From: Flavobacterium sp. NG2
Lineage (GTDB): Bacteria; Bacteroidota; Bacteroidia; Flavobacteriales; Flavobacteriaceae
Reading direction: 5' to 3'
DNA: 64,000 bases
NCBI RefSeq assembly: GCF_034119845.1
Contig: NZ_CP139420.1
Location: 2,334,001 to 2,398,000 of the forward strand
Shown one piece after another: positions 1 to 64,000 of this stretch; position 1 is the first letter of the stretch; each line of letters begins with the position of its first letter. The notes beneath the pieces are model-generated. The model saw only the letters and a list, made by a program, of their open reading frames with translations, did not search any database and had not been told where the DNA came from. The position numbers and the translations under genes were made by a program.

Positions 1-783
1 CAAACAATAAACAATGTATACAATCTATTTCTTGGAAAGTTTTACCCAGCAGCTTCCTTAGGTTATTATACTAAAGCAAAAAGTTTTTCGGATATTTCTG
101 CTGGAACAATTGCGAGTATTTTACAACAAGTCACTTTTCCAATTCTCACTTCGGTTCAAGATGATAAAGTTAAATTAGTCTCCATTTATAGCAGAATGAT
201 TCGGATGTCGGCTTTTTTTATTATCCCGATAATGACACTGATTTGTTTGTTGGCGAAACCGATTGTTGTACTGTTGCTTACTGAGAAGTGGGTTTTCTTA
301 ATACCACTTTTACAATGGATGGTTTTTGCACGTATTTTTCTCCCAATGAGCGCTGTTAATTTAGATTTATTGAATGCTATTGGTCGATCAGATTTATTTT
401 TGAAAGTAGATTTGTCTAAGTTACCATTAACCATTTTAGCAATGGTTATTACTATCCCGCTAGGTGTAAAAGCCATTATAATAGGTCATGTTGTAACTTC
501 TGCCATTTCGTTTATGATAAACGCCTATCTTCCAGGAAAGTTTTATGGTTATGGTCCAATACAACAATTAAAAGATATGATACCAATTGTAGTTGCTACC
601 ATAGGTATGGCAATTACCGTGTTTGTTTTAACTTATTTTATTGATAGTTTAGTATTGCAATTGCTTTTAGGCGGAAGTTTTGGAATGGTAAGTTTTTTGT
701 TTTTTTGTTGGATACTTAAATTAGAAGAATTAAAAGAAATTGGGGGACTATTATTGAAGTGTTTTGTAAAATTAAAAAGCTAA
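1..783 (+). CDS. Wzx-type polysaccharide flippase, C-terminal part
   Basis: The reading frame is open from base 1, so the gene begins outside the window and only the last 260 codons are seen. The visible part starts with a soluble loop (residues such as GYYTKAKSF and LQQVTFPILTSVQDD) followed by about five hydrophobic segments. This pattern is typical of the WzxC-like branch of the MOP (multidrug/oligosaccharidyl-lipid/polysaccharide) exporter superfamily, which flips undecaprenyl-linked sugar units across the inner membrane. The neighbours are glycosyltransferases, which fits an O-antigen or capsule cluster. The first internal ATG of the visible part (196) is not the true start. The family call is firm from sequence pattern; the exact substrate cannot be told. 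Confidence 0.85.
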   Translation, partial: QTINNVYNLFLGKFYPAASLGYYTKAKSFSDISAGTIASILQQVTFPILTSVQDDKVKLVSIYSRMIRMSAFFIIPIMTLICLLAKPIVVLLLTEKWVFLIPLLQWMVFARIFLPMSAVNLDLLNAIGRSDLFLKVDLSKLPLTILAMVITIPLGVKAIIIGHVVTSAISFMINAYLPGKFYGYGPIQQLKDMIPIVVATIGMAITVFVLTYFIDSLVLQLLLGGSFGMVSFLFFCWILKLEELKEIGGLLLKCFVKLKS

Positions 784-846
784 AACCATTTTTATAAAAA
801 GTTAGGATGTTTTTATTATACCTCTTATCTAAATCGGTTAAACATA

Positions 847-2388
847 TTATTCCTTTTCAAATACTTTAACGTAAATAGTAAGTTTATCTAAATTGGTTCT
901 TCCTTTAATTCCTAAACCTTCATATTGGTAGGCTTTAAAATTGCAAAAGCTAGGTTTTGAAAAGACTAATTTTTCAGTTTTATTTGATTTGTATGGGTGA
1001 AAATCGTTGAGGTTGTCAAATGGGCTGATGGATCCAATTGTACAAATGTATTTTTTTGAAATTAGCGAATCACCTTTAGAAAATAATTTTTCGGGGAATA
1101 AATTGTTACTTTTTTGTTTGTATTCGTTTATAAAATGAAATTGCACATTTTCATTTGAGTTGTATAATTTCCAAATCAAATCTTTAGGATAATAATACAT
1201 TTTATATTCTAAAATTGTGTTGAAAAAATTAATTAAAAAGAGGATACTAAAACTGTAACAAATGATTGTTTTATAGTGGTTTTTAGTGTTATAAAAGGAA
1301 AAAAAAGATTGTAAGCTAAAGACGGTGAATAGAATTAAAAAAGGAATAAATTGTTTTAGTAATCGACCATACCAAACTACTTTATGGAAATAAAATCCTA
1401 ATGTAGAGTAAGTAATGAATATTAGAAATAAAGTTATAAAGACTTTTTGTATTTCATTCAATTTTTTAGAATTCACAAAGGTCATTATTAATTGTATGGT
1501 AAATAGTCCAAGTCCAATAATTACGAATACCCCAGTGACTCCTTCAACTTCGATTAAATATTTGAATATAAAAGTGAAAGATTCTTCAAATGAACCTTGA
1601 AGTATAGTCTTGGATAATACTATAGATTCCTCTATATATGATTTGTTTACACTTTGAGCAAGGAGTTCAAAAAAAAGTAAGCAAAAAAGACTTCCGATGG
1701 TAAAGCTAGTTAATTGTTTTATGATTAAAATGTAGTTACTGTAATTTAAATTGACTAATATATAGCTTAGTGGGATGGCAAGAAAAAGCATGATATAGCC
1801 AGGATAACAACAATATCCAAAGAAAGCGATTACCCCATAATAAAAGAAGTCTTTTAAATAAGGGATGTTAAAGTCTTTTTTACTCAACACCTTGTAGAAA
1901 ATGTAATACAAAATTAGTAGGCTTAGGTCATAAGGATCTGCATGCCTCAAGGAAATATATGAAGCAACCAAAGCTGCTAGAAGAAAAACACTAAAAACAC
2001 TTAAAGACTTATTTTTTAAGAAAAGTAAAGAAAACCGATAATGTATTATTAAGATTAAGGTAAAAACTATATTGTTAAAAATAAATAAAGGGAATGAATT
2101 TCGAGATTCAAATTGTCTATATTCAAATATAACTGATGTAACATATTGTAGAATATTAGGGATGATTTTTACAATAGCATCTCCGGGTCTTCCTTGAACG
2201 GTAAATATAAGCTCAATTGATTTTTGAAAGTTAAATTGGGCTGATTGTTTAAGTATTTCACCTGATGTTAAATAACGCATTTCATCATCAAAAGTATATG
2301 CTCCTTTATTGATTAAGGTAAGTTTGAATGCACTAACTAAAAATAAGAGTGAAAAAAAGATAGTATATTTTGGGATTTTTACTTTCAT
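847..2388 (-). CDS. GT-C-like multi-pass membrane protein of the polysaccharide cluster
   Basis: This is a 513-residue polytopic membrane protein with about ten hydrophobic segments and a short soluble C-terminal domain. Shortly after the first membrane segment comes an acidic motif, [13 protein letters not shown], where GT-C glycosyltransferases (PMT/ArnT-like) carry catalytic acidic residues. I infer a membrane transferase that uses a polyprenyl-phosphate sugar; this is not proven and a polymerase (Wzy) is an alternative. The ATG at 2388 overlaps the TGA of the upstream gene (ATGA), which argues for translational coupling and against the longer reading from 2424. The upstream partner is a polyprenyl-phosphate glycosyltransferase that could make the donor lipid. 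Codon use is very AT-rich, as in the rest of the cluster. Confidence 0.6.
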
Positions 2389-3095
2389 AATAATCCATAT
2401 TTTATAATGCAATATATCGCCCAAACACCATCTTTCCAGCCTATTTTTTTTCCCTCATCATAAGTGCGTCCATAATATGAAATTCCTACTTCATAGATAC
2501 GTATGTTTTTTATTTTACTTATTTTAGCAGTTACCTCTGGTTCAAATCCAAATCTTTTTTCCTTTAATTGGATATTTTGGATAATCTCGCGTCGGAACAA
2601 TTTATAACAGGTTTCCATATCCGTTAGATTAAGATTGGTAAACATATTGGATAAAAAGGTCAAGAATTTATTGCCAATTGTATGCCAAAAAAACAAAATC
2701 CGATGAGGTTTTCCACCAATAAAACGAGAACCATAAACAACGTCAGCATGTCCATTTAAAATAGGCTTAAGTAAAATGTTGTACTCATTTGGATCGTATT
2801 CTAAATCTGCATCTTGAATGATAATAAAGTCGCCATTTGCTTTTTTTATACCGGTATGAATCGCAGCTCCTTTACCTTGATTTATATCATGATTTGTGTA
2901 AGAAATGGTAAGGTTTGGATTATTATGCATAAAATTTTTCACGGCATCTTCAGTACAATCCGTTGAACAGTCATTGATTAATACCACCTCTTTGTCAATG
3001 CCCTCCATAAGATTGATGTTGTTAATCTTATGGAGTATCAAGTGTATTGTTTTTTCTTCGTTAAATGCAGGGATGATTATGGAGAGTAATGGCAT
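2385..3095 (-). CDS. DPM1-like GT2 glycosyltransferase (polyprenyl-phosphate sugar synthase)
   Basis: This 236-residue soluble GT-A protein has the GT2 pattern: [13 protein letters not shown] at the N-terminus, a nucleotide-binding [21 protein letters not shown], and the metal-binding QDADLEYDP. It ends with the YGSRF and [11 protein letters not shown] segments typical of dolichol/polyprenyl-phosphate mannosyl- or glucosyltransferases. It lacks the two C-terminal membrane helices of GtrB/ArnC types, so it is of the short DPM1 kind. It probably transfers a sugar from an NDP donor to undecaprenyl phosphate at the inner face of the membrane. Its stop codon overlaps the start of the GT-C-like gene, which would be a natural user of the product. 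Confidence 0.85.
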
Positions 3096-3166
3096 TTTTT
3101 AATTATTGAGGGTAAAAAAAGGATATTTTTTCTTTGTAATAAAAATGAGAGGGGTTTCGTAAAATA

Positions 3167-4072
3167 TTAGTATTTTTTGAAATTTTTTCTCCAAGCCAAA
3201 ATAAGTCTTAATTGTATATTTTTAAGCATTAAAAAGTAATTTTTATTTTTTAAGCATTGTACAATACCATGATGTACTCTTTTTTGTATTCCTAAGTCTT
3301 CTTCCTTAGTACGATTTAATTTTATTCCTTTTTTTAAAATTAAATAAGTGGTTTGATCAAATTTCCTTGTACGAGAATTTTTTGATTTTGAAAAATTTGT
3401 TCCTAGTGAGTTGGGTAGAATTCGTTTTTGCATAATTGGCTCATCGATAAAATCAAAATCATAATATCTTGATGCTCTAATCCAAAAATCTAAATCTTCA
3501 TAAGCAAGTGCTTCATCATATCCTCCTAAATGGTTAAATACACTTTTTTTAATCATTGCTGAAACGGAACACATGCAATAAAAATCAGAAATTACATTTT
3601 CATAAATATCACCCGTTTTTCTTTTTTGAATTACTTTTCTGTCAGAATTAGTAGGGAAATAATAAGACTCAAATTTACCGTTTTCCGAAATTAACTCTGC
3701 GTTTCCATAAACTACACCAACATTTTTGTACATGCTAGTTGAAAAAGCATTTACTTGTGCAGTGACACAGTTTGGTAAAAGTACATCGTCAGCAGCTAAA
3801 TCAATTATATATTCACCTTTGGCTTGTTTTAATCCCTTGTTGAAAGATTTTGTGTTTTCAATATTTGTTTGGTTTTCAATAAAGATTGCTTTAGGATAGC
3901 TAGTTAACCATTTTTTTATTTTCAGTTTGGAATTGTCAGTACTACAATCATCGACTATTATAAGTTCAATATTCGGATATGTTTGGTTGATAACTGAATT
4001 TAAACTTTCTATAACAAAGTCTTCGTGGTTATAGCATAAACAGATAACGGTTACTAGCGGATGGTTGGGCAT
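3167..4072 (-). CDS. GT2 family glycosyltransferase
   Basis: This 301-residue GT-A enzyme begins with VTVICLCYNHEDFVIESLNS, followed by DDCSTDNS and the LAADDVLLP metal-binding region, with the acceptor-side motif EDLDFWIRAS near residue 205. These are the landmarks of CAZy family GT2 enzymes that build O-antigen or capsule repeats from NDP-sugars in the cytoplasm. It lies 71 bp upstream of the DPM1-like gene on the same strand and probably heads a three-gene operon. It is divergent from the GT4 gene at 4119, and the short 46-bp AT-rich gap must hold both promoters. Donor and acceptor cannot be inferred. Confidence 0.88.
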   Translation of the reverse strand: MPNHPLVTVICLCYNHEDFVIESLNSVINQTYPNIELIIVDDCSTDNSKLKIKKWLTSYPKAIFIENQTNIENTKSFNKGLKQAKGEYIIDLAADDVLLPNCVTAQVNAFSTSMYKNVGVVYGNAELISENGKFESYYFPTNSDRKVIQKRKTGDIYENVISDFYCMCSVSAMIKKSVFNHLGGYDEALAYEDLDFWIRASRYYDFDFIDEPIMQKRILPNSLGTNFSKSKNSRTRKFDQTTYLILKKGIKLNRTKEEDLGIQKRVHHGIVQCLKNKNYFLMLKNIQLRLILAWRKNFKKY

Positions 4073-4118
4073 TATTTCTATAAATGTTTATATTTGAAGC
4101 TAAAATAATAAATAGAAA

Positions 4119-5231
4119 ATGATAATGCCTAAAAAAACATATAAGATTGCTTTGATAGGTTATCGTTTGACCGAAGGGGGTGGGGAAAAAGTAATGGCAA
4201 ACTTATCTCTCTTTTTTGATAGTGTAGGGATTGAAGTTCACAACATAATAGTTTTGGATGGTGTGACATATCCCTTTGGAGGCGAACTTGTTAATTTAGG
4301 ATTGCTTAAAGATCGAACGAACGGGGTTATAAATAAACTTAAAAGATTAATTTTTCTAAATCAATATTTAAAAAAGAATAAATTTGATTTTATCATTGAC
4401 TTTCGACCTAAAATGAATCCTATTCAGGAATTGATTACAGCAAGATTCGTTTATAATGCTAAAACAATTTTTACGGTGCATAGTTTTTTAATAAACTATT
4501 ATATGCCTGAAAACTTTTGGTTAACAAGATTAATTTATGGTAAAGCTTATGCAACAGTAACAATAGTAGATCAAATAAAAGAATTAGTTGAGCATAAATA
4601 TCAATTAAACAATGTTAAGACCATTTTTAATCCTGTTAATTTAGATGAAATTAACGACAAAACTAAGGAAGACTTAGTAGTTGATTTTGAGTATATTATC
4701 GCAATAGGTCAATATAGGGATAATATCAAGCAGTTTGATAAATTGATTTTAAGTTATGCAAATTCAAATTTACCTCATAATAATATTCATTTGGTAATAT
4801 TAGGAAATGGTGATAAAGATTTTTTAACTAAAGTAGCTTTAGACAATAAAGTAGAAACGTTTATTCATTTGTTGGGCTTTCAAGATAATCCTTTTAAATA
4901 TTTAAAAAAAGCTAAGTTTTTAGTACTTAGTAGTAAAAATGAAGGTTTTGCAAATGTTCTAGTAGAGTCTTTAGCTTGTCAAACTCCTGTTGTAGCTTTT
5001 GATTGTCTTTGTGGGCCAAGTATTATAATCAAGGATAAAGTAAATGGGCTTTTAGTCGAAAATCAAAGTATAGATAAACTAACTCAGGCAATGAACTTAT
5101 TTTTTGAAGATGAGGAATTATATAACTATTGTAAAAAAAATGCATTAGAAAGTATTCAGCATTTTTCTTTATTAAATATAGGAATGCAATGGTTAGATTT
5201 GATGAAAATTAATTATATTCGAAAAAATTGA
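4119..5231 (+). CDS. GT4 family glycosyltransferase
   Basis: This 370-residue protein has a GT-B fold. The N-terminal Rossmann domain opens with a basic start and a glycine-rich loop (TEGGGEKVMANL), and the C-terminal donor domain carries the EX7E signature in NEGFANVLVESLACQTPVVAF, followed by a CGP and VNGLLV motif typical of retaining GT4 enzymes. It probably adds a hexose to a lipid-linked oligosaccharide in the cytoplasm. The start could also be the second Met, two codons downstream. Nine bases separate it from the next gene, and the following gene overlaps in turn, so 4119-6724 reads as one three-gene operon. Confidence 0.88.
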   Translation: MIMPKKTYKIALIGYRLTEGGGEKVMANLSLFFDSVGIEVHNIIVLDGVTYPFGGELVNLGLLKDRTNGVINKLKRLIFLNQYLKKNKFDFIIDFRPKMNPIQELITARFVYNAKTIFTVHSFLINYYMPENFWLTRLIYGKAYATVTIVDQIKELVEHKYQLNNVKTIFNPVNLDEINDKTKEDLVVDFEYIIAIGQYRDNIKQFDKLILSYANSNLPHNNIHLVILGNGDKDFLTKVALDNKVETFIHLLGFQDNPFKYLKKAKFLVLSSKNEGFANVLVESLACQTPVVAFDCLCGPSIIIKDKVNGLLVENQSIDKLTQAMNLFFEDEELYNYCKKNALESIQHFSLLNIGMQWLDLMKINYIRKN

Positions 5232-5240
5232 AATATAAAT

Positions 5241-5633
5241 ATGGATATACAGATAATTGATATTCCTAAAATAATAAATAGACACGGAAATATTGCTGTT
5301 GTTGAAAATGATACCATTCCATTTGATGTGCAAAGGGTTTATTATTTGTATGACATTCCAAGTTCGGCTGTAAGAGGAGGGCATTCGCATAAAAAACTAC
5401 AACAAGTTTTAATTGCTATTTCAGGAAGTTTTGATGTTGTACTTAAAGATGGAAAATCAATAGAGACAGTATCACTCAATAAACCTGATAAAGGTTTATT
5501 GATTAAAAACAATATGTGGCGTGAACTGGAAAATTTTTCATCAGGAGCAGTATGTCTAGTTTTAGCATCTACGGTATTTGAAGAAGAAGATTATATTCGA
5601 GATTTTGATGAATTTTTAGAATCAAAAAAATGA
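5241..5633 (+). CDS. FdtA/QdtA-type sugar 3,4-ketoisomerase (WxcM-like)
   Basis: This 130-residue single-domain cupin carries the family pattern: RVYYLYDIP near residue 34, then RGGHSHKKLQQVLIAISGSF containing the catalytic and substrate-binding His residues, and MWRELENFS further on. The family isomerises dTDP-4-keto-6-deoxyglucose to the 3-keto sugar, on the way to dTDP-3-amino-3,6-dideoxy sugars such as Fuc3N or Qui3N. Some relatives are bifunctional, but this one is the short isomerase-only form. The partner aminotransferase (FdtB-like) is not in the window and would have to lie outside it. Its last bases overlap the following ATG. Confidence 0.85.
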   Translation: MDIQIIDIPKIINRHGNIAVVENDTIPFDVQRVYYLYDIPSSAVRGGHSHKKLQQVLIAISGSFDVVLKDGKSIETVSLNKPDKGLLIKNNMWRELENFSSGAVCLVLASTVFEEEDYIRDFDEFLESKK

Positions 5634-6724
5634 AAATCTTATATATTGTCCCTGATATAACGGATTCAGGTGGAATTGCAAGAGTGATTTCTTTGAAAAC
5701 TAATTATTTAGTAGAGAACTTAAATTACCAGGTTTCTTTGTTGTCAGTCACAAATACATACCCTAATGTTTTTTATGATTTTAATCAAAAGACTAAATGG
5801 TACACTATCGCACCTTCCAATAATAAAATTTTATTTTTAATTAAATACATTCGTTATATAAACAAGACAATTGTAATTGATAAGCCAGATGTAATTGTTG
5901 TATGTGACGCAGTATTATGGTTATTTGTTCCTTGGTTTTTAAAAACTAAAATCCCTCTAATTTTTGAAACCCATTTTTCTATTCGTTTTCAAAAAAAAGG
6001 ATATACGAGTTTATACAGAAGAATACGAAATAAATTAATAGTTTCTTGGAGAAAAAAAACTATAAATTTATTTAAGGTTGCTGTTTTTGAAACGATTCAA
6101 GGGAGTAAAGAATGGGGTGTAGAAAACAGTAAAGTCATTGCTAATCCAGCAAGTTTTTTGGTAAATGAACAGGCTAGTTTGATTAATAAAAAAGCCATGG
6201 CAGTTTGTATGAATCCCTATGTAAAAGGATTGGATCGATTATTTACTATTTGGAAAAAGATTATTTTAAAACATCCAGATTGGATTCTTGACGTATATGG
6301 TCATTGGACAACTAATATTGAATATATCAATAAAGCTAAATTGCTCAAAATTGAGCAAAATATAAATTTTTTACCTCCAACTACAGCCATTTATGATAGT
6401 TATTTACAAGCATCTGTTTTTTTGATGACTTCAAGATATGAAGCTTTTGGAATGGTACTTATAGAAAGTATGGCCGTGGGTTTACCTTGTGTGGCATATG
6501 ATTGTCCCTGTGGACCGGGTGCTGTAATAGATGATGGGATAAACGGATTTTTAATAGAAGATGGAAATGTTGATGATTATGTTGAAAAAGTACTTAACAT
6601 TATCGAAGATGAAGATTTAAGGATTAAAATAGGTATTGACGCCAAAAAAAGTGTTCATAAATATACCATTGAAGTTATAATGCAAGAATGGGAAAAACTC
6701 TTTGTAAATGTAGTAAATGATTGA
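5630..6724 (+). CDS. GT4 family glycosyltransferase
   Basis: This is a second 364-residue GT-B enzyme, related in architecture to the gene at 4119. The N-terminus is KILYIVPDITDSGGIARVIS, with a glycine-rich acceptor loop. The donor-site EX7E motif is in YEAFGMVLIESMAVGLPCVAY, followed by CGPGAVIDDGINGFL. The ATG overlaps the stop of the ketoisomerase gene, so translation is probably coupled. The stop codon (6722-6724) lies only two bases from the duplicated target site of the transposon. Before insertion, the convergent methyltransferase gene would have ended two bases away. Confidence 0.88.
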   Translation: MKILYIVPDITDSGGIARVISLKTNYLVENLNYQVSLLSVTNTYPNVFYDFNQKTKWYTIAPSNNKILFLIKYIRYINKTIVIDKPDVIVVCDAVLWLFVPWFLKTKIPLIFETHFSIRFQKKGYTSLYRRIRNKLIVSWRKKTINLFKVAVFETIQGSKEWGVENSKVIANPASFLVNEQASLINKKAMAVCMNPYVKGLDRLFTIWKKIILKHPDWILDVYGHWTTNIEYINKAKLLKIEQNINFLPPTTAIYDSYLQASVFLMTSRYEAFGMVLIESMAVGLPCVAYDCPCGPGAVIDDGINGFLIEDGNVDDYVEKVLNIIEDEDLRIKIGIDAKKSVHKYTIEVIMQEWEKLFVNVVND

Positions 6725-6726
6725 AA

Positions 6727-6734
6727 TTAATTTT
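6727..6734. repeat. Left target-site duplication of the IS1595-type element
   Basis: The octamer TTAATTTT directly abuts the left inverted terminal repeat, and the same octamer is found directly outside the right terminal repeat at 9040-9047. An 8-bp duplication is what IS1595-family transposition makes, so this marks the insertion point and shows the element moved as a unit. Confidence 0.9.
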
Positions 6735-6758
6735 GGTAATTATATACTATTTTACAGT
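6735..6758 (+). repeat. Left terminal inverted repeat of the transposon
   Basis: These 24 bases, starting GGTAATTATATACTA and ending TTTACAGT, match the reverse complement of 9016-9039 at 21 of 24 positions by my alignment. They form the left end recognised by the transposase. A second, diverged copy of the TTTACTGTAA core follows at about 6771-6780 and could be an internal transposase-binding site. Confidence 0.88.
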
Positions 6759-6818
6759 TAATAAATTTGTTTTACTGTAACTAACTACTTGTCTTTGTTG
6801 CGTAATAAATCAAATATT

Positions 6819-7733
6819 ATGTTCAACAAAGAAATTAAATCAGTTTTAGACCTTGTAAAAGCATTCCCTACAGAACAGTCATGTATTGACCATTTGACTG
6901 AAATAAGATGGAATGACAGCGTAGTCAGTCCTTTTGATTCTACTTCAAAGGTTTATGTTTGTAAAGGTAATAAATACCAATGTAAGAACACGGGTAAATA
7001 TTTCAATGTAAAAACTAATACCATTTTTGACAACACTAAACTAGAGTTGCAAAAATGGTTTTTAGCTATATGGATAGTTACATCGCACAAGAAAGGCATA
7101 TCCTCCCTGCAATTAGGTCGTGACTTAGATATTACCCAAAAGAGCGCTTGGTTTATGCTACAACGTATTAGAAAGTGTTTCGGTATTGAAAACGACAACG
7201 AACTTGACAACGAAGTTGAAGCAGATGAAACTTATGTAGGTGGTAAAAATAAAAACCGTCACAACCATAAAAAAGCTATTGCATCACAAGGTAGAAGCGC
7301 CAAAGACAAAACACCAGTTGTAGGAACAGTTGAACGTAATGGAAAATTAAACGCAAATGTTGTTGAAAATGTTGGCTCTGCTACTTTAACTCGTGAAATA
7401 GTTGCAAACGTAAAACAAAGCGCTTCTTTGTACACAGATGAATGGTTAGGCTATAAAGGTGTTTCTAAAATTTACGACCATTCAATAGTAAGACATAATC
7501 AAGGACAATATGTAAATGGTAGAATTCACACCAATACAATTGAAGGTTTTTGGTCTTTACTAAAAAGAGGTATATTTGGAATCTATCATTTTACATCTAA
7601 AAAGCACTTGCAAATGTATGTTGACGAATTTGTTTTTAGATACAATACTAGAACCAGTACTTCTTCAAATAGATTTGACTTACTATTGTCAAATATGGAA
7701 AATCGTATAACTTATAAAGAACTAATTGGATAA
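6819..7733 (+). CDS. IS1595 family (ISXO2-like) transposase
   Basis: This 304-residue protein contains the ISXO2-like DDE domain. The first catalytic Asp is in VEADETYVGG, the second in LYTDEWLGYKG, and the final acidic region in HTNTIEGFWSLLKRG, followed by YHFTSKKHLQMYVDEF. The N-terminal zinc-ribbon seen in many relatives is degenerate (few Cys pairs), but the helix-turn-helix region with SSLQLGRDLDITQKSAWFMLQRIR is intact. The ATG at 6819 is preferred to an upstream TTG at 6789, because family members start close to MFNKEIKS. The stop codon shares one base with the ATG of the passenger gene (TAATG). The gene has no disabling mutation visible to me, so the element may still be active. Confidence 0.93.
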   Translation: MFNKEIKSVLDLVKAFPTEQSCIDHLTEIRWNDSVVSPFDSTSKVYVCKGNKYQCKNTGKYFNVKTNTIFDNTKLELQKWFLAIWIVTSHKKGISSLQLGRDLDITQKSAWFMLQRIRKCFGIENDNELDNEVEADETYVGGKNKNRHNHKKAIASQGRSAKDKTPVVGTVERNGKLNANVVENVGSATLTREIVANVKQSASLYTDEWLGYKGVSKIYDHSIVRHNQGQYVNGRIHTNTIEGFWSLLKRGIFGIYHFTSKKHLQMYVDEFVFRYNTRTSTSSNRFDLLLSNMENRITYKELIG

Positions 7734-8752
7734 TGGCAAAGACAAACTTACCTAAAGTAAAATACAAAGGACAGATAGAAATTGGAGACTTTAAAATATC
7801 ATGTGCTGTTTTAGATAACGGAGAAAGAATTTTAGTCGATAGAAGCCTAGCGAATGCTTTAGGAATTAAAGGAAGCGGAGCATATTGGCAAAAGAAGAAA
7901 GAACAAAAAGGCGCTGTACTTCCAGAATATATTTCAGCTAATTACCTAACACCTTTTATAAGTGAAGAAACATTTGAAAAGCTATCAAAACCAGTTGTTT
8001 ATGTTGATGAAGATGGAGAAACTTACGAAGGTGTTCCTGCCACAGGTTTAATAGATATTTGTGATATTTGGCAACAAGCAGACAAAAAAGGCGCTTTAAA
8101 CAATAGAGAAAACGCTAAGATAGCAGCAGAAAACGCTTATGTTATTTTTAAAGGCTTTGCAAATATAGGTATAACTGCTTTAGTTGATGAAGCTACTGGT
8201 TACCAGTACGACCGAGAAAAAGATGAATTACAAAAAATATTAAAGCAATACATAAGTGAACAGCTTTTGCCTTGGCAAAAAACATTCCCAGATATTTTTT
8301 ATAAAGAATTATTCCGATTAAATGGTTGGGACTTTACAGTTAATGGAATAAAGAAAAGACCCGGAGTTATAGGTACTTGGACAAAGAAACTTATATACGA
8401 AGAATTACCTATGGGTGTATTGTCAGAATTAGAAAAAAATGTACCTAAAAGTACCCAAGGAAACAAAACAGCTCGTTTTCATCAATTCTTAACCGAAGAT
8501 ACAGGTAGTCCGCATTTAACGGCTCAAATAAACCAAATTGTAACATTGTTTCAGTTATCAGATAATATGAAGCACATGTGGGATCAATTCAATAAACTTA
8601 AAGCTAGACAAAACGGTCAATTGGAAATACCATTTGATTTTGATGATAAAGGACACACAGTAGAAGTTGTAGAAAAACCAAAAGTCAAATTATCAGAATT
8701 TAACCAAAATTTAAAAAAAGGATTAGACTTTAATCCTAAAGAAGATAAATAA
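7733..8752 (+). CDS. P63C domain-containing protein, transposon passenger
   Basis: This 339-residue soluble protein holds a P63C domain (named after a phage Mx8 protein) at about residues 170-285. Recognisable parts are LPWQKTFPDIFYKELFRLNGW, the RPGVIGTW segment, MGVLSELEKNVP, and RFHQFLTEDTGSPHL. The N-terminal half includes a GERILVDRSLANALGIKG segment resembling the start of phage antirepressor-like proteins. The function of P63C is unknown. Its start overlaps the transposase stop, so it is co-expressed with, and mobilised by, the element. A role in regulation of transposition or in phage/plasmid interaction is only a guess. Codon use is AT-rich like the host. Confidence 0.85.
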   Translation: MAKTNLPKVKYKGQIEIGDFKISCAVLDNGERILVDRSLANALGIKGSGAYWQKKKEQKGAVLPEYISANYLTPFISEETFEKLSKPVVYVDEDGETYEGVPATGLIDICDIWQQADKKGALNNRENAKIAAENAYVIFKGFANIGITALVDEATGYQYDREKDELQKILKQYISEQLLPWQKTFPDIFYKELFRLNGWDFTVNGIKKRPGVIGTWTKKLIYEELPMGVLSELEKNVPKSTQGNKTARFHQFLTEDTGSPHLTAQINQIVTLFQLSDNMKHMWDQFNKLKARQNGQLEIPFDFDDKGHTVEVVEKPKVKLSEFNQNLKKGLDFNPKEDK

Positions 8753-8776
8753 AAAATAAAAACTATATTTAAAAAC

Positions 8777-8804
8777 CCGTTTGTTAGTGCAAACGGTTTT
8801 TTTT
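8777..8804 (+). terminator. Rho-independent terminator after the P63C gene
   Basis: A 7-bp stem (CCGTTTG with CAAACGG, 8777-8783 and 8790-8796), a 6-base loop and a run of eight T follow the P63C stop codon by 24 bases. It would end the transposase-P63C transcript. Confidence 0.8.
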
Positions 8805-8844
8805 GGCATCCTGCCGACTGGGATAATCCTAAGTTTAACTTTTA

Positions 8845-8916
8845 ATGATGGGAATCATGGAAACAATTATTGCTTTAGCATTCGTGTACTTAATCGTATG
8901 CGCTGCCAAAAAATAA
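8845..8916 (+). CDS. Possible 23-residue hydrophobic peptide
   Basis: A short ORF reads MMGIMETIIALAFVYLIVCAAKK, with two initial ATG codons, a single hydrophobic stretch long enough to span a membrane, and a Lys-Lys end. It lies inside the transposon between two terminators, flanked by an 8-bp inverted repeat (CTAAGTTT near 8829 and AAACTTAG near 8924). No Shine-Dalgarno sequence is evident, which is normal for this group. It could be a small membrane protein, a toxin-like peptide, or chance. It is unrecognised and the coding status is weak. Confidence 0.3.
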   Translation: MMGIMETIIALAFVYLIVCAAKK

Positions 8917-8960
8917 TTAAGTCAAACTTAGTTATTATTTATTCTTGTTTCAAGAACATT

Positions 8961-8987
8961 GCCTATCTTTTCAGATAGGCTTTGTCT
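8961..8987 (+). terminator. Rho-independent terminator near the right end of the transposon
   Basis: A perfect 8-bp stem (GCCTATCT with AGATAGGC) with a TTTC loop is followed by a T-rich tract (TTTGTCTTTTTT). No annotated gene lies directly upstream apart from the small ORF at 8845, so the terminator suggests a short transcript between 8805 and 8960 inside the element. Confidence 0.75.
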
Positions 8988-9015
8988 TTTTTATTACATT
9001 TGGTTTTAGCTAAAT

Positions 9016-9039
9016 ACTGTAAAGTAATATATAGTTACC
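9016..9039 (-). repeat. Right terminal inverted repeat of the transposon
   Basis: Read on the minus strand it begins GGTAACTATATATTAC and ends TTTACAGT, matching the left end with three mismatches. The octamer directly outside (9040-9047) repeats the one outside the left end. Confidence 0.88.
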
Positions 9040-9047
9040 TTAATTTT
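9040..9047. repeat. Right target-site duplication of the transposon
   Basis: TTAATTTT is identical to 6727-6734. It includes the stop codon of the methyltransferase gene on the minus strand (TAA at 9042-9040), so that gene keeps its natural end. Confidence 0.9.
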
Positions 9048-9771
9048 TTTTCAAAACAAATATAATTTCGTTATCTGTTAAACCATAAAAAGTGTCTTTT
9101 TTAAATGGCTTAATTTCAACCTTAAAACCAGATTTTGTCAATCTGTTTTTTAGACCTTCAACCGAATATATTCTAACGTGATCTTCTTGTTCAAAATGTT
9201 TTAATCTTTCTTCTTTTGTCGTTATGCTATAGTCTTCATAGATATCACCTTCCTTGAATGGTGTTTGAACCAGTAGTGTTCCTGTAGGTTTTAGAATTCG
9301 ATAAAGCTCATTCATCGCTTTTCTGTCTTCAATGACATGTTCTAGAACATGATAACAAATAATTAAGTCAAATGTGTTTTCATCTTCAGGGATAGCGGTA
9401 ATATCATATTGATTATCTGAAATGAAATCACCTGATAAGTCTGTTGCAGTATAATATGTATGCTGTTTTTTCCAAATTCTAAATAAACTTCTGGAAGGTG
9501 AGAAATCTAATACGTTACTATGGGGTTTTAAATAATTTTGTTCTATCAGTTGCCATAATCTTCTATCTCTAGAAAGGCTTCCGCATCTTGGACAAACATT
9601 ATCTTGATTAGGTAAACTAATCCAATTTTTGAATTTTGTTTTACAAATAGTACATTGGTGTTTTGATCCTAAATAGAAGACTGACCAGCCTCTTCTTAAA
9701 TAAGGTTCTATCTTAAATATGTTTTTTTTAGATAAAACCGAATGAATTATTTTTTTTAAATTGTTATACAT
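9040..9771 (-). CDS. Class I SAM-dependent methyltransferase with N-terminal Cys4 module
   Basis: This 243-residue protein has two parts. Residues 35-70 hold two Cys pairs (CTIC and CPRC) in a rubredoxin-like zinc ribbon ending SLSRDRRLW. The rest is a Methyltransf_11-type Rossmann fold, with NVLDFSPSRSLFR replacing the usual glycine-rich motif I, then LIICYHVLEHVIEDRKAMNELYRILKPTGTLLVQTPF. The CYHVLEH segment is the motif seen in small-molecule and sugar methyltransferases. It overlaps the preceding glycosyltransferase gene by 8 bases, so it probably methylates a sugar or lipid-linked glycan of this cluster; the substrate is unknown. The transposon inserted right at its stop codon. Confidence 0.8.
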   Translation of the reverse strand: MYNNLKKIIHSVLSKKNIFKIEPYLRRGWSVFYLGSKHQCTICKTKFKNWISLPNQDNVCPRCGSLSRDRRLWQLIEQNYLKPHSNVLDFSPSRSLFRIWKKQHTYYTATDLSGDFISDNQYDITAIPEDENTFDLIICYHVLEHVIEDRKAMNELYRILKPTGTLLVQTPFKEGDIYEDYSITTKEERLKHFEQEDHVRIYSVEGLKNRLTKSGFKVEIKPFKKDTFYGLTDNEIIFVLKKN

Positions 9772-10657
9772 TTTTTGAGTCTTGTATGGTGCAATAATAT
9801 CCTAATTTGTAAAAATCTAATAAATATAGATTTGGATTCTCTGATGTTAAATTCACAATGATTTTAGGTCTTATTTTTAAGTAAATAAGTTTTACAATTC
9901 CAATAATACGAAGTTTTTTGAGAAAAAGATAAACTGCACTTAAATTAATGTCTTTGTATTCAATCTTATTATGTGTTATTAGTGAATGCAAGTTAGTAAC
10001 GGAGCTTTGTTTTTTTTTTATAAAATCAATACTAAATTCGTCGTTATGATGAATTAGGAAATTTTCAATATGATTTATTGAAATAGCATTTGATTGTAAA
10101 GTCTTTATAAAAATAACATCTTCATATCCATATTCAGTTATGTATTCTGGAAAAGGATATTTTAAAAGGATTTCTTTCCTTAATACTAAATTCCATGTAA
10201 AAACAAAATCGTAATTAAATTTTTGTCTGTGCTTTAAAGATTTAGTTTCGCGTTTTTTGCCGTATTTCCAACGAAGCATTTTTTCTTTAGTTGGTTTATT
10301 GTCAGGGTATTTAACCCCTCCAAAAATGATGGTAGTTGAATTTGTTATTGAATCAACGAAGTTTTTGAGGTATAATTTGTTCTCAGGTAGTGAATCAGCT
10401 TCCATTATTAAAACATAATCATATTTTGATTTAGTACATAAAAGATTGATGTTTTTACCTCTTCCTAAATTTACTTGGTTAACTGAGAAGTTACAATTAG
10501 TTAGTGAATTGATTGTGCTGTTTTCGTAAGTTTCGGTGCTATTATCGTCTTGAACAAGTATCTCATATTTCAAATCTAAACTATCAGCTTGTTTTTTAAG
10601 TTCTAAAACGAGTGGGTATACATTGTAGTTGTATGTTGGTATTAAAATAGATAGCAT
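9764..10657 (-). CDS. GT2 family glycosyltransferase
   Basis: This 297-residue GT-A enzyme has SILIPTYNYNVYPLV at the start, VQDDNSTE for nucleotide binding, the NLGRGKNINLL segment, MEADSLPE as the metal-binding triad region, and TEYGYEDVIFIKTL near residue 180 for the acceptor side. The C-terminal 100 residues are basic and hydrophobic and probably lie against the membrane. The gene is first of a two-gene operon with the methyltransferase and is divergent from the oxygenase-like gene. Donor and acceptor sugars are unknown. Confidence 0.85.
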   Translation of the reverse strand: MLSILIPTYNYNVYPLVLELKKQADSLDLKYEILVQDDNSTETYENSTINSLTNCNFSVNQVNLGRGKNINLLCTKSKYDYVLIMEADSLPENKLYLKNFVDSITNSTTIIFGGVKYPDNKPTKEKMLRWKYGKKRETKSLKHRQKFNYDFVFTWNLVLRKEILLKYPFPEYITEYGYEDVIFIKTLQSNAISINHIENFLIHHNDEFSIDFIKKKQSSVTNLHSLITHNKIEYKDINLSAVYLFLKKLRIIGIVKLIYLKIRPKIIVNLTSENPNLYLLDFYKLGYYCTIQDSKNV

Positions 10658-10718
10658 AGTTTGATTTTGAATTCCAAATTTAGAGTTTTATAGAATTTAA
10701 TTTAGAGTTATTGTAATT

Positions 10719-10736
10719 TATTTTTGCTTATTTTTG
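10719..10736 (+). promoter_or_regulatory. Tandem TAnnTTTG promoter -7 boxes
   Basis: Two copies of TATTTTTG (10719-10726, 10729-10736) match the Bacteroidota -7 consensus TAnnTTTG. A TTG at 10711 is a possible -33 element for the second box, at a rather short spacing. They support a translation start downstream at 10751. Confidence 0.4.
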
Positions 10737-10750
10737 TTAAAAAAGGTATT

Positions 10751-11563
10751 GTGGATAGAGAAGATATATCTAAAATTATTATCAATAAGATAGTTGATAA
10801 AAGTGAAGTAGCTAAGGCAATGTTTGCAGATTCAGGTTCAAAAATAGGTTACTTTTTTATTGATGACCTATTGCCTCAGGAAATTGTAAGTAGGATATAT
10901 GAAGTTTTTCCTAATTCAGACCAAATGGTTCTTAAAAAAAGCATTAGAGAAAATAAATATGTTGCTGCTCAAATGAATAAATATCACCCTCTTCTTGAAG
11001 AGATAATATATGCATTTCAGGATGAAAAGGTGGTAGCTTTAATTGGGGAAATTTGTCAAATAAAAGAAGCGATTCCAGATGAGTTTCTTTATGCTGGTGG
11101 AATTTCAATGATGGGAAAAGGTCAATTTCTAAATCCGCATTTAGATAATTCTCATGATAAGGATCGGGATAGATGGAGGGTTTTGAATTTATTATTTTAT
11201 GTTACTCCAAATTGGGAAGAAAATTATGGTGGTAATCTTGAATTATGGCCAGAAGGATTATCAGGTCAGCCAGTTACAATTCATAGTAGATTCAATAGAT
11301 TAATAGTAATGGCTACTCATAACAAGTCATTACACTCGGTGTCTCCAGTAGTTTATGAAGGTTTCAGATGTTGTGTGTCAAATTATTATTTTTCAAAAGT
11401 ACCTTTGTTATCAACAGATACATTTCATGTAACCTCTTTTCGAGGTCGTCCAGAACAAAAACTGATTGATGCAGTTTTACAGCTTGATACTTGGACTAGA
11501 ATGTTAATTCGTAAATTATTTAAAAAAGGAATTAAAGAAAATCCACACGTATATAAAAAGTAG
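10751..11563 (+). CDS. 2OG-Fe(II) oxygenase-like protein of the polysaccharide cluster
   Basis: This protein of about 270 residues carries a double-stranded beta-helix oxygenase pattern: FLNPHLDNSHD (metal-binding HxD at about residues 130-132), LNLLFYVTPNWEENYGGNLELW, then NKSLHSVSPV (distal His near 195) and GFRCCVSNYYF with the Arg that binds 2-oxoglutarate near 206. It probably hydroxylates a substrate linked to the surface polysaccharide. No ATG precedes the conserved part: GTG at 10751 is chosen, with TTG at 10724 as the alternative. Two TATTTTTG boxes (10719 and 10729) match the flavobacterial -7 element and would lie upstream of the GTG but overlap the TTG. Confidence 0.75.
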   Translation: MDREDISKIIINKIVDKSEVAKAMFADSGSKIGYFFIDDLLPQEIVSRIYEVFPNSDQMVLKKSIRENKYVAAQMNKYHPLLEEIIYAFQDEKVVALIGEICQIKEAIPDEFLYAGGISMMGKGQFLNPHLDNSHDKDRDRWRVLNLLFYVTPNWEENYGGNLELWPEGLSGQPVTIHSRFNRLIVMATHNKSLHSVSPVVYEGFRCCVSNYYFSKVPLLSTDTFHVTSFRGRPEQKLIDAVLQLDTWTRMLIRKLFKKGIKENPHVYKK

Positions 11564-11573
11564 CAAAGTTTAA

Positions 11574-12257
11574 TTAAACCGTCCTTTGAACAACCTCAAA
11601 AATCTTAGCGTCTTCACATTTTAATGTTTTGGCAGGGAATTTCATTAGCAACGCATAATCGTGGGTAGCCATGATGATGGTTTTACCGTTTTGATTAATT
11701 TTTCGCAGTACATCTAGTACTTCAGCACTAGTTTGTGGGTCTAGGTTTCCAGTAGGTTCATCGGCTAGAATAAGCTCTGGATCGTTCAATAATGCTCTTG
11801 CAATTGCAACACGTTGTTGCTCTCCTCCTGAAATCTGATGAGGCATTTTGTTTATATACTGTTTCATACCCACTTTGTCGAGTACTTCGTCAATTTTTTG
11901 GTCCATCTCTTCTTTTACTGTCCATCCAGTAGCTTTTAAGACGAATATCATATTGTCTTTGATACTACGGTCAGGAAGTAGTTTGAAATCTTGGAAAACA
12001 ATCCCTATTTTTCTTCTTAAATACGGAATGTCATTTTCTTTTAAGCCTACTAAATCAAAGTCTACAATATGTCCTTCACCTTCGTTCAAGGGTAAATCAG
12101 CATATAGAGTTTTCATTAAACTACTCTTTCCTGAACCTGTTTTTCCAATGATGTATATAAATTCACCTCGATTTACTTCAAGCGTTATATTAGATAAAAT
12201 GGTTTTATCTTCTTGAGAAATAGTTACGTTTTTTAAAGAAAGTATAGGTTGTGACAT
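11574..12257 (-). CDS. ftsE: Cell division ATP-binding protein FtsE
   Basis: This 227-residue ABC ATPase has Walker [10 protein letters not shown] near residue 39, Q-loop [10 protein letters not shown], signature [15 protein letters not shown] and Walker [14 protein letters not shown], all intact, with the H-switch in MATHDYALL. FtsE pairs with the membrane protein FtsX to control septal peptidoglycan hydrolases. The single-domain size and the [12 protein letters not shown] segment are typical of FtsE. ftsX is not adjacent, as is common in Bacteroidota. The gene ends 10 bp from the convergent oxygenase gene, with the palindrome GTTTAATTAAAC spanning the gap. Confidence 0.88.
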
Positions 12258-12503
12258 GATAGATTTAATTTATTGGGTAAAAGTAATAAGATAACGGTTG
12301 TATTCAAAATAAATTTCATTAAATAGAAATTAAAGTCATTCTATAAATTGAAGCATTTTTGTTTGGGTAGTTAAAGTTACTCACTTTAATTTATTTGTGT
12401 GATTTTATTTATTGCTTCACTCTGTTTTTATTGGCATTATTATTGGTTGTTGAAAACAATGTTATAATAAAAGTTAATTTCAGTTCGTTATAAACGTTAG
12501 AAT

Positions 12504-15500
12504 ATGATACATTTGAATATAAAAAAAAATAAAATGCATAAATTTTCACGGTTCTTCATTTTGTTGGTTTTTTCTAGTGTTGGCAATCTTTCTGCCCAAA
12601 AATCAGCAGTATATACACACGAATTAAAGAATTTTGACAAGGCGGTATCCTTGTATAGAGATGGTCAATATGCGTCCTCATTAACCCTTTTTGAGCAAGT
12701 GTACATAGAGTCTAAAGACCAAGAAGTTAAATCAGATTGTTCTTATTATCAGGCCAGTGCTGCTATTCATTTGGACCGTGGTAACGCTGGTGATTTGATA
12801 GATCGTTTTCTAACAGAATACCCAACAAGTGCCAAAAGTAATCAAGCTAATATTGAAATAGCTCAGTATTATTTTGAACAAAAAAACTATTCAAGTGCTT
12901 TACGATATTTTCAAAAAGTTGAGGAGTATCAACTGAAGAGAGAAGATAGAGATAAATTTAATTTCCAAAAAGGATATTGTCTTTTTAATGCTAAAAATAA
13001 AAAAGAAGCTACTATTTACCTGAATAAAGTGGTGAAGTCCCCTGAGTATGGCTCACAAGCTAAATATTACCTGGGGTTTATGGCATATGAGGGAAATGAT
13101 TATTCTCAAGCTAATAAATATTTTGATGAAGTGTCTGGTGATGATAAGTACAAAGAAAAATTGTCTTACTATCAAGCGGATATGAATTTTAAACAAGGGA
13201 ATTTTCAAAAAGCAATTGAGTTAGGTGAAAAAGCGATGGCAAAATCTACAGCTATTGAAAAATCTGAATTGAATAAAATTATTGGTGAAAGTTATTTTAA
13301 CTTAAAAAAATACGACAAAGCTATTCCTTATTTGACAGCATATAAAGGAAAAAGAGGAAGATGGAGCAATACCGATTATTATCAATTAGGATATGCTTAT
13401 TACAAGCAAAATAATTTAGAAAGTGCCATTTCCCAATTTAATAAAATCATTAATGGTAAAGATTTTGTGGCGCAAAATGCCTACTACCATCTAGGCGAAA
13501 GTTATTTGAACCTAAATAAAAAACAAGAAGCTTTAAATGCTTTTAAAAATGCATCCGAAATGAATTTTGATGCTACTATTCAAGAAGATGCTAGCTTGAA
13601 TTATGCAAAATTAAGTTATGAAATTGGGAATTCTTATCAAAGTGTACCAGCGGTATTATTAGGATTTATTAACAAATATCCAAATAACACTAACAGACCA
13701 ACTATCGAAAAATTATTGATTGACTCCTATATTTCGTCTAAAAATTATGATGAAGCTTTGGTGCTTTTAGAAAAAAGCAAGAGACCTGAGAACAAATTAG
13801 CTTATCAAAAAGTAACTTTTTACAGAGGATTAGAATTGTTTACGGATAGAAGTTATCAAGAGGCTCAAAAAATGTTTAAAAAGTCAATAGATAATCAAAC
13901 GGATGCTGAGTTTACTGCAAGAGCTACTTTTTGGAAAGCTGAAACTGAAAATATTCTAGAAGATCATAAAAATGCGTTGTTGAGTTTTAAACAGTTTATG
14001 GGGCTCCCACGCGCTTATGTAACTTCTGAATATAAAAATATTAATTACAATATTGCCTACGCTTATTTTAAGTTGAAAGAATACGATCAAGCGGGTGATT
14101 ATTTTCAAAAACAGATTGAAAAAGAAAAAGGGGATAAAGATCGCTTAAATGATTCATATTTACGTTTGGGTGATTGCCGTTTTGTAAATTCAAAATATTA
14201 TCCAGCTATGGAAGCTTATAATAAAGCTATTGAGTATAATGGATTTGATGCTGATTATGCTTATTTTCAAAAAGCACTTTGTTATGGTTTTGTTGGTAAG
14301 AGTGACAAAAAAATTGACGAATTGAACATGTTTATTAAGCTATATACGAAATCAAGTTATAGAGACGATGCTCTATTTGAATTGGCTAACACTTATGTGG
14401 CGACAAACAAACAAGATTTAGCATTGAAAACATACGATCGTTTAATTGAAGATTATAAAAAAGGTTCTTTTACACCAAAAGCAATTTTACGCCAAGGATT
14501 AGTGTATTATAACTCAGATAAAAATGATTTGGCCTTAGCCAAATTTAAAAAAGTAGTGACTGATTTTCCTAAAAGTCCCGAAGCACTAGAAGCTGTTTCA
14601 ACATCTAGGTTAATTTATGTTGATAGTGGACGAGTGAATGAATACGCTACTTGGGTTCGAACATTGGATTTTGTTGCTGTTTCAGATGTTGAATTGGATA
14701 ATGATAGTTACGAATCGGCTTATAAACAATTTGAACAAAAAAATAACAGTCAAGCTATTTCTGGATTCAATGCCTATATTTCAAGTTTCCCTAGAGGTTT
14801 ACATAGTTTACAGGCTAATTTTTATTTGGCTCAATTGTATTTTACCGAAGGTCAGGAAGCCAAATCGGTTTCTAATTATGAATACGTGGTCAATCAATCA
14901 CGAAACGAATTCACGGAGCAATCATTGACTAGATTAGGGCAAATTTTTCTAAAAAATACTGATAAAACTAAAGCGATTTCAATATTAGAGCGTTTGGAGA
15001 ATGAAGCAGAACTGTCTCAAAATAAGGTTTTTGCGCAGTCTAATTTGATGAAATGTTATTATGACAAAAAAGATTATTCACGTTCGGTGATTTATGCCGA
15101 AAAGGTTCTGAATAGTTCTAAAATAGATGATAATGTAAAAAGTGATGCTCAAATTATCATAGCGCGTTCTGCTATTCAAACTGGTGATGAAACAAAAGCA
15201 AGAGCTGGTTATACTAAAGTATTGGCTATTGCAAAAGGAGAGTTGGCAGCCGAAGCATTATATTATGATGCTTATTTTAAAAATAAAGATGGCAAATTTG
15301 AAGCTTCAAATGTTAGTGTTCAAAAAATAGCGAAAAGTTATTCCAGTTATCGTTATTATGGAGCCAAAGGTTTAGTGGTAATGGCTAAAAACTTTTATGG
15401 TTTGAAAGATAGTTTCCAAGCGACTTATATATTGGATAATGTAATTAAGAATTTTACGGATTTTCCAGATGTTGTATCAGAGGCTAAAAAAGAATTAGAC

Positions 15501-15548
15501 AGTATCAAAGCCGAAGAGTCTAAAACAAATTCATCGATAACAAATTAG
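12504..15548 (+). CDS. Large periplasmic TPR protein
   Basis: The 1014-residue product has a signal peptide ending SVGNLSAQ, so it is exported. A start at 12534 (second Met, MHKFSRFF) gives a more usual signal sequence. The rest is an almost unbroken array of tetratricopeptide repeats, about 20, such as KAISLYR-, YYHLGESYLNLNKKQEAL and ALYNIAYAYFKLKEYDQA, interrupted by longer spacers. The array would form a superhelical scaffold in the periplasm. Its 3' neighbour, 89 bp on, is an outer-membrane beta-barrel, and I infer a scaffold/barrel pair acting at the outer membrane. The pairing is reported here from gene order only; the molecular job is unknown. Confidence 0.8.
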   Translation: MIHLNIKKNKMHKFSRFFILLVFSSVGNLSAQKSAVYTHELKNFDKAVSLYRDGQYASSLTLFEQVYIESKDQEVKSDCSYYQASAAIHLDRGNAGDLIDRFLTEYPTSAKSNQANIEIAQYYFEQKNYSSALRYFQKVEEYQLKREDRDKFNFQKGYCLFNAKNKKEATIYLNKVVKSPEYGSQAKYYLGFMAYEGNDYSQANKYFDEVSGDDKYKEKLSYYQADMNFKQGNFQKAIELGEKAMAKSTAIEKSELNKIIGESYFNLKKYDKAIPYLTAYKGKRGRWSNTDYYQLGYAYYKQNNLESAISQFNKIINGKDFVAQNAYYHLGESYLNLNKKQEALNAFKNASEMNFDATIQEDASLNYAKLSYEIGNSYQSVPAVLLGFINKYPNNTNRPTIEKLLIDSYISSKNYDEALVLLEKSKRPENKLAYQKVTFYRGLELFTDRSYQEAQKMFKKSIDNQTDAEFTARATFWKAETENILEDHKNALLSFKQFMGLPRAYVTSEYKNINYNIAYAYFKLKEYDQAGDYFQKQIEKEKGDKDRLNDSYLRLGDCRFVNSKYYPAMEAYNKAIEYNGFDADYAYFQKALCYGFVGKSDKKIDELNMFIKLYTKSSYRDDALFELANTYVATNKQDLALKTYDRLIEDYKKGSFTPKAILRQGLVYYNSDKNDLALAKFKKVVTDFPKSPEALEAVSTSRLIYVDSGRVNEYATWVRTLDFVAVSDVELDNDSYESAYKQFEQKNNSQAISGFNAYISSFPRGLHSLQANFYLAQLYFTEGQEAKSVSNYEYVVNQSRNEFTEQSLTRLGQIFLKNTDKTKAISILERLENEAELSQNKVFAQSNLMKCYYDKKDYSRSVIYAEKVLNSSKIDDNVKSDAQIIIARSAIQTGDETKARAGYTKVLAIAKGELAAEALYYDAYFKNKDGKFEASNVSVQKIAKSYSSYRYYGAKGLVVMAKNFYGLKDSFQATYILDNVIKNFTDFPDVVSEAKKELDSIKAEESKTNSSITN

Positions 15549-15637
15549 TGTATTAAGAAATAGAAATATAAACCTATTAGCGACTTTCAGCTATTTCTTG
15601 TATAGAGAGATTTAGAGGAGAATTAAAGAAAAAAAAT

Positions 15638-17416
15638 ATGAAATTTAATTTCCAGCATAAAACAATAATTGCAATTGCATTGGTGAGTTTTCAGTACACC
15701 TTTGCTCAGAAAAAAGACAACATAGGTTCAGAAGAAGTTACTGTTGTAAAATCATACAACCCATCTATTTCAGATGCTTCAAAAATAAAGGAAACACCTT
15801 CGCTGGATGATGATGGTAATACCAAAAAAGAAACTATTAAGTATTCTATTTTTTCTTTTCCAGTGGCTTCTACATTTGCTCCGCTGAAAGGGAAAGCAGA
15901 AGGGGTAGAAAAATCAAAAAAAGCCCATTTGTATAATAATTATGCAACCTTAGGTTTTGGGAATTACAGAACCTTAAATGGAGAGTTGTTTGTTAATCAA
16001 GAGTTGAATAACAATGATTATGTAGGAGGAATGTTTCGTCATTTATCCTCCCAAGCCGGAGTTAATGATGTAGAATTACCAAGTGATTATTCAAATACTT
16101 CAGTTGATTTGACTTATGGGACAGATTATAATGACGCTACATTTAATTTTGATTTAGGATATAAAAACCAAATTTACAATTGGTATGGTTTGCCAATGGA
16201 TTTTGGAAGTTTTCAAACTCCGCAGGATAGAGCAAACTTAATTAGTAGTATTAATCCAAAACATTCCTATAACACTTATTCAGTAGGTGGTAGAGTTCAT
16301 TTTAGTGATAGTTTTATTAATGAAGCACAATTGAAGTTTATTCATTTTGCAGATACTTTTGGCTCTGCAGAGAATAGATTTTATGCTAAGCCCTCTTTTG
16401 AATTTGAGGTAGGGGATGAACTAGTGAAAACTAATTTGATTGTGGATTATGTTGGAGGTAGTTTTGAGCATAATTATGCAAGAAATAATGTAGCGCCAAT
16501 TAAGTATGGGTATACCAATATTGGAATTAGCCCGAGTTTTGTTATGTTAAAAGACGATTGGACTCTAAATTTAGGAGCGAGTATTTTTTATAGTTTTGGT
16601 TTAGAAAATGCGAAGAATGCTTTATTTGTTTATCCTCAAGTTACCGCTTCTTATAATGTAGTAGGGGATTTGATGATATTTTATGCAGGTGCGCAAGGTA
16701 GTTTAGAGCAAAACTCATATCAAAATTTTGTGGATGGAAATCCGTTTTTATCACCTACAATGGGGGATAATGGTACTTCAGGTTTTATGAGACCAACAGA
16801 CAAACAATATGATATATTTGCTGGTTTGAAAGGGAAATTGGCTAACAATGTGAGTTATAACTTGAGAGCATCTTATTTGAATGAAAAGAATAAGGCATTG
16901 TTTAAAAGTAATGATTATAATGAAAATGCCTCTAACGAATTCTATGCTTTTGGAAACTCATTCCAGGTGGTGTATGACGATATGAAAACATTGAGTTTTA
17001 CAGGAGATTTAAAAGCTAGTTTTTCTGAAAATGTAACTTTTAGTATTGGTGGTTCTGTATACAGTTTTAAAAACGATTTTCAACAAGAAGCTTGGAATTT
17101 ACCAACAGTTAAATTAGACTCCAAATTAGATTTTAATATTACTCAAAAATGGTTTGCTGGAGCGCAAGTTTTCTATGTTGGTGAAAGGAAAGACCTGCAG
17201 TTGAATACAGATATACTTTATCTAGTCCAACCTGACCCTATTATTTTGGATAGTTATTTTGATGTTAATGCTCATGTTGGTTATAAACACAATGAGCGTT
17301 TAACCGGATTCTTAAAAGTAAACAATATCACCAATCAAAATTATCAAAAATGGTTGAACTACCCTGTTCAAGGGTTGCAAATTGTTGTTGGAGCCAATTA
17401 TAAATTCGATTTTTAA
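15638..17416 (+). CDS. Outer-membrane beta-barrel protein (TonB-receptor-like, no plug)
   Basis: The 592-residue protein has a signal peptide (ending YTFAQ), then an unusual 80-residue polar N-terminus (EEVTVVKSYNPSISDASKIKETPSL) and from about residue 95 alternating amphipathic strands to a C-terminal aromatic FDF, typical of an outer-membrane barrel. The final KVNNITNQNYQKWLNYPVQG resembles the end of TonB-dependent receptors, but no plug domain or carboxypeptidase-like domain is visible. It follows the TPR gene, with an AGGAG sequence upstream, so the two are probably co-transcribed. Transport, assembly or adhesion roles are all possible. Confidence 0.75.
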   Translation: MKFNFQHKTIIAIALVSFQYTFAQKKDNIGSEEVTVVKSYNPSISDASKIKETPSLDDDGNTKKETIKYSIFSFPVASTFAPLKGKAEGVEKSKKAHLYNNYATLGFGNYRTLNGELFVNQELNNNDYVGGMFRHLSSQAGVNDVELPSDYSNTSVDLTYGTDYNDATFNFDLGYKNQIYNWYGLPMDFGSFQTPQDRANLISSINPKHSYNTYSVGGRVHFSDSFINEAQLKFIHFADTFGSAENRFYAKPSFEFEVGDELVKTNLIVDYVGGSFEHNYARNNVAPIKYGYTNIGISPSFVMLKDDWTLNLGASIFYSFGLENAKNALFVYPQVTASYNVVGDLMIFYAGAQGSLEQNSYQNFVDGNPFLSPTMGDNGTSGFMRPTDKQYDIFAGLKGKLANNVSYNLRASYLNEKNKALFKSNDYNENASNEFYAFGNSFQVVYDDMKTLSFTGDLKASFSENVTFSIGGSVYSFKNDFQQEAWNLPTVKLDSKLDFNITQKWFAGAQVFYVGERKDLQLNTDILYLVQPDPIILDSYFDVNAHVGYKHNERLTGFLKVNNITNQNYQKWLNYPVQGLQIVVGANYKFDF

Positions 17417-17445
17417 ATCTAGTTTTATCCCTAAGGTCTTTTTAA

Positions 17446-17533
17446 CCGCAAAGAGCGCTAAGTTTTACGCCAAGTTCACAGAGTTTTTTTATATTTCTTT
17501 GCTGTTCTTTGCGAAATCTTAGTGCTCTTTGTG
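17446..17533. repeat. Inverted repeat, CGCAAAGAGCGCTAAG type
   Basis: Arms of 16-17 bases (17446-17462 and 17518-17533, CGCAAAGAGCGCTAAG against CACAAAGAGCACTAAG on the other strand) enclose related sequence (CACAGAG, CTTTGCG). The A/G-rich AAAGAGCGCTAAG wording is a dispersed intergenic repeat type in flavobacterial genomes as I remember them. It lies between the convergent barrel and DUF2911 genes and could act as a bidirectional terminator. Confidence 0.6.
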
Positions 17534-17544
17534 TTTATAAAAGG

Positions 17545-18090
17545 TTATTCTGTGAAAGGAATCGCAACACGGATTTTATCCCATCCTAAGTTTAAAATGA
17601 TGCCATTATCAGCTTTGGTGAAAACCGCAGAAAACGCTTCTAGCGATTCTTCGGCTTGAGTAACTGGCACCACAAGTCTGGCAATGTCGTTTTTAGTTTT
17701 ATAAGTGTAGGCACCCCAAACATTAGTGTCTTTGTTGATGATGATGGTATAATTATCTTTTTCAGGAATAGTAAATAATGAATAAGTGCCAGCTTTTATT
17801 TTGGTTTTTCCCAAGTACATATCTTTGTAAAAAGTGATTTCATTGGCTTCATTTGCTCCTGTTCTCCAAACTTTTCCGTTGGGAGCTAATTCGCTTATAC
17901 TACGACCTTTTAACTGTGGTCTGCTGTAGTATATTTTTACTGATTTGGTTGCTTCCTTATGATCGGTTGGGTAAGCAGCAACGTCCATAGGACTTTTGTC
18001 TAAAGCTGGGAATTTTTGAGAATAAACATTAAAAGATAAAAATAGGGAAACTCCGAGTGCAATAGAACTGATTAATGTTGTAGTTTTCAT
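17545..18090 (-). CDS. DUF2911 domain-containing secreted protein
   Basis: This 181-residue protein has a signal peptide (to about residue 24, FNVYSQ) and a DUF2911 domain: SVKIYYSRPQLKGRSI, APNGKVWRTGANEANEITFY, and KAGTYSLFTIPEKDNYTIIIN. The family is common in Bacteroidota and its function is unknown; a small beta-rich periplasmic or surface protein is likely. It stands alone, divergent from 18273. Conservation of the RTGANEA motif suggests a functional site. Confidence 0.88.
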   Translation of the reverse strand: MKTTTLISSIALGVSLFLSFNVYSQKFPALDKSPMDVAAYPTDHKEATKSVKIYYSRPQLKGRSISELAPNGKVWRTGANEANEITFYKDMYLGKTKIKAGTYSLFTIPEKDNYTIIINKDTNVWGAYTYKTKNDIARLVVPVTQAEESLEAFSAVFTKADNGIILNLGWDKIRVAIPFTE

Positions 18091-18272
18091 ACTGTTGATT
18101 GAATTGATTAGAATTTAAATTTATCGATTGCTTTCGGAAATTGGTAAGATTTGGTGTTAAAATTTTAAAATGAATCTAATGGCACTATAGAATAAAACCC
18201 TAAATTTGTTTTTTATACATTGAAATTCTTAGTATCTCAGTAATTAAGAATCTTAGCTCCTCAAAAAAACAG

Positions 18273-18722
18273 ATGACTTTCAAACAAAAAATTTACCAAC
18301 ATTATTTACGACTAGTACAAGATAGAATCGATGTTTTCAGAGATATGATTTCGGGATTGACAGAGGATTCAAAAAATGATGCCAAAGGTTCCGCAGGCGA
18401 TAAACATGAAACCGCTTTATCCATGATGCATTTGGAACAAGAAAAATTAAATTCCAAATTAGTTGAGGTTTTACAACAAAAAGCAGTTTTGGATAAAATA
18501 AATCCAGAAATAAGTTCAGAAATTATTTCATTAGGAAGTTTAGTGAAAGCTAATGGGATTTATTTGTATCTGTCTTTGGCTTTGCCAAAAATAAATATTG
18601 ATGGAGTAAATGTGATTGCACTTTCGCCACAATCACCTTTGGGAAATAAATTGATGGGGAATGCAGTAGGATTTACATTTGAGATTAATGGAACGAAGTA
18701 TTTGGTTGAGAGTGTTGAATAA
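18273..18722 (+). CDS. GreA/GreB-like C-terminal domain protein
   Basis: This 149-residue cytoplasmic protein has an N-terminal helical part with the segment GSAGDKHETALSMMHLEQEKL and a C-terminal SPLGNKLMGNAVGFTFEINGTKYLVESVE. The latter matches the pattern at the end of transcript-cleavage factors GreA/GreB (SPLG...L.GK..GD). The coiled-coil finger with the acidic tip of true Gre factors is shortened, so RNA-polymerase secondary-channel binding is possible but cleavage activity uncertain. Similar flavobacterial proteins are sometimes misannotated as 3-oxoacyl-ACP synthase, which this clearly is not. Confidence 0.6.
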   Translation: MTFKQKIYQHYLRLVQDRIDVFRDMISGLTEDSKNDAKGSAGDKHETALSMMHLEQEKLNSKLVEVLQQKAVLDKINPEISSEIISLGSLVKANGIYLYLSLALPKINIDGVNVIALSPQSPLGNKLMGNAVGFTFEINGTKYLVESVE

Positions 18723-18951
18723 TAAAATCCTTTAAAATCTGCTTTGCTTGTTTCCGAGTCATCGGTGTTCGAGTCATGAGGTTTTTCTAAACAATGCCTA
18801 AAAAGGACTATCTCTTTGATAAATTATGATTTTTAGATTCCTTCTTTTATATTCATAACTATCGAAATCATTACTAAAAAATAGGATTCCCTAAAAAAAA
18901 CTTTCGTAAATTCGCGACCTTAAAAGTTTGACGATTAAACGAAATAAAATT

Positions 18952-19221
18952 ATGAGTAAAACAATGACAGTTGACATCTTGTCGAGTATTAAAGGAGCAC
19001 AGCCTTCGGAGTCCGTGAACAAATTATTTGATGTGATTAAAAATGCGCATCCATCTAATGAAAATGCTGCCAATAATGTCAATCGTAATTGTGTGTCAGT
19101 AAGTAGTTTAAGAGAAGATGTGGTAATAGAGAGTTCGGCTATTGAAAAACAACTTATACTAGAGAATTTCCCGAACAAGAAAAACGGTTTTTTGGTAGTT
19201 GCTAAAGTTATAGAAGGATAA
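18952..19221 (+). CDS. Small protein encoded directly upstream of gatA
   Basis: This 89-residue soluble protein (from the ATG at 18952; an upstream Leu-start extension is less likely) has no domain I recognise. It contains a mix of acidic and Asn-rich segments (SESVNKLFDVIKNAHPSNENAANNV). The stop codon lies 3 bases before the gatA start, so the two, and gatB-aspS, form one transcription unit. The place and size would suit GatC, the third subunit of the amidotransferase, but I see no GatC sequence pattern. It should be treated as uncharacterised. A TAAATTCG box at 18907-18914 is a possible promoter element. Confidence 0.65.
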   Translation: MSKTMTVDILSSIKGAQPSESVNKLFDVIKNAHPSNENAANNVNRNCVSVSSLREDVVIESSAIEKQLILENFPNKKNGFLVVAKVIEG

Positions 19222-19224
19222 AAA

Positions 19225-20622
19225 ATGGATTCTCAGATAAAAAAAATACACCAGCAATTGGTGTCTAAACAAATTACTTGTACAGCTTTGGTACAAGAAA
19301 AATTAGACTTACTTAAAGAAAATAAATACAACTCAGTCAATTCTTTGTTAGATAATTTAGCGTTAGAATTGGCGGCTAAAGTGGATGCTAAAATTGCAAA
19401 TGGTGAAACTATCGGTTTGTTAGAAGGTATTCCGTTTGGGATTAAAGATGTGTACATGCTGCAAGGAACTTACACTACTGCAAGTTCTGAGTTGTTGAAA
19501 AATTATAAATCACCGTACACGGCTACTGCTATTCAAAAATTATTGGATGCAGGTGCTATTCCGTTGGTAAAAGAAAACTGTGATAGTTTTGGTCACGGTT
19601 CGTCTAGCGAAAATACGATTTTTGGAGCGGTGAAAAACGCTATTAATCCAGAATTGGTAGCTGGAGGTTCCAGTGGAGGTTCTGCGGTAAACGTAGCCAA
19701 AGAGTATACGGTTTTTTCTATTGGAGGAGATACGGGAGGTTCGATTCGTCAACCTGCGGGTTATAATGATATTTACGGATTCAAACCTACTTACGGAAGA
19801 ATTTCACGATACGGATTGATGGCTTATGCGTCTTCTACGGATTGCGTGGGACCATTGGCAAAATCATTAGAAGATATCCGCATTGTTTTGAACGTGATGA
19901 GTGGAAAAGATCCAAAAGATCAAACTTCTATCATTTCAAACGAAATTAGCGAAGAGGCTGTTGCAACTTCAAAAGTGAAAACGGTGGGTTATTTCAAAAA
20001 TTTCATCGAAAGTGAAGCAATTGACACCCAAGTAAAAGCGGATTTCTTAGCTGCTATCGAAAAAATTAAAGCCAAAGGAATTGCTGTAAAAGAATTGGAT
20101 TTCTTTAAATCGGATATTTTAGTTTCGACTTATTATACCTTGGCAATGGCGGAAACTGCTTCAAATTTGTCTCGTTTGGACGGAACCAATTACGGAAACC
20201 GAATTGAAGGAGAAAATTTAATAGATACCTATGCGGTGACTCGTTCTGAAAATTTTTCAGAAGAAACCAAACGCAGAATCGTAGGAGGGAACCAAGTATT
20301 GTCTCAAGGTTTTTCGGATGAAATCTATTTGAAAGGATTAGCTGTAAGAGACCAGATTTCGGAGAATTTCAGCAAAGATTTCGAAGAGGTAGATATCGTT
20401 TTATCGCCAGTGACACCAAGTACGCCTCCTAAAATTGGAGATAGTTTGAAAGATCCGTTGGCGATGTACTTGTCGGATGCTTATACGGTTGGATTTAGTT
20501 TAGGGCAATTGCCAACTTTAACCGTGCCACAAGGAACAAGCACTGGACTTCAAATTACAGCAGCAAAAAATAATGATGAATTAGTATTGCAATTTGCAAA
20601 CTTCTTAAAAGATACACTATAA
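19225..20622 (+). CDS. gatA: Asp-tRNA(Asn)/Glu-tRNA(Gln) amidotransferase subunit A
   Basis: This 465-residue amidase-signature enzyme uses glutamine to supply ammonia for transamidation of misacylated tRNA. The catalytic triad is visible: Lys74 in PFGIKDV, cis-Ser149 in VAGGSSGGSA and nucleophile Ser173 in GGDTGGSIRQPAG. The spacing equals that of characterised GatA proteins. It is slightly shorter than average (about 480). Its last base overlaps the start of gatB-aspS (TAATG), so subunits A and B-AspRS are translationally coupled. Together they allow Asn-tRNA or Gln-tRNA formation by the indirect route. Confidence 0.95.
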   Translation: MDSQIKKIHQQLVSKQITCTALVQEKLDLLKENKYNSVNSLLDNLALELAAKVDAKIANGETIGLLEGIPFGIKDVYMLQGTYTTASSELLKNYKSPYTATAIQKLLDAGAIPLVKENCDSFGHGSSSENTIFGAVKNAINPELVAGGSSGGSAVNVAKEYTVFSIGGDTGGSIRQPAGYNDIYGFKPTYGRISRYGLMAYASSTDCVGPLAKSLEDIRIVLNVMSGKDPKDQTSIISNEISEEAVATSKVKTVGYFKNFIESEAIDTQVKADFLAAIEKIKAKGIAVKELDFFKSDILVSTYYTLAMAETASNLSRLDGTNYGNRIEGENLIDTYAVTRSENFSEETKRRIVGGNQVLSQGFSDEIYLKGLAVRDQISENFSKDFEEVDIVLSPVTPSTPPKIGDSLKDPLAMYLSDAYTVGFSLGQLPTLTVPQGTSTGLQITAAKNNDELVLQFANFLKDTL

Positions 20623-23600
20623 TGGAATTGGAGCAATTAACAGCGGCATTAAAAGCCCACGATTTAGAATTGGTAATCGGACTAGAAACGCACGTCCGAT
20701 TGAATACCAAAACCAAGTTGTTTTGTTCTTGTCCCAATCAAGAAATTGAAACACCGAACCAAAATATATGTTCAGTTTGTACTGGGCAAATGGGAGTTTT
20801 GCCAGCTATCAATAAAGAAGCGATTACCAAGGCGATTTATTTTGGCAAAGCGGTAGAATCATCCTTTAGTAATGAAGTGATTTCTTGGGATAGAAAGCAT
20901 TACGAATATCCTGATAACCCAAAAAATATTCAAATAACGCAGTTTCATAATCCTGTGATTCCTGATGGAAAGGTTTCTTGTTACCGTAATGACGGTTCGC
21001 AATTTACGGTAAATCTAACTCAGGTTCATATTGAGGAAGATGCGGCCAAATTAATGCACGAAAAGAAAATTTCGTTAGTTGATTTTAACAAAGCGGGTGT
21101 TCCTTTGATTGAAATTGTAACCGAACCTTGTATTCGCAATATAGAAGACGCTTCGACCTATGCGCAATACATTCAGCGTATTGTTCAGAATTTAGGAATC
21201 TCTGAGGCCAATTTGGAAAAAGGAGAATTCAAATCGGATGTTTCGGTTTCATTGCGTAAAATCAACTCGAATGTTTTGAACCCAAGAACCGAAATCAAAA
21301 ACTTGAACTCGTTTAAGTTTATGGTCGAAGCTTTGAAAGAAGAGGTAGAAAAACAGTTCAATTATTACGAAGAACACAAAGAATTTAGACCTGACCAAAC
21401 AACGGTTTTATGGGATGCCGATTTGAAGCAAACCAAAACGATGCGTAAGAAAGAATTCGAAGCGGATTATCGTTTTATTTCAGAGCCAGATTTACCGTTT
21501 GTCAACATCAAAGCGGAGATAGAAGCGATTTCTGTAGATACTAGTGCCTTACCTTATGCAGTGGAATCAATTTTGATTGGTGGCGGTGTTTTACCTCAAG
21601 ACGCTAAATTTTTCACGGCTGATGCTTTGCGTTCAAGAACGTTTGTGACATTAAACGATAAAATCAATGATCCTTCATTTGTGGCTAAAACGTTGGCAAA
21701 CAATATCAAGGCAGAAGATTATGCTAAAATCCATAATATTGAGCATTTAACAACCATTTTTGTGTTGTTTAAAGCAGAAAAAATTACGGCAGTTTTAGTT
21801 CAAAATGCCATTGCGGGTTATTTGAAAGATCAAAATTTTGATTACAACAAATACTTTGCAGACAATACCATCTCTGAAGATAAAATTCAAGAAGTAATTG
21901 AAAAAGTACTTTCAGAAAATGAGGCTGTTGCCAATGATGTCAAGGCAGGAGATCAAGGAAAAGCTGGTATTTTGGTTGGAAAAGTTTTGGGAATCATCGG
22001 AAAAGGAGCGAATGGTAAAGTAATTCGTCAGATTATTTTAGATAAATTATCCGTAGGGACGGTAGGGGCAGGTCGCGACCTGTCCGTACAAAATCCAGAA
22101 AATAATGCCGTAGGGACAGGTCGCGACCTGTCCGTACGCGAGCTGTCCGTACGAGATTCATCCGCACAAGAAGAATCCCTTCCTGAAATTCCTATCATTA
22201 TAAAAGATACGTACCGAACTCATAAAATTTCACAATTATCGGAAGCTAACATCAACGAAGAAGTGATGTTGTCAGGTTGGGTAGCGAGTGTGCGTGACCA
22301 CGGAGATTTGATGTTTATTGATTTGCGTGATTCAAGTTATGAGATTTTCCAAGTTAATCTTAGTAGAGAAACTTTTCCTAATATCGATGAGTTGGTAAAA
22401 TTGAAGCCAGAATCTGTGATTTCGGTAAAAGGAATTGTAGTAGGTCGTAACGAAGACGATTACAATGCAGGTTTACGTACAGGTAAAATCGAATTAAAAG
22501 CATCTGAATTAGAAGTTTTAAACTTGTCTAAAACCTTGCCTTTTGAGATTAAAAGAGCGGCCAAAACAAATGAGGCAACTCGTTTTCAATACAAGTTTTT
22601 GGATCACAGAAATGAAGAGGTTCGTAGAGCGATTGTTAACCGTCATAAAGTAATTAAGTTATTGCGTGACATTCTAGATAACGAAGAGTTCTTAGAAATT
22701 GAAACGCCAATTTTGAGTGCTGGTACCGATGAAGGAGCACGCGAATTTATTGTGCCTACTCGTAAAGGAGCAGGGATGTTTTATACGTTACCGCAAGCAC
22801 CACAGCAGTTCAAGCAAATGTTGATGGTGAGTGGGTATGAAAAGTATTTCCAAATTGCACGTTGTTTTAGAGATGAGGATTCTCGTGGAGATCGTCAACC
22901 CGAATTTACGCAGTTGGATATCGAAATGGCGTACGCAAGTATGCAACAAATTATCGATTTGAATACGAAAATGTTCAATGAAATTGTAACCAAAATTTAT
23001 GGTAAAAAATGGATTTTACATCCGTTTGAAGTGATTACCTATAAAGACGCGATGGATTTCTATGGTTGTGACCGACCTGATTTGCGTTACGGTTTAAAAA
23101 TGCAAGACATTACCGAAATCGTAAAAGATACCACTTTCCAAGTTTTCTCTAAACCAATTGAAGATGGAGGAATCGTAAAATGTATCAAAGTTTCGGCTGC
23201 AGAGCAAGGAAATAAGCGTATGTCGAAAGGGCAAATCGAAACCTTAACTGCTGTGGCGCAACAACACGGTTTAGGCGGATTAGCTTATATTATTGTGAAT
23301 GAAGGCGAATTGCAATCACCAATTATTAAGTTCTTGGGTGAAGAGATAGCAGCTGGAATTATCAAAGCTACTAATGCGCAAGTAGGTGATATTGTATTCT
23401 TCTCGGCGGCAGATTATGCTACGGCAAATAAAGCCTTGGATGCTGTACGTCAAGAAATGGGAAGAATGTTGAACTTGATCAATCCAAAAGAATTGCGTCC
23501 GGCTTGGGTAGTTGATTTTCCAATGTTTGAGAAAACAGATGAAGGAAGATGGACGTTTACACACAATCCGTTCTCAATGCCTGCTATCTATGATTTGAAA

Positions 23601-23993
23601 AAGCATATGGATGGTAAAGAAGAAGAAATCGGAACCATCATCGCACAACAATACGATATTATTTTGAATGGTTACGAAATAGGTGGAGGATCTGTTCGAG
23701 CACATAAATCGGAGATTCTTGAAGCAACTTATAGAAATATGGGGTACAACAAAGAAGAAATGATGAAAAGTGTAGGAACGATGTACAAAGCTTTCCAGTA
23801 CGGTGCACCGCCACACGGTGGAATCGCATGGGGAATTGATCGTTTGATGATGATTTTGGAGAAAAAAGCTTCGATTCGTGAGGTAATGGCGTTTCCTAAA
23901 ACAGGTTCTAGTGAAGATTTATTATTCGGAGCACCATCGATTTTATCAGACCGTAAAGTGGAGGAAATGAATGTGAAGATTATGAGAAAGTAG
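20622..23993 (+). CDS. gatB-aspS: Fusion of GatB and aspartyl-tRNA synthetase
   Basis: One 1123-residue protein joins GatB (about 1-476; ELVIGLETHVRLNTKTKLFCSC, HYEYPDNPKN, LIEIVTEP) to class II AspRS (about 530-1123; GWVASVRDHGDLMFIDLRD anticodon-binding domain, motif 2 FRDEDSRGDRQPEFTQLD, GAD insertion, motif 3 GIAWGIDRLMM). Both halves have normal length. His560 lies where non-discriminating bacterial AspRS has His and Asn-excluding enzymes tend to have Leu. I therefore infer production of Asp-tRNA(Asn) that GatB amidates in cis. The 50-residue linker carries repeats (LSVGTVGAGRDLSVQ and AVGTGRDLSVREL) encoded by palindromic DNA. The fusion is, to my knowledge, known in Flavobacteriaceae. 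Confidence 0.93.
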   Translation: MELEQLTAALKAHDLELVIGLETHVRLNTKTKLFCSCPNQEIETPNQNICSVCTGQMGVLPAINKEAITKAIYFGKAVESSFSNEVISWDRKHYEYPDNPKNIQITQFHNPVIPDGKVSCYRNDGSQFTVNLTQVHIEEDAAKLMHEKKISLVDFNKAGVPLIEIVTEPCIRNIEDASTYAQYIQRIVQNLGISEANLEKGEFKSDVSVSLRKINSNVLNPRTEIKNLNSFKFMVEALKEEVEKQFNYYEEHKEFRPDQTTVLWDADLKQTKTMRKKEFEADYRFISEPDLPFVNIKAEIEAISVDTSALPYAVESILIGGGVLPQDAKFFTADALRSRTFVTLNDKINDPSFVAKTLANNIKAEDYAKIHNIEHLTTIFVLFKAEKITAVLVQNAIAGYLKDQNFDYNKYFADNTISEDKIQEVIEKVLSENEAVANDVKAGDQGKAGILVGKVLGIIGKGANGKVIRQIILDKLSVGTVGAGRDLSVQNPENNAVGTGRDLSVRELSVRDSSAQEESLPEIPIIIKDTYRTHKISQLSEANINEEVMLSGWVASVRDHGDLMFIDLRDSSYEIFQVNLSRETFPNIDELVKLKPESVISVKGIVVGRNEDDYNAGLRTGKIELKASELEVLNLSKTLPFEIKRAAKTNEATRFQYKFLDHRNEEVRRAIVNRHKVIKLLRDILDNEEFLEIETPILSAGTDEGAREFIVPTRKGAGMFYTLPQAPQQFKQMLMVSGYEKYFQIARCFRDEDSRGDRQPEFTQLDIEMAYASMQQIIDLNTKMFNEIVTKIYGKKWILHPFEVITYKDAMDFYGCDRPDLRYGLKMQDITEIVKDTTFQVFSKPIEDGGIVKCIKVSAAEQGNKRMSKGQIETLTAVAQQHGLGGLAYIIVNEGELQSPIIKFLGEEIAAGIIKATNAQVGDIVFFSAADYATANKALDAVRQEMGRMLNLINPKELRPAWVVDFPMFEKTDEGRWTFTHNPFSMPAIYDLKKHMDGKEEEIGTIIAQQYDIILNGYEIGGGSVRAHKSEILEATYRNMGYNKEEMMKSVGTMYKAFQYGAPPHGGIAWGIDRLMMILEKKASIREVMAFPKTGSSEDLLFGAPSILSDRKVEEMNVKIMRK
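22062..22089. repeat. Palindromic element inside gatB-aspS, copy 1
   Basis: Twenty-eight bases starting GTAGGGGCAGGTCGCGACC are nearly self-complementary around CGCG (AGGTCGCGACCT core) and match the copy at 22110-22137 at all but one position. It encodes the linker of the fusion in frame without a stop. A shorter GTAGGGAC fragment lies just before it at 22053. Confidence 0.85.
22110..22137. repeat. Palindromic element inside gatB-aspS, copy 2
   Basis: A nearly perfect palindrome, GTAGGGACAGGTCGCGACC onward, with stem GTAGGGACAGGTCG, is present in the linker. A third partial copy, CTGTCCGTAC, follows at 22143-22152. The same GTAGGGACAGGTCGCGACCTGTC wording is, as I recall, a dispersed intergenic repeat in this genus. 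The location inside a gene is unusual. Confidence 0.85.
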
Positions 23994-24020
23994 ATTTCTC
24001 AAATTCTATAAATAAAATAA

Positions 24021-24059
24021 AAGCGGATTCGTATTGAAAGTATGAGTCCGCTTTTTTTA
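24021..24059 (+). terminator. Terminator of the gatA-gatB-aspS unit
   Basis: The stem AAGCGGATTC (24021-24030) pairs with GAGTCCGCTT (24044-24053, one G-T pair), followed by seven T. It lies 28 bases after the stop codon. Confidence 0.85.
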
Positions 24060-24071
24060 TAAATATTTTTT

Positions 24072-24200
24072 AACCGCAGATTCGCAAATTTTTTAAATAA
24101 TTTAAAATTTAGAAACCACTAAAAGCGGAATTAGCGCAAATTTATTGGTCACAATTAATCAAATATAAATTTCTAAAGAAAAATCTGCGAATCTGCGGTT
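24072..24200. repeat. Long inverted repeat, AACCGCAGATTCGCA type
   Basis: Arms AACCGCAGATTCGCA (24072-24086) and its exact complement (24186-24200) enclose about 100 AT-rich bases. Similar TCTGCG and CTGCG wording recurs at 24840, 54212 and 54373. It is a dispersed intergenic repeat with a terminator-like or insulator-like position between convergent genes. Confidence 0.7.
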
Positions 24201-24247
24201 GTTTTCTGCTTGCATTTTTTCTCTGTTTATTTTGTATGAAGTTGTAA

Positions 24248-24706
24248 TTAGGATCTCGGTTTATTAAGACCTCTATCATAAAGCACAATACTTCCTGCAA
24301 CGGATACATTTAAGCTATAATGTGATTTGAATTTTACTAAAAAATGGCATTTTTCAATGGCTGCTTTTGAGAGTCCGTTGTCTTCGGCACCTAGTAGGTA
24401 CACGCAACGTCTTGGGTGTTCAAAAGTTTCTAAATCTTCGGCTCTTTCGTCAAGTTCTACGCCAACTAAGCGAGCCCCTTTGGGTAGGTTTTTTAGGAAA
24501 TCTTCAAAGGTTTCGTAATGGAAGTACGGCATTGATTTTACGGCATTGTGTGTGTCGCAAGCTTGTTTGGCATAGCGGTTTCCGATGGTAAAAATAAAGC
24601 TAGCGCCTAAATTTTGCGCTGAGCGCCATAAAACACCTAAGTTTTCAGGAGTTTTTCCGTTTAATATTCCGATTCCGAAATATTCGTTTACAAAGTTGTC
24701 ATTCAT
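24248..24706 (-). CDS. TrmH/SpoU family RNA methyltransferase
   Basis: This 152-residue protein (ATG at 24706; an upstream start at 24754 lacks family support) has the knotted SPOUT fold pattern: GILNGKTPENLGVLWRSAQN, then motif 2 VYLLGAEDNGLSKAAIEKC and motif 3 YSLNVSVAGSIVLYDR, where Asn and Ser bind SAM. SpoU enzymes methylate the 2'-hydroxyl of tRNA or rRNA nucleotides. The short form without an N-terminal domain resembles TrmL/TrmH subgroup members. The target cannot be told from sequence. The upstream intergenic region contains the RNA element at 24948. Confidence 0.85.
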   Translation of the reverse strand: MNDNFVNEYFGIGILNGKTPENLGVLWRSAQNLGASFIFTIGNRYAKQACDTHNAVKSMPYFHYETFEDFLKNLPKGARLVGVELDERAEDLETFEHPRRCVYLLGAEDNGLSKAAIEKCHFLVKFKSHYSLNVSVAGSIVLYDRGLNKPRS

Positions 24707-24947
24707 GGTGTAAAAGTACAAACTGTTGTTAGTATTTTCAAATATTATTAGCATACTGATTTTGCGGACAGGTAGGTTTTACATGAAATTAATTTACTGT
24801 TGCATTTTTATGTAGTTCTATTTTAAGTTTTTTAAATCTGACAAATCTGCGTAAAAAAATAAGCACGCAGATTTAGCAGAATTACGCAGGTGCTATTTTG
24901 AAACTAATTTTGATGAATGTTGTTTGTGGAGTAGTGTGCACGGACTT

Positions 24948-25060
24948 GCGTGAGGGATAGAAGCAATCCGCCATAGCGGAGCGGATAGCCCGACAGCACT
25001 AAGTAAAGGGGCTTAATAAGCGCAATCAAAAGTAAGCCCCTTTGCTTAGTGGTGGCACGC
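24948..25060 (+). ncRNA. Structured RNA-like element (Flavo-1-like), 5' of gyrB
   Basis: A closing stem (GCGTG 24948 with CACGC 25056) encloses a GAGGGATAGAAGC stretch, a hairpin of ATCCGC (24966) with GCGGAT (24980), the conserved GCGGATAGCCCGACAG and a very strong hairpin, about 18 bp: CACTAAGTAAAGGGGCTTA (24997-25015) with its complement (25033-25051). The signature GATAGAAGC...GCGGATAGC is shared with the elements at 37533-37620 (minus strand) and, more weakly, 61899-62047. I believe it is the flavobacterial RNA motif known as Flavo-1, but this is from memory. The intergenic gap 24755-25251 otherwise shows only an inverted ATCTGCGT/ACGCAGAT repeat at about 24845-24875. Confidence 0.6.
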
Positions 25061-25205
25061 CCAAATAATAATCAAATTCAAGAATCAATATTTTAATGGA
25101 AATTGATTGTTGTTTTGCTGATTTTTACTGTCGAAATTGACAATTTTTGTTAATAACTTAAGTGGTTAAAACTCTATTTAAGTCGTGTTCTAAATTCTGT
25201 TTTTA

Positions 25206-25213
25206 TATATTTG
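25206..25213 (+). promoter_or_regulatory. Promoter -7 box of gyrB
   Basis: TATATTTG matches TAnnTTTG. It is 38 bases upstream of the gyrB start. No clear TTG -33 box at the expected distance was seen, so confidence is low. Confidence 0.4.
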
Positions 25214-25221
25214 TTCGTTAG

Positions 25222-27198
<1,977 letters not shown>

Positions 27199-27269
27199 TT
27201 TAGTATTTTAGAGCAGTCGTTTTATAAATGGCTGTTTAAATAACTAATTAACTGATTAAATTGTTTAAT

Positions 27270-28205
27270 ATGAAAGTGTCAATAATAGGTGCAGGTAATG
27301 TAGGTGCAACTTGTGCGGATGTAATCTCTTATAGAGGAATAGCGAGTGAAGTAGTGTTATTAGATATTAAAGAAGGTTTTGCCGAAGGGAAAGCGTTAGA
27401 TATCATGCAATGTGCTACAAATACTGGTTTTAACACTACCGTTTCAGGGGTGACTAATGATTATTCTAAAACTGCTAATAGTAATGTAGTAGTAGTAACT
27501 TCTGGAATTCCTAGAAAACCAGGAATGACTCGTGAAGAGCTCATCGGTATTAATGCAGGAATCGTTAAGTCGGTAGTTCAAAATGTATTGGAATATTCGC
27601 CTAATGCTATTTTTGTCATTGTTTCCAATCCTATGGATACTATGACTTATTTGACATTGAAATCAACGGGCTTGCCTAAAAATAGAATTATAGGAATGGG
27701 AGGGGCGTTAGATAGCTCTCGTTTTAGAACTTATTTAGGGTTAGCTTTAGATAAACCAGTAAATGATATTTCAGCTATGGTTATTGGTGGTCATGGTGAT
27801 ACGACTATGATTCCGTTAACACGTTTAGCGTCATACAATGGAATACCTGTAACACAGTTTTTGTCTGATGAAGTGTTACAAAAAGTAGCTGCAGATACAA
27901 TGGTAGGAGGAGCTACTCTTACGGGATTGTTAGGGACTTCAGCTTGGTATGCACCAGGAGCATCGGTTGCTTTCTTAGTGGATAGTATTTTGAATAATCA
28001 AAGAAAAATGATTGCTTGCTCTGTTTATGTAGAAGGGGAGTATGGGCAAAATGATATTTGTATTGGTGTTCCTTGTATTATTGGAGAAAATGGAGTAGAG
28101 GAAATTTTAGATATTAAGTTAAACGAAACTGAAAAAGCATTATTCGCGAAGAGTGCCGACGCTGTTCGACAGATGAATGATGCCTTGAAAGCTATTTTAG
28201 GATAA
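27270..28205 (+). CDS. mdh: Malate dehydrogenase
   Basis: This 311-residue LDH-like malate dehydrogenase has NAD-binding GAGNVGATCADVIS at the N-terminus, SGIPRKPGMTREEL with the substrate-binding Arg residues, IVSNPMDTMTYL and IGGHGDTTMIPL with the catalytic His. It oxidises malate to oxaloacetate in the TCA cycle. The ATG at 27270 fits the MKVSIIGAG family start, rather than TTG at 27261. It follows gyrB by 71 bases and probably has its own transcript, ending in the terminator at 28226. Confidence 0.93.
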   Translation: MKVSIIGAGNVGATCADVISYRGIASEVVLLDIKEGFAEGKALDIMQCATNTGFNTTVSGVTNDYSKTANSNVVVVTSGIPRKPGMTREELIGINAGIVKSVVQNVLEYSPNAIFVIVSNPMDTMTYLTLKSTGLPKNRIIGMGGALDSSRFRTYLGLALDKPVNDISAMVIGGHGDTTMIPLTRLASYNGIPVTQFLSDEVLQKVAADTMVGGATLTGLLGTSAWYAPGASVAFLVDSILNNQRKMIACSVYVEGEYGQNDICIGVPCIIGENGVEEILDIKLNETEKALFAKSADAVRQMNDALKAILG

Positions 28206-28225
28206 AAAATAGACCATATAAAAGT

Positions 28226-28254
28226 AAAGACTGCACTTTTGCAGTCTTTTTTTT
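28226..28254 (+). terminator. Terminator of mdh
   Basis: AAAGACTGCA (28226) pairs with TGCAGTCTTT (28240), then eight T in a row follow. It is 20 bases downstream of the mdh stop. Confidence 0.9.
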
Positions 28255-28297
28255 GAGATTAATTAATAAATAAATTGGTTAGTCTTGACCAGAATTA

Positions 28298-28305
28298 TAT
28301 ATTTG
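28298..28305 (+). promoter_or_regulatory. Promoter -7 box of secDF
   Basis: TATATTTG at 28298-28305 matches the Bacteroidota -7 consensus, and TTG at 28275-28277 is a possible -33 box with a 20-base spacer. The long AT-rich leader to the start codon at 28432 is about 120 bases. Confidence 0.4.
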
Positions 28306-28431
28306 CTCGGTTTATTAAAATAATACAATTTAATTTTTTCTTTTTAGACATAAAAAGAAGGTATAGGTATGTATTTTAGGATTTAAAATAAAAAATAATA
28401 TAAATAATAAAATAATTAATTTTTAGTAATA

Positions 28432-31398
28432 ATGCAGAATAAAGGACTTATTAAATTTTTCGCAATTCTATTTGCATTGGTAAGTATTTACCAACTCTCT
28501 TTCACATTTGTTTCGAGTTCAATTAAAAGTGACGCAAAAGCTTATGCCGCTGGAGATCCTGATAAAGAATTGAAATACTTAGATTCTATTAGTAAAGAAA
28601 AAGTGTTTAACTTAGGATTTGTTGATTTTACTTTTGATGAAGTAAAAGACAAACAAATTAATAAAGGTCTTGACTTAGAAGGTGGTATCAATGTGATATT
28701 GCAAATTTCTGTAAAAGACATTTTGAAAGGGTTGTCTAATAACTCTAAAAATCCTGTTTTTAATAAGTCTTTGGCAGATGCTACTGCTAATCAAAAAGGA
28801 AATCAAACGTATATAGATGCTTTTTTTGAGGCTTTTGCTGCAAATTCAAAAGGGACTGTAAAGCTAGCTTCTCCTGATATTTTCGCAAACCGTTCATTGC
28901 AAGGTGAAGGTGGTGTTGATTTTCAAATGTCAGACGCTGAAGTTCAAAAAGTAATCAAAAGAAAAGTTGATGAGTCAGTAGAAAGTGCTTTTGGTGTACT
29001 TAGAAAGCGTATTGATAAATTTGGGGTTACACAACCAAATATTCAAAAATTAGGAGAATCTGGACGTATCTTGGTGGAATTGCCAGGTGCTAAAGATGTG
29101 GATAGAATTAAAAAATTATTACAAAGTACAGCTCAATTAGAGTTTTGGGAAACTTATAAAGTTGAAGAAATCGGAAACTTTTTAATGGCTGCTAATGAGT
29201 CGTTGAAAAAAACTGAAATCAATAAGGTTGAAAAGAAAGCAGTTGTTAAAGATTCATTGAGTGCTTTATTAACGGATGCTAAAGATTCTACTGCTACTAA
29301 AGCGGGTAATAATCCTTTATTCGATAAAATGTTATCACAAGGTGGTGGTCCAATTTTAGGATTATTCGCGCCAAAAGATACGGCTGTTATTAATAGTTAT
29401 TTAAAAAGAGCTGATATTAGAGTTTTATTAGCTCCAGAACAGCGTTATGCTAAATTTGTTTGGGGTAAATTGACAACGATCAAAGATGCAAAAGATAAAA
29501 GTGTTGATGCTGTTGAGTTATATGCATTAAAAGGAAATAGAGATAACGTTGCTGCTATGAGCGGTGGTGTTGTAACTGACGCTAAAGATTCGTTTGACCA
29601 ATTAGGAAAACCTTCTGTTTCTATGCAGATGAGTGGACAAGGTGCAAAAGCTTGGGAAGCATTAACGGCAAGTGTGGCTGCTAAAAAAGGAGCAATTGCT
29701 ATTGTTTTGGATAATGTTGTGTATTCTGCACCAAATGTGAACGAAGCTATTTCTGGTGGAAGTTCAATCATTTCAGGGACATTTGATGTAACTGAAACTA
29801 AAGATTTAGCAAATGTATTGAGAGCAGGTAAATTACCAGCAGCAGCTGATATTGTTCAGTCTGAAGTGGTAGGGCCATCTTTAGGGCAAGAAGCTATTGA
29901 TAATGGAACTACTTCTGCAATTATTGGGATGCTTATCGTTTCTCTTTGGATGATGGTATATTATGGAAGAGCAGGTTGGTATTCAAATATTGCATTGGCA
30001 GTCAACTTACTTTTCTTGTTTGGAATCTTAGCAAGTTTAGGTGCAGTACTTACATTGCCTGGTATTGCGGGTATTGTATTAACAATGGGTACAGCGGTAG
30101 ATGCGAATATTATTATATATGAAAGAGCCAAGGAAGAATTACGAGATGGTAAAACGCTTGAAGAAGCTATAAAAACTTCTTATAGTTGGACTGGAGCGAT
30201 GTCTTCAATCACAGATGCTAACGTAACGCATATTTTAACAGGTGCAGTTTTGTTTATCTTTGGTTCAGGACCAATTAAAGGTTTTGCTACTACTTTGTTA
30301 ATTGGTATTGCTACTTCATTGTTTACTTCTATTTTTATCGCAAGAATCTTTTTGGATAGAAATTTAAGATCTAAGAATGATTTAACTTTCGTTACTAATT
30401 TCTCTAAAAAAATATTCAACAATTTCAATTTTGATTTCTTAGGAAAGAAAAAATTAGCTTATATATTTTCAGCTATCGTTGTTGTTGTTAGTATTGTATC
30501 ATTATCTACTAATGGATTAGATCAAGGTGTGGATTTTGTAGGAGGTAGAACTTTCCAAATCCGTTTTGAGAAACCAGTTGAAGCAGAAGTTGTGAAAGAA
30601 GAATTGACAAAAGTTTTTGGAAGTGCTGAAGCAAAAGTATTTGGTAATGACAATCAATTAAAAGTAACTACAAAATACAAAGTTCAAGAGCACGGAATTA
30701 AAGCTGATCAAGAAGTTAATAAACTTTTGTTCGAGTCTTTAAAGCATCATTATGCTGCTGATTTGACTTATGATAAGTTTATCAATGCGTATGATGGTAA
30801 AAAAGTTGGGGTTTTACAAGCTTCGAAAGTTGGACCTACAGTTGCTGAGGATATTAAAACTAATGCATACTGGGCTGTTTTAGGTGCTATGGTGTTAGTG
30901 TTTTTATACTTAATGATTAGTTTTAGAAAATGGCAATACAGTTTAGGAGCTATTACAGCGGTTGCCCATGATGTTATTTTCGTATTGGGGATTTACTCTT
31001 TATGTTATAAGTTTATGCCTTTCGGAATGGAGATAGATCAACACTTTATTGCTGCAATCTTAACAGTTATTGGTTATTCGATGAATGATACAGTAATTGT
31101 ATTTGACAGGGTACGTGAGTTCTTAGCAGGAAAAACAAAAGGTAACTTTTCTGAAATTGTAAATCAATCGATTAATACAACGATGTCTAGAACAATCAAT
31201 ACGTCATTAACAATGATTGTGGTATTGTTGATTATGTTTGTATTTGGTGGAGAGTCTATTAGAGGATTCATCTTTGCTATGCTTGTTGGTATCATAGTAG
31301 GAACCTATTCTTCATTGTTTATTGCAACACCAGTATTAGTGGATACAATTTCAAAAGAAGATAAATCAATTGTTGAAAGACAACATGAAGCGGCTTAA
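28432..31398 (+). CDS. secDF: Protein translocase subunit SecDF (fused SecD and SecF)
   Basis: This 988-residue polytopic membrane protein fuses SecD and SecF, as is common in Bacteroidota. The SecD half has LNKGLDLEGGINVILQISV, the large periplasmic domain and TMGTAVDANIIIYERAKEELR in TM4. The SecF half has GVDFVGGRTFQIRF near residue 695 and IGYSMNDTVIVFDRVREF, the counterpart. SecDF uses the proton gradient to complete protein export through SecYEG. The gene is intact and is followed by a strong terminator. It is alone in its operon. Confidence 0.95.
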   Translation: MQNKGLIKFFAILFALVSIYQLSFTFVSSSIKSDAKAYAAGDPDKELKYLDSISKEKVFNLGFVDFTFDEVKDKQINKGLDLEGGINVILQISVKDILKGLSNNSKNPVFNKSLADATANQKGNQTYIDAFFEAFAANSKGTVKLASPDIFANRSLQGEGGVDFQMSDAEVQKVIKRKVDESVESAFGVLRKRIDKFGVTQPNIQKLGESGRILVELPGAKDVDRIKKLLQSTAQLEFWETYKVEEIGNFLMAANESLKKTEINKVEKKAVVKDSLSALLTDAKDSTATKAGNNPLFDKMLSQGGGPILGLFAPKDTAVINSYLKRADIRVLLAPEQRYAKFVWGKLTTIKDAKDKSVDAVELYALKGNRDNVAAMSGGVVTDAKDSFDQLGKPSVSMQMSGQGAKAWEALTASVAAKKGAIAIVLDNVVYSAPNVNEAISGGSSIISGTFDVTETKDLANVLRAGKLPAAADIVQSEVVGPSLGQEAIDNGTTSAIIGMLIVSLWMMVYYGRAGWYSNIALAVNLLFLFGILASLGAVLTLPGIAGIVLTMGTAVDANIIIYERAKEELRDGKTLEEAIKTSYSWTGAMSSITDANVTHILTGAVLFIFGSGPIKGFATTLLIGIATSLFTSIFIARIFLDRNLRSKNDLTFVTNFSKKIFNNFNFDFLGKKKLAYIFSAIVVVVSIVSLSTNGLDQGVDFVGGRTFQIRFEKPVEAEVVKEELTKVFGSAEAKVFGNDNQLKVTTKYKVQEHGIKADQEVNKLLFESLKHHYAADLTYDKFINAYDGKKVGVLQASKVGPTVAEDIKTNAYWAVLGAMVLVFLYLMISFRKWQYSLGAITAVAHDVIFVLGIYSLCYKFMPFGMEIDQHFIAAILTVIGYSMNDTVIVFDRVREFLAGKTKGNFSEIVNQSINTTMSRTINTSLTMIVVLLIMFVFGGESIRGFIFAMLVGIIVGTYSSLFIATPVLVDTISKEDKSIVERQHEAA

Positions 31399-31419
31399 AA
31401 AGACCGAATAGTTTTTTAA

Positions 31420-31450
31420 AAAGACTCAACTTTTAGTTGGGTCTTTTTTT
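31420..31450 (+). terminator. Terminator of secDF
   Basis: AAAGACTCAAC with GTTGGGTCTTT (one G-T pair) form a stem, followed by TTTTTTT. It lies 22 bases downstream of the stop codon. Confidence 0.9.
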
Positions 31451-31529
31451 ATGGATAATTAATAAATTGATTATATGATTCAGTTTTGTTCTCTGAATTG
31501 TTATTTTTGGTTTAATAATAGTTTTAACA

Positions 31530-32153
31530 ATGGAAATAAAAAGTTTGCATAAAATTCTTTGTTTGTTTTTCGTTTTTGTTTGGTGTGCGGTTTATTCCCA
31601 AGCAGAAAATCATACAATCTTTATAGGACTAAAATCTGGTTTTGGAAATGAGTTTGAAAATTCTAATTATACTTTTACCAATGAATATTATAAATTAGAA
31701 TGGAATTATCAATTGAAAAAGTCTAGCGTTTTTACGTACGAATTAGTAGTCCAGCCTGAAATTAATTTTGGTACCCATCAGCTTTTGAATTTCTATTTTG
31801 TGCAACCAGAAGAGTATAATTACTTAGAAAGAAGAGAGAAATATACAAAAATGAAGGATATTAATCAATATATTGTAAATATTGGTGGTATAGTTAGAAC
31901 AGCAATATATAGAGGGTTAAGTGTTTATGTTCAGGCTAGTGTAGGGCCAATGATTTCCGATACAGAAACGGAACGATTATCAAAAGGATTTGCTTTTTCG
32001 GATGTGTTTGGTTTTGGCATTTCTATAGAGAAGTACAATCTCAGATTAGATTTAGGGGCTAATGTCAGACATGTGTCTAATGCTGGACTGCAAAGTTCAA
32101 ATGCTGGTTTTAATACCAAAAATATAGAATTAGGACTTCTTTATAAGTTGTAA
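31530..32153 (+). CDS. PagL-like acyloxyacyl hydrolase, outer-membrane barrel
   Basis: This 207-residue protein has a signal peptide ending AVYSQ and eight predicted beta-strands. The C-terminal RHVSNAGLQSSNAGFNT carries the His-x-Ser-Asn pattern of PagL lipid A deacylases, where His and Ser are catalytic. The third residue, Glu, is not at the usual spacing (14 after the His there is Asn); the next Glu is 19 after it. The enzyme would remove an acyl chain from lipid A in the outer leaflet, but activity is uncertain. The strand run ends in LYKL. It is a single gene between terminators. Confidence 0.55.
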   Translation: MEIKSLHKILCLFFVFVWCAVYSQAENHTIFIGLKSGFGNEFENSNYTFTNEYYKLEWNYQLKKSSVFTYELVVQPEINFGTHQLLNFYFVQPEEYNYLERREKYTKMKDINQYIVNIGGIVRTAIYRGLSVYVQASVGPMISDTETERLSKGFAFSDVFGFGISIEKYNLRLDLGANVRHVSNAGLQSSNAGFNTKNIELGLLYKL

Positions 32154-32301
32154 ATGCAGCAGCTTATTTTTTATTTTTTTACTTTAATTATTCCTAATTC
32201 TGTCTCGTTTTAATTTTATTAGAGTCTCAAATTTTATATATTTACTAAATATTGACGTAATGAAATTCTTCCGTTTGGTTCAATTGTAAATGATTTAAAT
32301 T

Positions 32302-34545
32302 ATGAAAAAAAAAATCCATACATTAAGTTTTCTTAGTTTAATTTTCTTTTGTTGTTATACTGGTCTGTTTGCTAGCTCATTAATTGAGAATGCTAATGTT
32401 GATTATGTTAATGAAAAGGTTATTTTGAACTCAAAAATGAGCGTTTTCAATCACCCAAATCTAGATGTTCTTGCTCCACCAGCACCTGTTGTAAATTCTC
32501 CAATATATTATTGTCAAAATAGTGTTGCTTCGCCACTAACAGCTACAGCTTTGAGTGGTCATACTTTAATTTGGTATGGTACAGCTGCAACAGGAGGTAT
32601 ACCAACAACTACAGCGCCGACACCTTCTACTAATTCAGTAGGTACTACTACTTATTATGTTAGTCAAACGGATGGTACGGCTGTAAGTCCTCGTGCTTCT
32701 ATAGTTGTGAATGTAGTGGCGGATAACGGTTCTAAAATTTTACTTTTAAGATGTGATCCAACTCAAATCGCTGCTGCAGATAAATACTCTTCTGTTTACT
32801 TTGATTGGACGAATACTCTTGGATTGCCTAATCAATACACTTATTTTTATACTGTTAATGGTGGTCCTGCAGTTAACGGAACTACAGGTCCTTCTAATTT
32901 ACAGGTTTTTGGGTTATCACCAGGACAATCGGTAACGTTGACTTTATGGCATACTACCTACCCTTGTGATCGTTCGGTTATAACATGTACTGTACCTTGT
33001 AGTCCTACTACTGTAAATCCAAATTTCGCTCCCATTCCGCCTATTTGTTCAGGTTCTGTAGCTCCAGTTTTAGGACCTACATCTCCTAATGGTATTTCAG
33101 GTACTTGGTCACCGGCAGTAATAAACAATACAACTAGCGGAAGTTATGTTTTTACACCTAATCCAGTTTTGTTTCCTTGCGCATCTACGCAAACTTTAAA
33201 TGTCACCGTATTGCCTGTGGCTTCTCCAGTTTTTAATGGTATACCATCGACAGTTTGCCAAAATACAGCAGCACCAGTTTTACCTACGAGTTCAAATAAT
33301 ACACCTCCTATAACTGGAACATGGACACCTTCGACTGTAAATACAGCGGTTTTAGGACCTGTAACTTATACGTTCAATCCTAATCCAGGACAATGTGTTA
33401 CAGCATCACCTACAACGGTTACAATTACGGTAATACCAAACAATGTTACGCCTACATTTAATCCAGTAGGTCCTATTTGTTCTGGTGATGCATTAGCGCC
33501 ATTACCAACAACTTCAAATAATGGGATTACAGGGACTTGGACTCCAGCAATAAATAACACGACTACAACTACCTACACTTTTACTCCAACACCTGGTCAG
33601 TGTGCTTTAAATACGAGTATGACTATAACGGTTAATCCTAGGGTAAATCCAACATTTACTGCAGTATCTCCAATATGTTCAGGAGGTGCATTGGCTGCAT
33701 TATCTACCACATCAAATAACGGATATACTGGAAGCTGGTCTCCAGCAATAGATAATACGAAGACAACAACCTATACTTTTACCCCTGATGCGGGCCAATG
33801 TAGTACTATATTTAATATGACTATAATTGTAAATCCAATTATAGAACCTAATTTTAGTTCGGTACCTTCAGTGGTTTGTGAAAATTCTGGAAACTATGTT
33901 TTACCAGCTGCTTCTGAAAATACGCCGCAAATAACAGGTACTTGGAGTCCTTCATTTGTTGATAGTTCTGTTTTAGGAACGACTAATTATGTGTTTACTC
34001 CTGATGCAGGTCAATGTGCTAGTAGTAAAACGCTAGCAATAACTGTTAAGCCTACTAATAATTTAGTCGATTTTCAGTGGACGGTTTCTGATGCCTTTGC
34101 AGAGAATCAAATTGTAACGATAAATGCTACGCTACCAGATGATTATTTATATCAAATGGATTTTGGACCTTTACAATCAAGTCCTATTTTTGAAAACGTA
34201 TCTTATGGGCTTCATACTGTAACGGTTATTGATCCTGCTGGATGTAGTTTTCCGATTACTAAATCGAATATCCTCGTAGTTGATTTTCCACGATTTTTTA
34301 CTCCAAATGGTGATGGACTAAATGACTCATGGAATATTGTTTCATTAAAAAATGATATAAATGCAAAAATAAATGTGTTTGATCGCTATGGTAAGCTTTT
34401 AGCGGAGATTAGACCAAATGGAGCTGGCTGGAATGGTTATTATAATGGAAACCCAATGCCTGCAACAGATTATTGGTTTCAAATTGATTATGTAGAAAAT
34501 AACGTAGTTAAAAAGTTTCGATCTCACTTTTCTCTAAAGAGATAA
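32302..34545 (+). CDS. T9SS type B sorted protein with Ig-like repeats
   Basis: This 747-residue secreted protein has a signal peptide (to about residue 25) and a Pro/Thr-rich Ig-like region. It contains about five 90-residue repeats of the form PNFAPIPPICSG...LPTTSNNGITGTW...YTFTP...GQC. The end carries the type B gliding-motility-associated sorting domain: FFTPNGDGLNDSWNI, INVFDRYGKLL, GWNGYYNGNPMPATDYWFQIDY. The sorting domain sends the protein to the cell surface through the type IX secretion system. It probably acts as an adhesin or matrix component; the ligand is unknown. Cys residues in each repeat suggest disulfide bonds. Confidence 0.9.
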   Translation: MKKKIHTLSFLSLIFFCCYTGLFASSLIENANVDYVNEKVILNSKMSVFNHPNLDVLAPPAPVVNSPIYYCQNSVASPLTATALSGHTLIWYGTAATGGIPTTTAPTPSTNSVGTTTYYVSQTDGTAVSPRASIVVNVVADNGSKILLLRCDPTQIAAADKYSSVYFDWTNTLGLPNQYTYFYTVNGGPAVNGTTGPSNLQVFGLSPGQSVTLTLWHTTYPCDRSVITCTVPCSPTTVNPNFAPIPPICSGSVAPVLGPTSPNGISGTWSPAVINNTTSGSYVFTPNPVLFPCASTQTLNVTVLPVASPVFNGIPSTVCQNTAAPVLPTSSNNTPPITGTWTPSTVNTAVLGPVTYTFNPNPGQCVTASPTTVTITVIPNNVTPTFNPVGPICSGDALAPLPTTSNNGITGTWTPAINNTTTTTYTFTPTPGQCALNTSMTITVNPRVNPTFTAVSPICSGGALAALSTTSNNGYTGSWSPAIDNTKTTTYTFTPDAGQCSTIFNMTIIVNPIIEPNFSSVPSVVCENSGNYVLPAASENTPQITGTWSPSFVDSSVLGTTNYVFTPDAGQCASSKTLAITVKPTNNLVDFQWTVSDAFAENQIVTINATLPDDYLYQMDFGPLQSSPIFENVSYGLHTVTVIDPAGCSFPITKSNILVVDFPRFFTPNGDGLNDSWNIVSLKNDINAKINVFDRYGKLLAEIRPNGAGWNGYYNGNPMPATDYWFQIDYVENNVVKKFRSHFSLKR

Positions 34546-34562
34546 TAAGAATAAATAAAGGT

Positions 34563-34610
34563 AAAAAGAAAAGCGGGTATTCACTAATTGGAATACCCGC
34601 TTTTCTTTTT
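34563..34610. terminator. Bidirectional terminator between the T9SS protein and lgt
   Basis: A perfect 15-bp stem, GAAAAGCGGGTATTC and its complement, is flanked by A-rich (left) and T-rich (right, TTTTCTTTTT) sequence. Both convergent genes can use it. Confidence 0.9.
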
Positions 34611-34622
34611 TAGAACTTTCTT

Positions 34623-35552
34623 TTAGTTTATTTTAATCGGTTTGTCTGCAGTGTAGATGAAATAGAAGCCAATAAAAATAAAGGGAATGCTAAGCCATTG
34701 TCCTGTTGAAAACAAACCTAAAGAACTCTCAAATCCACCTTGACTTTCTTTTACAAACTCAACAATAAAACGAATGGTCCATAATAATACTAAGAATAAC
34801 CCAAATAGGTATCCTCGTTTGTTTCTGGCTTCAGTTTTCCAGTATAAAAAGTACAATAGTACAAATACAAAGATGTAGCAAAAAGCTTCGTATAGCTGAG
34901 CTGGATGCTTCATAGGTACTTGTTGTAATAACGGAGCAAATTTTGGATTGGTGGCTATAGCAGCATATGCTTCTGTTGGGTTTGCGATATTGGTCAACGA
35001 AACGGCCTCTCTAGGTGAAAAATGATCTCTAATGAATTGGATACCAAAAGCCGAGTCTGTTTTTTTACCTACAATTTCCGAATTGAAAAAGTTACCAAAA
35101 CGAACAAAGATAGCCCCACTAGCTACTGCAATTACAACGCGGTCTAAAATCCATAATAACGGCTTTTTGATTACGGTTTTACTGTAATAATACATTGCGA
35201 TAATAATGGATATAGCAGCACCATGACTTGCTAATCCTTGATATCCTGTAAATTCAAATTGAGGTGAAAAACGGAAAGGTAAAAATATTTCAGCAAGATG
35301 ATTACGAAAATACTCCCAATCGTAAAACAAAACATGTCCTAATCTCGCACCAATTAAAGTGGCTAAAACAGTCCATACAAATAAAGAATCTAAATTCTCA
35401 ATAGATTCATTTTCGCGTTCGAAGATTTTCTTCATGATGTACCAACCTAGTCCAAAGGCAATTACAAACATTAAACTGTAAAAACGAATGATAAAAAATC
35501 CTAAATCGATACCTTCTGATGGGTTCCAAACAATGTTTAAAGCGTGTGTCAT
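34623..35552 (-). CDS. lgt: Prolipoprotein diacylglyceryl transferase
   Basis: This 309-residue inner-membrane enzyme has about seven membrane segments. Family landmarks are IGARLGHVLFYDWEYF, GLASHGAAISI (where the usual HGG is HGA), RFGNFFNSEIVGKKTD and MKHPAQLYEAFCY. It transfers diacylglyceryl from phosphatidylglycerol to the lipobox Cys of prolipoproteins. Several lipoproteins in this window would be its substrates. It is transcribed toward the terminator at 34563. Confidence 0.93.
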   Translation of the reverse strand: MTHALNIVWNPSEGIDLGFFIIRFYSLMFVIAFGLGWYIMKKIFERENESIENLDSLFVWTVLATLIGARLGHVLFYDWEYFRNHLAEIFLPFRFSPQFEFTGYQGLASHGAAISIIIAMYYYSKTVIKKPLLWILDRVVIAVASGAIFVRFGNFFNSEIVGKKTDSAFGIQFIRDHFSPREAVSLTNIANPTEAYAAIATNPKFAPLLQQVPMKHPAQLYEAFCYIFVFVLLYFLYWKTEARNKRGYLFGLFLVLLWTIRFIVEFVKESQGGFESSLGLFSTGQWLSIPFIFIGFYFIYTADKPIKIN

Positions 35553-35740
35553 CTTATTTTAATAATTTGGCGTAAAAATACTGTTTTTGTTGCTAGTAGC
35601 AATATTAAATTGCTGTTATAACTTTTTCTTATGAAATGGAATTGTAGTTGTTTTGAGTCCTGTAGCTATGATTTTCTATCTTAAGTAAAATGGCTACATC
35701 AAAAAAAAAGTTTCTATTATTCTAAGTCCTTAATTTTTTT

Positions 35741-35974
35741 TTAATGCTTACAATTTCTAGGAGGTACAGGGTCATAACCTGTCTTTCCCCAAGGGTGACA
35801 GCTTAAAATTCTTTTTATCCCCAAATAACCACCACGTATGAGGCCGTGAACTTGTAAAGCCTCAATCATATACGAGGAACAAGTAGGTTCAAAACGACAA
35901 GCAGCAGGAGTAAATGGCGAAATTGCCGTCTGATAAAACCGAACAAGAACTATGAATGGAGTGGTAATTTTCAT
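35741..35974 (-). CDS. yidD: Membrane protein insertion efficiency factor YidD
   Basis: This 77-residue protein of the YidD family has [29 protein letters not shown], and [17 protein letters not shown] with the conserved Cys residues. The family helps YidC insert inner-membrane proteins. The length is typical. It lies between cysS and lgt on the same strand, but a terminator upstream (35993) separates it from cysS. Confidence 0.93.
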
Positions 35975-35992
35975 TTGGATAGTCTTTGGTTG

Positions 35993-36033
35993 AAAAAAAA
36001 ACAGGCTCGCTTTTTAAAACAAAAGCGAACCTG
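35993..36033 (-). terminator. Terminator of cysS (minus strand)
   Basis: On the minus strand, CAGGTTCGCTTTT pairs with AAAAGCGAGCCTG across a short loop and is followed by nine T. It lies within 50 bases of the cysS stop codon. Confidence 0.85.
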
Positions 36034-36041
36034 AATCTGAT

Positions 36042-37520
36042 TTATATAGAAAAGCTAGTGCCTTCTTTACTGTCTTTTAATTGGATGCCAATCGCTAATA
36101 ATTGGTCTCTAATTTGGTCTGATAAAGCAAAATTCTTATCTGCTCGTGCTTGATTTCGCATTTCGATTAAGAGTTTTACGGTACCTTCTAATTTGTCATT
36201 AGAGCCATCTCCAGCTTTTTCGTTTTCTAGACCTAGTACATCAAAAACAAAAGCATGCATCGCTGAAATGAAAGTTTCTAAATCGGCAGCATTTAAAGTT
36301 TCTTTTCCGTCTTTAAGTAAGTTTACGAAACGAACTCCTTCAAACAATTGAGCAATCAAGATAGGGGAGTTGAAGTCGTCATTCATCGCATCATAGCACA
36401 ATTGCTTCCAAGATGCAATGTCAATTGAACTAGTTGTACTAGGACTCAGTTGTTTGATTGTGCTTAGTGCTTCCATCAAACGTTTATATCCTTTTTCTGC
36501 AGCAACAATAGCATCGTCCGAAAAATCAAGAATACTTCTGTAATGTGCTTGTAACATGAAAAAACGTGTTACCGAAGCGGAGAAAGCTTTACTTAAAATT
36601 GAATTTTTTCCAGATAAAATCTCTCCAGGCAAGATGTTGTTCCCCGTTGATTTGGCCATTTTTTTACCGTTCAAAGTCAACATATTGGCATGCATCCAGT
36701 AATTTACTGGTGTTTGCCCTGTACAAGCTTCGTTTTGAGCAATTTCACATTCATGGTGTGGGAATTTCAAGTCCATTCCACCACCGTGAATATCAAAATG
36801 ATTGCCAAGGTATTTGGTGCTCATTGCTGTACACTCTAAATGCCAACCAGGAAAACCATCACTCCAAGGCGAAGGCCAGCGCATAATGTGCTGTGGCTCT
36901 GCTTTTTTCCATAAAGCAAAATCTTGAGGGTTTCTCTTGTCAGATTGACCGTCTAAATCTCTAGTGTTTGCTAACATATCTTCGATATTGCGACCACTTA
37001 ATTTACCATAATTATTGGTTTCATTAAATTTTACAACATCAAAATAGATAGAGCCATTAGCTTCATAACCTATCCCTGAATCTATGATTTTTTTAATAAT
37101 CTCAATTTGTTCAATGATATGTCCAGTCGCTGTAGGTTCAATACTAGGCGGAAGGAAATTAAAAGCTTTAAGGATTTCGTGAAAATCAACGGTATAGCGT
37201 TGTACGACTTCCATAGGTTCCAGTTGTTCGATACGTGCTTTTTTTGCAATCTTATCTTCCCCTTCGTCAGCATCATCCACCATATGCCCCACATCTGTAA
37301 TGTTTCGTACATAGCGCACTTTGTATCCTAAATGGAGAAAGTAACGAAAAATCACATCAAACGACATAAACGTTCGTAAATTTCCCAAATGAACATTGCT
37401 ATATACGGTAGGACCACAAACATACATTCCTATATTTCCTTCATGGATAGGTGTGAACGTTTCCTTTTCTCCCGAAAGTGAGTTGTATAATTTTAAGGTT
37501 TGAGTGCTATATAAAGGCAT
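36042..37520 (-). CDS. cysS: Cysteinyl-tRNA synthetase
   Basis: This 492-residue class I synthetase has the HIGH-like motif [12 protein letters not shown] near residue 40 and the KMSKS-like [13 protein letters not shown]. Zn-binding residues are present: MYVCGPTVY at the N-terminus, [14 protein letters not shown] and [13 protein letters not shown]. The ATG at 37520 ([14 protein letters not shown]) is used, since the longer reading to 37583 runs into the RNA-like element. It charges tRNA(Cys). Upstream lies folE in the same orientation, with the structured element in its leader, and a regulatory role in cysS expression can be suspected. Confidence 0.94.
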
Positions 37521-37532
37521 TTTTATTTTTTT

Positions 37533-37620
37533 TGGAGCTTTTTCCTGCTGTCCGCTGTATCTTTTTATGGCAGAAAAAGCCATAAAAAGGATGCCGCTTC
37601 CATCAGGGCTAGGGCATTAG
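37533..37620 (-). ncRNA. Structured RNA-like element (Flavo-1-like), in the cysS leader
   Basis: On the minus strand it reads CCCTAGCCCTGATGGAAGC, then GGCATCC, a hairpin with 11-bp arms (CTTTTTATGGC at 37561-37571 and GCCATAAAAAG at 37579-37589), then ATACAGCGGACAGCAGGAAA and AGCTCC. The GAT.GAAGC and GCGGA.AGC parts match the element at 24948. It fills the space between folE and cysS. In flavobacterial genomes this wording is, as I recall, dispersed in many intergenic regions, so it may be a mobile or structured RNA rather than a specific riboswitch. Confidence 0.55.
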
Positions 37621-37628
37621 GCAAGCAT

Positions 37629-38303
37629 TTAAAATTTAGTATCAAATTTGATGTAATCCAAAAACTCTCTACGTGTTTTGTCTTCTTTAAATTTTCCTCC
37701 AAATTCAGAGGTTACGGTGCTACTTTCAATGTCTTTGATACCGCGTGAATTAACACAAAGGTGCTTCGCATCAATTACACAAGCAACATCCTCAGTCCCT
37801 AAAGCTTCTTGTAATTCTTGAACAATTTGCATGGTCAAACGCTCTTGTACTTGAGGTCTTTTAGCAAAATGTTCTACGATACGATTCATCTTTGAAAGTC
37901 CTATTACGGTTCCGCTAGAAATGTAAGCAACATGCGCTCTACCAATAATTGGAAGTAAATGGTGTTCACAAGTCGAATATAATGTGATGTTTTTTTCAAC
38001 CAACATTTCACCATACTTGTAATTATTCTCAAATGTTGATGCTTTAGGTTTTTTAGAAGGATTTAATCCTCCAAAAATTTCCTTTACAAACATTTTGGCA
38101 ACACGATTTGGAGTCCCTTTGATGCTGTCATCTGTTAAATCCATTCCTAGCGTTTGTAGGATATTTTCAACATCTTTTTTTATTTTTTCAATTTTTTCTT
38201 CGTCAGAAATATCAAAAGCGTCTTCTCGGAGGGGATTTTTTGCACATGAACCAATATGATTGTCTCCTATTTCGTCATGTAATTCTTCATTTTGTATCAT
38301 CAA
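37629..38303 (-). CDS. folE: GTP cyclohydrolase I
   Basis: This 224-residue enzyme has a variable N-terminus of about 45 residues and then the FolE core: YSTCEHHLLPIIGRAHVAYI with Zn-binding Cys/His, RPQVQERLTMQIVQEL, and the CVINAKHLC-like VACVIDAKHLCVNSRGIKD. It converts GTP to dihydroneopterin triphosphate, the first step to folate. Either of two adjacent Met codons could be the start. Between it and cysS is the RNA-like element. Confidence 0.94.
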   Translation of the reverse strand: MMIQNEELHDEIGDNHIGSCAKNPLREDAFDISDEEKIEKIKKDVENILQTLGMDLTDDSIKGTPNRVAKMFVKEIFGGLNPSKKPKASTFENNYKYGEMLVEKNITLYSTCEHHLLPIIGRAHVAYISSGTVIGLSKMNRIVEHFAKRPQVQERLTMQIVQELQEALGTEDVACVIDAKHLCVNSRGIKDIESSTVTSEFGGKFKEDKTRREFLDYIKFDTKF

Positions 38304-38431
38304 AAACTACTATTATAATGGGTGTATATTTTAAGGCGGTAAAGATAATTAATAAATACTAAAGAATTTCTAAAGGTTTTAATAATTAATTTAAAATCAT
38401 TTTATTGTTAAAAGCGCATTTGTCTATTAAA

Positions 38432-38475
38432 AAAAACAACGGCAAAACTAGTATTTAGTAATTGCCGTTGTTTTT
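38432..38475 (-). terminator. Terminator of the aminotransferase gene (minus strand)
   Basis: AAACAACGGCAA and its complement (arms 38434-38445 and 38462-38473) form a perfect stem. On the minus strand a run of T follows. It is close to the stop codon of the gene at 38491. Confidence 0.85.
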
Positions 38476-38490
38476 ATATATATTATTTTC

Positions 38491-39714
38491 TTAGCTGTTA
38501 GCTTCAACAGTATTGATTTCTTTCTGTTTGTTGTAAACCTGAATTGCATCTTTTAAAATATGAACAGCTTGTATTAAATCTTCTTTTTTCAATACATAAG
38601 CAATTCGAACTTGATTTAATCCTAATCCAGGAGTTGAATAAAATCCAGAAGCAGGTGAAATCATTACAGTCTCACCGTTTAGGTCATATTTTTCAAGCAA
38701 CCATTGTGCAAAATCTTCTGTATTGTCAACAGGTAATTCTACGATGCAATAAAAAGCAGCTTTTGGTTTGTTTACCACAACCCCTTTAATTTTGTCTAAC
38801 TCAGCCACAAGAGTGTCTCTTCTTTCTTTGTATTCAGCAATTACTTCATCAAAATAACTTTGAGGTGTAGCAATAGCAGCTTCACAAGCAATTTGTCCAA
38901 TAGTAGGAGGGCATAATCTTGCTTGAGCAAATTTCATTGCTGTTGCGATAACTTGCTTGTTTTGAGTCACCATACAGCCTATACGTGCACCGCACATACT
39001 GTATCTTTTAGAAACAGAGTCAATCATAATGACATTCTGTTCAAGCCCAACTAAATTCATTACTGAGAAGAACTCATCTCCATCATAAATGAATTTACGA
39101 TATACTTCATCTGCAATTAAAAACAAATCGTGTTTTTTAACGATTTCTCCTAACTGCTTAATTTCGTCTTCAGAATATAAATTTCCTGTTGGATTACTTG
39201 GATTACATATTAGTATCGCTTTAGTCTTTGGAGTAATTGCTTTTTCAAAAGCATCCATTGATGGTAAAGCAAAGCCATTTTCTAAAACAGTATTTACAGG
39301 GACTACGGTTGCACTTGATTCTTCAGAAAAGGCAATGTAATTAGCATAAAATGGTTCTGGGATGATAATTTCATCTCCCGGATCCATAATACTTCCTAAA
39401 GCAAAAAGCAATGCTTCTGAACCTCCAGTAGTAATCATGATGTCTTCAAAATTAACATCAATATCTTGGTCATTATAAAACTTGGCTAGTTTCTTTCTGT
39501 AACTATCAAACCCAGCCGAAGGGCCATATTCAATGATATCTAATTCAAAGTTTCTTAGGGCTTCAATGGCTAATTCGGGGCTCTTAATATCAGGTTGTCC
39601 GATGTTTAAGTGATATACTTTATGTCCTTTTTGAACGGCAATATCTGCATAAGGAGCAAGTTTTCGAATTGGGGATTGGGGCATTCTTTTACCTCTAATA
39701 GAAATATTTGGCAT
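38491..39714 (-). CDS. PLP-dependent class I/II aminotransferase
   Basis: This 407-residue aminotransferase of fold type I has LNIGQPDIKSPELAIEAL, TTGGSEALLFALGSIMDPGDEI, NPSNPTGNLYSEDE, and the PLP-binding Lys in DSVSKRYSMCGARIGCM. The C-terminal end has the substrate-binding Arg in LNQVRIAYVL. It is of the aspartate/aromatic aminotransferase group, but the substrate cannot be fixed. It is transcribed alone, diverging from the retropepsin-like gene. Confidence 0.88.
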   Translation of the reverse strand: MPNISIRGKRMPQSPIRKLAPYADIAVQKGHKVYHLNIGQPDIKSPELAIEALRNFELDIIEYGPSAGFDSYRKKLAKFYNDQDIDVNFEDIMITTGGSEALLFALGSIMDPGDEIIIPEPFYANYIAFSEESSATVVPVNTVLENGFALPSMDAFEKAITPKTKAILICNPSNPTGNLYSEDEIKQLGEIVKKHDLFLIADEVYRKFIYDGDEFFSVMNLVGLEQNVIMIDSVSKRYSMCGARIGCMVTQNKQVIATAMKFAQARLCPPTIGQIACEAAIATPQSYFDEVIAEYKERRDTLVAELDKIKGVVVNKPKAAFYCIVELPVDNTEDFAQWLLEKYDLNGETVMISPASGFYSTPGLGLNQVRIAYVLKKEDLIQAVHILKDAIQVYNKQKEINTVEANS

Positions 39715-39838
39715 TGTTTATTTATTTTAATACAAATTTGCGAATTTTTTTTTAATCTCCTCTACGTTGTACTCACTATTTGTAGATATATAACTGTAAA
39801 AGCAGGATTTTTGCTTAATTTTATGAAAACGACGATTC

Positions 39839-41170
39839 ATGAAAAAAATATGTTACTTTTTTTTTCTGTTTTTCTATGTCTTTTCTGTCATGGGACAAAG
39901 TGATTTTCAATTTATAAAAAAGAAGAATAAGGTTCGTTTTTCTTTTAAATTGATTAATAATTTGGTGTTTATCCCTATAAAAGTAAACGGTGTAGAATTA
40001 ACTTTTCTGTTGGACTCAGGAATAGGTCAAACTCTGCTATTTAGCGTAGAGGAAAAAGATAATCTCCGTTTCAAAAATGTTGAAAAAATTGCCATTAGGG
40101 GGTTTGGTAGTGATACTATTGTTGATGGATTGAAATCATCGGATAATTTATTAGAAATTAAAGGAATGAAGTCCTACCCCAATATAGTATACATTATATT
40201 AGGACAGGAATTTAATTTCTCGACCTATATTGGCATTCCAGTTAATGGAGTTATCGGTCACACTTTTTTTAAGAATAATTTGGTAAAGATTGATTATCAT
40301 AATAAAATGATAACGGTCTATGATGATAATAGTAAGAATAGAAAATTGATTAATCGAAAATTCACTAAGGTTCCAATAGAAATCGTTAAGGGTAAACCCT
40401 ATTTAAAAGGGAAAGTGAAGTTTGAAGATAATTATATTCCAGTTAAATTACTTGTAGATATTGGGAATAGTGATTCAGTATGGCTATTTGAAAATGAAAA
40501 CGATAAAATAAAAGTTCCAGATAAAAATTTTAAAGACTATTTAGGGCGCGGATTTAATGGTGATATAATGGGGCGAAGGGCTTTGGCTAAAAGTTTTGAA
40601 ATTTTTGATTTTAAATTTTCAAAACCCATAGTTGCTTTCCCAGACTCTATAGCTGTAAAGCTTTTTAAGTTCATACCTGAAAGAATGGGTTCGGTTGGAG
40701 GAGGTATTTTTAAAAGATTTTCCTTGGTGATGGATTATAAAAACAGTACTTTGTTTTTGGCACCTAATAGGGAGTTTAACGCTCCATTTTTGTATAATAA
40801 AAGTGGTATCGAAATTATTCACGCTGGGATGCAGCTAGTAAGAATTGAGGAAAAACAAAAAACAATTTCGGTTAAAACGCATACTATCTTTGATTCTGGT
40901 ATCGAAAAAACAACTTCAGATTTGAAATATAATTTTGAATTAAAGCCTGTTTATAAAATTTCAAATATTAGAGAAAAATCGTTAGCGGCAGCCTCTGGTT
41001 TGCAAATAGGAGATATTATTCTTAGGGTTGATAATGAGGAGGCTTACAAATATTCTTTGCAAGAGCTAAATGGGCTGTTACAATCTGAGCATGAAAAATG
41101 GATCACAATTGAAGTCGATAGGCAGGGGAGAGTAATGGTATTTAGGTTTAAATTAATTGATATTTTGTAA
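39839..41170 (+). CDS. Retropepsin-like aspartic protease with C-terminal PDZ domain
   Basis: This 443-residue exported protein has a signal peptide (ending FSVMGQS), two retropepsin-like lobes, each with a Hydrophobic-hydrophobic-Asp motif (FLLDSGIGQT near residue 60 and LLVDIGNSDSVW near 205), and a PDZ domain at about 375-440 (AAASGLQIGDIILRVDNEE). The second lobe has DIG rather than DTG/DSG, so its catalytic Asp is present but the motif is altered. Gene families of this build are common in Bacteroidota. Peptidase activity and target are unknown. Confidence 0.8.
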   Translation: MKKICYFFFLFFYVFSVMGQSDFQFIKKKNKVRFSFKLINNLVFIPIKVNGVELTFLLDSGIGQTLLFSVEEKDNLRFKNVEKIAIRGFGSDTIVDGLKSSDNLLEIKGMKSYPNIVYIILGQEFNFSTYIGIPVNGVIGHTFFKNNLVKIDYHNKMITVYDDNSKNRKLINRKFTKVPIEIVKGKPYLKGKVKFEDNYIPVKLLVDIGNSDSVWLFENENDKIKVPDKNFKDYLGRGFNGDIMGRRALAKSFEIFDFKFSKPIVAFPDSIAVKLFKFIPERMGSVGGGIFKRFSLVMDYKNSTLFLAPNREFNAPFLYNKSGIEIIHAGMQLVRIEEKQKTISVKTHTIFDSGIEKTTSDLKYNFELKPVYKISNIREKSLAAASGLQIGDIILRVDNEEAYKYSLQELNGLLQSEHEKWITIEVDRQGRVMVFRFKLIDIL

Positions 41171-41174
41171 AAAA

Positions 41175-41212
41175 AAAATACTCCAAGTTTTTCAAGGAGT
41201 ATTTTGTTTTTT
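41175..41212. terminator. Bidirectional terminator between the protease and DUF1573 genes
   Basis: Stem AATACTCC with GGAGTATT and a loop of 11 bases, flanked by A-run (left) and T-run (right). It sits between convergent genes. Confidence 0.85.
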
Positions 41213-41600
41213 AATTAGCGAGTACCTCACCTTTTATTTTTAATGGGATTCGACCTTCGTCGTAATTTACAGCATTAGATTCAACTGTAATGGTATTTCT
41301 AATAGGCCCAGGGCTCATATTGTACTTAATTTCGATTTTTCCTGATTTTCCTGGCAAAACAGTAATAGGTGTTTTTGAAAGAATAGAACAGCTAGCGGTC
41401 GATTGTACAGAGTAGATGATTAACGAACTGTTACCAATGTTCGTGAAATCAAAAACGCGTACACCATTGTCTTTGTCTTTTGAAATAGCTCCGAAATCAA
41501 TAGTATTGTTTTTAGCTTTAAAGTCTATTTTAGCTCCATTTTGTGCAAATCCAATACAAGAAAAAGTCAGGAAAGCTATAAAAGTGGCTATTTTTTTCAT
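41211..41600 (-). CDS. DUF1573 domain-containing secreted protein
   Basis: This 129-residue protein has a signal peptide (to FAQNG, about residue 21) and a DUF1573 domain: TIDFGAISKDKDNGVRVFDFTNIGNSSLIIYSVQSTASC followed by LPGKSGKIEIKYN. The family is an Ig-like beta-sandwich found in many secreted Bacteroidota proteins of unknown role. It is divergent from valS; the gap 41601-41813 holds the promoters, and a TACTTTTG box (41686-41693) may serve valS. Confidence 0.85.
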   Translation of the reverse strand: MKKIATFIAFLTFSCIGFAQNGAKIDFKAKNNTIDFGAISKDKDNGVRVFDFTNIGNSSLIIYSVQSTASCSILSKTPITVLPGKSGKIEIKYNMSPGPIRNTITVESNAVNYDEGRIPLKIKGEVLAN

Positions 41601-41813
41601 TTGGTTTGGTTTAATAAAGTAAATATACTTTGTTTTAATTAGTACACAAATTTTTATTTCTCTTTTTATAGTGTACTTAATTATTTACTTTTGTTCCCTT
41701 ATTGAATTACAAGAATCAGACCAAAGTCTAAAAACATAATTACGGGTTCGGTTGTTATGGTAACTGAATCAGGTGGTTAGTCCAATTAAATGATTAAAAT
41801 GATCGACGATAAA

Positions 41814-44447
41814 ATGACAATTCCTGCACAATTTGACGCTAAGAATATTGAGAATAAGTGGTATGACTACTGGATGAAAAACAACTATTTTCATTCAACT
41901 CCAGACCACAGAACACCTTATAGTATAGTTATTCCGCCGCCAAACGTGACAGGAGTCTTGCACATGGGGCATATGTTGAATAATACTATTCAGGATGTTT
42001 TAATTAGAAGAGCTCGTTTGAAAGGATTCAACGCTTGTTGGGTTCCTGGAACAGATCACGCTTCGATTGCGACTGAAGCTAAGGTTGTGGCTAAATTAAA
42101 GTCGGAAGGAATTAATAAATCTGATTTAACACGTGAGGAATTCCTAAAACATGCTTATGATTGGACTGATAAATATGGAGGCACTATTTTAGAACAATTA
42201 AAACAATTGGGTTGTTCTTGCGATTGGGAACGTACGAAGTTCACCATGGATCCTGATATGTCGGCTTCTGTGATAAAATCTTTTGTGGATTTATACAACA
42301 AAGGCTTGATTTACCGTGGGTACCGAATGGTAAATTGGGACCCAGAAGCAAAAACTACTTTGTCTGACGAAGAGGTTATTTTTGAAGAAAGACAAGGAAA
42401 ATTGTATTTCCTAAAATATAAAATCGAAGGTTCTGAGGACTTTTTGACAGTAGCAACGACACGTCCAGAAACTATTTTTGGAGATACTGCTATTTGTATC
42501 AATCCTAACGATGAGCGTTTTGCTCATTTAAAAGGAAAAAAAGCCATTGTACCTATATGTGGTCGTGTGATTCCTATTATTGAAGATGAATATGTAGATA
42601 TCGAATTTGGAACAGGTTGTTTGAAAGTAACGCCTGCACACGATATGAATGATAAAACACTAGGAGAGAAGCATAACTTGGAAATTATCGATATTTTCAA
42701 CGAAGATGCTAGCTTGAATAGTTTTGGTTTGCATTACCAAGGTCAAGATCGTTTTGCGGTTCGTGAAGCGATTGCTAAAGAATTAGAAGAAAATGGTGAT
42801 TTAGCTAAAACAGAAATTCACCTTAATAAAGTGGGAACTTCTGAAAGAACAAAAGCGGTTATTGAGCCACGTTTGTCTGACCAATGGTTCCTTAAAATGG
42901 AGGATTTAGTAAAACCAGCAATCAAATCGGTTCTTGAAGACGGTGATATTAAATTACATCCAAAACGTTTTGAAAATACGTATGCACACTGGTTGAACAA
43001 TATTCGTGATTGGAATATTTCTCGTCAATTGTGGTGGGGACAACAAATTCCGGCCTACTATTATGGAGATGGGAAAGAAGATTTCGTAGTTGCCGAGAAC
43101 ATAGAAGATGCTTTGGCTTTAGCCAAAGAAAAAACTGCTAATTCCCAGCTTCAAACTACTGACTTAAGACAAGATGTTGATGCACTAGATACCTGGTTTT
43201 CTTCTTGGCTGTGGCCAATGTCGGTTTTTGGAGGAATTATGGATCCAGAGAACGAAGAGTTTAAATATTATTATCCAACAAATGACTTGGTAACCGGTCC
43301 AGATATCTTGTTTTTCTGGGTAGCGAGAATGATTATCGCAGGTTACGAATACGCTGGTGAAAAACCGTTTTCAAATGTGTATTTGACTGGTTTGGTTCGT
43401 GACAAGCAAAGACGTAAAATGTCTAAATCATTAGGGAATTCTCCTGAACCTTTGGAATTGATTGAGAAATTTGGTGCCGATGGGGTTCGTGTAGGATTGT
43501 TATTGAGTGCTTCGGCAGGAAATGACATTATGTTTGATGAGGAGTTATGTAACCAAGGAAAAGCTTTTTCGAACAAAATTTGGAATGCCTTCAAATTAAT
43601 CAAAGGATGGGAAGTTTCAGAGACTATTCCACAACCTGAATCTTCAAAAGTGGCCATTGAATGGTACGAGGCGAAGTTCCAACAAACTTTGGCTGAGATT
43701 GAAGATAATTTTGAAAAATACAGGATTTCAGAGGCTTTGATGGGAATCTATAAATTGGTTTGGGATGATTTCTGTTCTTGGTTCTTAGAAATGATTAAAC
43801 CAGGATACCAACAGCCAATTGATAGCACCACTTTTGCGAAAGCAATAGAAATGCTTGAAAATAACCTGAAATTATTACACCCATTCATGCCTTTCTTAAC
43901 TGAAGAAATTTGGCAACATATTACAGAAAGAACCACTGAAGAAGCGCTTATCGTTTCGACTTGGCCAGAATCAAAACCGTTTAAAGCGAACCTGATTTCA
44001 GATTTTGAAATCACTATGGACGTTATTTCAGGGTTGAGAACTATTCGTAAGGATAAAAACATACCGTTCAAAGATACTATTGAGTTAAAAGCAATTAATA
44101 ACGATGCGGTTTCGACTTATTTTGATAGTATTATCACCAAATTAGGGAATATTTCGTCATTTGAATATGTAACTGAAAAAGTAGATGGTGCTTTGTCTTA
44201 CCGTGTAAACTCTAATGAATATTTTATTCCAATTACTGGAAATATTAATGTCGAAGAGGAAATTGCGAAATTGACAGCTGAATTGAATTACACTAAAGGA
44301 TTCCTTAAATCAGTACAAGGGAAACTTTCAAATGAGAAATTTGTAGCAGGTGCACCTGAGAAAGTGATTGCAAACGAGCGTCAAAAGGAGGCTGATGCTT
44401 TGGCTAAGATTGCTACAATCGAACAAAGTTTGGCTGGTTTACAATAA
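41814..44447 (+). CDS. valS: Valyl-tRNA synthetase
   Basis: This class I synthetase of about 877 residues has PPPNVTGVLHMGHM (HIGH-like) near residue 45 and RRKMSKSLGNSPEPL (KMSKS). The editing domain contains TTRPETIFGDTAICI, and the C-terminal coiled coil (KLTAELNYTKGFLKSVQGKLSNEKFVAGAPEKV) is typical of ValRS. Starts at 41790 or 41799 would add a short stretch with Met; the ATG at 41814 (MTIPAQFDAKN) fits the family better. It charges tRNA(Val) and edits Thr. Confidence 0.95.
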   Translation: MTIPAQFDAKNIENKWYDYWMKNNYFHSTPDHRTPYSIVIPPPNVTGVLHMGHMLNNTIQDVLIRRARLKGFNACWVPGTDHASIATEAKVVAKLKSEGINKSDLTREEFLKHAYDWTDKYGGTILEQLKQLGCSCDWERTKFTMDPDMSASVIKSFVDLYNKGLIYRGYRMVNWDPEAKTTLSDEEVIFEERQGKLYFLKYKIEGSEDFLTVATTRPETIFGDTAICINPNDERFAHLKGKKAIVPICGRVIPIIEDEYVDIEFGTGCLKVTPAHDMNDKTLGEKHNLEIIDIFNEDASLNSFGLHYQGQDRFAVREAIAKELEENGDLAKTEIHLNKVGTSERTKAVIEPRLSDQWFLKMEDLVKPAIKSVLEDGDIKLHPKRFENTYAHWLNNIRDWNISRQLWWGQQIPAYYYGDGKEDFVVAENIEDALALAKEKTANSQLQTTDLRQDVDALDTWFSSWLWPMSVFGGIMDPENEEFKYYYPTNDLVTGPDILFFWVARMIIAGYEYAGEKPFSNVYLTGLVRDKQRRKMSKSLGNSPEPLELIEKFGADGVRVGLLLSASAGNDIMFDEELCNQGKAFSNKIWNAFKLIKGWEVSETIPQPESSKVAIEWYEAKFQQTLAEIEDNFEKYRISEALMGIYKLVWDDFCSWFLEMIKPGYQQPIDSTTFAKAIEMLENNLKLLHPFMPFLTEEIWQHITERTTEEALIVSTWPESKPFKANLISDFEITMDVISGLRTIRKDKNIPFKDTIELKAINNDAVSTYFDSIITKLGNISSFEYVTEKVDGALSYRVNSNEYFIPITGNINVEEEIAKLTAELNYTKGFLKSVQGKLSNEKFVAGAPEKVIANERQKEADALAKIATIEQSLAGLQ

Positions 44448-44468
44448 TTGACAGCCCTTATATAGTAT

Positions 44469-44508
44469 AAATCCCAATACTGAAAATTTCAGTATTGGGA
44501 TTTTTTTT
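44469..44508 (+). terminator. Terminator of valS
   Basis: A perfect stem (AAATCCCAATACTGAAA and complement of its first part) with a 3-base loop is followed by eight T. It may also serve the convergent PepSY gene. Confidence 0.9.
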
Positions 44509-44522
44509 AAGTAATAGTTGCT

Positions 44523-45074
44523 TTAAGAGAGTAGGATTAAAAATAGTAAAGGAAAAATAATGCCTGCAAGGGCAAGTTTCCATCCTCGATTTTTGAAACT
44601 GAATTTACCTCCTTTTACCATGATAATTCCTGTGAGGGCTATAAATATTAAACTCAAAGCAAAAATGTCAGAATAGTAAATCCAAAAATTTGAGGTGTTT
44701 TTATGTAAACTCATACTTTGGCTAATTATTGGTGTTTTAAAAAATGATACAATTTCACCTTTTCCTGTTTTCATATCAATTTCTACATCGTGTTTTTCAA
44801 ATGATATTCTAAAGGTATTTTTTTTGATCATTTGACGTCTCATTTTATCTTTTATGCCTAATTTTTCGCCAAGGTCTTTAGCATAATCATCATCAATTTC
44901 GCCTTTTTCGGGTAATTTTACTTCGATGGTTTTGGTTTCTATCGTGTACTTTTCTGGATGCCAATTTTCCCTATGGTTCATCATTAAACCTGAAAAGGCA
45001 AAGGAAATAATTAGACCTAGATAAAAATAACCAAGGTCGCGATGTAGATTTCTAAGAGTGCTTTTTTTTATCAT
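44523..45074 (-). CDS. PepSY-domain membrane protein
   Basis: This 183-residue protein has an N-terminal membrane helix (LGYFYLGLIISFAFSGLMMNHR), a periplasmic PepSY-like domain with FEKHDVEIDMKTGKGEIVSF, and two C-terminal helices. The LHRDLGYFY and LHKNTSNFWIYYSD His residues resemble those of PepSY_TM iron-reduction proteins. It follows the siderophore receptor by 24 bases on the same strand, so a role in siderophore-iron reduction or release is likely. Confidence 0.8.
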   Translation of the reverse strand: MIKKSTLRNLHRDLGYFYLGLIISFAFSGLMMNHRENWHPEKYTIETKTIEVKLPEKGEIDDDYAKDLGEKLGIKDKMRRQMIKKNTFRISFEKHDVEIDMKTGKGEIVSFFKTPIISQSMSLHKNTSNFWIYYSDIFALSLIFIALTGIIMVKGGKFSFKNRGWKLALAGIIFPLLFLILLS

Positions 45075-45098
45075 TTGGACTATTTTAAAAAGATTTTA

Positions 45099-47321
45099 TT
45101 AAAGTTGGTATTTAATAGTAGTTATAAATTGTCTAGGAGCAATTGGGTTAACACTGTAGTTTTCGTGTACGGTATAATTCAATTCGTTAGTGATGTTAGA
45201 TAATTTACATAAGAAAGTAAATTTTTTCCAATCATACCCAAGTGAAATGTCAATTGTAGTGTAGCCCTCAATTGGAATTTCTCGATCATTTATAGAGGTC
45301 GCGCCAGTAGTAGCGTTTATAATTAATTGGTTGTTCCATCCTCCAACACGGTCTCCAATATAGCTAGCCAATGCACCCATTTTTAAGCCTTTTAATTTTC
45401 CTGATGGTAAGGTATAAAAGAAACTTAGATTCGCCGTGTTTGCAGGAGTTCTGGCCAAGCGATCTCCCTCTATGAAACTTCCATTTAGACCTGAAGTTTT
45501 AGTATAACGCATATCGTTATAACTATATCCAGCAATGATGTCTAATCCCTCCAATGGAGAAGCCGTTATATCAACTTCAACTCCCTTACTTTTGGTTGCA
45601 CCACTAAGTGTTTTAATAGTGCTGTCCGTGTTTATCGATCCATCAGACTTAAATTCAGCCATTTGTGCTAGATTGCTGTTGGTGATTTGGTACAAAGTCA
45701 GATTAGTACTCAACAAACCTCTCCAGAAATCTTTTTTGATACCTATCTCATATTGGTCAATGATTGAAGGTTTTATTACTTTTAAATCTACAGTAGTACC
45801 AGAGTTAGGCGTAAATGAGTTGGCATAACTCGCAAATAATGAAATATCTTGATTAGGTTGGTACACCAATCCTAGTTTAGGCGTAAATGCTTGATCGTTT
45901 CGAATAGGGGCATCGGTGATTACAGTAGGGGTAATGGTAAAATCAGTTGTAGTAACTAAAGATTCCTGCCAAGACCAACGAATACCTGCTAAGATTTTGA
46001 ATTTTTCCGTTAGAGAGATTAAATCTTGGGCATAGATTCCAAAACGGTTGGTATTGGTTTTTACAATTTTGGTGTTGGTTGCATCAGGAATTCCAGTTCC
46101 TTGGTCAAAATTTTCAAAATCATAGATATTACCACTGCCGTAAGTGGTTGGATTAAATTTAAAGGTATAGGCATCCGCCAAAGAGTTTTCTAAATCAACC
46201 CCTGTGAAAATTTGATGTTTGATTGTACCTGTAGTAAAGTTTCCTTGTAGGCTTAGTTGTTCTCCAATGATTTGTTCTTCATTTTTGTTTTGTCCTAATG
46301 GACGACTCCAATCACCGTTTGCACTTGGTTGAATTCTTTCTGTTCCTTTTGATGTTCGGTTGTAATCTTGGAATGATGAATTAAAGTTTAACATCCAATT
46401 TTTGTTAAATTCATGCTTGATTAAAGCTGAAACACTGGTTTGTTTGGTATTTCCATTAGACCAAGTAGCACCTAAATACGTATTTCTCGGAATATCAACA
46501 ATTGTTTTACCAATGATACCAGTTCCAAAATCAGGTGTCCAATCATCGTTAAGATAATCCCCTTGTAAGGTGATATCAGTTTTGTTACTTAATTTGAATA
46601 AGAATGCAGGATTAATGTAATAGCGCTCTCTTGCGACAATATCTCTAAAACTTTTGGAGTTTTCATAAGAGCCTACAAAACGATATGCGATATTTTTATT
46701 CAAAGGGCCGTAAATATCAACTGATGGTTTATAGAACTCGTAACTTCCAGTTTGCATGCTGATTTCACCACCTTTTTCAAATGAAGGTGTTTTTGTAACC
46801 ATATTCAAAATTCCTCCAGGTGCTACATTTCCATAAAGTAAGGCTGCGCTTCCCTTAAGAATTTCTACTCTTTCAAGAGAAGATACTTCTGGTAAAGAAC
46901 CATTAGTGAATCGGAACCCATTTTTAAACATATTATTTGCCGACATATCGTAACCACGAGACCAAAAAGTTTCTTGAGCGCCACCACGAGCAGAACCTAC
47001 ATATACACCATTTACATTTTTAATAACTTCACTCAATCTTATAGCTTGTTGTTGTCCTATAATTTTACTTTCAATAATTTGAATACTTTGAGGTATATCC
47101 ATAGGTTTTAGACCAGAACGTAATGCTGATACAGGTTTTCGTTGCTTATTACAGGTAATGAAAACTTCACGTAGAATTTCCCCTTTTTTATTTTTTACAG
47201 TATCATTTTCTATACTTACAAAATCATTTGTAGTTTGATAAATGGAGCTAGAGGCAATTTCTTGGGCTTGTGTTGCAAATCCAACCAAGGCCATTGTTAC
47301 AATTAGTACTTTATTTCTCAT
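45099..47321 (-). CDS. TonB-dependent siderophore receptor
   Basis: This 740-residue outer-membrane receptor has a signal peptide (AGLVGFATQAQE region), then a plug (DIPQSIQIIESKIIGQQQAIRLSEVIKNVNGVY, ERVEILKGSAALLYGNVAPGGILNMVTK) and a 22-stranded barrel ending in a TIKYQL. The plug pattern is of the FhuA/FpvA ferric-siderophore class. The 40-residue N-terminal extension holds no recognisable signalling or carboxypeptidase domain. It is paired with a PepSY protein and preceded by a possible Fur-like site at 47388. Confidence 0.9.
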   Translation of the reverse strand: MRNKVLIVTMALVGFATQAQEIASSSIYQTTNDFVSIENDTVKNKKGEILREVFITCNKQRKPVSALRSGLKPMDIPQSIQIIESKIIGQQQAIRLSEVIKNVNGVYVGSARGGAQETFWSRGYDMSANNMFKNGFRFTNGSLPEVSSLERVEILKGSAALLYGNVAPGGILNMVTKTPSFEKGGEISMQTGSYEFYKPSVDIYGPLNKNIAYRFVGSYENSKSFRDIVARERYYINPAFLFKLSNKTDITLQGDYLNDDWTPDFGTGIIGKTIVDIPRNTYLGATWSNGNTKQTSVSALIKHEFNKNWMLNFNSSFQDYNRTSKGTERIQPSANGDWSRPLGQNKNEEQIIGEQLSLQGNFTTGTIKHQIFTGVDLENSLADAYTFKFNPTTYGSGNIYDFENFDQGTGIPDATNTKIVKTNTNRFGIYAQDLISLTEKFKILAGIRWSWQESLVTTTDFTITPTVITDAPIRNDQAFTPKLGLVYQPNQDISLFASYANSFTPNSGTTVDLKVIKPSIIDQYEIGIKKDFWRGLLSTNLTLYQITNSNLAQMAEFKSDGSINTDSTIKTLSGATKSKGVEVDITASPLEGLDIIAGYSYNDMRYTKTSGLNGSFIEGDRLARTPANTANLSFFYTLPSGKLKGLKMGALASYIGDRVGGWNNQLIINATTGATSINDREIPIEGYTTIDISLGYDWKKFTFLCKLSNITNELNYTVHENYSVNPIAPRQFITTIKYQL

Positions 47322-47387
47322 TGTTTTTATTTAGATTTATTAAAAATAATAGCGCAAAAATAGAATTGATTTTTGATTACGCAAAGT

Positions 47388-47411
47388 TTATTTAGAATAA
47401 ATAAAAATAAT
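47388..47411 (-). promoter_or_regulatory. Possible Fur-like site upstream of the siderophore receptor
   Basis: TTTATTTAGAATAAATAAA contains TTTAGAATAA, one half of the flavobacterial iron-box wording (TTTAGAATnATTCTAAA) that I recall, but the second half is degenerate. In the 332-bp gap 47322-47653 I see no other feature except promoter-like TAATTTCG at 47640 for the next gene. Confidence 0.3.
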
Positions 47412-47653
47412 AATTGTAAGTTTAGTTTTAAAGTGTTGATAATTAATTAAATGGATTTGATTATGGTTAAATATTTTTTTTACCTATAAAGAACCATCAT
47501 TGTGAATATTTAACTTTATGTATATGGGAAACTATATTTTTTTCGGGCATATATTGCTAAAATCCATAAAAAAATAGGCTTTATTACCATTTAACAGTAT
47601 TTTACAATAACGAACTTGGCATATTTGATAATGTTTATGTAATTTCGCGGCTG

Positions 47654-48067
47654 ATGAAGAATTTAAAAATAAAATTTTTTCTCCCATTTTTTGTTATCCT
47701 TTTTAGCGGATACGGACAACTATACGCTCATAGTTGCCTAGATAAAATGACTTCAGCCTTTGTGAGTTATGAAAATATCACACATGAAACTCCATTGAAG
47801 GGGTGTTTTAATACACTACAATTAAGTCAATCTCCAGATAAATATAGAAATATTAAACTTCGTGCTACGGATAACGAAGTTGAAGAAGAAGAAATCACTT
47901 CATCAAAGAAAGTGATAGTTTCCAATAACTATTTTTCATCGTTCTATTCGAGCTTATCTGCTAATGACTTTACGAGTTATCTCAAAAAAAGAGCTCCATT
48001 CTACAGCTTTTTTTATCATTTTACAGCCTGCAAAATATTTGTTGTTTTTCAGGTATTTCGGTTATGA
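47654..48067 (+). CDS. Secreted protein of unknown function, before the RND operon
   Basis: This 137-residue protein has a signal peptide (ending LYAHS) and no domain I recognise. The middle is acidic (DNEVEEEEITSSKK) and the end is aromatic and hydrophobic (FYSFFYHFTACKIFVVFQVF), possibly a membrane helix. It precedes the efflux operon by 169 bases in the same direction, and a TAATTTTG box (48099-48106) between suggests a separate promoter for the efflux genes. No function is assigned. Confidence 0.6.
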   Translation: MKNLKIKFFLPFFVILFSGYGQLYAHSCLDKMTSAFVSYENITHETPLKGCFNTLQLSQSPDKYRNIKLRATDNEVEEEEITSSKKVIVSNNYFSSFYSSLSANDFTSYLKKRAPFYSFFYHFTACKIFVVFQVFRL

Positions 48068-48236
48068 TTTGAATTCATTTTAGGCCAATTCTTAGGTCTA
48101 ATTTTGCACATTTTTTATGAATTAATGATTCTTTATTTTGGTTTTTAACCAAGTTAGAGAACGCATTCTTTTGTGCAAAATAGTTTCTTATTAAGTATCA
48201 CAAATAAACATTATTGCCTTAAAAAGCTACACTATT

Positions 48237-49322
48237 ATGAAGAGAATTTTCATGCTCGCAAGCCTGTGTGCCTTGTTGTGCCATACAAGCTGTAAATCTA
48301 ACAAAGAAGAAGAAAAAGAGGAACATACTAAGTTTTTAGTTACTAACCCAATTATAAAAGATACCACTTTAACTAAAGAGTACGTTGCTCAAATTCATTC
48401 TATACGTCATATCGAATTGAGAGCTCAAGAACGAGGGTATTTACAAAAAATATATGTTGACGAAGGTCAAGCAGTTAAAAAAGGGCAACTCTTATTTAAA
48501 ATCATGCCTAATTTATATGAAGCTGAATTACAAAAGTCAAAAGCCGAAGCTGATTTTGCTGAAATTGAATACAAAAACACCAAAAAATTAGCGGATGGAA
48601 ATGTTGTTTCGGCTAATGAATTGGCTATGGCCAAAGCTAAATTGGCTAAAGCCAAAGCAGAAATGTCTTTGAGTCAAGTGCATTTACAATTTACAGAAAT
48701 TAGAGCCCCTTTTGACGGTATTATTGACCGTTTCCATGTAAGACCCGGAAGTTTAGTAGATGAAGGGGAATTGTTAACAGAGCTTTCAGATAATAGTTCG
48801 ATGTGGGTATACTATAATGTTCCCGAGGCAGAATATTTAGATTATCAGACTCATGCAAACAAAGGAAATAAAATGAAAGTGGGGCTTAAAATGGCTAACA
48901 ACGAACTATTTGAACAATCGGGAGTAGTAGAAACAATTGAAGCGGATTTTGATAATGAAACGGGGAATATTTCTTTTAGAGCGACTTTCCCTAATCCAAA
49001 GCGTTTACTTAGACATGGTGAAACAGGTAATATCGAAATGCCTATTCCTTTTAAAAAGGCACTTTTAATTCCGCAGAAAGCCACTTTTGAAGTTTTGGAG
49101 AAAAAGTATGTGTATGTGATTACCAAGGATAACAAAGTAAAATCAAGAGAGGTCGAAATAGCTGCTGAAATGCCTCATCTTTTTGTAATCAAAAAAGGTT
49201 TATCAGTTAATGATAGAATTCTTTTGGAAGGATTACGTCTTGTGAAAGAAAATGAGAAAATTGCTGTAAAATTAGAGAAACCTCAGTATGTCTTAGCTCA
49301 TTTAGAACTGTACGCAGAGTAA
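48237..49322 (+). CDS. RND efflux periplasmic adaptor (MFP), lipoprotein
   Basis: This 361-residue protein has a lipoprotein-like signal (LLCHTSC with Cys19), a lipoyl-like region (RAQERGYLQKIYVDEGQAVKKGQLLFKI), a coiled-coil hairpin (AKAKLAKAKAEMSL), and the barrel (RAPFDGIIDRFHVRPGSLVDEGELL). It bridges the RND pump and the outer-membrane channel. It is followed at 24 bases by the RND pump gene and then the TolC-type gene, one operon. Substrates of the pump are unknown. Confidence 0.92.
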   Translation: MKRIFMLASLCALLCHTSCKSNKEEEKEEHTKFLVTNPIIKDTTLTKEYVAQIHSIRHIELRAQERGYLQKIYVDEGQAVKKGQLLFKIMPNLYEAELQKSKAEADFAEIEYKNTKKLADGNVVSANELAMAKAKLAKAKAEMSLSQVHLQFTEIRAPFDGIIDRFHVRPGSLVDEGELLTELSDNSSMWVYYNVPEAEYLDYQTHANKGNKMKVGLKMANNELFEQSGVVETIEADFDNETGNISFRATFPNPKRLLRHGETGNIEMPIPFKKALLIPQKATFEVLEKKYVYVITKDNKVKSREVEIAAEMPHLFVIKKGLSVNDRILLEGLRLVKENEKIAVKLEKPQYVLAHLELYAE

Positions 49323-49346
49323 TCGAATATCAAAAAATAGAAAAAA

Positions 49347-52300
49347 ATGTTTAGTAAATTTATACATAGACCCGTTTTTGCAATTGTGATTTCGATTATG
49401 ATTGTTTTTATAGGTTCGCTGGCTATCAAGCAGCTGCCTATATCACAATTCCCGCAAATTGCTCCTACAACAGTCAATATTTTTATTGCCTATCCGGGAG
49501 CAAGTGCTGATGTATTGGTCAAATCCACACTGATTACTTTAGAGAACGCTATTAACGGAACTCCTGGAATGCGTTATATGGCAACTGATGCCACCAGTGC
49601 GGGAGAAGCAACTCTTAGAATGATTTTTGAACCTGGTACTGACCCCAATCAGGCCGTCATTAATGTTAAGACAAGGGTCGATCAAGTCATGCCTTTGTTG
49701 CCTGAATTAGTTCAGCGTGAAGGGGTGGTAATTACACCTATTCAGCCTAGTATGTTGATGTATGTGAATCTTTATGCCAAAGATAAAAACATGGATGAAA
49801 AATTCCTGTACAACTACGCCAACGTAAAAATGATTCCTGAAATCAACCGTATCAAAGGAGTAGCTAGAACCCAAATTTTAGGAAGTAGAACCTATGCAAT
49901 GCGTGTTTGGTTGAATCCTGATCGTATGAGAGCTTATAAGGTTTCTATCGATGAAGTAATGGAAGCCATGCAAGAACAAAGCATTATTGGGCGTCCAGGA
50001 CGTATAGGACAGAGTTCGGGTATTGAAGCACAGTCGTTAGAATATGTTTTGACATATAAAGGGAGGTTTAGTGAACCAAAGGAATATGAGAATATAGTTA
50101 TCCGTGCTAATGCTGACGGTCAAAGTATTCACTTAAAAGATATTGGAAAAGTAGAATTAGGTAGTGAGTTTTTTGATATCTATTCTAATTTAGATGGTCA
50201 TCCATCTGCCGCAATTGTATTGAAACAAAATTATGGTAGTAATGCTAGTGATGTAATTGATGCCGTAAAGGAGAAACTGGATGAAATGAAAGAGACCTTT
50301 CCTCCGGGAATGGACTATAAAATCAGTTATGATGTATCACAGTTCTTAGATGCTTCTATTGATCAAGTAATAGATACTTTAAGAGATGCTTTTATCCTTG
50401 TAGCCTTAGTAGTATTTGTATTCTTAGGAGATTGGCGTTCGACTTTAATTCCGATTATTGCCGTTCCTGTGTCCTTAGTTGGAGCTTTCTTTGTTATTCA
50501 GTTGTTTGGACTTTCGATTAACTTGGTAACCTTATTTGCGTTAGTTCTCGCTATTGGTATTGTGGTCGATGATGCGATTGTCGTCGTCGAGGCCGTTCAT
50601 GCTAAGTTTGAAGAACATCCTCATATTACGCCTTATCATGCAGTGAAATTAGTACTTGGAGAAATAAGTGGGGCAATTATCGCGATTACTGCTGTAATGG
50701 TTTCGGTTTTCTTGCCAATATCCTTTATGTCTGGACCAGTAGGTACTTTTTACCGACAGTTCTCGATTACGATGGCGAGTTCGATCGTGATTTCGGCTGT
50801 TATTGCCTTGACCTTAACTCCTGTATTGTGTGCGATGTTATTGAAAAACGAACATGGTAAAGAAAAGAAAGGCAATATATTAACGAAATCACTGGATGCT
50901 TTCAACCGTACTTTTGATAAATTGACAGGGAAATACGTTCGTTTATTAAAATCAATTGTAAGCAGAAGATGGCTTACTTTCGGAATCTTAATCGCCTTTT
51001 GTGCGGGAATATTTTTTGAAAACCAAATTTTACCTTCTGGATTTATTCCTAGTGAGGACCAAGGTACTATTTATGGTATCATTCAAACTCCTCCAGGTTC
51101 AACCTTAGAAACAACCAATCAAGTAGCAAGAAAATTGCAGAAAATTTGTGAGGAAGTTGACGGAATCGAATCAGTATCTTCATTAGCAGGTTATGAGATT
51201 ATGACTGAAGGTAGGGGGTCTAATGCAGGTACTTGTTTGATTAACTTAAAAGAATGGTCAAAAAGAGAGCATACGGTTAAGGAAATCATGGAGGAATTAG
51301 AAGGAAAAACTAAAGGACTGGGAGCGGTAATCGAGTTTTTTGAGCCACCAGCTATTCCTGGATTTGGATCTTCAGGAGGTTTTTCTATGCGTTTGTTAGA
51401 TAAAACTACTACCACAGATTATCATGAATTTGATAAAATCAACAAAGATTTTATGACTGAATTAGGGAAGCGTAAAGAATTAACAGGTTTGTTTACTTTC
51501 TTCGCAGCTAATTATCCTCAATATGAATTAGAGATTAATAACGATTTAGCGATGCAAAAAGGAGTTTCTATCGGAAAAGCGATGGAAAACTTGAACATTA
51601 TGATTGGAAGTACCTACGAACAAGGATTTATCCGTTTTGGGCGTTTCTTTAAAGTGTATGTACAATCAGACCCTAAATTTCGTAGACTTCCATCAGATAT
51701 CTTAAATCTTTTTGTAAAAAATGATCATGGAGAAATGGTGCCTTATTCGGCATTTATGAAGCTCGTAAAGACACAAGGACCTAATGAGATTACACGTTAT
51801 AATATGTACAATTCGGCTGCTATTCAAGGACTTCCTGCTGAAGGCTATACCACTGCTGATGCTATTAAAGCCATTCAAGAAGTAGCTGCTAAAACCTTAC
51901 CTAAGAATTATGACATTGCTTGGGAAGGATTATCCTATGATGAAGCAGCAAGAGGAAATGAATCTTTGTATATTTTCTTAATTGTATTAGCCTTTGTTTA
52001 TTTTGTTTTGGCAGCGCAATACGAAAGTTTTATTATTCCGTTAGCCGTAATCTTTTCGATTCCTGTGGGACTTCTGGGGTCATTTGTATGGCTACAAGCT
52101 TTGGGACTTCAAAATGATATTTATGCCCAAATTGGGCTCATCATGCTGGTCGGACTTTTAGGTAAAAATGCCGTATTGATTGTGGAATTTGCCGTTTTAA
52201 AACGTTCGCAAGGCGCAAGCATACGTGAAGCTGCTATTGAAGGCGCTAAGGTTCGTTTTAGACCTATTTTGATGACTTCCTTTGCCTTTATTGCCGGATT

Positions 52301-52559
52301 GATTCCTTTGATTTTAGCCTCAGGAGCGGGAGCTATTGGTAACCGCACCATTGGAGGTTCTGCACTTGGAGGGATGTTGTTTGGAACCGTGTTTGGAGTC
52401 GTAATCGTTCCTGGATTGTACTACATCTTTGGCTCTTTGGCAGATGGTAGAAAATTAATTAAAGGAGAAGAGGAAGGTACCTTGTCAGAAGGATTCACTC
52501 ATTATATAGATGATTTCAATACAACTGAAGAAAACGAAGAACAGAAAAATCATGAATAA
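49347..52559 (+). CDS. RND multidrug efflux pump, HAE1 (AcrB-like)
   Basis: This 1070-residue inner-membrane pump has twelve membrane segments, two large periplasmic loops, and the proton-relay motif GIVVDDAIVVVEAVHAKFEEHP in TM4, with the Asp pair. IGLIMLVGLLGKNAVLIVEFA in TM10 and GAGAIGNRTIGGSALGGML are typical of AcrB/MexB. Length fits the HAE1 family. It exports hydrophobic drugs or metabolites, driven by protons. Its stop overlaps the start of the outer-membrane factor. Confidence 0.95.
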   Translation: MFSKFIHRPVFAIVISIMIVFIGSLAIKQLPISQFPQIAPTTVNIFIAYPGASADVLVKSTLITLENAINGTPGMRYMATDATSAGEATLRMIFEPGTDPNQAVINVKTRVDQVMPLLPELVQREGVVITPIQPSMLMYVNLYAKDKNMDEKFLYNYANVKMIPEINRIKGVARTQILGSRTYAMRVWLNPDRMRAYKVSIDEVMEAMQEQSIIGRPGRIGQSSGIEAQSLEYVLTYKGRFSEPKEYENIVIRANADGQSIHLKDIGKVELGSEFFDIYSNLDGHPSAAIVLKQNYGSNASDVIDAVKEKLDEMKETFPPGMDYKISYDVSQFLDASIDQVIDTLRDAFILVALVVFVFLGDWRSTLIPIIAVPVSLVGAFFVIQLFGLSINLVTLFALVLAIGIVVDDAIVVVEAVHAKFEEHPHITPYHAVKLVLGEISGAIIAITAVMVSVFLPISFMSGPVGTFYRQFSITMASSIVISAVIALTLTPVLCAMLLKNEHGKEKKGNILTKSLDAFNRTFDKLTGKYVRLLKSIVSRRWLTFGILIAFCAGIFFENQILPSGFIPSEDQGTIYGIIQTPPGSTLETTNQVARKLQKICEEVDGIESVSSLAGYEIMTEGRGSNAGTCLINLKEWSKREHTVKEIMEELEGKTKGLGAVIEFFEPPAIPGFGSSGGFSMRLLDKTTTTDYHEFDKINKDFMTELGKRKELTGLFTFFAANYPQYELEINNDLAMQKGVSIGKAMENLNIMIGSTYEQGFIRFGRFFKVYVQSDPKFRRLPSDILNLFVKNDHGEMVPYSAFMKLVKTQGPNEITRYNMYNSAAIQGLPAEGYTTADAIKAIQEVAAKTLPKNYDIAWEGLSYDEAARGNESLYIFLIVLAFVYFVLAAQYESFIIPLAVIFSIPVGLLGSFVWLQALGLQNDIYAQIGLIMLVGLLGKNAVLIVEFAVLKRSQGASIREAAIEGAKVRFRPILMTSFAFIAGLIPLILASGAGAIGNRTIGGSALGGMLFGTVFGVVIVPGLYYIFGSLADGRKLIKGEEEGTLSEGFTHYIDDFNTTEENEEQKNHE

Positions 52560-53988
52560 TATACAGAAAATAACATACGCAGGTTTTGCCTGCGTATTAT
52601 TAAGTTTAGGGAGTTGTAAAGTTCCTTCGGTAGTTTCTAAAGAAGAAAATAAAACAGTTCCAAGTGCTTACGCAAATGTTTCTCAAGATTCGACTAATAC
52701 GGCAAAACTACAATGGAAAGCCTATTTTACAGATCGTTATTTGGAAAACTTGATTGATACTGCTTTGAAGAACAATCAGGAACTGAATATCACTTTGCAA
52801 GAAATTGAAATTGCCCGAAGCGAAGTGCGTGCTCGAAAAGGAGAATATTTACCCTTCGTAGGATTTAATGCAGGAGCAGGAGTGGACAAAGTGGGACGCT
52901 ATACCAATATAGGTGCAAGTGAAGCCACTACCGAAATCATGCCAGGAAAAGAAACTCCAGAGCCGTTACAAGACTACAAATTTGGTCTTTCGGCGAGTTG
53001 GGAAATTGATATTTGGAACAAATTACACAATGCCAAAAAATCGGCTTTGAGTCATTATCTAGCTACGGTTGAAGGTCGGAATTTTGTAGTGACTAATTTG
53101 ATTGCTGAGATTGCTAATTCGTATTATGAATTATTAGCCTTAGACAATCAGTTAGCTATTGTAAAGCAAAATATCGAAATTCAAAACAATGCGTTAGGGA
53201 TTGTAAGGTTGCAAAAAGAGGCAGCTCGTGTAACCGAATTAGCGGTTCGTCGTTTTGAAGCGCAGGTTTTGAATACCAAAAGTTTGCAGTTCAACATTCA
53301 GCAACAAATTACCGAGACGGAGAACAAAATCAATTTCTTGGTAGGGCGTTTTCCACAAACAATTGATAGAGACCGTTCAGCATTTGAGAACTTAACTCCT
53401 GCAAAAGTTCAAGCGGGAATTCCTTCTCAATTATTAGAAAACAGACCCGATATCAAACAAGCTGAAATGGAATTGATGGCAGCCAAATTAGATATTAAAG
53501 TGGCTAAAGCCCGTTTCTATCCTTCTTTAGGGATATCGGCTGGTATTGGTTATCAAGCGTTTAATGCGAAGTATTTGTTAGACACACCTGAGTCGTTGAT
53601 TTATTCTTTTGCAGGCGATTTAGTGGCGCCATTGATTAATAGAAATGCTATCAAAGCGAGTTATATTAGTGCTAATGCAAAACAAATTCAAGCGGCTTTT
53701 AACTATGAAAGAACGCTTGTAAATGCATACGTTGAGGTGGCTAATCAGCTGGCTAAGATGAATAATATGGAGCAAAGCTATACGCTAAAGGCCGAACAGG
53801 TTAAAAAACTGAACGAATCGATTACGATTTCAAATGATTTGTTTCGTTCAGCCAGAGCTGATTATATGGAAGTGTTGCTCACGCAGCGTGATGCTTTGGA
53901 ATCTAAATTTGAATTAATTGAAACCAAAAAACAACAAATGAATGCTTTTGTAGATGTGTACAAAGCATTAGGAGGAGGATGGAATTAA
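52552..53988 (+). CDS. TolC-type outer-membrane efflux lipoprotein
   Basis: This 478-residue protein (start at 52552, overlapping the pump stop by 8 bases) has a lipobox LSLGSC and two OEP domains built of helices and strands: WEIDIWNKLHNAKKSALSHYL, VTNLIAEIANSYYELLALDNQLAI, and PDIKQAEMELMAAKLDIKVAKARFYPSLGI. It belongs to the NodT/OprM group and forms the trimeric exit channel of the RND pump. A strong terminator follows at 54026. Confidence 0.93.
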   Translation: MNNIQKITYAGFACVLLSLGSCKVPSVVSKEENKTVPSAYANVSQDSTNTAKLQWKAYFTDRYLENLIDTALKNNQELNITLQEIEIARSEVRARKGEYLPFVGFNAGAGVDKVGRYTNIGASEATTEIMPGKETPEPLQDYKFGLSASWEIDIWNKLHNAKKSALSHYLATVEGRNFVVTNLIAEIANSYYELLALDNQLAIVKQNIEIQNNALGIVRLQKEAARVTELAVRRFEAQVLNTKSLQFNIQQQITETENKINFLVGRFPQTIDRDRSAFENLTPAKVQAGIPSQLLENRPDIKQAEMELMAAKLDIKVAKARFYPSLGISAGIGYQAFNAKYLLDTPESLIYSFAGDLVAPLINRNAIKASYISANAKQIQAAFNYERTLVNAYVEVANQLAKMNNMEQSYTLKAEQVKKLNESITISNDLFRSARADYMEVLLTQRDALESKFELIETKKQQMNAFVDVYKALGGGWN

Positions 53989-54025
53989 TTTATTGCAATT
54001 AATTTGTTTTGTGTTTACTTGTGAG

Positions 54026-54057
54026 AAAAGGGGCTGTCTGAAAAGGCAGCCTCTTTT
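54026..54057 (+). terminator. Terminator of the RND operon
   Basis: AAAAGGGGCTGTC pairs (with G-T pairs) with GGCAGCCTCTTTT across a 6-base loop. It lies 38 bases after the stop codon. Confidence 0.85.
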
Positions 54058-54147
54058 GATTTTATGGGGTTATCTACCTTAAACCTATATTGCGCATTGG
54101 AACTCGGATAACACAGATAAAACGGATATACACAGGTTTTTATAACG

Positions 54148-54195
54148 CGTTGGGTGTAATCATCAAAAACTAATTACACCCAACGTTTTTTTTTT
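54148..54195 (+). terminator. Orphan terminator-like hairpin
   Basis: A perfect 13-bp stem (CGTTGGGTGTAAT, 54148-54160; complement 54173-54185) and ten T follow. No gene ends just upstream, as the RND operon already has a terminator at 54026. A small untranslated RNA in 54058-54195 is a possibility. Confidence 0.7.
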
Positions 54196-54211
54196 AATAG
54201 TTTTATAGCTT

Positions 54212-54532
54212 AAAATCTGCGTAAATCTGGCTAATCTGCGTGAAAAAAAAATAATAAAATCCTAATGCGGATTTTGGGTTAAAAGTATATCAAAAAGTAT
54301 TGTTTTTAGTGCCAAATAAATTATAGCCACGAATTCACGAATTTAAAAAGTAGTGATTGATCTAGTTCAAAAAAAATCTGCGTAAATCTGGCTAATCTGC
54401 GTGAAAAAAAAATAATAAAATCCTAATGCGGATTTTGGGTTAAAAGTATATCAAAAAGTATTGTTTTTAGTGCCAAATAAATTATAGCCACGAATTCACG
54501 AATTTAAAAAGTAGTGATTGATCTAGTTCAAA
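54212..54532. repeat. 161-bp tandem duplication, intergenic
   Basis: Two copies, offset by 161 bases (54212-54371 and 54373-54532), look identical by eye apart from one A in a homopolymer, and a third, diverged fragment starts at 54533. Each contains TCTGCGTAAATCTGGCTAATCTGCGTG, so they also belong to the wider TCTGCG intergenic family. The gap 53989-54691 otherwise holds the two terminator hairpins and an inverted repeat (AGCCACGAATT, 54612 and 54648) but no gene. Confidence 0.9.
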
Positions 54533-54611
54533 AAAATCTGCGAAAATTTCCTAAATCTGCGTGAAATAATAGCAAGCAGACTTAGAATATTTTTGCAGAC
54601 AAAAGAAAGAA

Positions 54612-54658
54612 AGCCACGAATTCACGAATTTAATTCTGTAATTATGTAATTCGTGGCT
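54612..54658. repeat. Inverted repeat AGCCACGAATT
   Basis: Exact 11-base arms at 54612-54622 and 54648-54658. The same AGCCACGAATTCACGAATTT wording ends each unit of the tandem duplication upstream, so it is part of the same dispersed family. Confidence 0.6.
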
Positions 54659-54691
54659 ATTTGAGTTTAAAGCTTAAACTCTAGCTATTTT

Positions 54692-55174
54692 TTAGTTTTT
54701 TTTACCCAAAGTATATTTTTCGCTATGTGGTTTTTTCAATTGTAATCCTGAGATTTCCGCTGTCAATTTGTTAGGAACTGTAACGGTATATTTGATGAGT
54801 TGCGGATAATCATTATTTGTGTTTTCGAAAACCAATTTATTTTCTTCTGTTTCTTTGTACAGAAAAACGATGGGCTCATTGTTGTTTTGTCCTTTGATAA
54901 GTGTTTTGTATGTTAAGTTTTCTCCTAACTGTTGCAAAACAATACGCTCCTGATGAATAGTATCTTTTCCTTTTATAAATAACGAACTTCCGTTATAGGT
55001 GCTATCGTTGACTTTAATCCAGTTTTCTACTAAAATTCCGTCAGGAGCTTGATATTCCCAAGTTCCCAATAAACCTTGTGCCGATTGAATTAATTCTTTG
55101 TCTGATTTGGAATTGCTGTTGTTGCAAGAAACTAAGGCAATAATAAGCAATAAAAGAGTAATTTTTTGAACCAT
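54692..55174 (-). CDS. DUF6265-like lipoprotein
   Basis: This 160-residue protein has a lipoprotein signal (ALVSCNNS, Cys near 17) and a lipocalin-like domain: LLGTWEYQAPDGILVENWIKVNDSTYNGSSL and FENTNNDYPQLIKYTV. This resembles DUF6265 proteins, which are beta-rich and of unknown function. The single gene lies in a repeat-rich region. It would be anchored in the outer membrane. Confidence 0.7.
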   Translation of the reverse strand: MVQKITLLLLIIALVSCNNSNSKSDKELIQSAQGLLGTWEYQAPDGILVENWIKVNDSTYNGSSLFIKGKDTIHQERIVLQQLGENLTYKTLIKGQNNNEPIVFLYKETEENKLVFENTNNDYPQLIKYTVTVPNKLTAEISGLQLKKPHSEKYTLGKKN

Positions 55175-55297
55175 TTTTCAGGGATTTTGTAAGGTTGATT
55201 TGAATGGCTAAATTATAAAAAAATAGAATAGAGAAGGATTTTTGTTTTGAATGATAAATGTTTTGCTGAGACCTACTTTGTAGAGAGACTTTATGTG

Positions 55298-55454
55298 GAG
55301 ATGCACTACAGTACATCTCTGTTGCGGTTAGGGTTGTTTTTTGAATAGTATGTTTACTAATTCCCTATCTAAAGTTATGTAAAGAGGCACTGCAGTGCCT
55401 CTTCTGAAAGCTTGATTATTGTTGCTGTAAAATAGGTGAGGCACTACAGTGCCT
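55298..55454. repeat. Cluster of three related short palindromes
   Basis: Three palindromes lie in the 347-bp gap downstream of topB: GAGATGCACTACAGTACATCTC (55298-55319, near perfect), AAGAGGCACTGCAGTGCCTCTT (55382-55403, perfect) and AGGCACTACAGTGCCT (55439-55454). All share GCACTnCAGTGC. They resemble a recently multiplied REP-like hairpin or a regulatory site array. No gene is visible here. Confidence 0.75.
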
Positions 55455-55521
55455 TTTTACCGCAATACCTAATTGCTATAATTTAACAGCATTTTGAAAC
55501 CGCATCAGAATTCTGTTAATT

Positions 55522-57849
55522 TTAAAAATTATCCGTCAAAATCCTGTACACCAATTCTTTAGTGGGTTGTTGTCCATTGATTTTTTCTCTAACAACTTCA
55601 AAAGTTACTTTAAAATCGCAACCAGATTTATAATCGCTACAACCATAAGCTGTTTTTCCTTTAATCACAATTCCCTTTTGACATTTTGGACAAGCCAAAT
55701 CATCAGAGCTAGGCTTTGTAGATGTTGGAGGAGGAGGAGTAGCCCCTTTTTTAGGCTCTAAAACCAGTTTGAAATCTTCATCAAAACGCAACAAACCTTC
55801 TACTGTTCCTGCTTCGGTTTTAAAGTCTTTCAGATTGACTGTTGAACCTTTTTGAAGCAAACGCAAATATTGATTTTCGGATATTTTTTTCTCCGCAAAT
55901 ACAAAAGGCAAAACCATGGTACACCCCTCTTTATAGCCACTACAGCCATAAGCGGACTTCCCTTTGATTAATGTTCCTTTCTTACATTTCGGACAGCTTT
56001 CGGCTGTAATTCCTGCGGCTTTCTTTTTTTCTGCCTTGACTTCTTGTTGTTGAACGCTACTGGCATGTGAAATATTAGCACGCTTGGTTTCGCTTCGCAC
56101 TTCGTAAACCAAAGCATCGACCATTCGTTTCATGTTATTGATGAACAAACCAGCCGTATAGGTGCCTTTTTCGATATCTTTCAACTGTTTTTCCCATGTT
56201 CCTGTCAATTCAGCTGATTTGATTAAGTCATTCTGAATCGTATCAATTAACTGAATACCAGTAGGAGTAGGTAATACCTGTTTTTTGTTTCTAACAATGT
56301 ATTGACGCTTGAACAAGGTTTCGATAATATTCGCTCGGGTAGAAGGACGACCAATGCCGTTTTCCTTCATTAACTCACGTAAATCCTCGTCATCGACCTG
56401 TTTACCTGCGGTTTCCATCGCACGCAGTAGGGTTGCCTCCGTAAACTGATTGGGTGGTTTGGTTTCTTTTTCTAGAAATGAAGGTTGGTGTGGCCCTTTT
56501 TCACCAATAACAAAGTTTGGTAATAAGTCGGCTTCTTTTTCCTTGGCGTTTGTACTGAGCGGAGTCGAAGTATCAAATACAACGCGCCATCCTTTTTTCA
56601 AGATGACTTTTCCTGTAGTTTTAAAAAGTACATCGGCAGCTTTACCTATTACAGTGGTATTGGCAACCGAACAATCATCATAAAACGAAGCAATAAAACG
56701 CTTTACGATAATATCATACACCAGTTGCTGGTTGTATTGCAAATTCGATTGAATTCCCGTGGGAATAATAGCGTGGTGATCCGTGACTTTTTTGTCATTA
56801 AAAACCTTGGGTGATTTTTTTATTTTTTTGCCCAAAAGTGGTTGGGTTAATTCAGCATAATTAGTCAATTTTTGCAGAATTCCAGGTACTTTAGGATAAA
56901 TATCATTGGGTAAAAAAGTGGTATCTACTCTAGGGTAGGTCACTACTTTTTGTTCGTATAGTGTTTGGGCAATTTTTAGCGTTTCTTCGGCCGAAAAGCC
57001 AAATTTAGTATTGCAATAAACTTGTAAGCCTGTTAAATCAAAGAGTTTTGGAGCGTATTCATTTCCGTTCTTTTTGTCGATGGATACAATTTCGAAATCA
57101 CTTTCTTTGACTTTATTAGCTAAGAGTTCTCCGTCTTCTTTTTTTAAAAACCGACCTTCTTCATAGCTAAAAAGGGTTTCTCTATATAAGGTTTGTAATT
57201 CCCAATAGGGTTGTGGTTTAAAATTTTCAATTTCCTTAAAACGGTCAACCACCATAGCCAACGTAGGCGTTTGTACCCGACCAATAGACAAAACCTGCTT
57301 GTATCCACCGTGTTTTACGGTGTACAAACGTGTGGCATTCATCCCAAGCAACCAGTCGCCTATGGCTCTTGAAAAGCCAGCATAGTATAGATTATCATAA
57401 TTAGAGGCTGGTTTCAAGTTCTCAAAACCTTCTTTAATAGCTTCGGTAGTAAGGGACGAAATCCATAAACGTTGAACTTCGCCTTTATAATTGGCTTCGT
57501 TCATTACCCAGCGCTGAATCAGTTCTCCTTCTTGTCCAGCATCCCCGCAGTTAATGACCAATTCGGCTTTATCGAATAATCCCTTGATGATTTTAAACTG
57601 CTTTTGAATTCCTGAATTTTCTACTACTTTGGTCTCAAATTTTTCAGGCAGCATGGGTAAGTTGTTTAAGTCCCAACTTTTCCAATACGATTTGTAATCG
57701 TTCGGTTCTTTTAAGGTGCATAAATGACCAAAAGTATAAGTTACTGCATAGCCATTGCCTTCAAAATACCCATCGTGCTTGGTATTAGCACCCAATACAG
57801 ATGCGATTTCTCTTGCTACACTTGGTTTCTCGGCAATACAGACTTTCAT
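55522..57849 (-). CDS. topB: DNA topoisomerase III
   Basis: This 775-residue type IA topoisomerase has the TOPRIM motif (KVCIAEKPSVAREIASVLG, ELVINCGDAGQEGELI), the active-site Tyr in VVTYPRVDTTF, and GIGRPSTRANIIETL. The C-terminus holds two zinc ribbons, CPKCKKGTLIKGKSAYGCSGYKEGC and CPKCQKGIVIKGKTAYGCSDYKSGC, separated by a DUF-like linker of about 60 residues with a Pro-rich stretch. It resolves catenanes and recombination intermediates. The duplicated zinc ribbon is typical of flavobacterial TopB, as I recall. Confidence 0.92.
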   Translation of the reverse strand: MKVCIAEKPSVAREIASVLGANTKHDGYFEGNGYAVTYTFGHLCTLKEPNDYKSYWKSWDLNNLPMLPEKFETKVVENSGIQKQFKIIKGLFDKAELVINCGDAGQEGELIQRWVMNEANYKGEVQRLWISSLTTEAIKEGFENLKPASNYDNLYYAGFSRAIGDWLLGMNATRLYTVKHGGYKQVLSIGRVQTPTLAMVVDRFKEIENFKPQPYWELQTLYRETLFSYEEGRFLKKEDGELLANKVKESDFEIVSIDKKNGNEYAPKLFDLTGLQVYCNTKFGFSAEETLKIAQTLYEQKVVTYPRVDTTFLPNDIYPKVPGILQKLTNYAELTQPLLGKKIKKSPKVFNDKKVTDHHAIIPTGIQSNLQYNQQLVYDIIVKRFIASFYDDCSVANTTVIGKAADVLFKTTGKVILKKGWRVVFDTSTPLSTNAKEKEADLLPNFVIGEKGPHQPSFLEKETKPPNQFTEATLLRAMETAGKQVDDEDLRELMKENGIGRPSTRANIIETLFKRQYIVRNKKQVLPTPTGIQLIDTIQNDLIKSAELTGTWEKQLKDIEKGTYTAGLFINNMKRMVDALVYEVRSETKRANISHASSVQQQEVKAEKKKAAGITAESCPKCKKGTLIKGKSAYGCSGYKEGCTMVLPFVFAEKKISENQYLRLLQKGSTVNLKDFKTEAGTVEGLLRFDEDFKLVLEPKKGATPPPPTSTKPSSDDLACPKCQKGIVIKGKTAYGCSDYKSGCDFKVTFEVVREKINGQQPTKELVYRILTDNF

Positions 57850-57962
57850 TTTCTTTGACTAAATTTGAAGGTGCAAATTAGGAATTTATAAGTTGGTATT
57901 AAACAGAAACGAGCAGGACTTATTAACGAGTTATGCTATCATTTCGTTTTGTTAAGGGATAG

Positions 57963-58567
57963 CTATTCTTTACGTTCATAAATTTTTAAGTACTTCTCCT
58001 TTCCAATAGGTATAACCATTAGTAAAGCAACACCACCGCTAACAAATTCCGAAGTTTCAAAAACTAGATTATTGGCATCATTCAGAGTAATTCTATTTCG
58101 CTTAAGAGAAAAAGCGCCAAATATATAAGGTATCCCAATGATTTTGAAATTTCTATTTTTTAAATATACATAACCATTCTTATTTAATTTATACTTTAGG
58201 GTATGCTGTCGGATACTTTCTTCGACTTCTGAATGATAATAGTTTATATGAATGATTTTAGAGTTTAAAACTGATAATTTGAAGTAAAAATTCTCTGCAA
58301 ATTCTTTTCCAATGTTCCAGTTAGATAAGCTACGGTCTATTTCATTATAAAAGGTATAATTACCATCTGATTTGCTAAAAGAAAAAGAGGTAGAATCAGT
58401 AAGTGAACTTCTAGATATTTCTTTTAGTGTATATTTTCCATTTAACAAATGAATATTTTGGTTATTAATGATGTTTTATTTACTATTTTATTTGGAAAAG
58501 TGGCACAACTAATACTGCTACTTATTATCAAAATGAGAAATGATATTTTTAAAAATAGTGTTATCAT
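57963..58567 (-). pseudogene. Lipoprotein gene with an internal frameshift
   Basis: A lipoprotein signal (MITLFLKISFLILIISSSISC, from ATG at 58567) continues only to a stop at 58442, while a second frame from about 58480 carries a 161-residue body (LLNGKYTLKEISR, a NGKYTL-type lipocalin-like start). The two frames overlap by 7 bases at 58442-58448, and no Met precedes the body, whose only start would be TTG. One base lost or gained around 58450-58490 would join them to give a protein of about 195 residues. Either the gene is broken or this is a sequencing error in an A-run. The body end (SFSLKRNRI, LKIYERKE) is unrecognised. Confidence 0.6.
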
Positions 58568-58631
58568 TTTGTAGTTTTTAATAAGGAATAACGCATGTAA
58601 ATATTTTTTTGGGATGGATAGCCCATAGATG

Positions 58632-59132
58632 TTATTCCCTAATTTCAATTCTCCAATCTTTTTCAATATTAAATTTTCTCTTACTTAAAGAAACTAGTAG
58701 TGCTGGAGTTGAAATAGCAGCCATTGCTCCTGATAACTCTAGTGTTCCTAGTGCTTCTTTATTTCCTTCAAATGCCCAAACTATAGGAGTAATTATTAGG
58801 GAAATTAACCCAATTGTAATAGTATAAGCAAATGGTTCTGTCCATTTCTTGTTGTTGAGTAAATCTTTTTTTAATAGTCCGATATTCTCAATCGGTATTT
58901 TAGATATAATTTTTTTGTTAGTTTGAAGGTATAGATTCATACTATCAATGGCTGTCAATTGTCCCCTTGTTTTTTGTCCATCAATAGTTTTTAGCACGAT
59001 TGCGCTATTTTTTTTGATGATTAAAACTTTATTGGATTTGTTGTGAACTAGAAATAAATTCTTTTCTTGACCAGAAATAGTCATCGAAATAAAATTCATT
59101 ATGAAAAACAAAAAAGATACTATAATTCTCAT
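58632..59132 (-). CDS. Exported protein of unknown function
   Basis: This 166-residue protein has a signal peptide (to about residue 21, MTISGQ), a beta-rich region (VLIIKKNSAIVLKTIDGQKTRGQLTAIDSMNLYL, an Sm-like or SH3-like pattern) and a membrane segment (FAYTITIGLISLIITPIVWAF) followed by a second weak one. A C-terminal basic stretch follows. I do not recognise a family. It is next to the frameshifted lipoprotein gene on the same strand, 64 bases away, and may be co-transcribed. Confidence 0.6.
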   Translation of the reverse strand: MRIIVSFLFFIMNFISMTISGQEKNLFLVHNKSNKVLIIKKNSAIVLKTIDGQKTRGQLTAIDSMNLYLQTNKKIISKIPIENIGLLKKDLLNNKKWTEPFAYTITIGLISLIITPIVWAFEGNKEALGTLELSGAMAAISTPALLVSLSKRKFNIEKDWRIEIRE

Positions 59133-59375
59133 AATAGTAGATTTAGAGTATTAAACATTTTGCATTAATTTATAGTACTAGTCTTCTTTACATAACTTTT
59201 TTATTATTACGTAATTAGTATAATAACATTTCTGAATTATTAAAAAATAATATTTTAGTGTTATTATTACGATGTGCTATTTGGTTTTGATTCAATAAGT
59301 TATATTAAAGTTAAGATAAATAACTTAATTTATATTCTTTTTACGAATGTTAGTTAACTTTATATGCGTTTTTTA

Positions 59376-59984
59376 TTACGCAATTTTATTGAATCCGCTA
59401 GGAAATGGGCGATAGGCATAATAATGCAAGACTTCTTCTATGGCTCTTTTCAAAGCTAGGTTTACTGGCAACATTGTTCTGCCTAACACAAAATCTATTT
59501 GAGAAAGATTCATATAATAGTCAGAGAAAATAGGTACATAAAACCCATTATTGATTGCTTTGGATGTTTTTTGATAGTATTCTTGTTGGTTTTCTTTGAT
59601 GATTTTGCAAGTTGCTAATCTCAATTTTCCAACTTTATCTTTACTCGCTCCGTAACCAAAGAGACGGCAAATAAGCCCCCGATATTGGTAGTTGGAGCAT
59701 TTTCCATTAGTAGCATCCACAGTTGACAAAGGGCGGTACAAATGGCAACTAAGATTAGGGTTTTGTTTGAGTTCGTCTAATGTTTTTTCGGCTTGACCCT
59801 CAATAAAAAGATGAAACGCCCAAGGTAAGAACTCTAAAGGAGAAGCTTCGATATTGGGCGTAGAGCAGCATTTTCCACAACCAGCAACGCATTGCAAAAG
59901 GCTTTCCTTTTGAAACTGATGAATCTCTACCTCTAGTTTTTTAAACAATTCTTCAACCAGTTGCACCTTGCTCTCAATATTCAT
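59376..59984 (-). CDS. YkgJ-type cysteine-cluster protein
   Basis: This 202-residue protein has Cys clusters typical of YkgJ/Fe-S cluster-binding domain proteins: CVAGCGKCCSTPNIEASPLE near residue 32, LSCHLYRPLS, GKCSNYQYRGLICRLFGYG. The cluster may bind Zn or Fe-S. Function is unknown. It stands alone: 243 AT-rich bases lie downstream and 476 upstream. It may be involved in metal handling, but this is inference from the family name only. Confidence 0.8.
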   Translation of the reverse strand: MNIESKVQLVEELFKKLEVEIHQFQKESLLQCVAGCGKCCSTPNIEASPLEFLPWAFHLFIEGQAEKTLDELKQNPNLSCHLYRPLSTVDATNGKCSNYQYRGLICRLFGYGASKDKVGKLRLATCKIIKENQQEYYQKTSKAINNGFYVPIFSDYYMNLSQIDFVLGRTMLPVNLALKRAIEEVLHYYAYRPFPSGFNKIA

Positions 59985-60460
59985 TTTTTTGGTAATGTAC
60001 CATTAATTAAAGGGAATAGTGATTTATTGGGTTTTAATTGTGATATAGCAGTCCGCCATTGTTTTAAAGATATATCTAAGAGCAGGACATTTCGCTTTTT
60101 CGGGAATGACTGTTCCTATTGTATGCTGTAACGGACTTTCTGTTGAAAGGTCTTGTAGAGGTATAAATACCCGCGGCCACAAGGATACCGCTACCCTATA
60201 GGTCGTCGATTTTGTTGTTTTTTTAATGAATTTTTTTAAAGCGATTAGGGTATCACAACCTTAATTCGTAAAGTTTGTTATTCTGTAGCTATTTTATTTT
60301 CATAATAGCTCGTGACCACAGTTTTGTCTACCTGGTGAAGGAAGAGACTTCGTAAGTAGCTTAAGTTCTGTTTGTCCAATCTTTACGGGAACGTATCAGT
60401 GTAGCGAGAGTAACAAATTTGCTTTTAGTAGTTTTTATAAGTGTACTCATAGCCATATAG
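59985..60460. other. Gene-free 476-bp gap with degraded repeat
   Basis: There is no credible ORF. It contains ATACCCGCGGCCACAAGGATACCGC (60169-60192 region), and 60346-60389, GACTTCGTAAGTAGCTTAAG onward, which resembles 60858-60901, GATCTCCGTAAGTAGCTCAAG onward. The pair looks like remnants of a dispersed repeat or of a former element flanking the DUF1905 gene. Confidence 0.5.
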
Positions 60461-60745
60461 TTAAATGTATTTCTTTGTCATTTCAATATTTTCTTTTTTG
60501 CGTATTTCAGCTTTTAAAGGCAACAAATAAGTGTTTGCTTTCGTATCAAACCATATTGCAGTTTTCCACTCAGTTTTACCGACTTTTGCTATTGCTTTAA
60601 GTCTTCCCCAACCTTCTTCTTCCAGTTTTAGGGAACATCTAATTTCTTTTGCCATTTCTTTTGGAAGTGAAACAAAATACCAACCACCTGGCGAAGAATG
60701 TTGCCATGGTTTTTCTGAAAACTCATATTTTATTTTGCCGTTCAA
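60461..60745 (-). CDS. DUF1905 domain-containing protein
   Basis: This 94-residue protein has the DUF1905 pattern: KYEFSEKPWQHSSPGGWYFVSLPKEMAKEIR, GWGRLKAIAKVGKTEWKTAIWFDTKANTYLLPLKAEIRKKENI. It is a small beta-barrel-like protein of unknown function. It is usually fused or adjacent to a YdeI-type domain, which is not seen here. The gene is isolated between degraded repeats, which suggests recent transfer or decay around it. Confidence 0.85.
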   Translation of the reverse strand: MNGKIKYEFSEKPWQHSSPGGWYFVSLPKEMAKEIRCSLKLEEEGWGRLKAIAKVGKTEWKTAIWFDTKANTYLLPLKAEIRKKENIEMTKKYI

Positions 60746-61087
60746 GAATATTGGGTTTATTTATTTTTGTTTTTAATCATAGAATGCGGAGTGAAGCTCC
60801 GCTTGGCTACCAATTTCAACAAATTATTTCGCATTCTTGTCATCTCGACCTAGGAGTGATCTCCGTAAGTAGCTCAAGTCTGTGTGTCTAATCTGTGTGG
60901 GCAGGGAAAGTGTTTCCGTGCTATCGGGTTCTAGTATTTCTGTTTTTTCTAGTTAAGCGTATTGAGTTAAATATCTTTTATAATGAATATTTTAAAATTT
61001 ACTTTTTTCAAGAGTAAATTCTCGCTGAGAAATTGCTTCCATTGATTTTTGAAGGCAAGTAAAACATACTTTGGTTATTGAAATTTG
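60746..61087. other. Gene-free gap with degraded repeat
   Basis: The gap has a hairpin GCGGAGTGAAGCTCCGC (60786-60802) and a repeat remnant at 60858-60901 matching the one at 60346. Otherwise AT-rich, without an ORF. Confidence 0.5.
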
Positions 61088-61753
61088 TTACCATTTTCCA
61101 AAAAAGGAAGAGATGTCGAAAAAGTAGGATACCTCTTGACCACTTGTGTTTTTTAATGTTAATTTGTCATAAGGCTTGCCTTTGTGTTGTATAAGAGCTT
61201 GTCCTAGCATTTGGCAATTTTCACATTTATTTCGTACGTATTCATATTCTTCTTTTATACTTTTTACTTTTAAAGCTGTGTCTAATGACAAACCATCAGC
61301 ATTTGAACTTTGAGGAGTTTCCTTTGAAACTTTAGTATCAATGAAAGTATAATTTGCATCATTAAAATCAATTTCGGTGCTAAGCATTTTAAATTCAATT
61401 TGCTGATCATTTAGTACAGTATACTTATAGGTGTCTGTTTTGTCTGAATTGGTATGGTGTTCGTAAAATGTATTGCCTTTTATCCACCAATTTCCTGATT
61501 CGGTAAAACCATCTGTTTTTCCTTTGTATATAGTTTTGAAATCTAAAGTGAAGGTTCCGTCCAAATTGCGTTCCATAATCCATTCTTTTTTTAAATCAGC
61601 TTTTTGTTTGTCATATTCAGAACCTTGCCAAACTCCAACCAAACGATTGTCTATTTGTTTGCCATTAGCTAATGTTGTCTTGTGTGTCGTACAAGAAGTA
61701 AATGAAACTAGGATGAAAGAAAATAGCAGTATTATTTTATTAGGTGTAATCAT
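61088..61753 (-). CDS. Lipoprotein of unknown function
   Basis: This 221-residue protein has a lipobox (VSFTSC, Cys21) and a lipocalin-like domain (LVGVWQGSEYDKQKADLKKEWIMERNLDGTFTLDF, followed by ESGNWWIKGNTFYEHH). A CENCQ pair in the C-terminal half suggests a metal or redox site, but this is tentative. It is a stand-alone gene. The outer-membrane location is inferred from the lipid anchor. Confidence 0.65.
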   Translation of the reverse strand: MITPNKIILLFSFILVSFTSCTTHKTTLANGKQIDNRLVGVWQGSEYDKQKADLKKEWIMERNLDGTFTLDFKTIYKGKTDGFTESGNWWIKGNTFYEHHTNSDKTDTYKYTVLNDQQIEFKMLSTEIDFNDANYTFIDTKVSKETPQSSNADGLSLDTALKVKSIKEEYEYVRNKCENCQMLGQALIQHKGKPYDKLTLKNTSGQEVSYFFDISSFFGKW

Positions 61754-61898
61754 GATTTTTGTTTAGATGTTATTGTTCCCAAATATATAATTTAATTAAG
61801 AAAATACTTAGTCCTAAAAATAATTTTTTCCTACAAAATTACGCTCTTTATAATTTTGAGTTTTACTGCAAACCACAATTTGTAATTATTTGAACAAA

Positions 61899-62047
61899 AC
61901 CCCTAGCCCCAGTAGCAGTGAAAAGCCTTTGCGGTTGAGAACCACTTTTTTCTTGCGGTGGCAGAGCGACCAGAGGAAGCTCCTGCCAGCGCGTAGAAAA
62001 AGGGTTTGAAAACGGAAAGCTTGAAACGGATGATGGGATTGAGCACC
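61899..62047 (+). ncRNA. Structured RNA-like element (Flavo-1-like variant), 5' of prfA
   Basis: The element begins CCCCTAGCCCCAGTAGCAGTG, as the one at 37620 begins CCCTAGCCCTGATGGAAGC, and ends AACGGATGATGGGATTGAGC, where the others have GCGGATAGCCCGACAG or GCGGACAGCAGGAAA. Middle sections differ. The gap 61754-62203 contains no gene. The relation is moderate and needs structural alignment. Confidence 0.4.
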
Positions 62048-62203
62048 TGCTTGTAGTATTCAGTCACAGTTTTGGAATTTGGAATTTTATAATTGGAATT
62101 TATATTTCATTTGGAGTTTTATCTCAATAAAAATAGCGAAAAGGAAAGCGAGAATATGAATAGAAATTTTGTATTTTTGCACTCCAATAAAGGAATATAT
62201 AGT

Positions 62204-63280
62204 ATGTTAGATAGACTTCAAATAGTAAAACAGCGTTTTGACGAGATTTCGGATTTGATTATTCAGCCGGATGTAATTGCTGATCAAAAGCGTTATGTAC
62301 AACTAAATAAAGAATACAAAGACCTGAAGGCACTAGCCGAAAAAAGAGACGAGTACGTGCTCTTGATGGCGAATATTGACGAAGCAAACGAAATTATTGC
62401 TGACGGTAGTGATGCGGATATGACCGAAATGGCCAAGATGCAACTAGAGGAAGCAAAGGAACGCTTGCCAGAACTAGAGGAGGAAATCAAGTTTATGTTG
62501 ATACCTAAAGACCCTGAGGATGCTAAGAACGTGATGGTGGAGATTCGCGCGGGTACGGGAGGAGATGAGGCAAGTATTTTTGCTGGTGATTTGTTCCGTA
62601 TGTACACTAAATACTGTGAAAATAGAGGTTGGAGAACCTCAGTAGTGGATATGAATGAAGGAACTTCTGGAGGTTTTAAAGAGGTAATCTTTGAGGTGAC
62701 AGGTGAGGATGTATATGGTACTTTGAAGTTTGAAGCGGGTGTTCACCGTGTACAACGTGTACCTCAAACGGAAACGCAAGGTCGTGTGCATACATCTGCC
62801 GCAACGGTAATGGTTTTGCCAGAAGCTGAAGAGTTTGATGTACAAATTGACATGAATGATGTGCGTGTGGATTTCTTTTGTTCGTCAGGACCTGGTGGAC
62901 AATCGGTAAATACGACTAAATCGGCGGTACGTTTAACACATATTCCTACGGGATTAGTGGCGCAATGTCAGGATCAAAAATCTCAACACAAGAATAAAGA
63001 CAAGGCGTTTATTGTATTGCGTTCTCGTTTGTACGAACAAGAGTTAGCTAAAAAGCAGGCTGAGGATGCTACTAAACGTACATCTCAAGTAAGTTCAGGT
63101 GACCGTTCGGCTAAGATTCGTACGTACAACTACGCACAAGGACGTGTGACTGACCACCGTGTAGGATTGACTTTGTATGATTTGGGGAATATCATGAATG
63201 GTGATATCCAGAAGATTGTTGACGAATTACAATTGGTGAACAATACAGAGAAATTAAAAGATGCTAGTGAAATATTCTAA
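62204..63280 (+). CDS. prfA: Peptide chain release factor 1
   Basis: This 358-residue protein has the GGQ motif in [25 protein letters not shown] and a PxT-like tripeptide region near residue 185 ([19 protein letters not shown]). It recognises UAA and UAG and triggers peptide release. The ATG at 62204 ([12 protein letters not shown]) is preferred over the extended reading from 62093, which has no homology to the family. A TATTTTTG box at 62172-62179 is a candidate -7 element. A strong terminator follows. Confidence 0.95.
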
Positions 63281-63299
63281 TTTTTAGAATTGATTATAT

Positions 63300-63332
63300 A
63301 AAAAAATGAGGTCATAAAAGACCTCATTTTTT
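63300..63332. terminator. Bidirectional terminator after prfA
   Basis: AAATGAGGTC pairs with GACCTCATTT over a 6-base loop, with A-run and T-run on the sides. It serves prfA and the convergent lipoprotein gene. Confidence 0.9.
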
Positions 63333-63360
63333 GTCTGTACCCTGTAGTATTTTGCAGGTT

Positions 63361-64000
63361 TTATTGTTTTGCTTCTGCGTTTTCATCGGCTTTAGCTCCC
63401 ATTCTATTAAGAGTGTACATTGGGGCAAATTTCAGTTTCAGTCCTGCAATTTTCATATTGTCTTTGCTGGTCAAGCCTTCTTTTTCAACCGTGTTTTTTC
63501 GATTGTCTAAGGCTTCATAAACTAATTTGATTTCGTCCCAATCTTCACGAGAGTAAGCGTCTTTGTTTTCTTTTACAGTGTTTACAAAATTTTCATAAAC
63601 AGCAACAATGTTGTTTTTGTTTACCCATTCAAATTTCATGTCATCATTAACATAATCGGGTCCCAATAAGGCAGTATACATTGCTGTTTTACTTGATTTT
63701 GTATTATGAGCGACTACTTTCATTTTGTAATCTTCATAATCCATAGAGGACTTTTCAAAATCAGGTTGTAATTTAGTTTTATCTGTAGCAAGAGCGATAG
63801 CGCTTTCGGCTTCCATTTTTAATTGGGTATAATCATTTTCAATAGTAGCCCAATTTTCGGCTGCTTTCTCTTCAGTTACATTAGTTATCGAATCAATGTA
63901 ATGAACATAATTTTCAATAGTTTTTTCAGCTTGTTCTTGATTTTCATCTTTACAAGCGGTGAATATTAAAGCTGAAGCAATAAGTAATAATGATATTTTG
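63361..64000 (-). CDS. DUF6565-like lipoprotein, 5' end outside window
   Basis: The frame is open through base 64000, so the start lies just outside. The visible N-terminus KISLLLIASALIFTACKDENQ is a lipoprotein signal with its Cys. The remaining 190 residues are Lys/Glu-rich and helical (ENYVHYIDSITNVTEEKAAENWATIENDY and EDYKMKVVAHNTKSSKTAMYTALLG), which resembles DUF6565 proteins of flavobacteria. The internal Met at 63816 is not the start. Function unknown. Confidence 0.65.
   Translation of the reverse strand, partial: KISLLLIASALIFTACKDENQEQAEKTIENYVHYIDSITNVTEEKAAENWATIENDYTQLKMEAESAIALATDKTKLQPDFEKSSMDYEDYKMKVVAHNTKSSKTAMYTALLGPDYVNDDMKFEWVNKNNIVAVYENFVNTVKENKDAYSREDWDEIKLVYEALDNRKNTVEKEGLTSKDNMKIAGLKLKFAPMYTLNRMGAKADENAEAKQ

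Follow-up and report, generated by a model that had tools for sequence, protein, structure and literature searches.

GTAG-type REP elements at the joint of a GatB-AspRS fusion in Flavobacterium sp. NG2, probably a tolerated and exchangeable spacer

In some Flavobacterium species, short mobile palindromes encode the bridge between GatB and AspRS in a fusion protein, and from one species to the next this bridge diverges much more quickly than the two enzymes that it joins. In Flavobacterium sp. NG2, from which the window (the whole stretch of 64,000 nucleotides that was analysed) was taken, this bridge holds a composite of GTAG-type REP elements, which is probably a tolerated, exchangeable spacer of REP DNA in a quickly changing linker and not a domesticated element. 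REPs lying in frame inside genes are already known; the recurrent, fast-switching use of REPs in one linker appears to be new. These linkers show how mobile palindromes turn into protein sequence while the gene stays intact, and which reading frame is retained; they also suggest that REP-derived protein segments may spread between species. Because the one enzyme occurs naturally with many interchangeable linkers, the tolerance of the linker can be tested directly.

Repeat composition of the fusion linker

Profile search of the fusion product identified the domains GatB_N, GatB_Yqey, an OB-fold, a class-II synthetase and GAD, and the stop of gatA overlaps the start of the fusion gene (Table 1). 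The genome has a separate AspRS and an AsnRS besides the fusion (loci L111 and L114, named from sequence), and the fused AspRS is therefore a second copy. Among 199 genomes of the genus, a subset drawn from a larger group, GatB was found in 25; it is fused to AspRS in 24 of them (two on broken contigs) and unfused in G034. The fusion protein is a candidate for a covalent transamidosome.

Table 1. Features of the gatB-aspS region in the window, and the RAYT frame of the same genome
Feature	Position	Strand	Remarks
gatC-like ORF	18928..19221	+	directly upstream of gatA; name inferred from gene order only
gatA	19225..20622	+	directly upstream of the fusion gene; name from translation and gene order
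gatB-aspS fusion gene	20622..23993	+	1123 aa; GatB ~14-477, linker, AspRS ~530-1121
Partial REP head GTAGGGACG	22053..22061	+	in frame; read by eye
REP copy 1, 28 bp	22062..22089	+	exact match; encodes VGAGRDLSV(Q); 3 mismatches on the minus strand
Spacer, 20 nt	22090..22109	+	encodes (Q)NPENNA; sole non-REP part of the insert
REP copy 2, 28 bp	22110..22137	+	exact match; encodes VGTGRDLSV(R); 2 mismatches on the minus strand
Two degenerate 3' half-copies GCGAGCTGTCCGTAC, GAGATTCATCCGCAC	22138..22167	+	encode RELSVRDSSA; read by eye
RAYT frame of the window's genome	L006 1522-2106	-	holds a REP; REPs also upstream of the frame

The 28-mer GTAGGGNCAGGTCGCGACCTGTCCGTAC has two exact plus-strand matches in the linker and none in 100 dinucleotide shuffles. 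All the repeat parts lie in frame inside one ORF, including the half-tails at 22138-22152 and 22153-22167, and the insert peptide reads VGTVGAGRDLSVQNPENNAVGTGRDLSVRELSVRDSSAQ. The original prediction had described two 28-bp copies with partial copies at the joint of GatB and AspRS, inserted without loss of frame, and this is confirmed by the exact match at both sites and by the uninterrupted 1123-aa frame; the second half-tail lies past the end that had been given, 22152. A doubled head like that of the linker is also present in the REP of the genome's own RAYT frame (peptide VGTVGTGRDLSV), and 3' half-units like the tails trail full REPs elsewhere in the genome, at L008 and, on the other strand, at L018. 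A REPIN is a pair of inverted REPs; in the linker two REPs are likewise close together, but in direct orientation.

Both 28-bp copies start with GTAG and are near-perfect palindromes. They share with the GTAG REP superfamily the GTAG end, a palindrome of 20-40 bp (here 28 bp) and dispersed copies that lie mostly between genes. In the 4.15-Mb genome, which is one contig, the REP core was found within two mismatches at 14 places, against none for a reversed-pattern control, and a gapped pattern added two further places to give 16. Twelve of these are outside recognised genes, as judged from open frames without annotation, which bears out the earlier suggestion of an intergenic repetitive palindrome with copies to be found outside genes by a search for the 28-mer. 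The other four are within genes: two in the linker, one in alaS (L014, KYVRTGRDLSIQSN) and one in a Y1-type transposase frame (L006/L012, VGTVGTGRDLSV). A tblastn search of the plasmid gave nothing further. A tandem or chance repeat was rejected, given the dispersed copies in the genome and the absence of shuffle matches for the 28-mer.

GTAG-tagged REPs have been described as short palindromes, mostly intergenic and RAYT-linked, which sometimes lie wholly in ORFs, including those of tRNA synthetase genes (Di Nocera et al. 2013, PMC3733652); the GTAG end, short palindrome, mainly intergenic placement, RAYT link and in-ORF copies are all common to the present elements. The Rickettsia RPE, also treated there, are palindromes kept in frame in protein genes, CGTC-tagged and apparently without a dedicated transposase (PMC3733652). 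Both are in-frame palindromes, but the REP of the window is tagged with GTAG instead of CGTC and occurs with RAYT.

RAYT frames and in-frame copies in other genes

The RAYT frame of the window's genome is interrupted by a TAA ahead of the tyrosine motif, so that its current activity is doubtful; it is probably inactive, and its REPs may no longer move. The only family matched by the two RAYT frames that were profiled is NCBIfam NF047646 (REP-associated tyrosine transposase), with 55.3 bits for the frame of G194 and 43.4 bits for the genome's own (E values of 6.6e-15 and 3e-11), both below the cut-off of 80, and the matches start past the REP-bearing loop. The close RAYT frames compared carry WQ or WH as well as YIxxNP, YIxxNA and like forms, while NHxH was part of the pattern by which the frames were selected. 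In 12 of 13 close RAYT frames, the genome's own included and L259 and L263 left out, a REP-like peptide lies in the N-terminal loop. Long tandem peptide repeats were observed at the REP-bearing loop of four frames (L172, L257, L262 and L264), for example NPDEN about ten times and HNQNS/HDQNS tens of times.

A RAYT at least 54% identical to that of G194 is present in 15 of the 199 genus genomes, and all 15 have the REP core. The core within one mismatch is found in 49 of the 199 genomes, and in 34 of the 184 without a close RAYT. This association is partly circular because some REPs sit inside a RAYT gene; the core is found outside the RAYT frame in 14 of the 15 genomes, the only core of G166 being inside it, and a count of 13 of 15 against 34 of 184 genomes gives a Fisher p of 1e-7. 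Four further genomes have distant RAYT homologues (39-44%) and no REP core. Among the fusion genomes, RAYT is present in four of the eight with a REP linker versus one of the 16 others (p 0.03), and the four REP-linker genomes without RAYT count against the reading preferred below.

TnpA-REP subclass 2.4 occurs in Bacteroidetes, has a REP inside the transposase gene and carries an NHxH motif, in the form NH[IFV]H, together with WQ and YIxNNP (PMC6006769). As in that subclass, a REP lies within the RAYT gene here, in the N-terminal loop; unlike the subclass as described in the available part of the paper, the REP is also found in gatB-aspS, alaS, waaA and a restriction gene.

At one alaS loop, a REP lies in frame in seven of 46 genomes (the window's, G004, G181, G029, G093, G115 and G061); the 46 loops were read from 53 loci, a set partly picked for REPs or odd length, and the count is thus not a rate. 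These loops differ from the usual 20-aa loop by -4, -1, +5, +6 or +9 aa, net changes which imply that REPs took the place of some loop residues besides adding new ones. A REP is in frame also in waaA (one site, two genomes), in a type-ISP restriction gene and in the RAYT genes; for these other genes profiles were run on one member each, and the rest were named by likeness.

All 17 REP copies inside recognised genes, from five gene families, are in phase 0. The search set consisted of 115 distinct copies (core with at most two mismatches), among which 27 are flanked on either side by 45 or more open codons; 17 of these are in recognised genes and 10 were dropped. The copies at L163 and L211 were dropped as having no REP flanks, those at L149-1613, L162-1402 and L220 as sitting in repeat debris, those at L179 (two), L186 and L201 as seeming to precede start codons, and that at L008 for its unsupported ORF. 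The phase-0 claim depends on dropping these 10, because six of them are not in phase 0. The crude chance that all five families would be in phase 0 is about 1%, if the five stop-free choices of frame and strand, two of which are phase 0, are taken as equal. The only frame seen for a REP in recognised genes is (V)G[TA][GS]RDLSV, which is hydrophilic and stop-free. Peptides like GRDLSV that occur in Flavobacterium proteins are repeat DNA and not conserved motifs, and the same probably holds for TERSRS and LSGVE.

Linker turnover and exchange among relatives

Linkers were compared in 201 rows, made up of 120 of 1748 homologous proteins, 80 of 584 loci and the window, with some genes represented twice. 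The REP peptide, recognised by motif, is present in 40 of the 201 rows listed. Among these rows, the linker is 40-42 aa long in the REP-free Flavobacterium-like rows (41 aa in 106 of 110), 41-54 aa in the REP rows and 40-47 aa in the 51 rows from other genera, which puts a length floor near 40 aa with room for about 13 more. Single-REP linkers are 42-45 aa long, a small net gain; this, together with the near-constant length without REPs, is unlike simple insertion and implies that deletion or replacement also occurred. The REP had been proposed to have created or lengthened the linker. Lengthening stands, with replacement and to 41-54 aa, but creation is rejected, since REP-free rows carry a linker at the same place and that of the nearest relative is 41 aa long and unrelated.

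In the alignment across relatives that had been proposed, the linkers differ. The REP linker is found in eight of the 24 fusion genomes, with every REP in phase 0; 15 of the 16 REP-free linkers were read, and the remaining one (L136, G125) was assigned from the lack of a core match. The number of full REP copies in the linker varies among species, being 0, 1 or 2. In G039 and G009 the linker copy is the only REP core match of the genome, so the REP can outlast the other copies there, or be present in their absence.

The sister L021 has no REP, although it is 97% identical to the window over the aligned enzyme parts. In a DNA tree of 40 loci with 11 REP rows, the REP state requires 10 changes, eight of which are imposed by branches with good support, and it shows no clustering, since 381 of 500 label shuffles are as low. 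When L070, whose row is long and odd in composition, is left out, nine changes are required for 10 REP rows, six of them forced, with 339 of 500 shuffles as low. In a FastTree protein tree of 152 rows with the linker excluded, 40 of them with REP, 27 changes are required, at least 13 forced; here the REP state does cluster, as shuffled labels average 35.6 changes and none of 500 shuffles comes down to 27, which is partly due to near-copies among the rows. REP linker types such as ...RDLSVPFSEAN.DLSVPISEEK are found again in distant rows, and some apparent gains may therefore be exchanges.

One apparent exchange is seen in L070, a metagenome-assembled contig of another genus with a Flavobacterium-like tract at the REP linker. 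Its flanks are about 0.9 identical to other genera, often Confluentibacter, for the majority of bins between 120 and 600 nt upstream and within 1500 nt downstream; farther out on the upstream side, the comparison without gaps breaks down for every row. Directly before the REP linker, 60 nt are 0.98 identical to Flavobacterium L131, with the best other at 0.80, while the next bin is a tie (0.87 and 0.88) and the bin directly after the linker gives 0.68 versus 0.88. The near-far difference of the L070-L131 pair, 0.24, is the largest of 4186 pairs (mean 0.02, sd 0.05). L131 has itself a REP-free linker, and the linker of L070 is nearest to those of L125 and L119 (0.83 and 0.82). In this one case, from one MAG assembly, the linker was apparently exchanged by a short recombination tract.

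In an AlphaFold model of the fusion, which is poor overall (mean pLDDT 45; 42 rows) and was used only to contrast the linker with its neighbours, residues 479-533 are among those of lowest pLDDT (about 22-29) and lack helix or strand. They are flanked by a helical GatB tail and by the OB fold, mostly at pLDDT 56-84. The model fits a disordered spacer and weakly suggests one.

The preferred reading, a tolerated and exchangeable REP spacer, would begin with non-autonomous palindromes that are thought to move via the RAYT (TnpA-REP) transposase in trans; no transposition was observed. REPs would have entered the presumably disordered linker between GatB and AspRS, where many kinds of in-frame DNA may be tolerated at about 40-54 aa, and the inserted segment would then work as a plain spacer. 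Whole linker cassettes would be lost, gained and exchanged across species, in one case or more apparently through a short tract of recombination, and the linker would in this way turn over faster than the enzymes around it.

A tentative alternative for the window's own lineage, compatible with a REP origin further back, is that the cassette came by homologous recombination from the REP linker of another species, with GKGANGKVIRQIILDKL and QEESLPEI as the arms. The linker types common to distant branches, the absence of phylogenetic signal for the REP state in the DNA tree and the L070 tract all argue for it. So do the 30 nt directly upstream of the window's linker, which match other rows at up to 97% versus 83% for L021; some of the rows that outdo L021 there carry a REP (L125 and L070), and others, L121 and L127 among them, do not. 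Beyond these 30 nt on the upstream side, and directly from the linker's end on the downstream side, L021 is however the closest row, alone or tied with others (88-98% for the majority of bins). A transferred tract would therefore have been very short, and it could have come from a donor without a REP. The resemblance of the window's REP head to the head in the genome's own RAYT frame also speaks against a foreign cassette.

Other repeat families at the same loops and possible roles

A second repeat family, CTGAGCGNAGTCGAAG, has 4-42 matches per genome in seven genomes and none with a reversed control. In Flavivirga jejuensis (L091) and Tamlana laminarinivorans (L092) it encodes LSAVEA within the GatB-AspRS linker, and in G044 it encodes LSGVE within the alaS loop; the linker and the alaS loop have therefore each taken in repeats from two or more unrelated families. 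Several of the 14 loci fetched for this family lie in long open frames, including the topoisomerase III gene of the window. A third family, CATTCTGAACGANAGTGAAGAATCT, seen in alaS loops, was unconfirmed as a dispersed repeat: a search of seven genomes gave six matches, five of them alaS copies, and two genomes had none.

Near-same-site insertion has been described for recB in two Xanthomonas species (PMC3733652). In the present case, one linker and one alaS loop hold repeats in several species, and these repeats belong to more than a single family. The word stem 'Flavobacter' is absent from the main text of PMC3733652. In a literature search that covered few subscription journals, no report was found on RAYT, REP or the GatB/AspS fusion in Flavobacterium, nor, with the same coverage, on recurrent REP use of one fusion linker with tip-level switching at a site common to a second family.

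On a bolder view, which we consider unlikely, species exchange repeat-derived protein segments at the GatB-AspRS linker and the AlaRS loop. REPs and other dispersed repeats would supply the spacer modules, and the palindromes, through cruciforms or RAYT nicking, would stimulate the short recombination events behind the swaps. If so, the evolution of a linker in a core enzyme would be driven by mobile repeats and not by point mutation.

A role for the RNA is improbable. The strong mRNA hairpin for which a check had been proposed at the linker is found, as the strand folds at -67 kcal/mol between 22030 and 22170 (shuffle mean -36, z -8.6), and REP linkers fold more strongly (mean -56, 11 rows) than 30 other rows (mean -32). 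A domesticated REP might thus slow ribosomes at the hairpin, or be cut there by RNase III, and so tune the folding or the dosage of the AspRS half. Palindromes fold by construction, however; 16 of the 24 fusion genomes do without a REP linker, and the copy number, spacing and subtype of the REPs vary. No constraint on the sequence was seen either: the 17 linker REP copies have 25 changes from the consensus, seven of them synonymous where about 32% would be expected without constraint, and no peptide constraint was detected in these copies (p 0.83), a comparison which has little power with 25 changes. The term 'domesticated' in the original prediction is accordingly not borne out, and a selected function of the REP spacer is probably absent.

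Local duplication of a coding repeat unrelated to mobile DNA would account for repeats that are adjacent and in the same frame, but it is contradicted by the many genome copies, the RAYT association and the repeat-free linker of the nearest relative, and can be set aside with near certainty.

Further repeats were observed in coding sequence. In the topoisomerase III gene (window 55522-57849, minus strand), a copy of the second family, CTGAGCGGAGTCGAAG, lies in frame at 56555-56570 and encodes TSTPLST, at a place where the alignment with E. coli Topo III has a gap. A second-family repeat encoding DTSTSLST also lies in frame at the same gene site (base 1501 of L297 and L295) in the window's genome and in G022, in a gene that may be dapD. 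In the fetched loci, four linkers from Tamlana and Confluentibacter (L058, L074, L085 and L098) have repeats with a 7-nt period, where CCAACAA gives PTTNNQQ and AGACCGA gives RPKTED.
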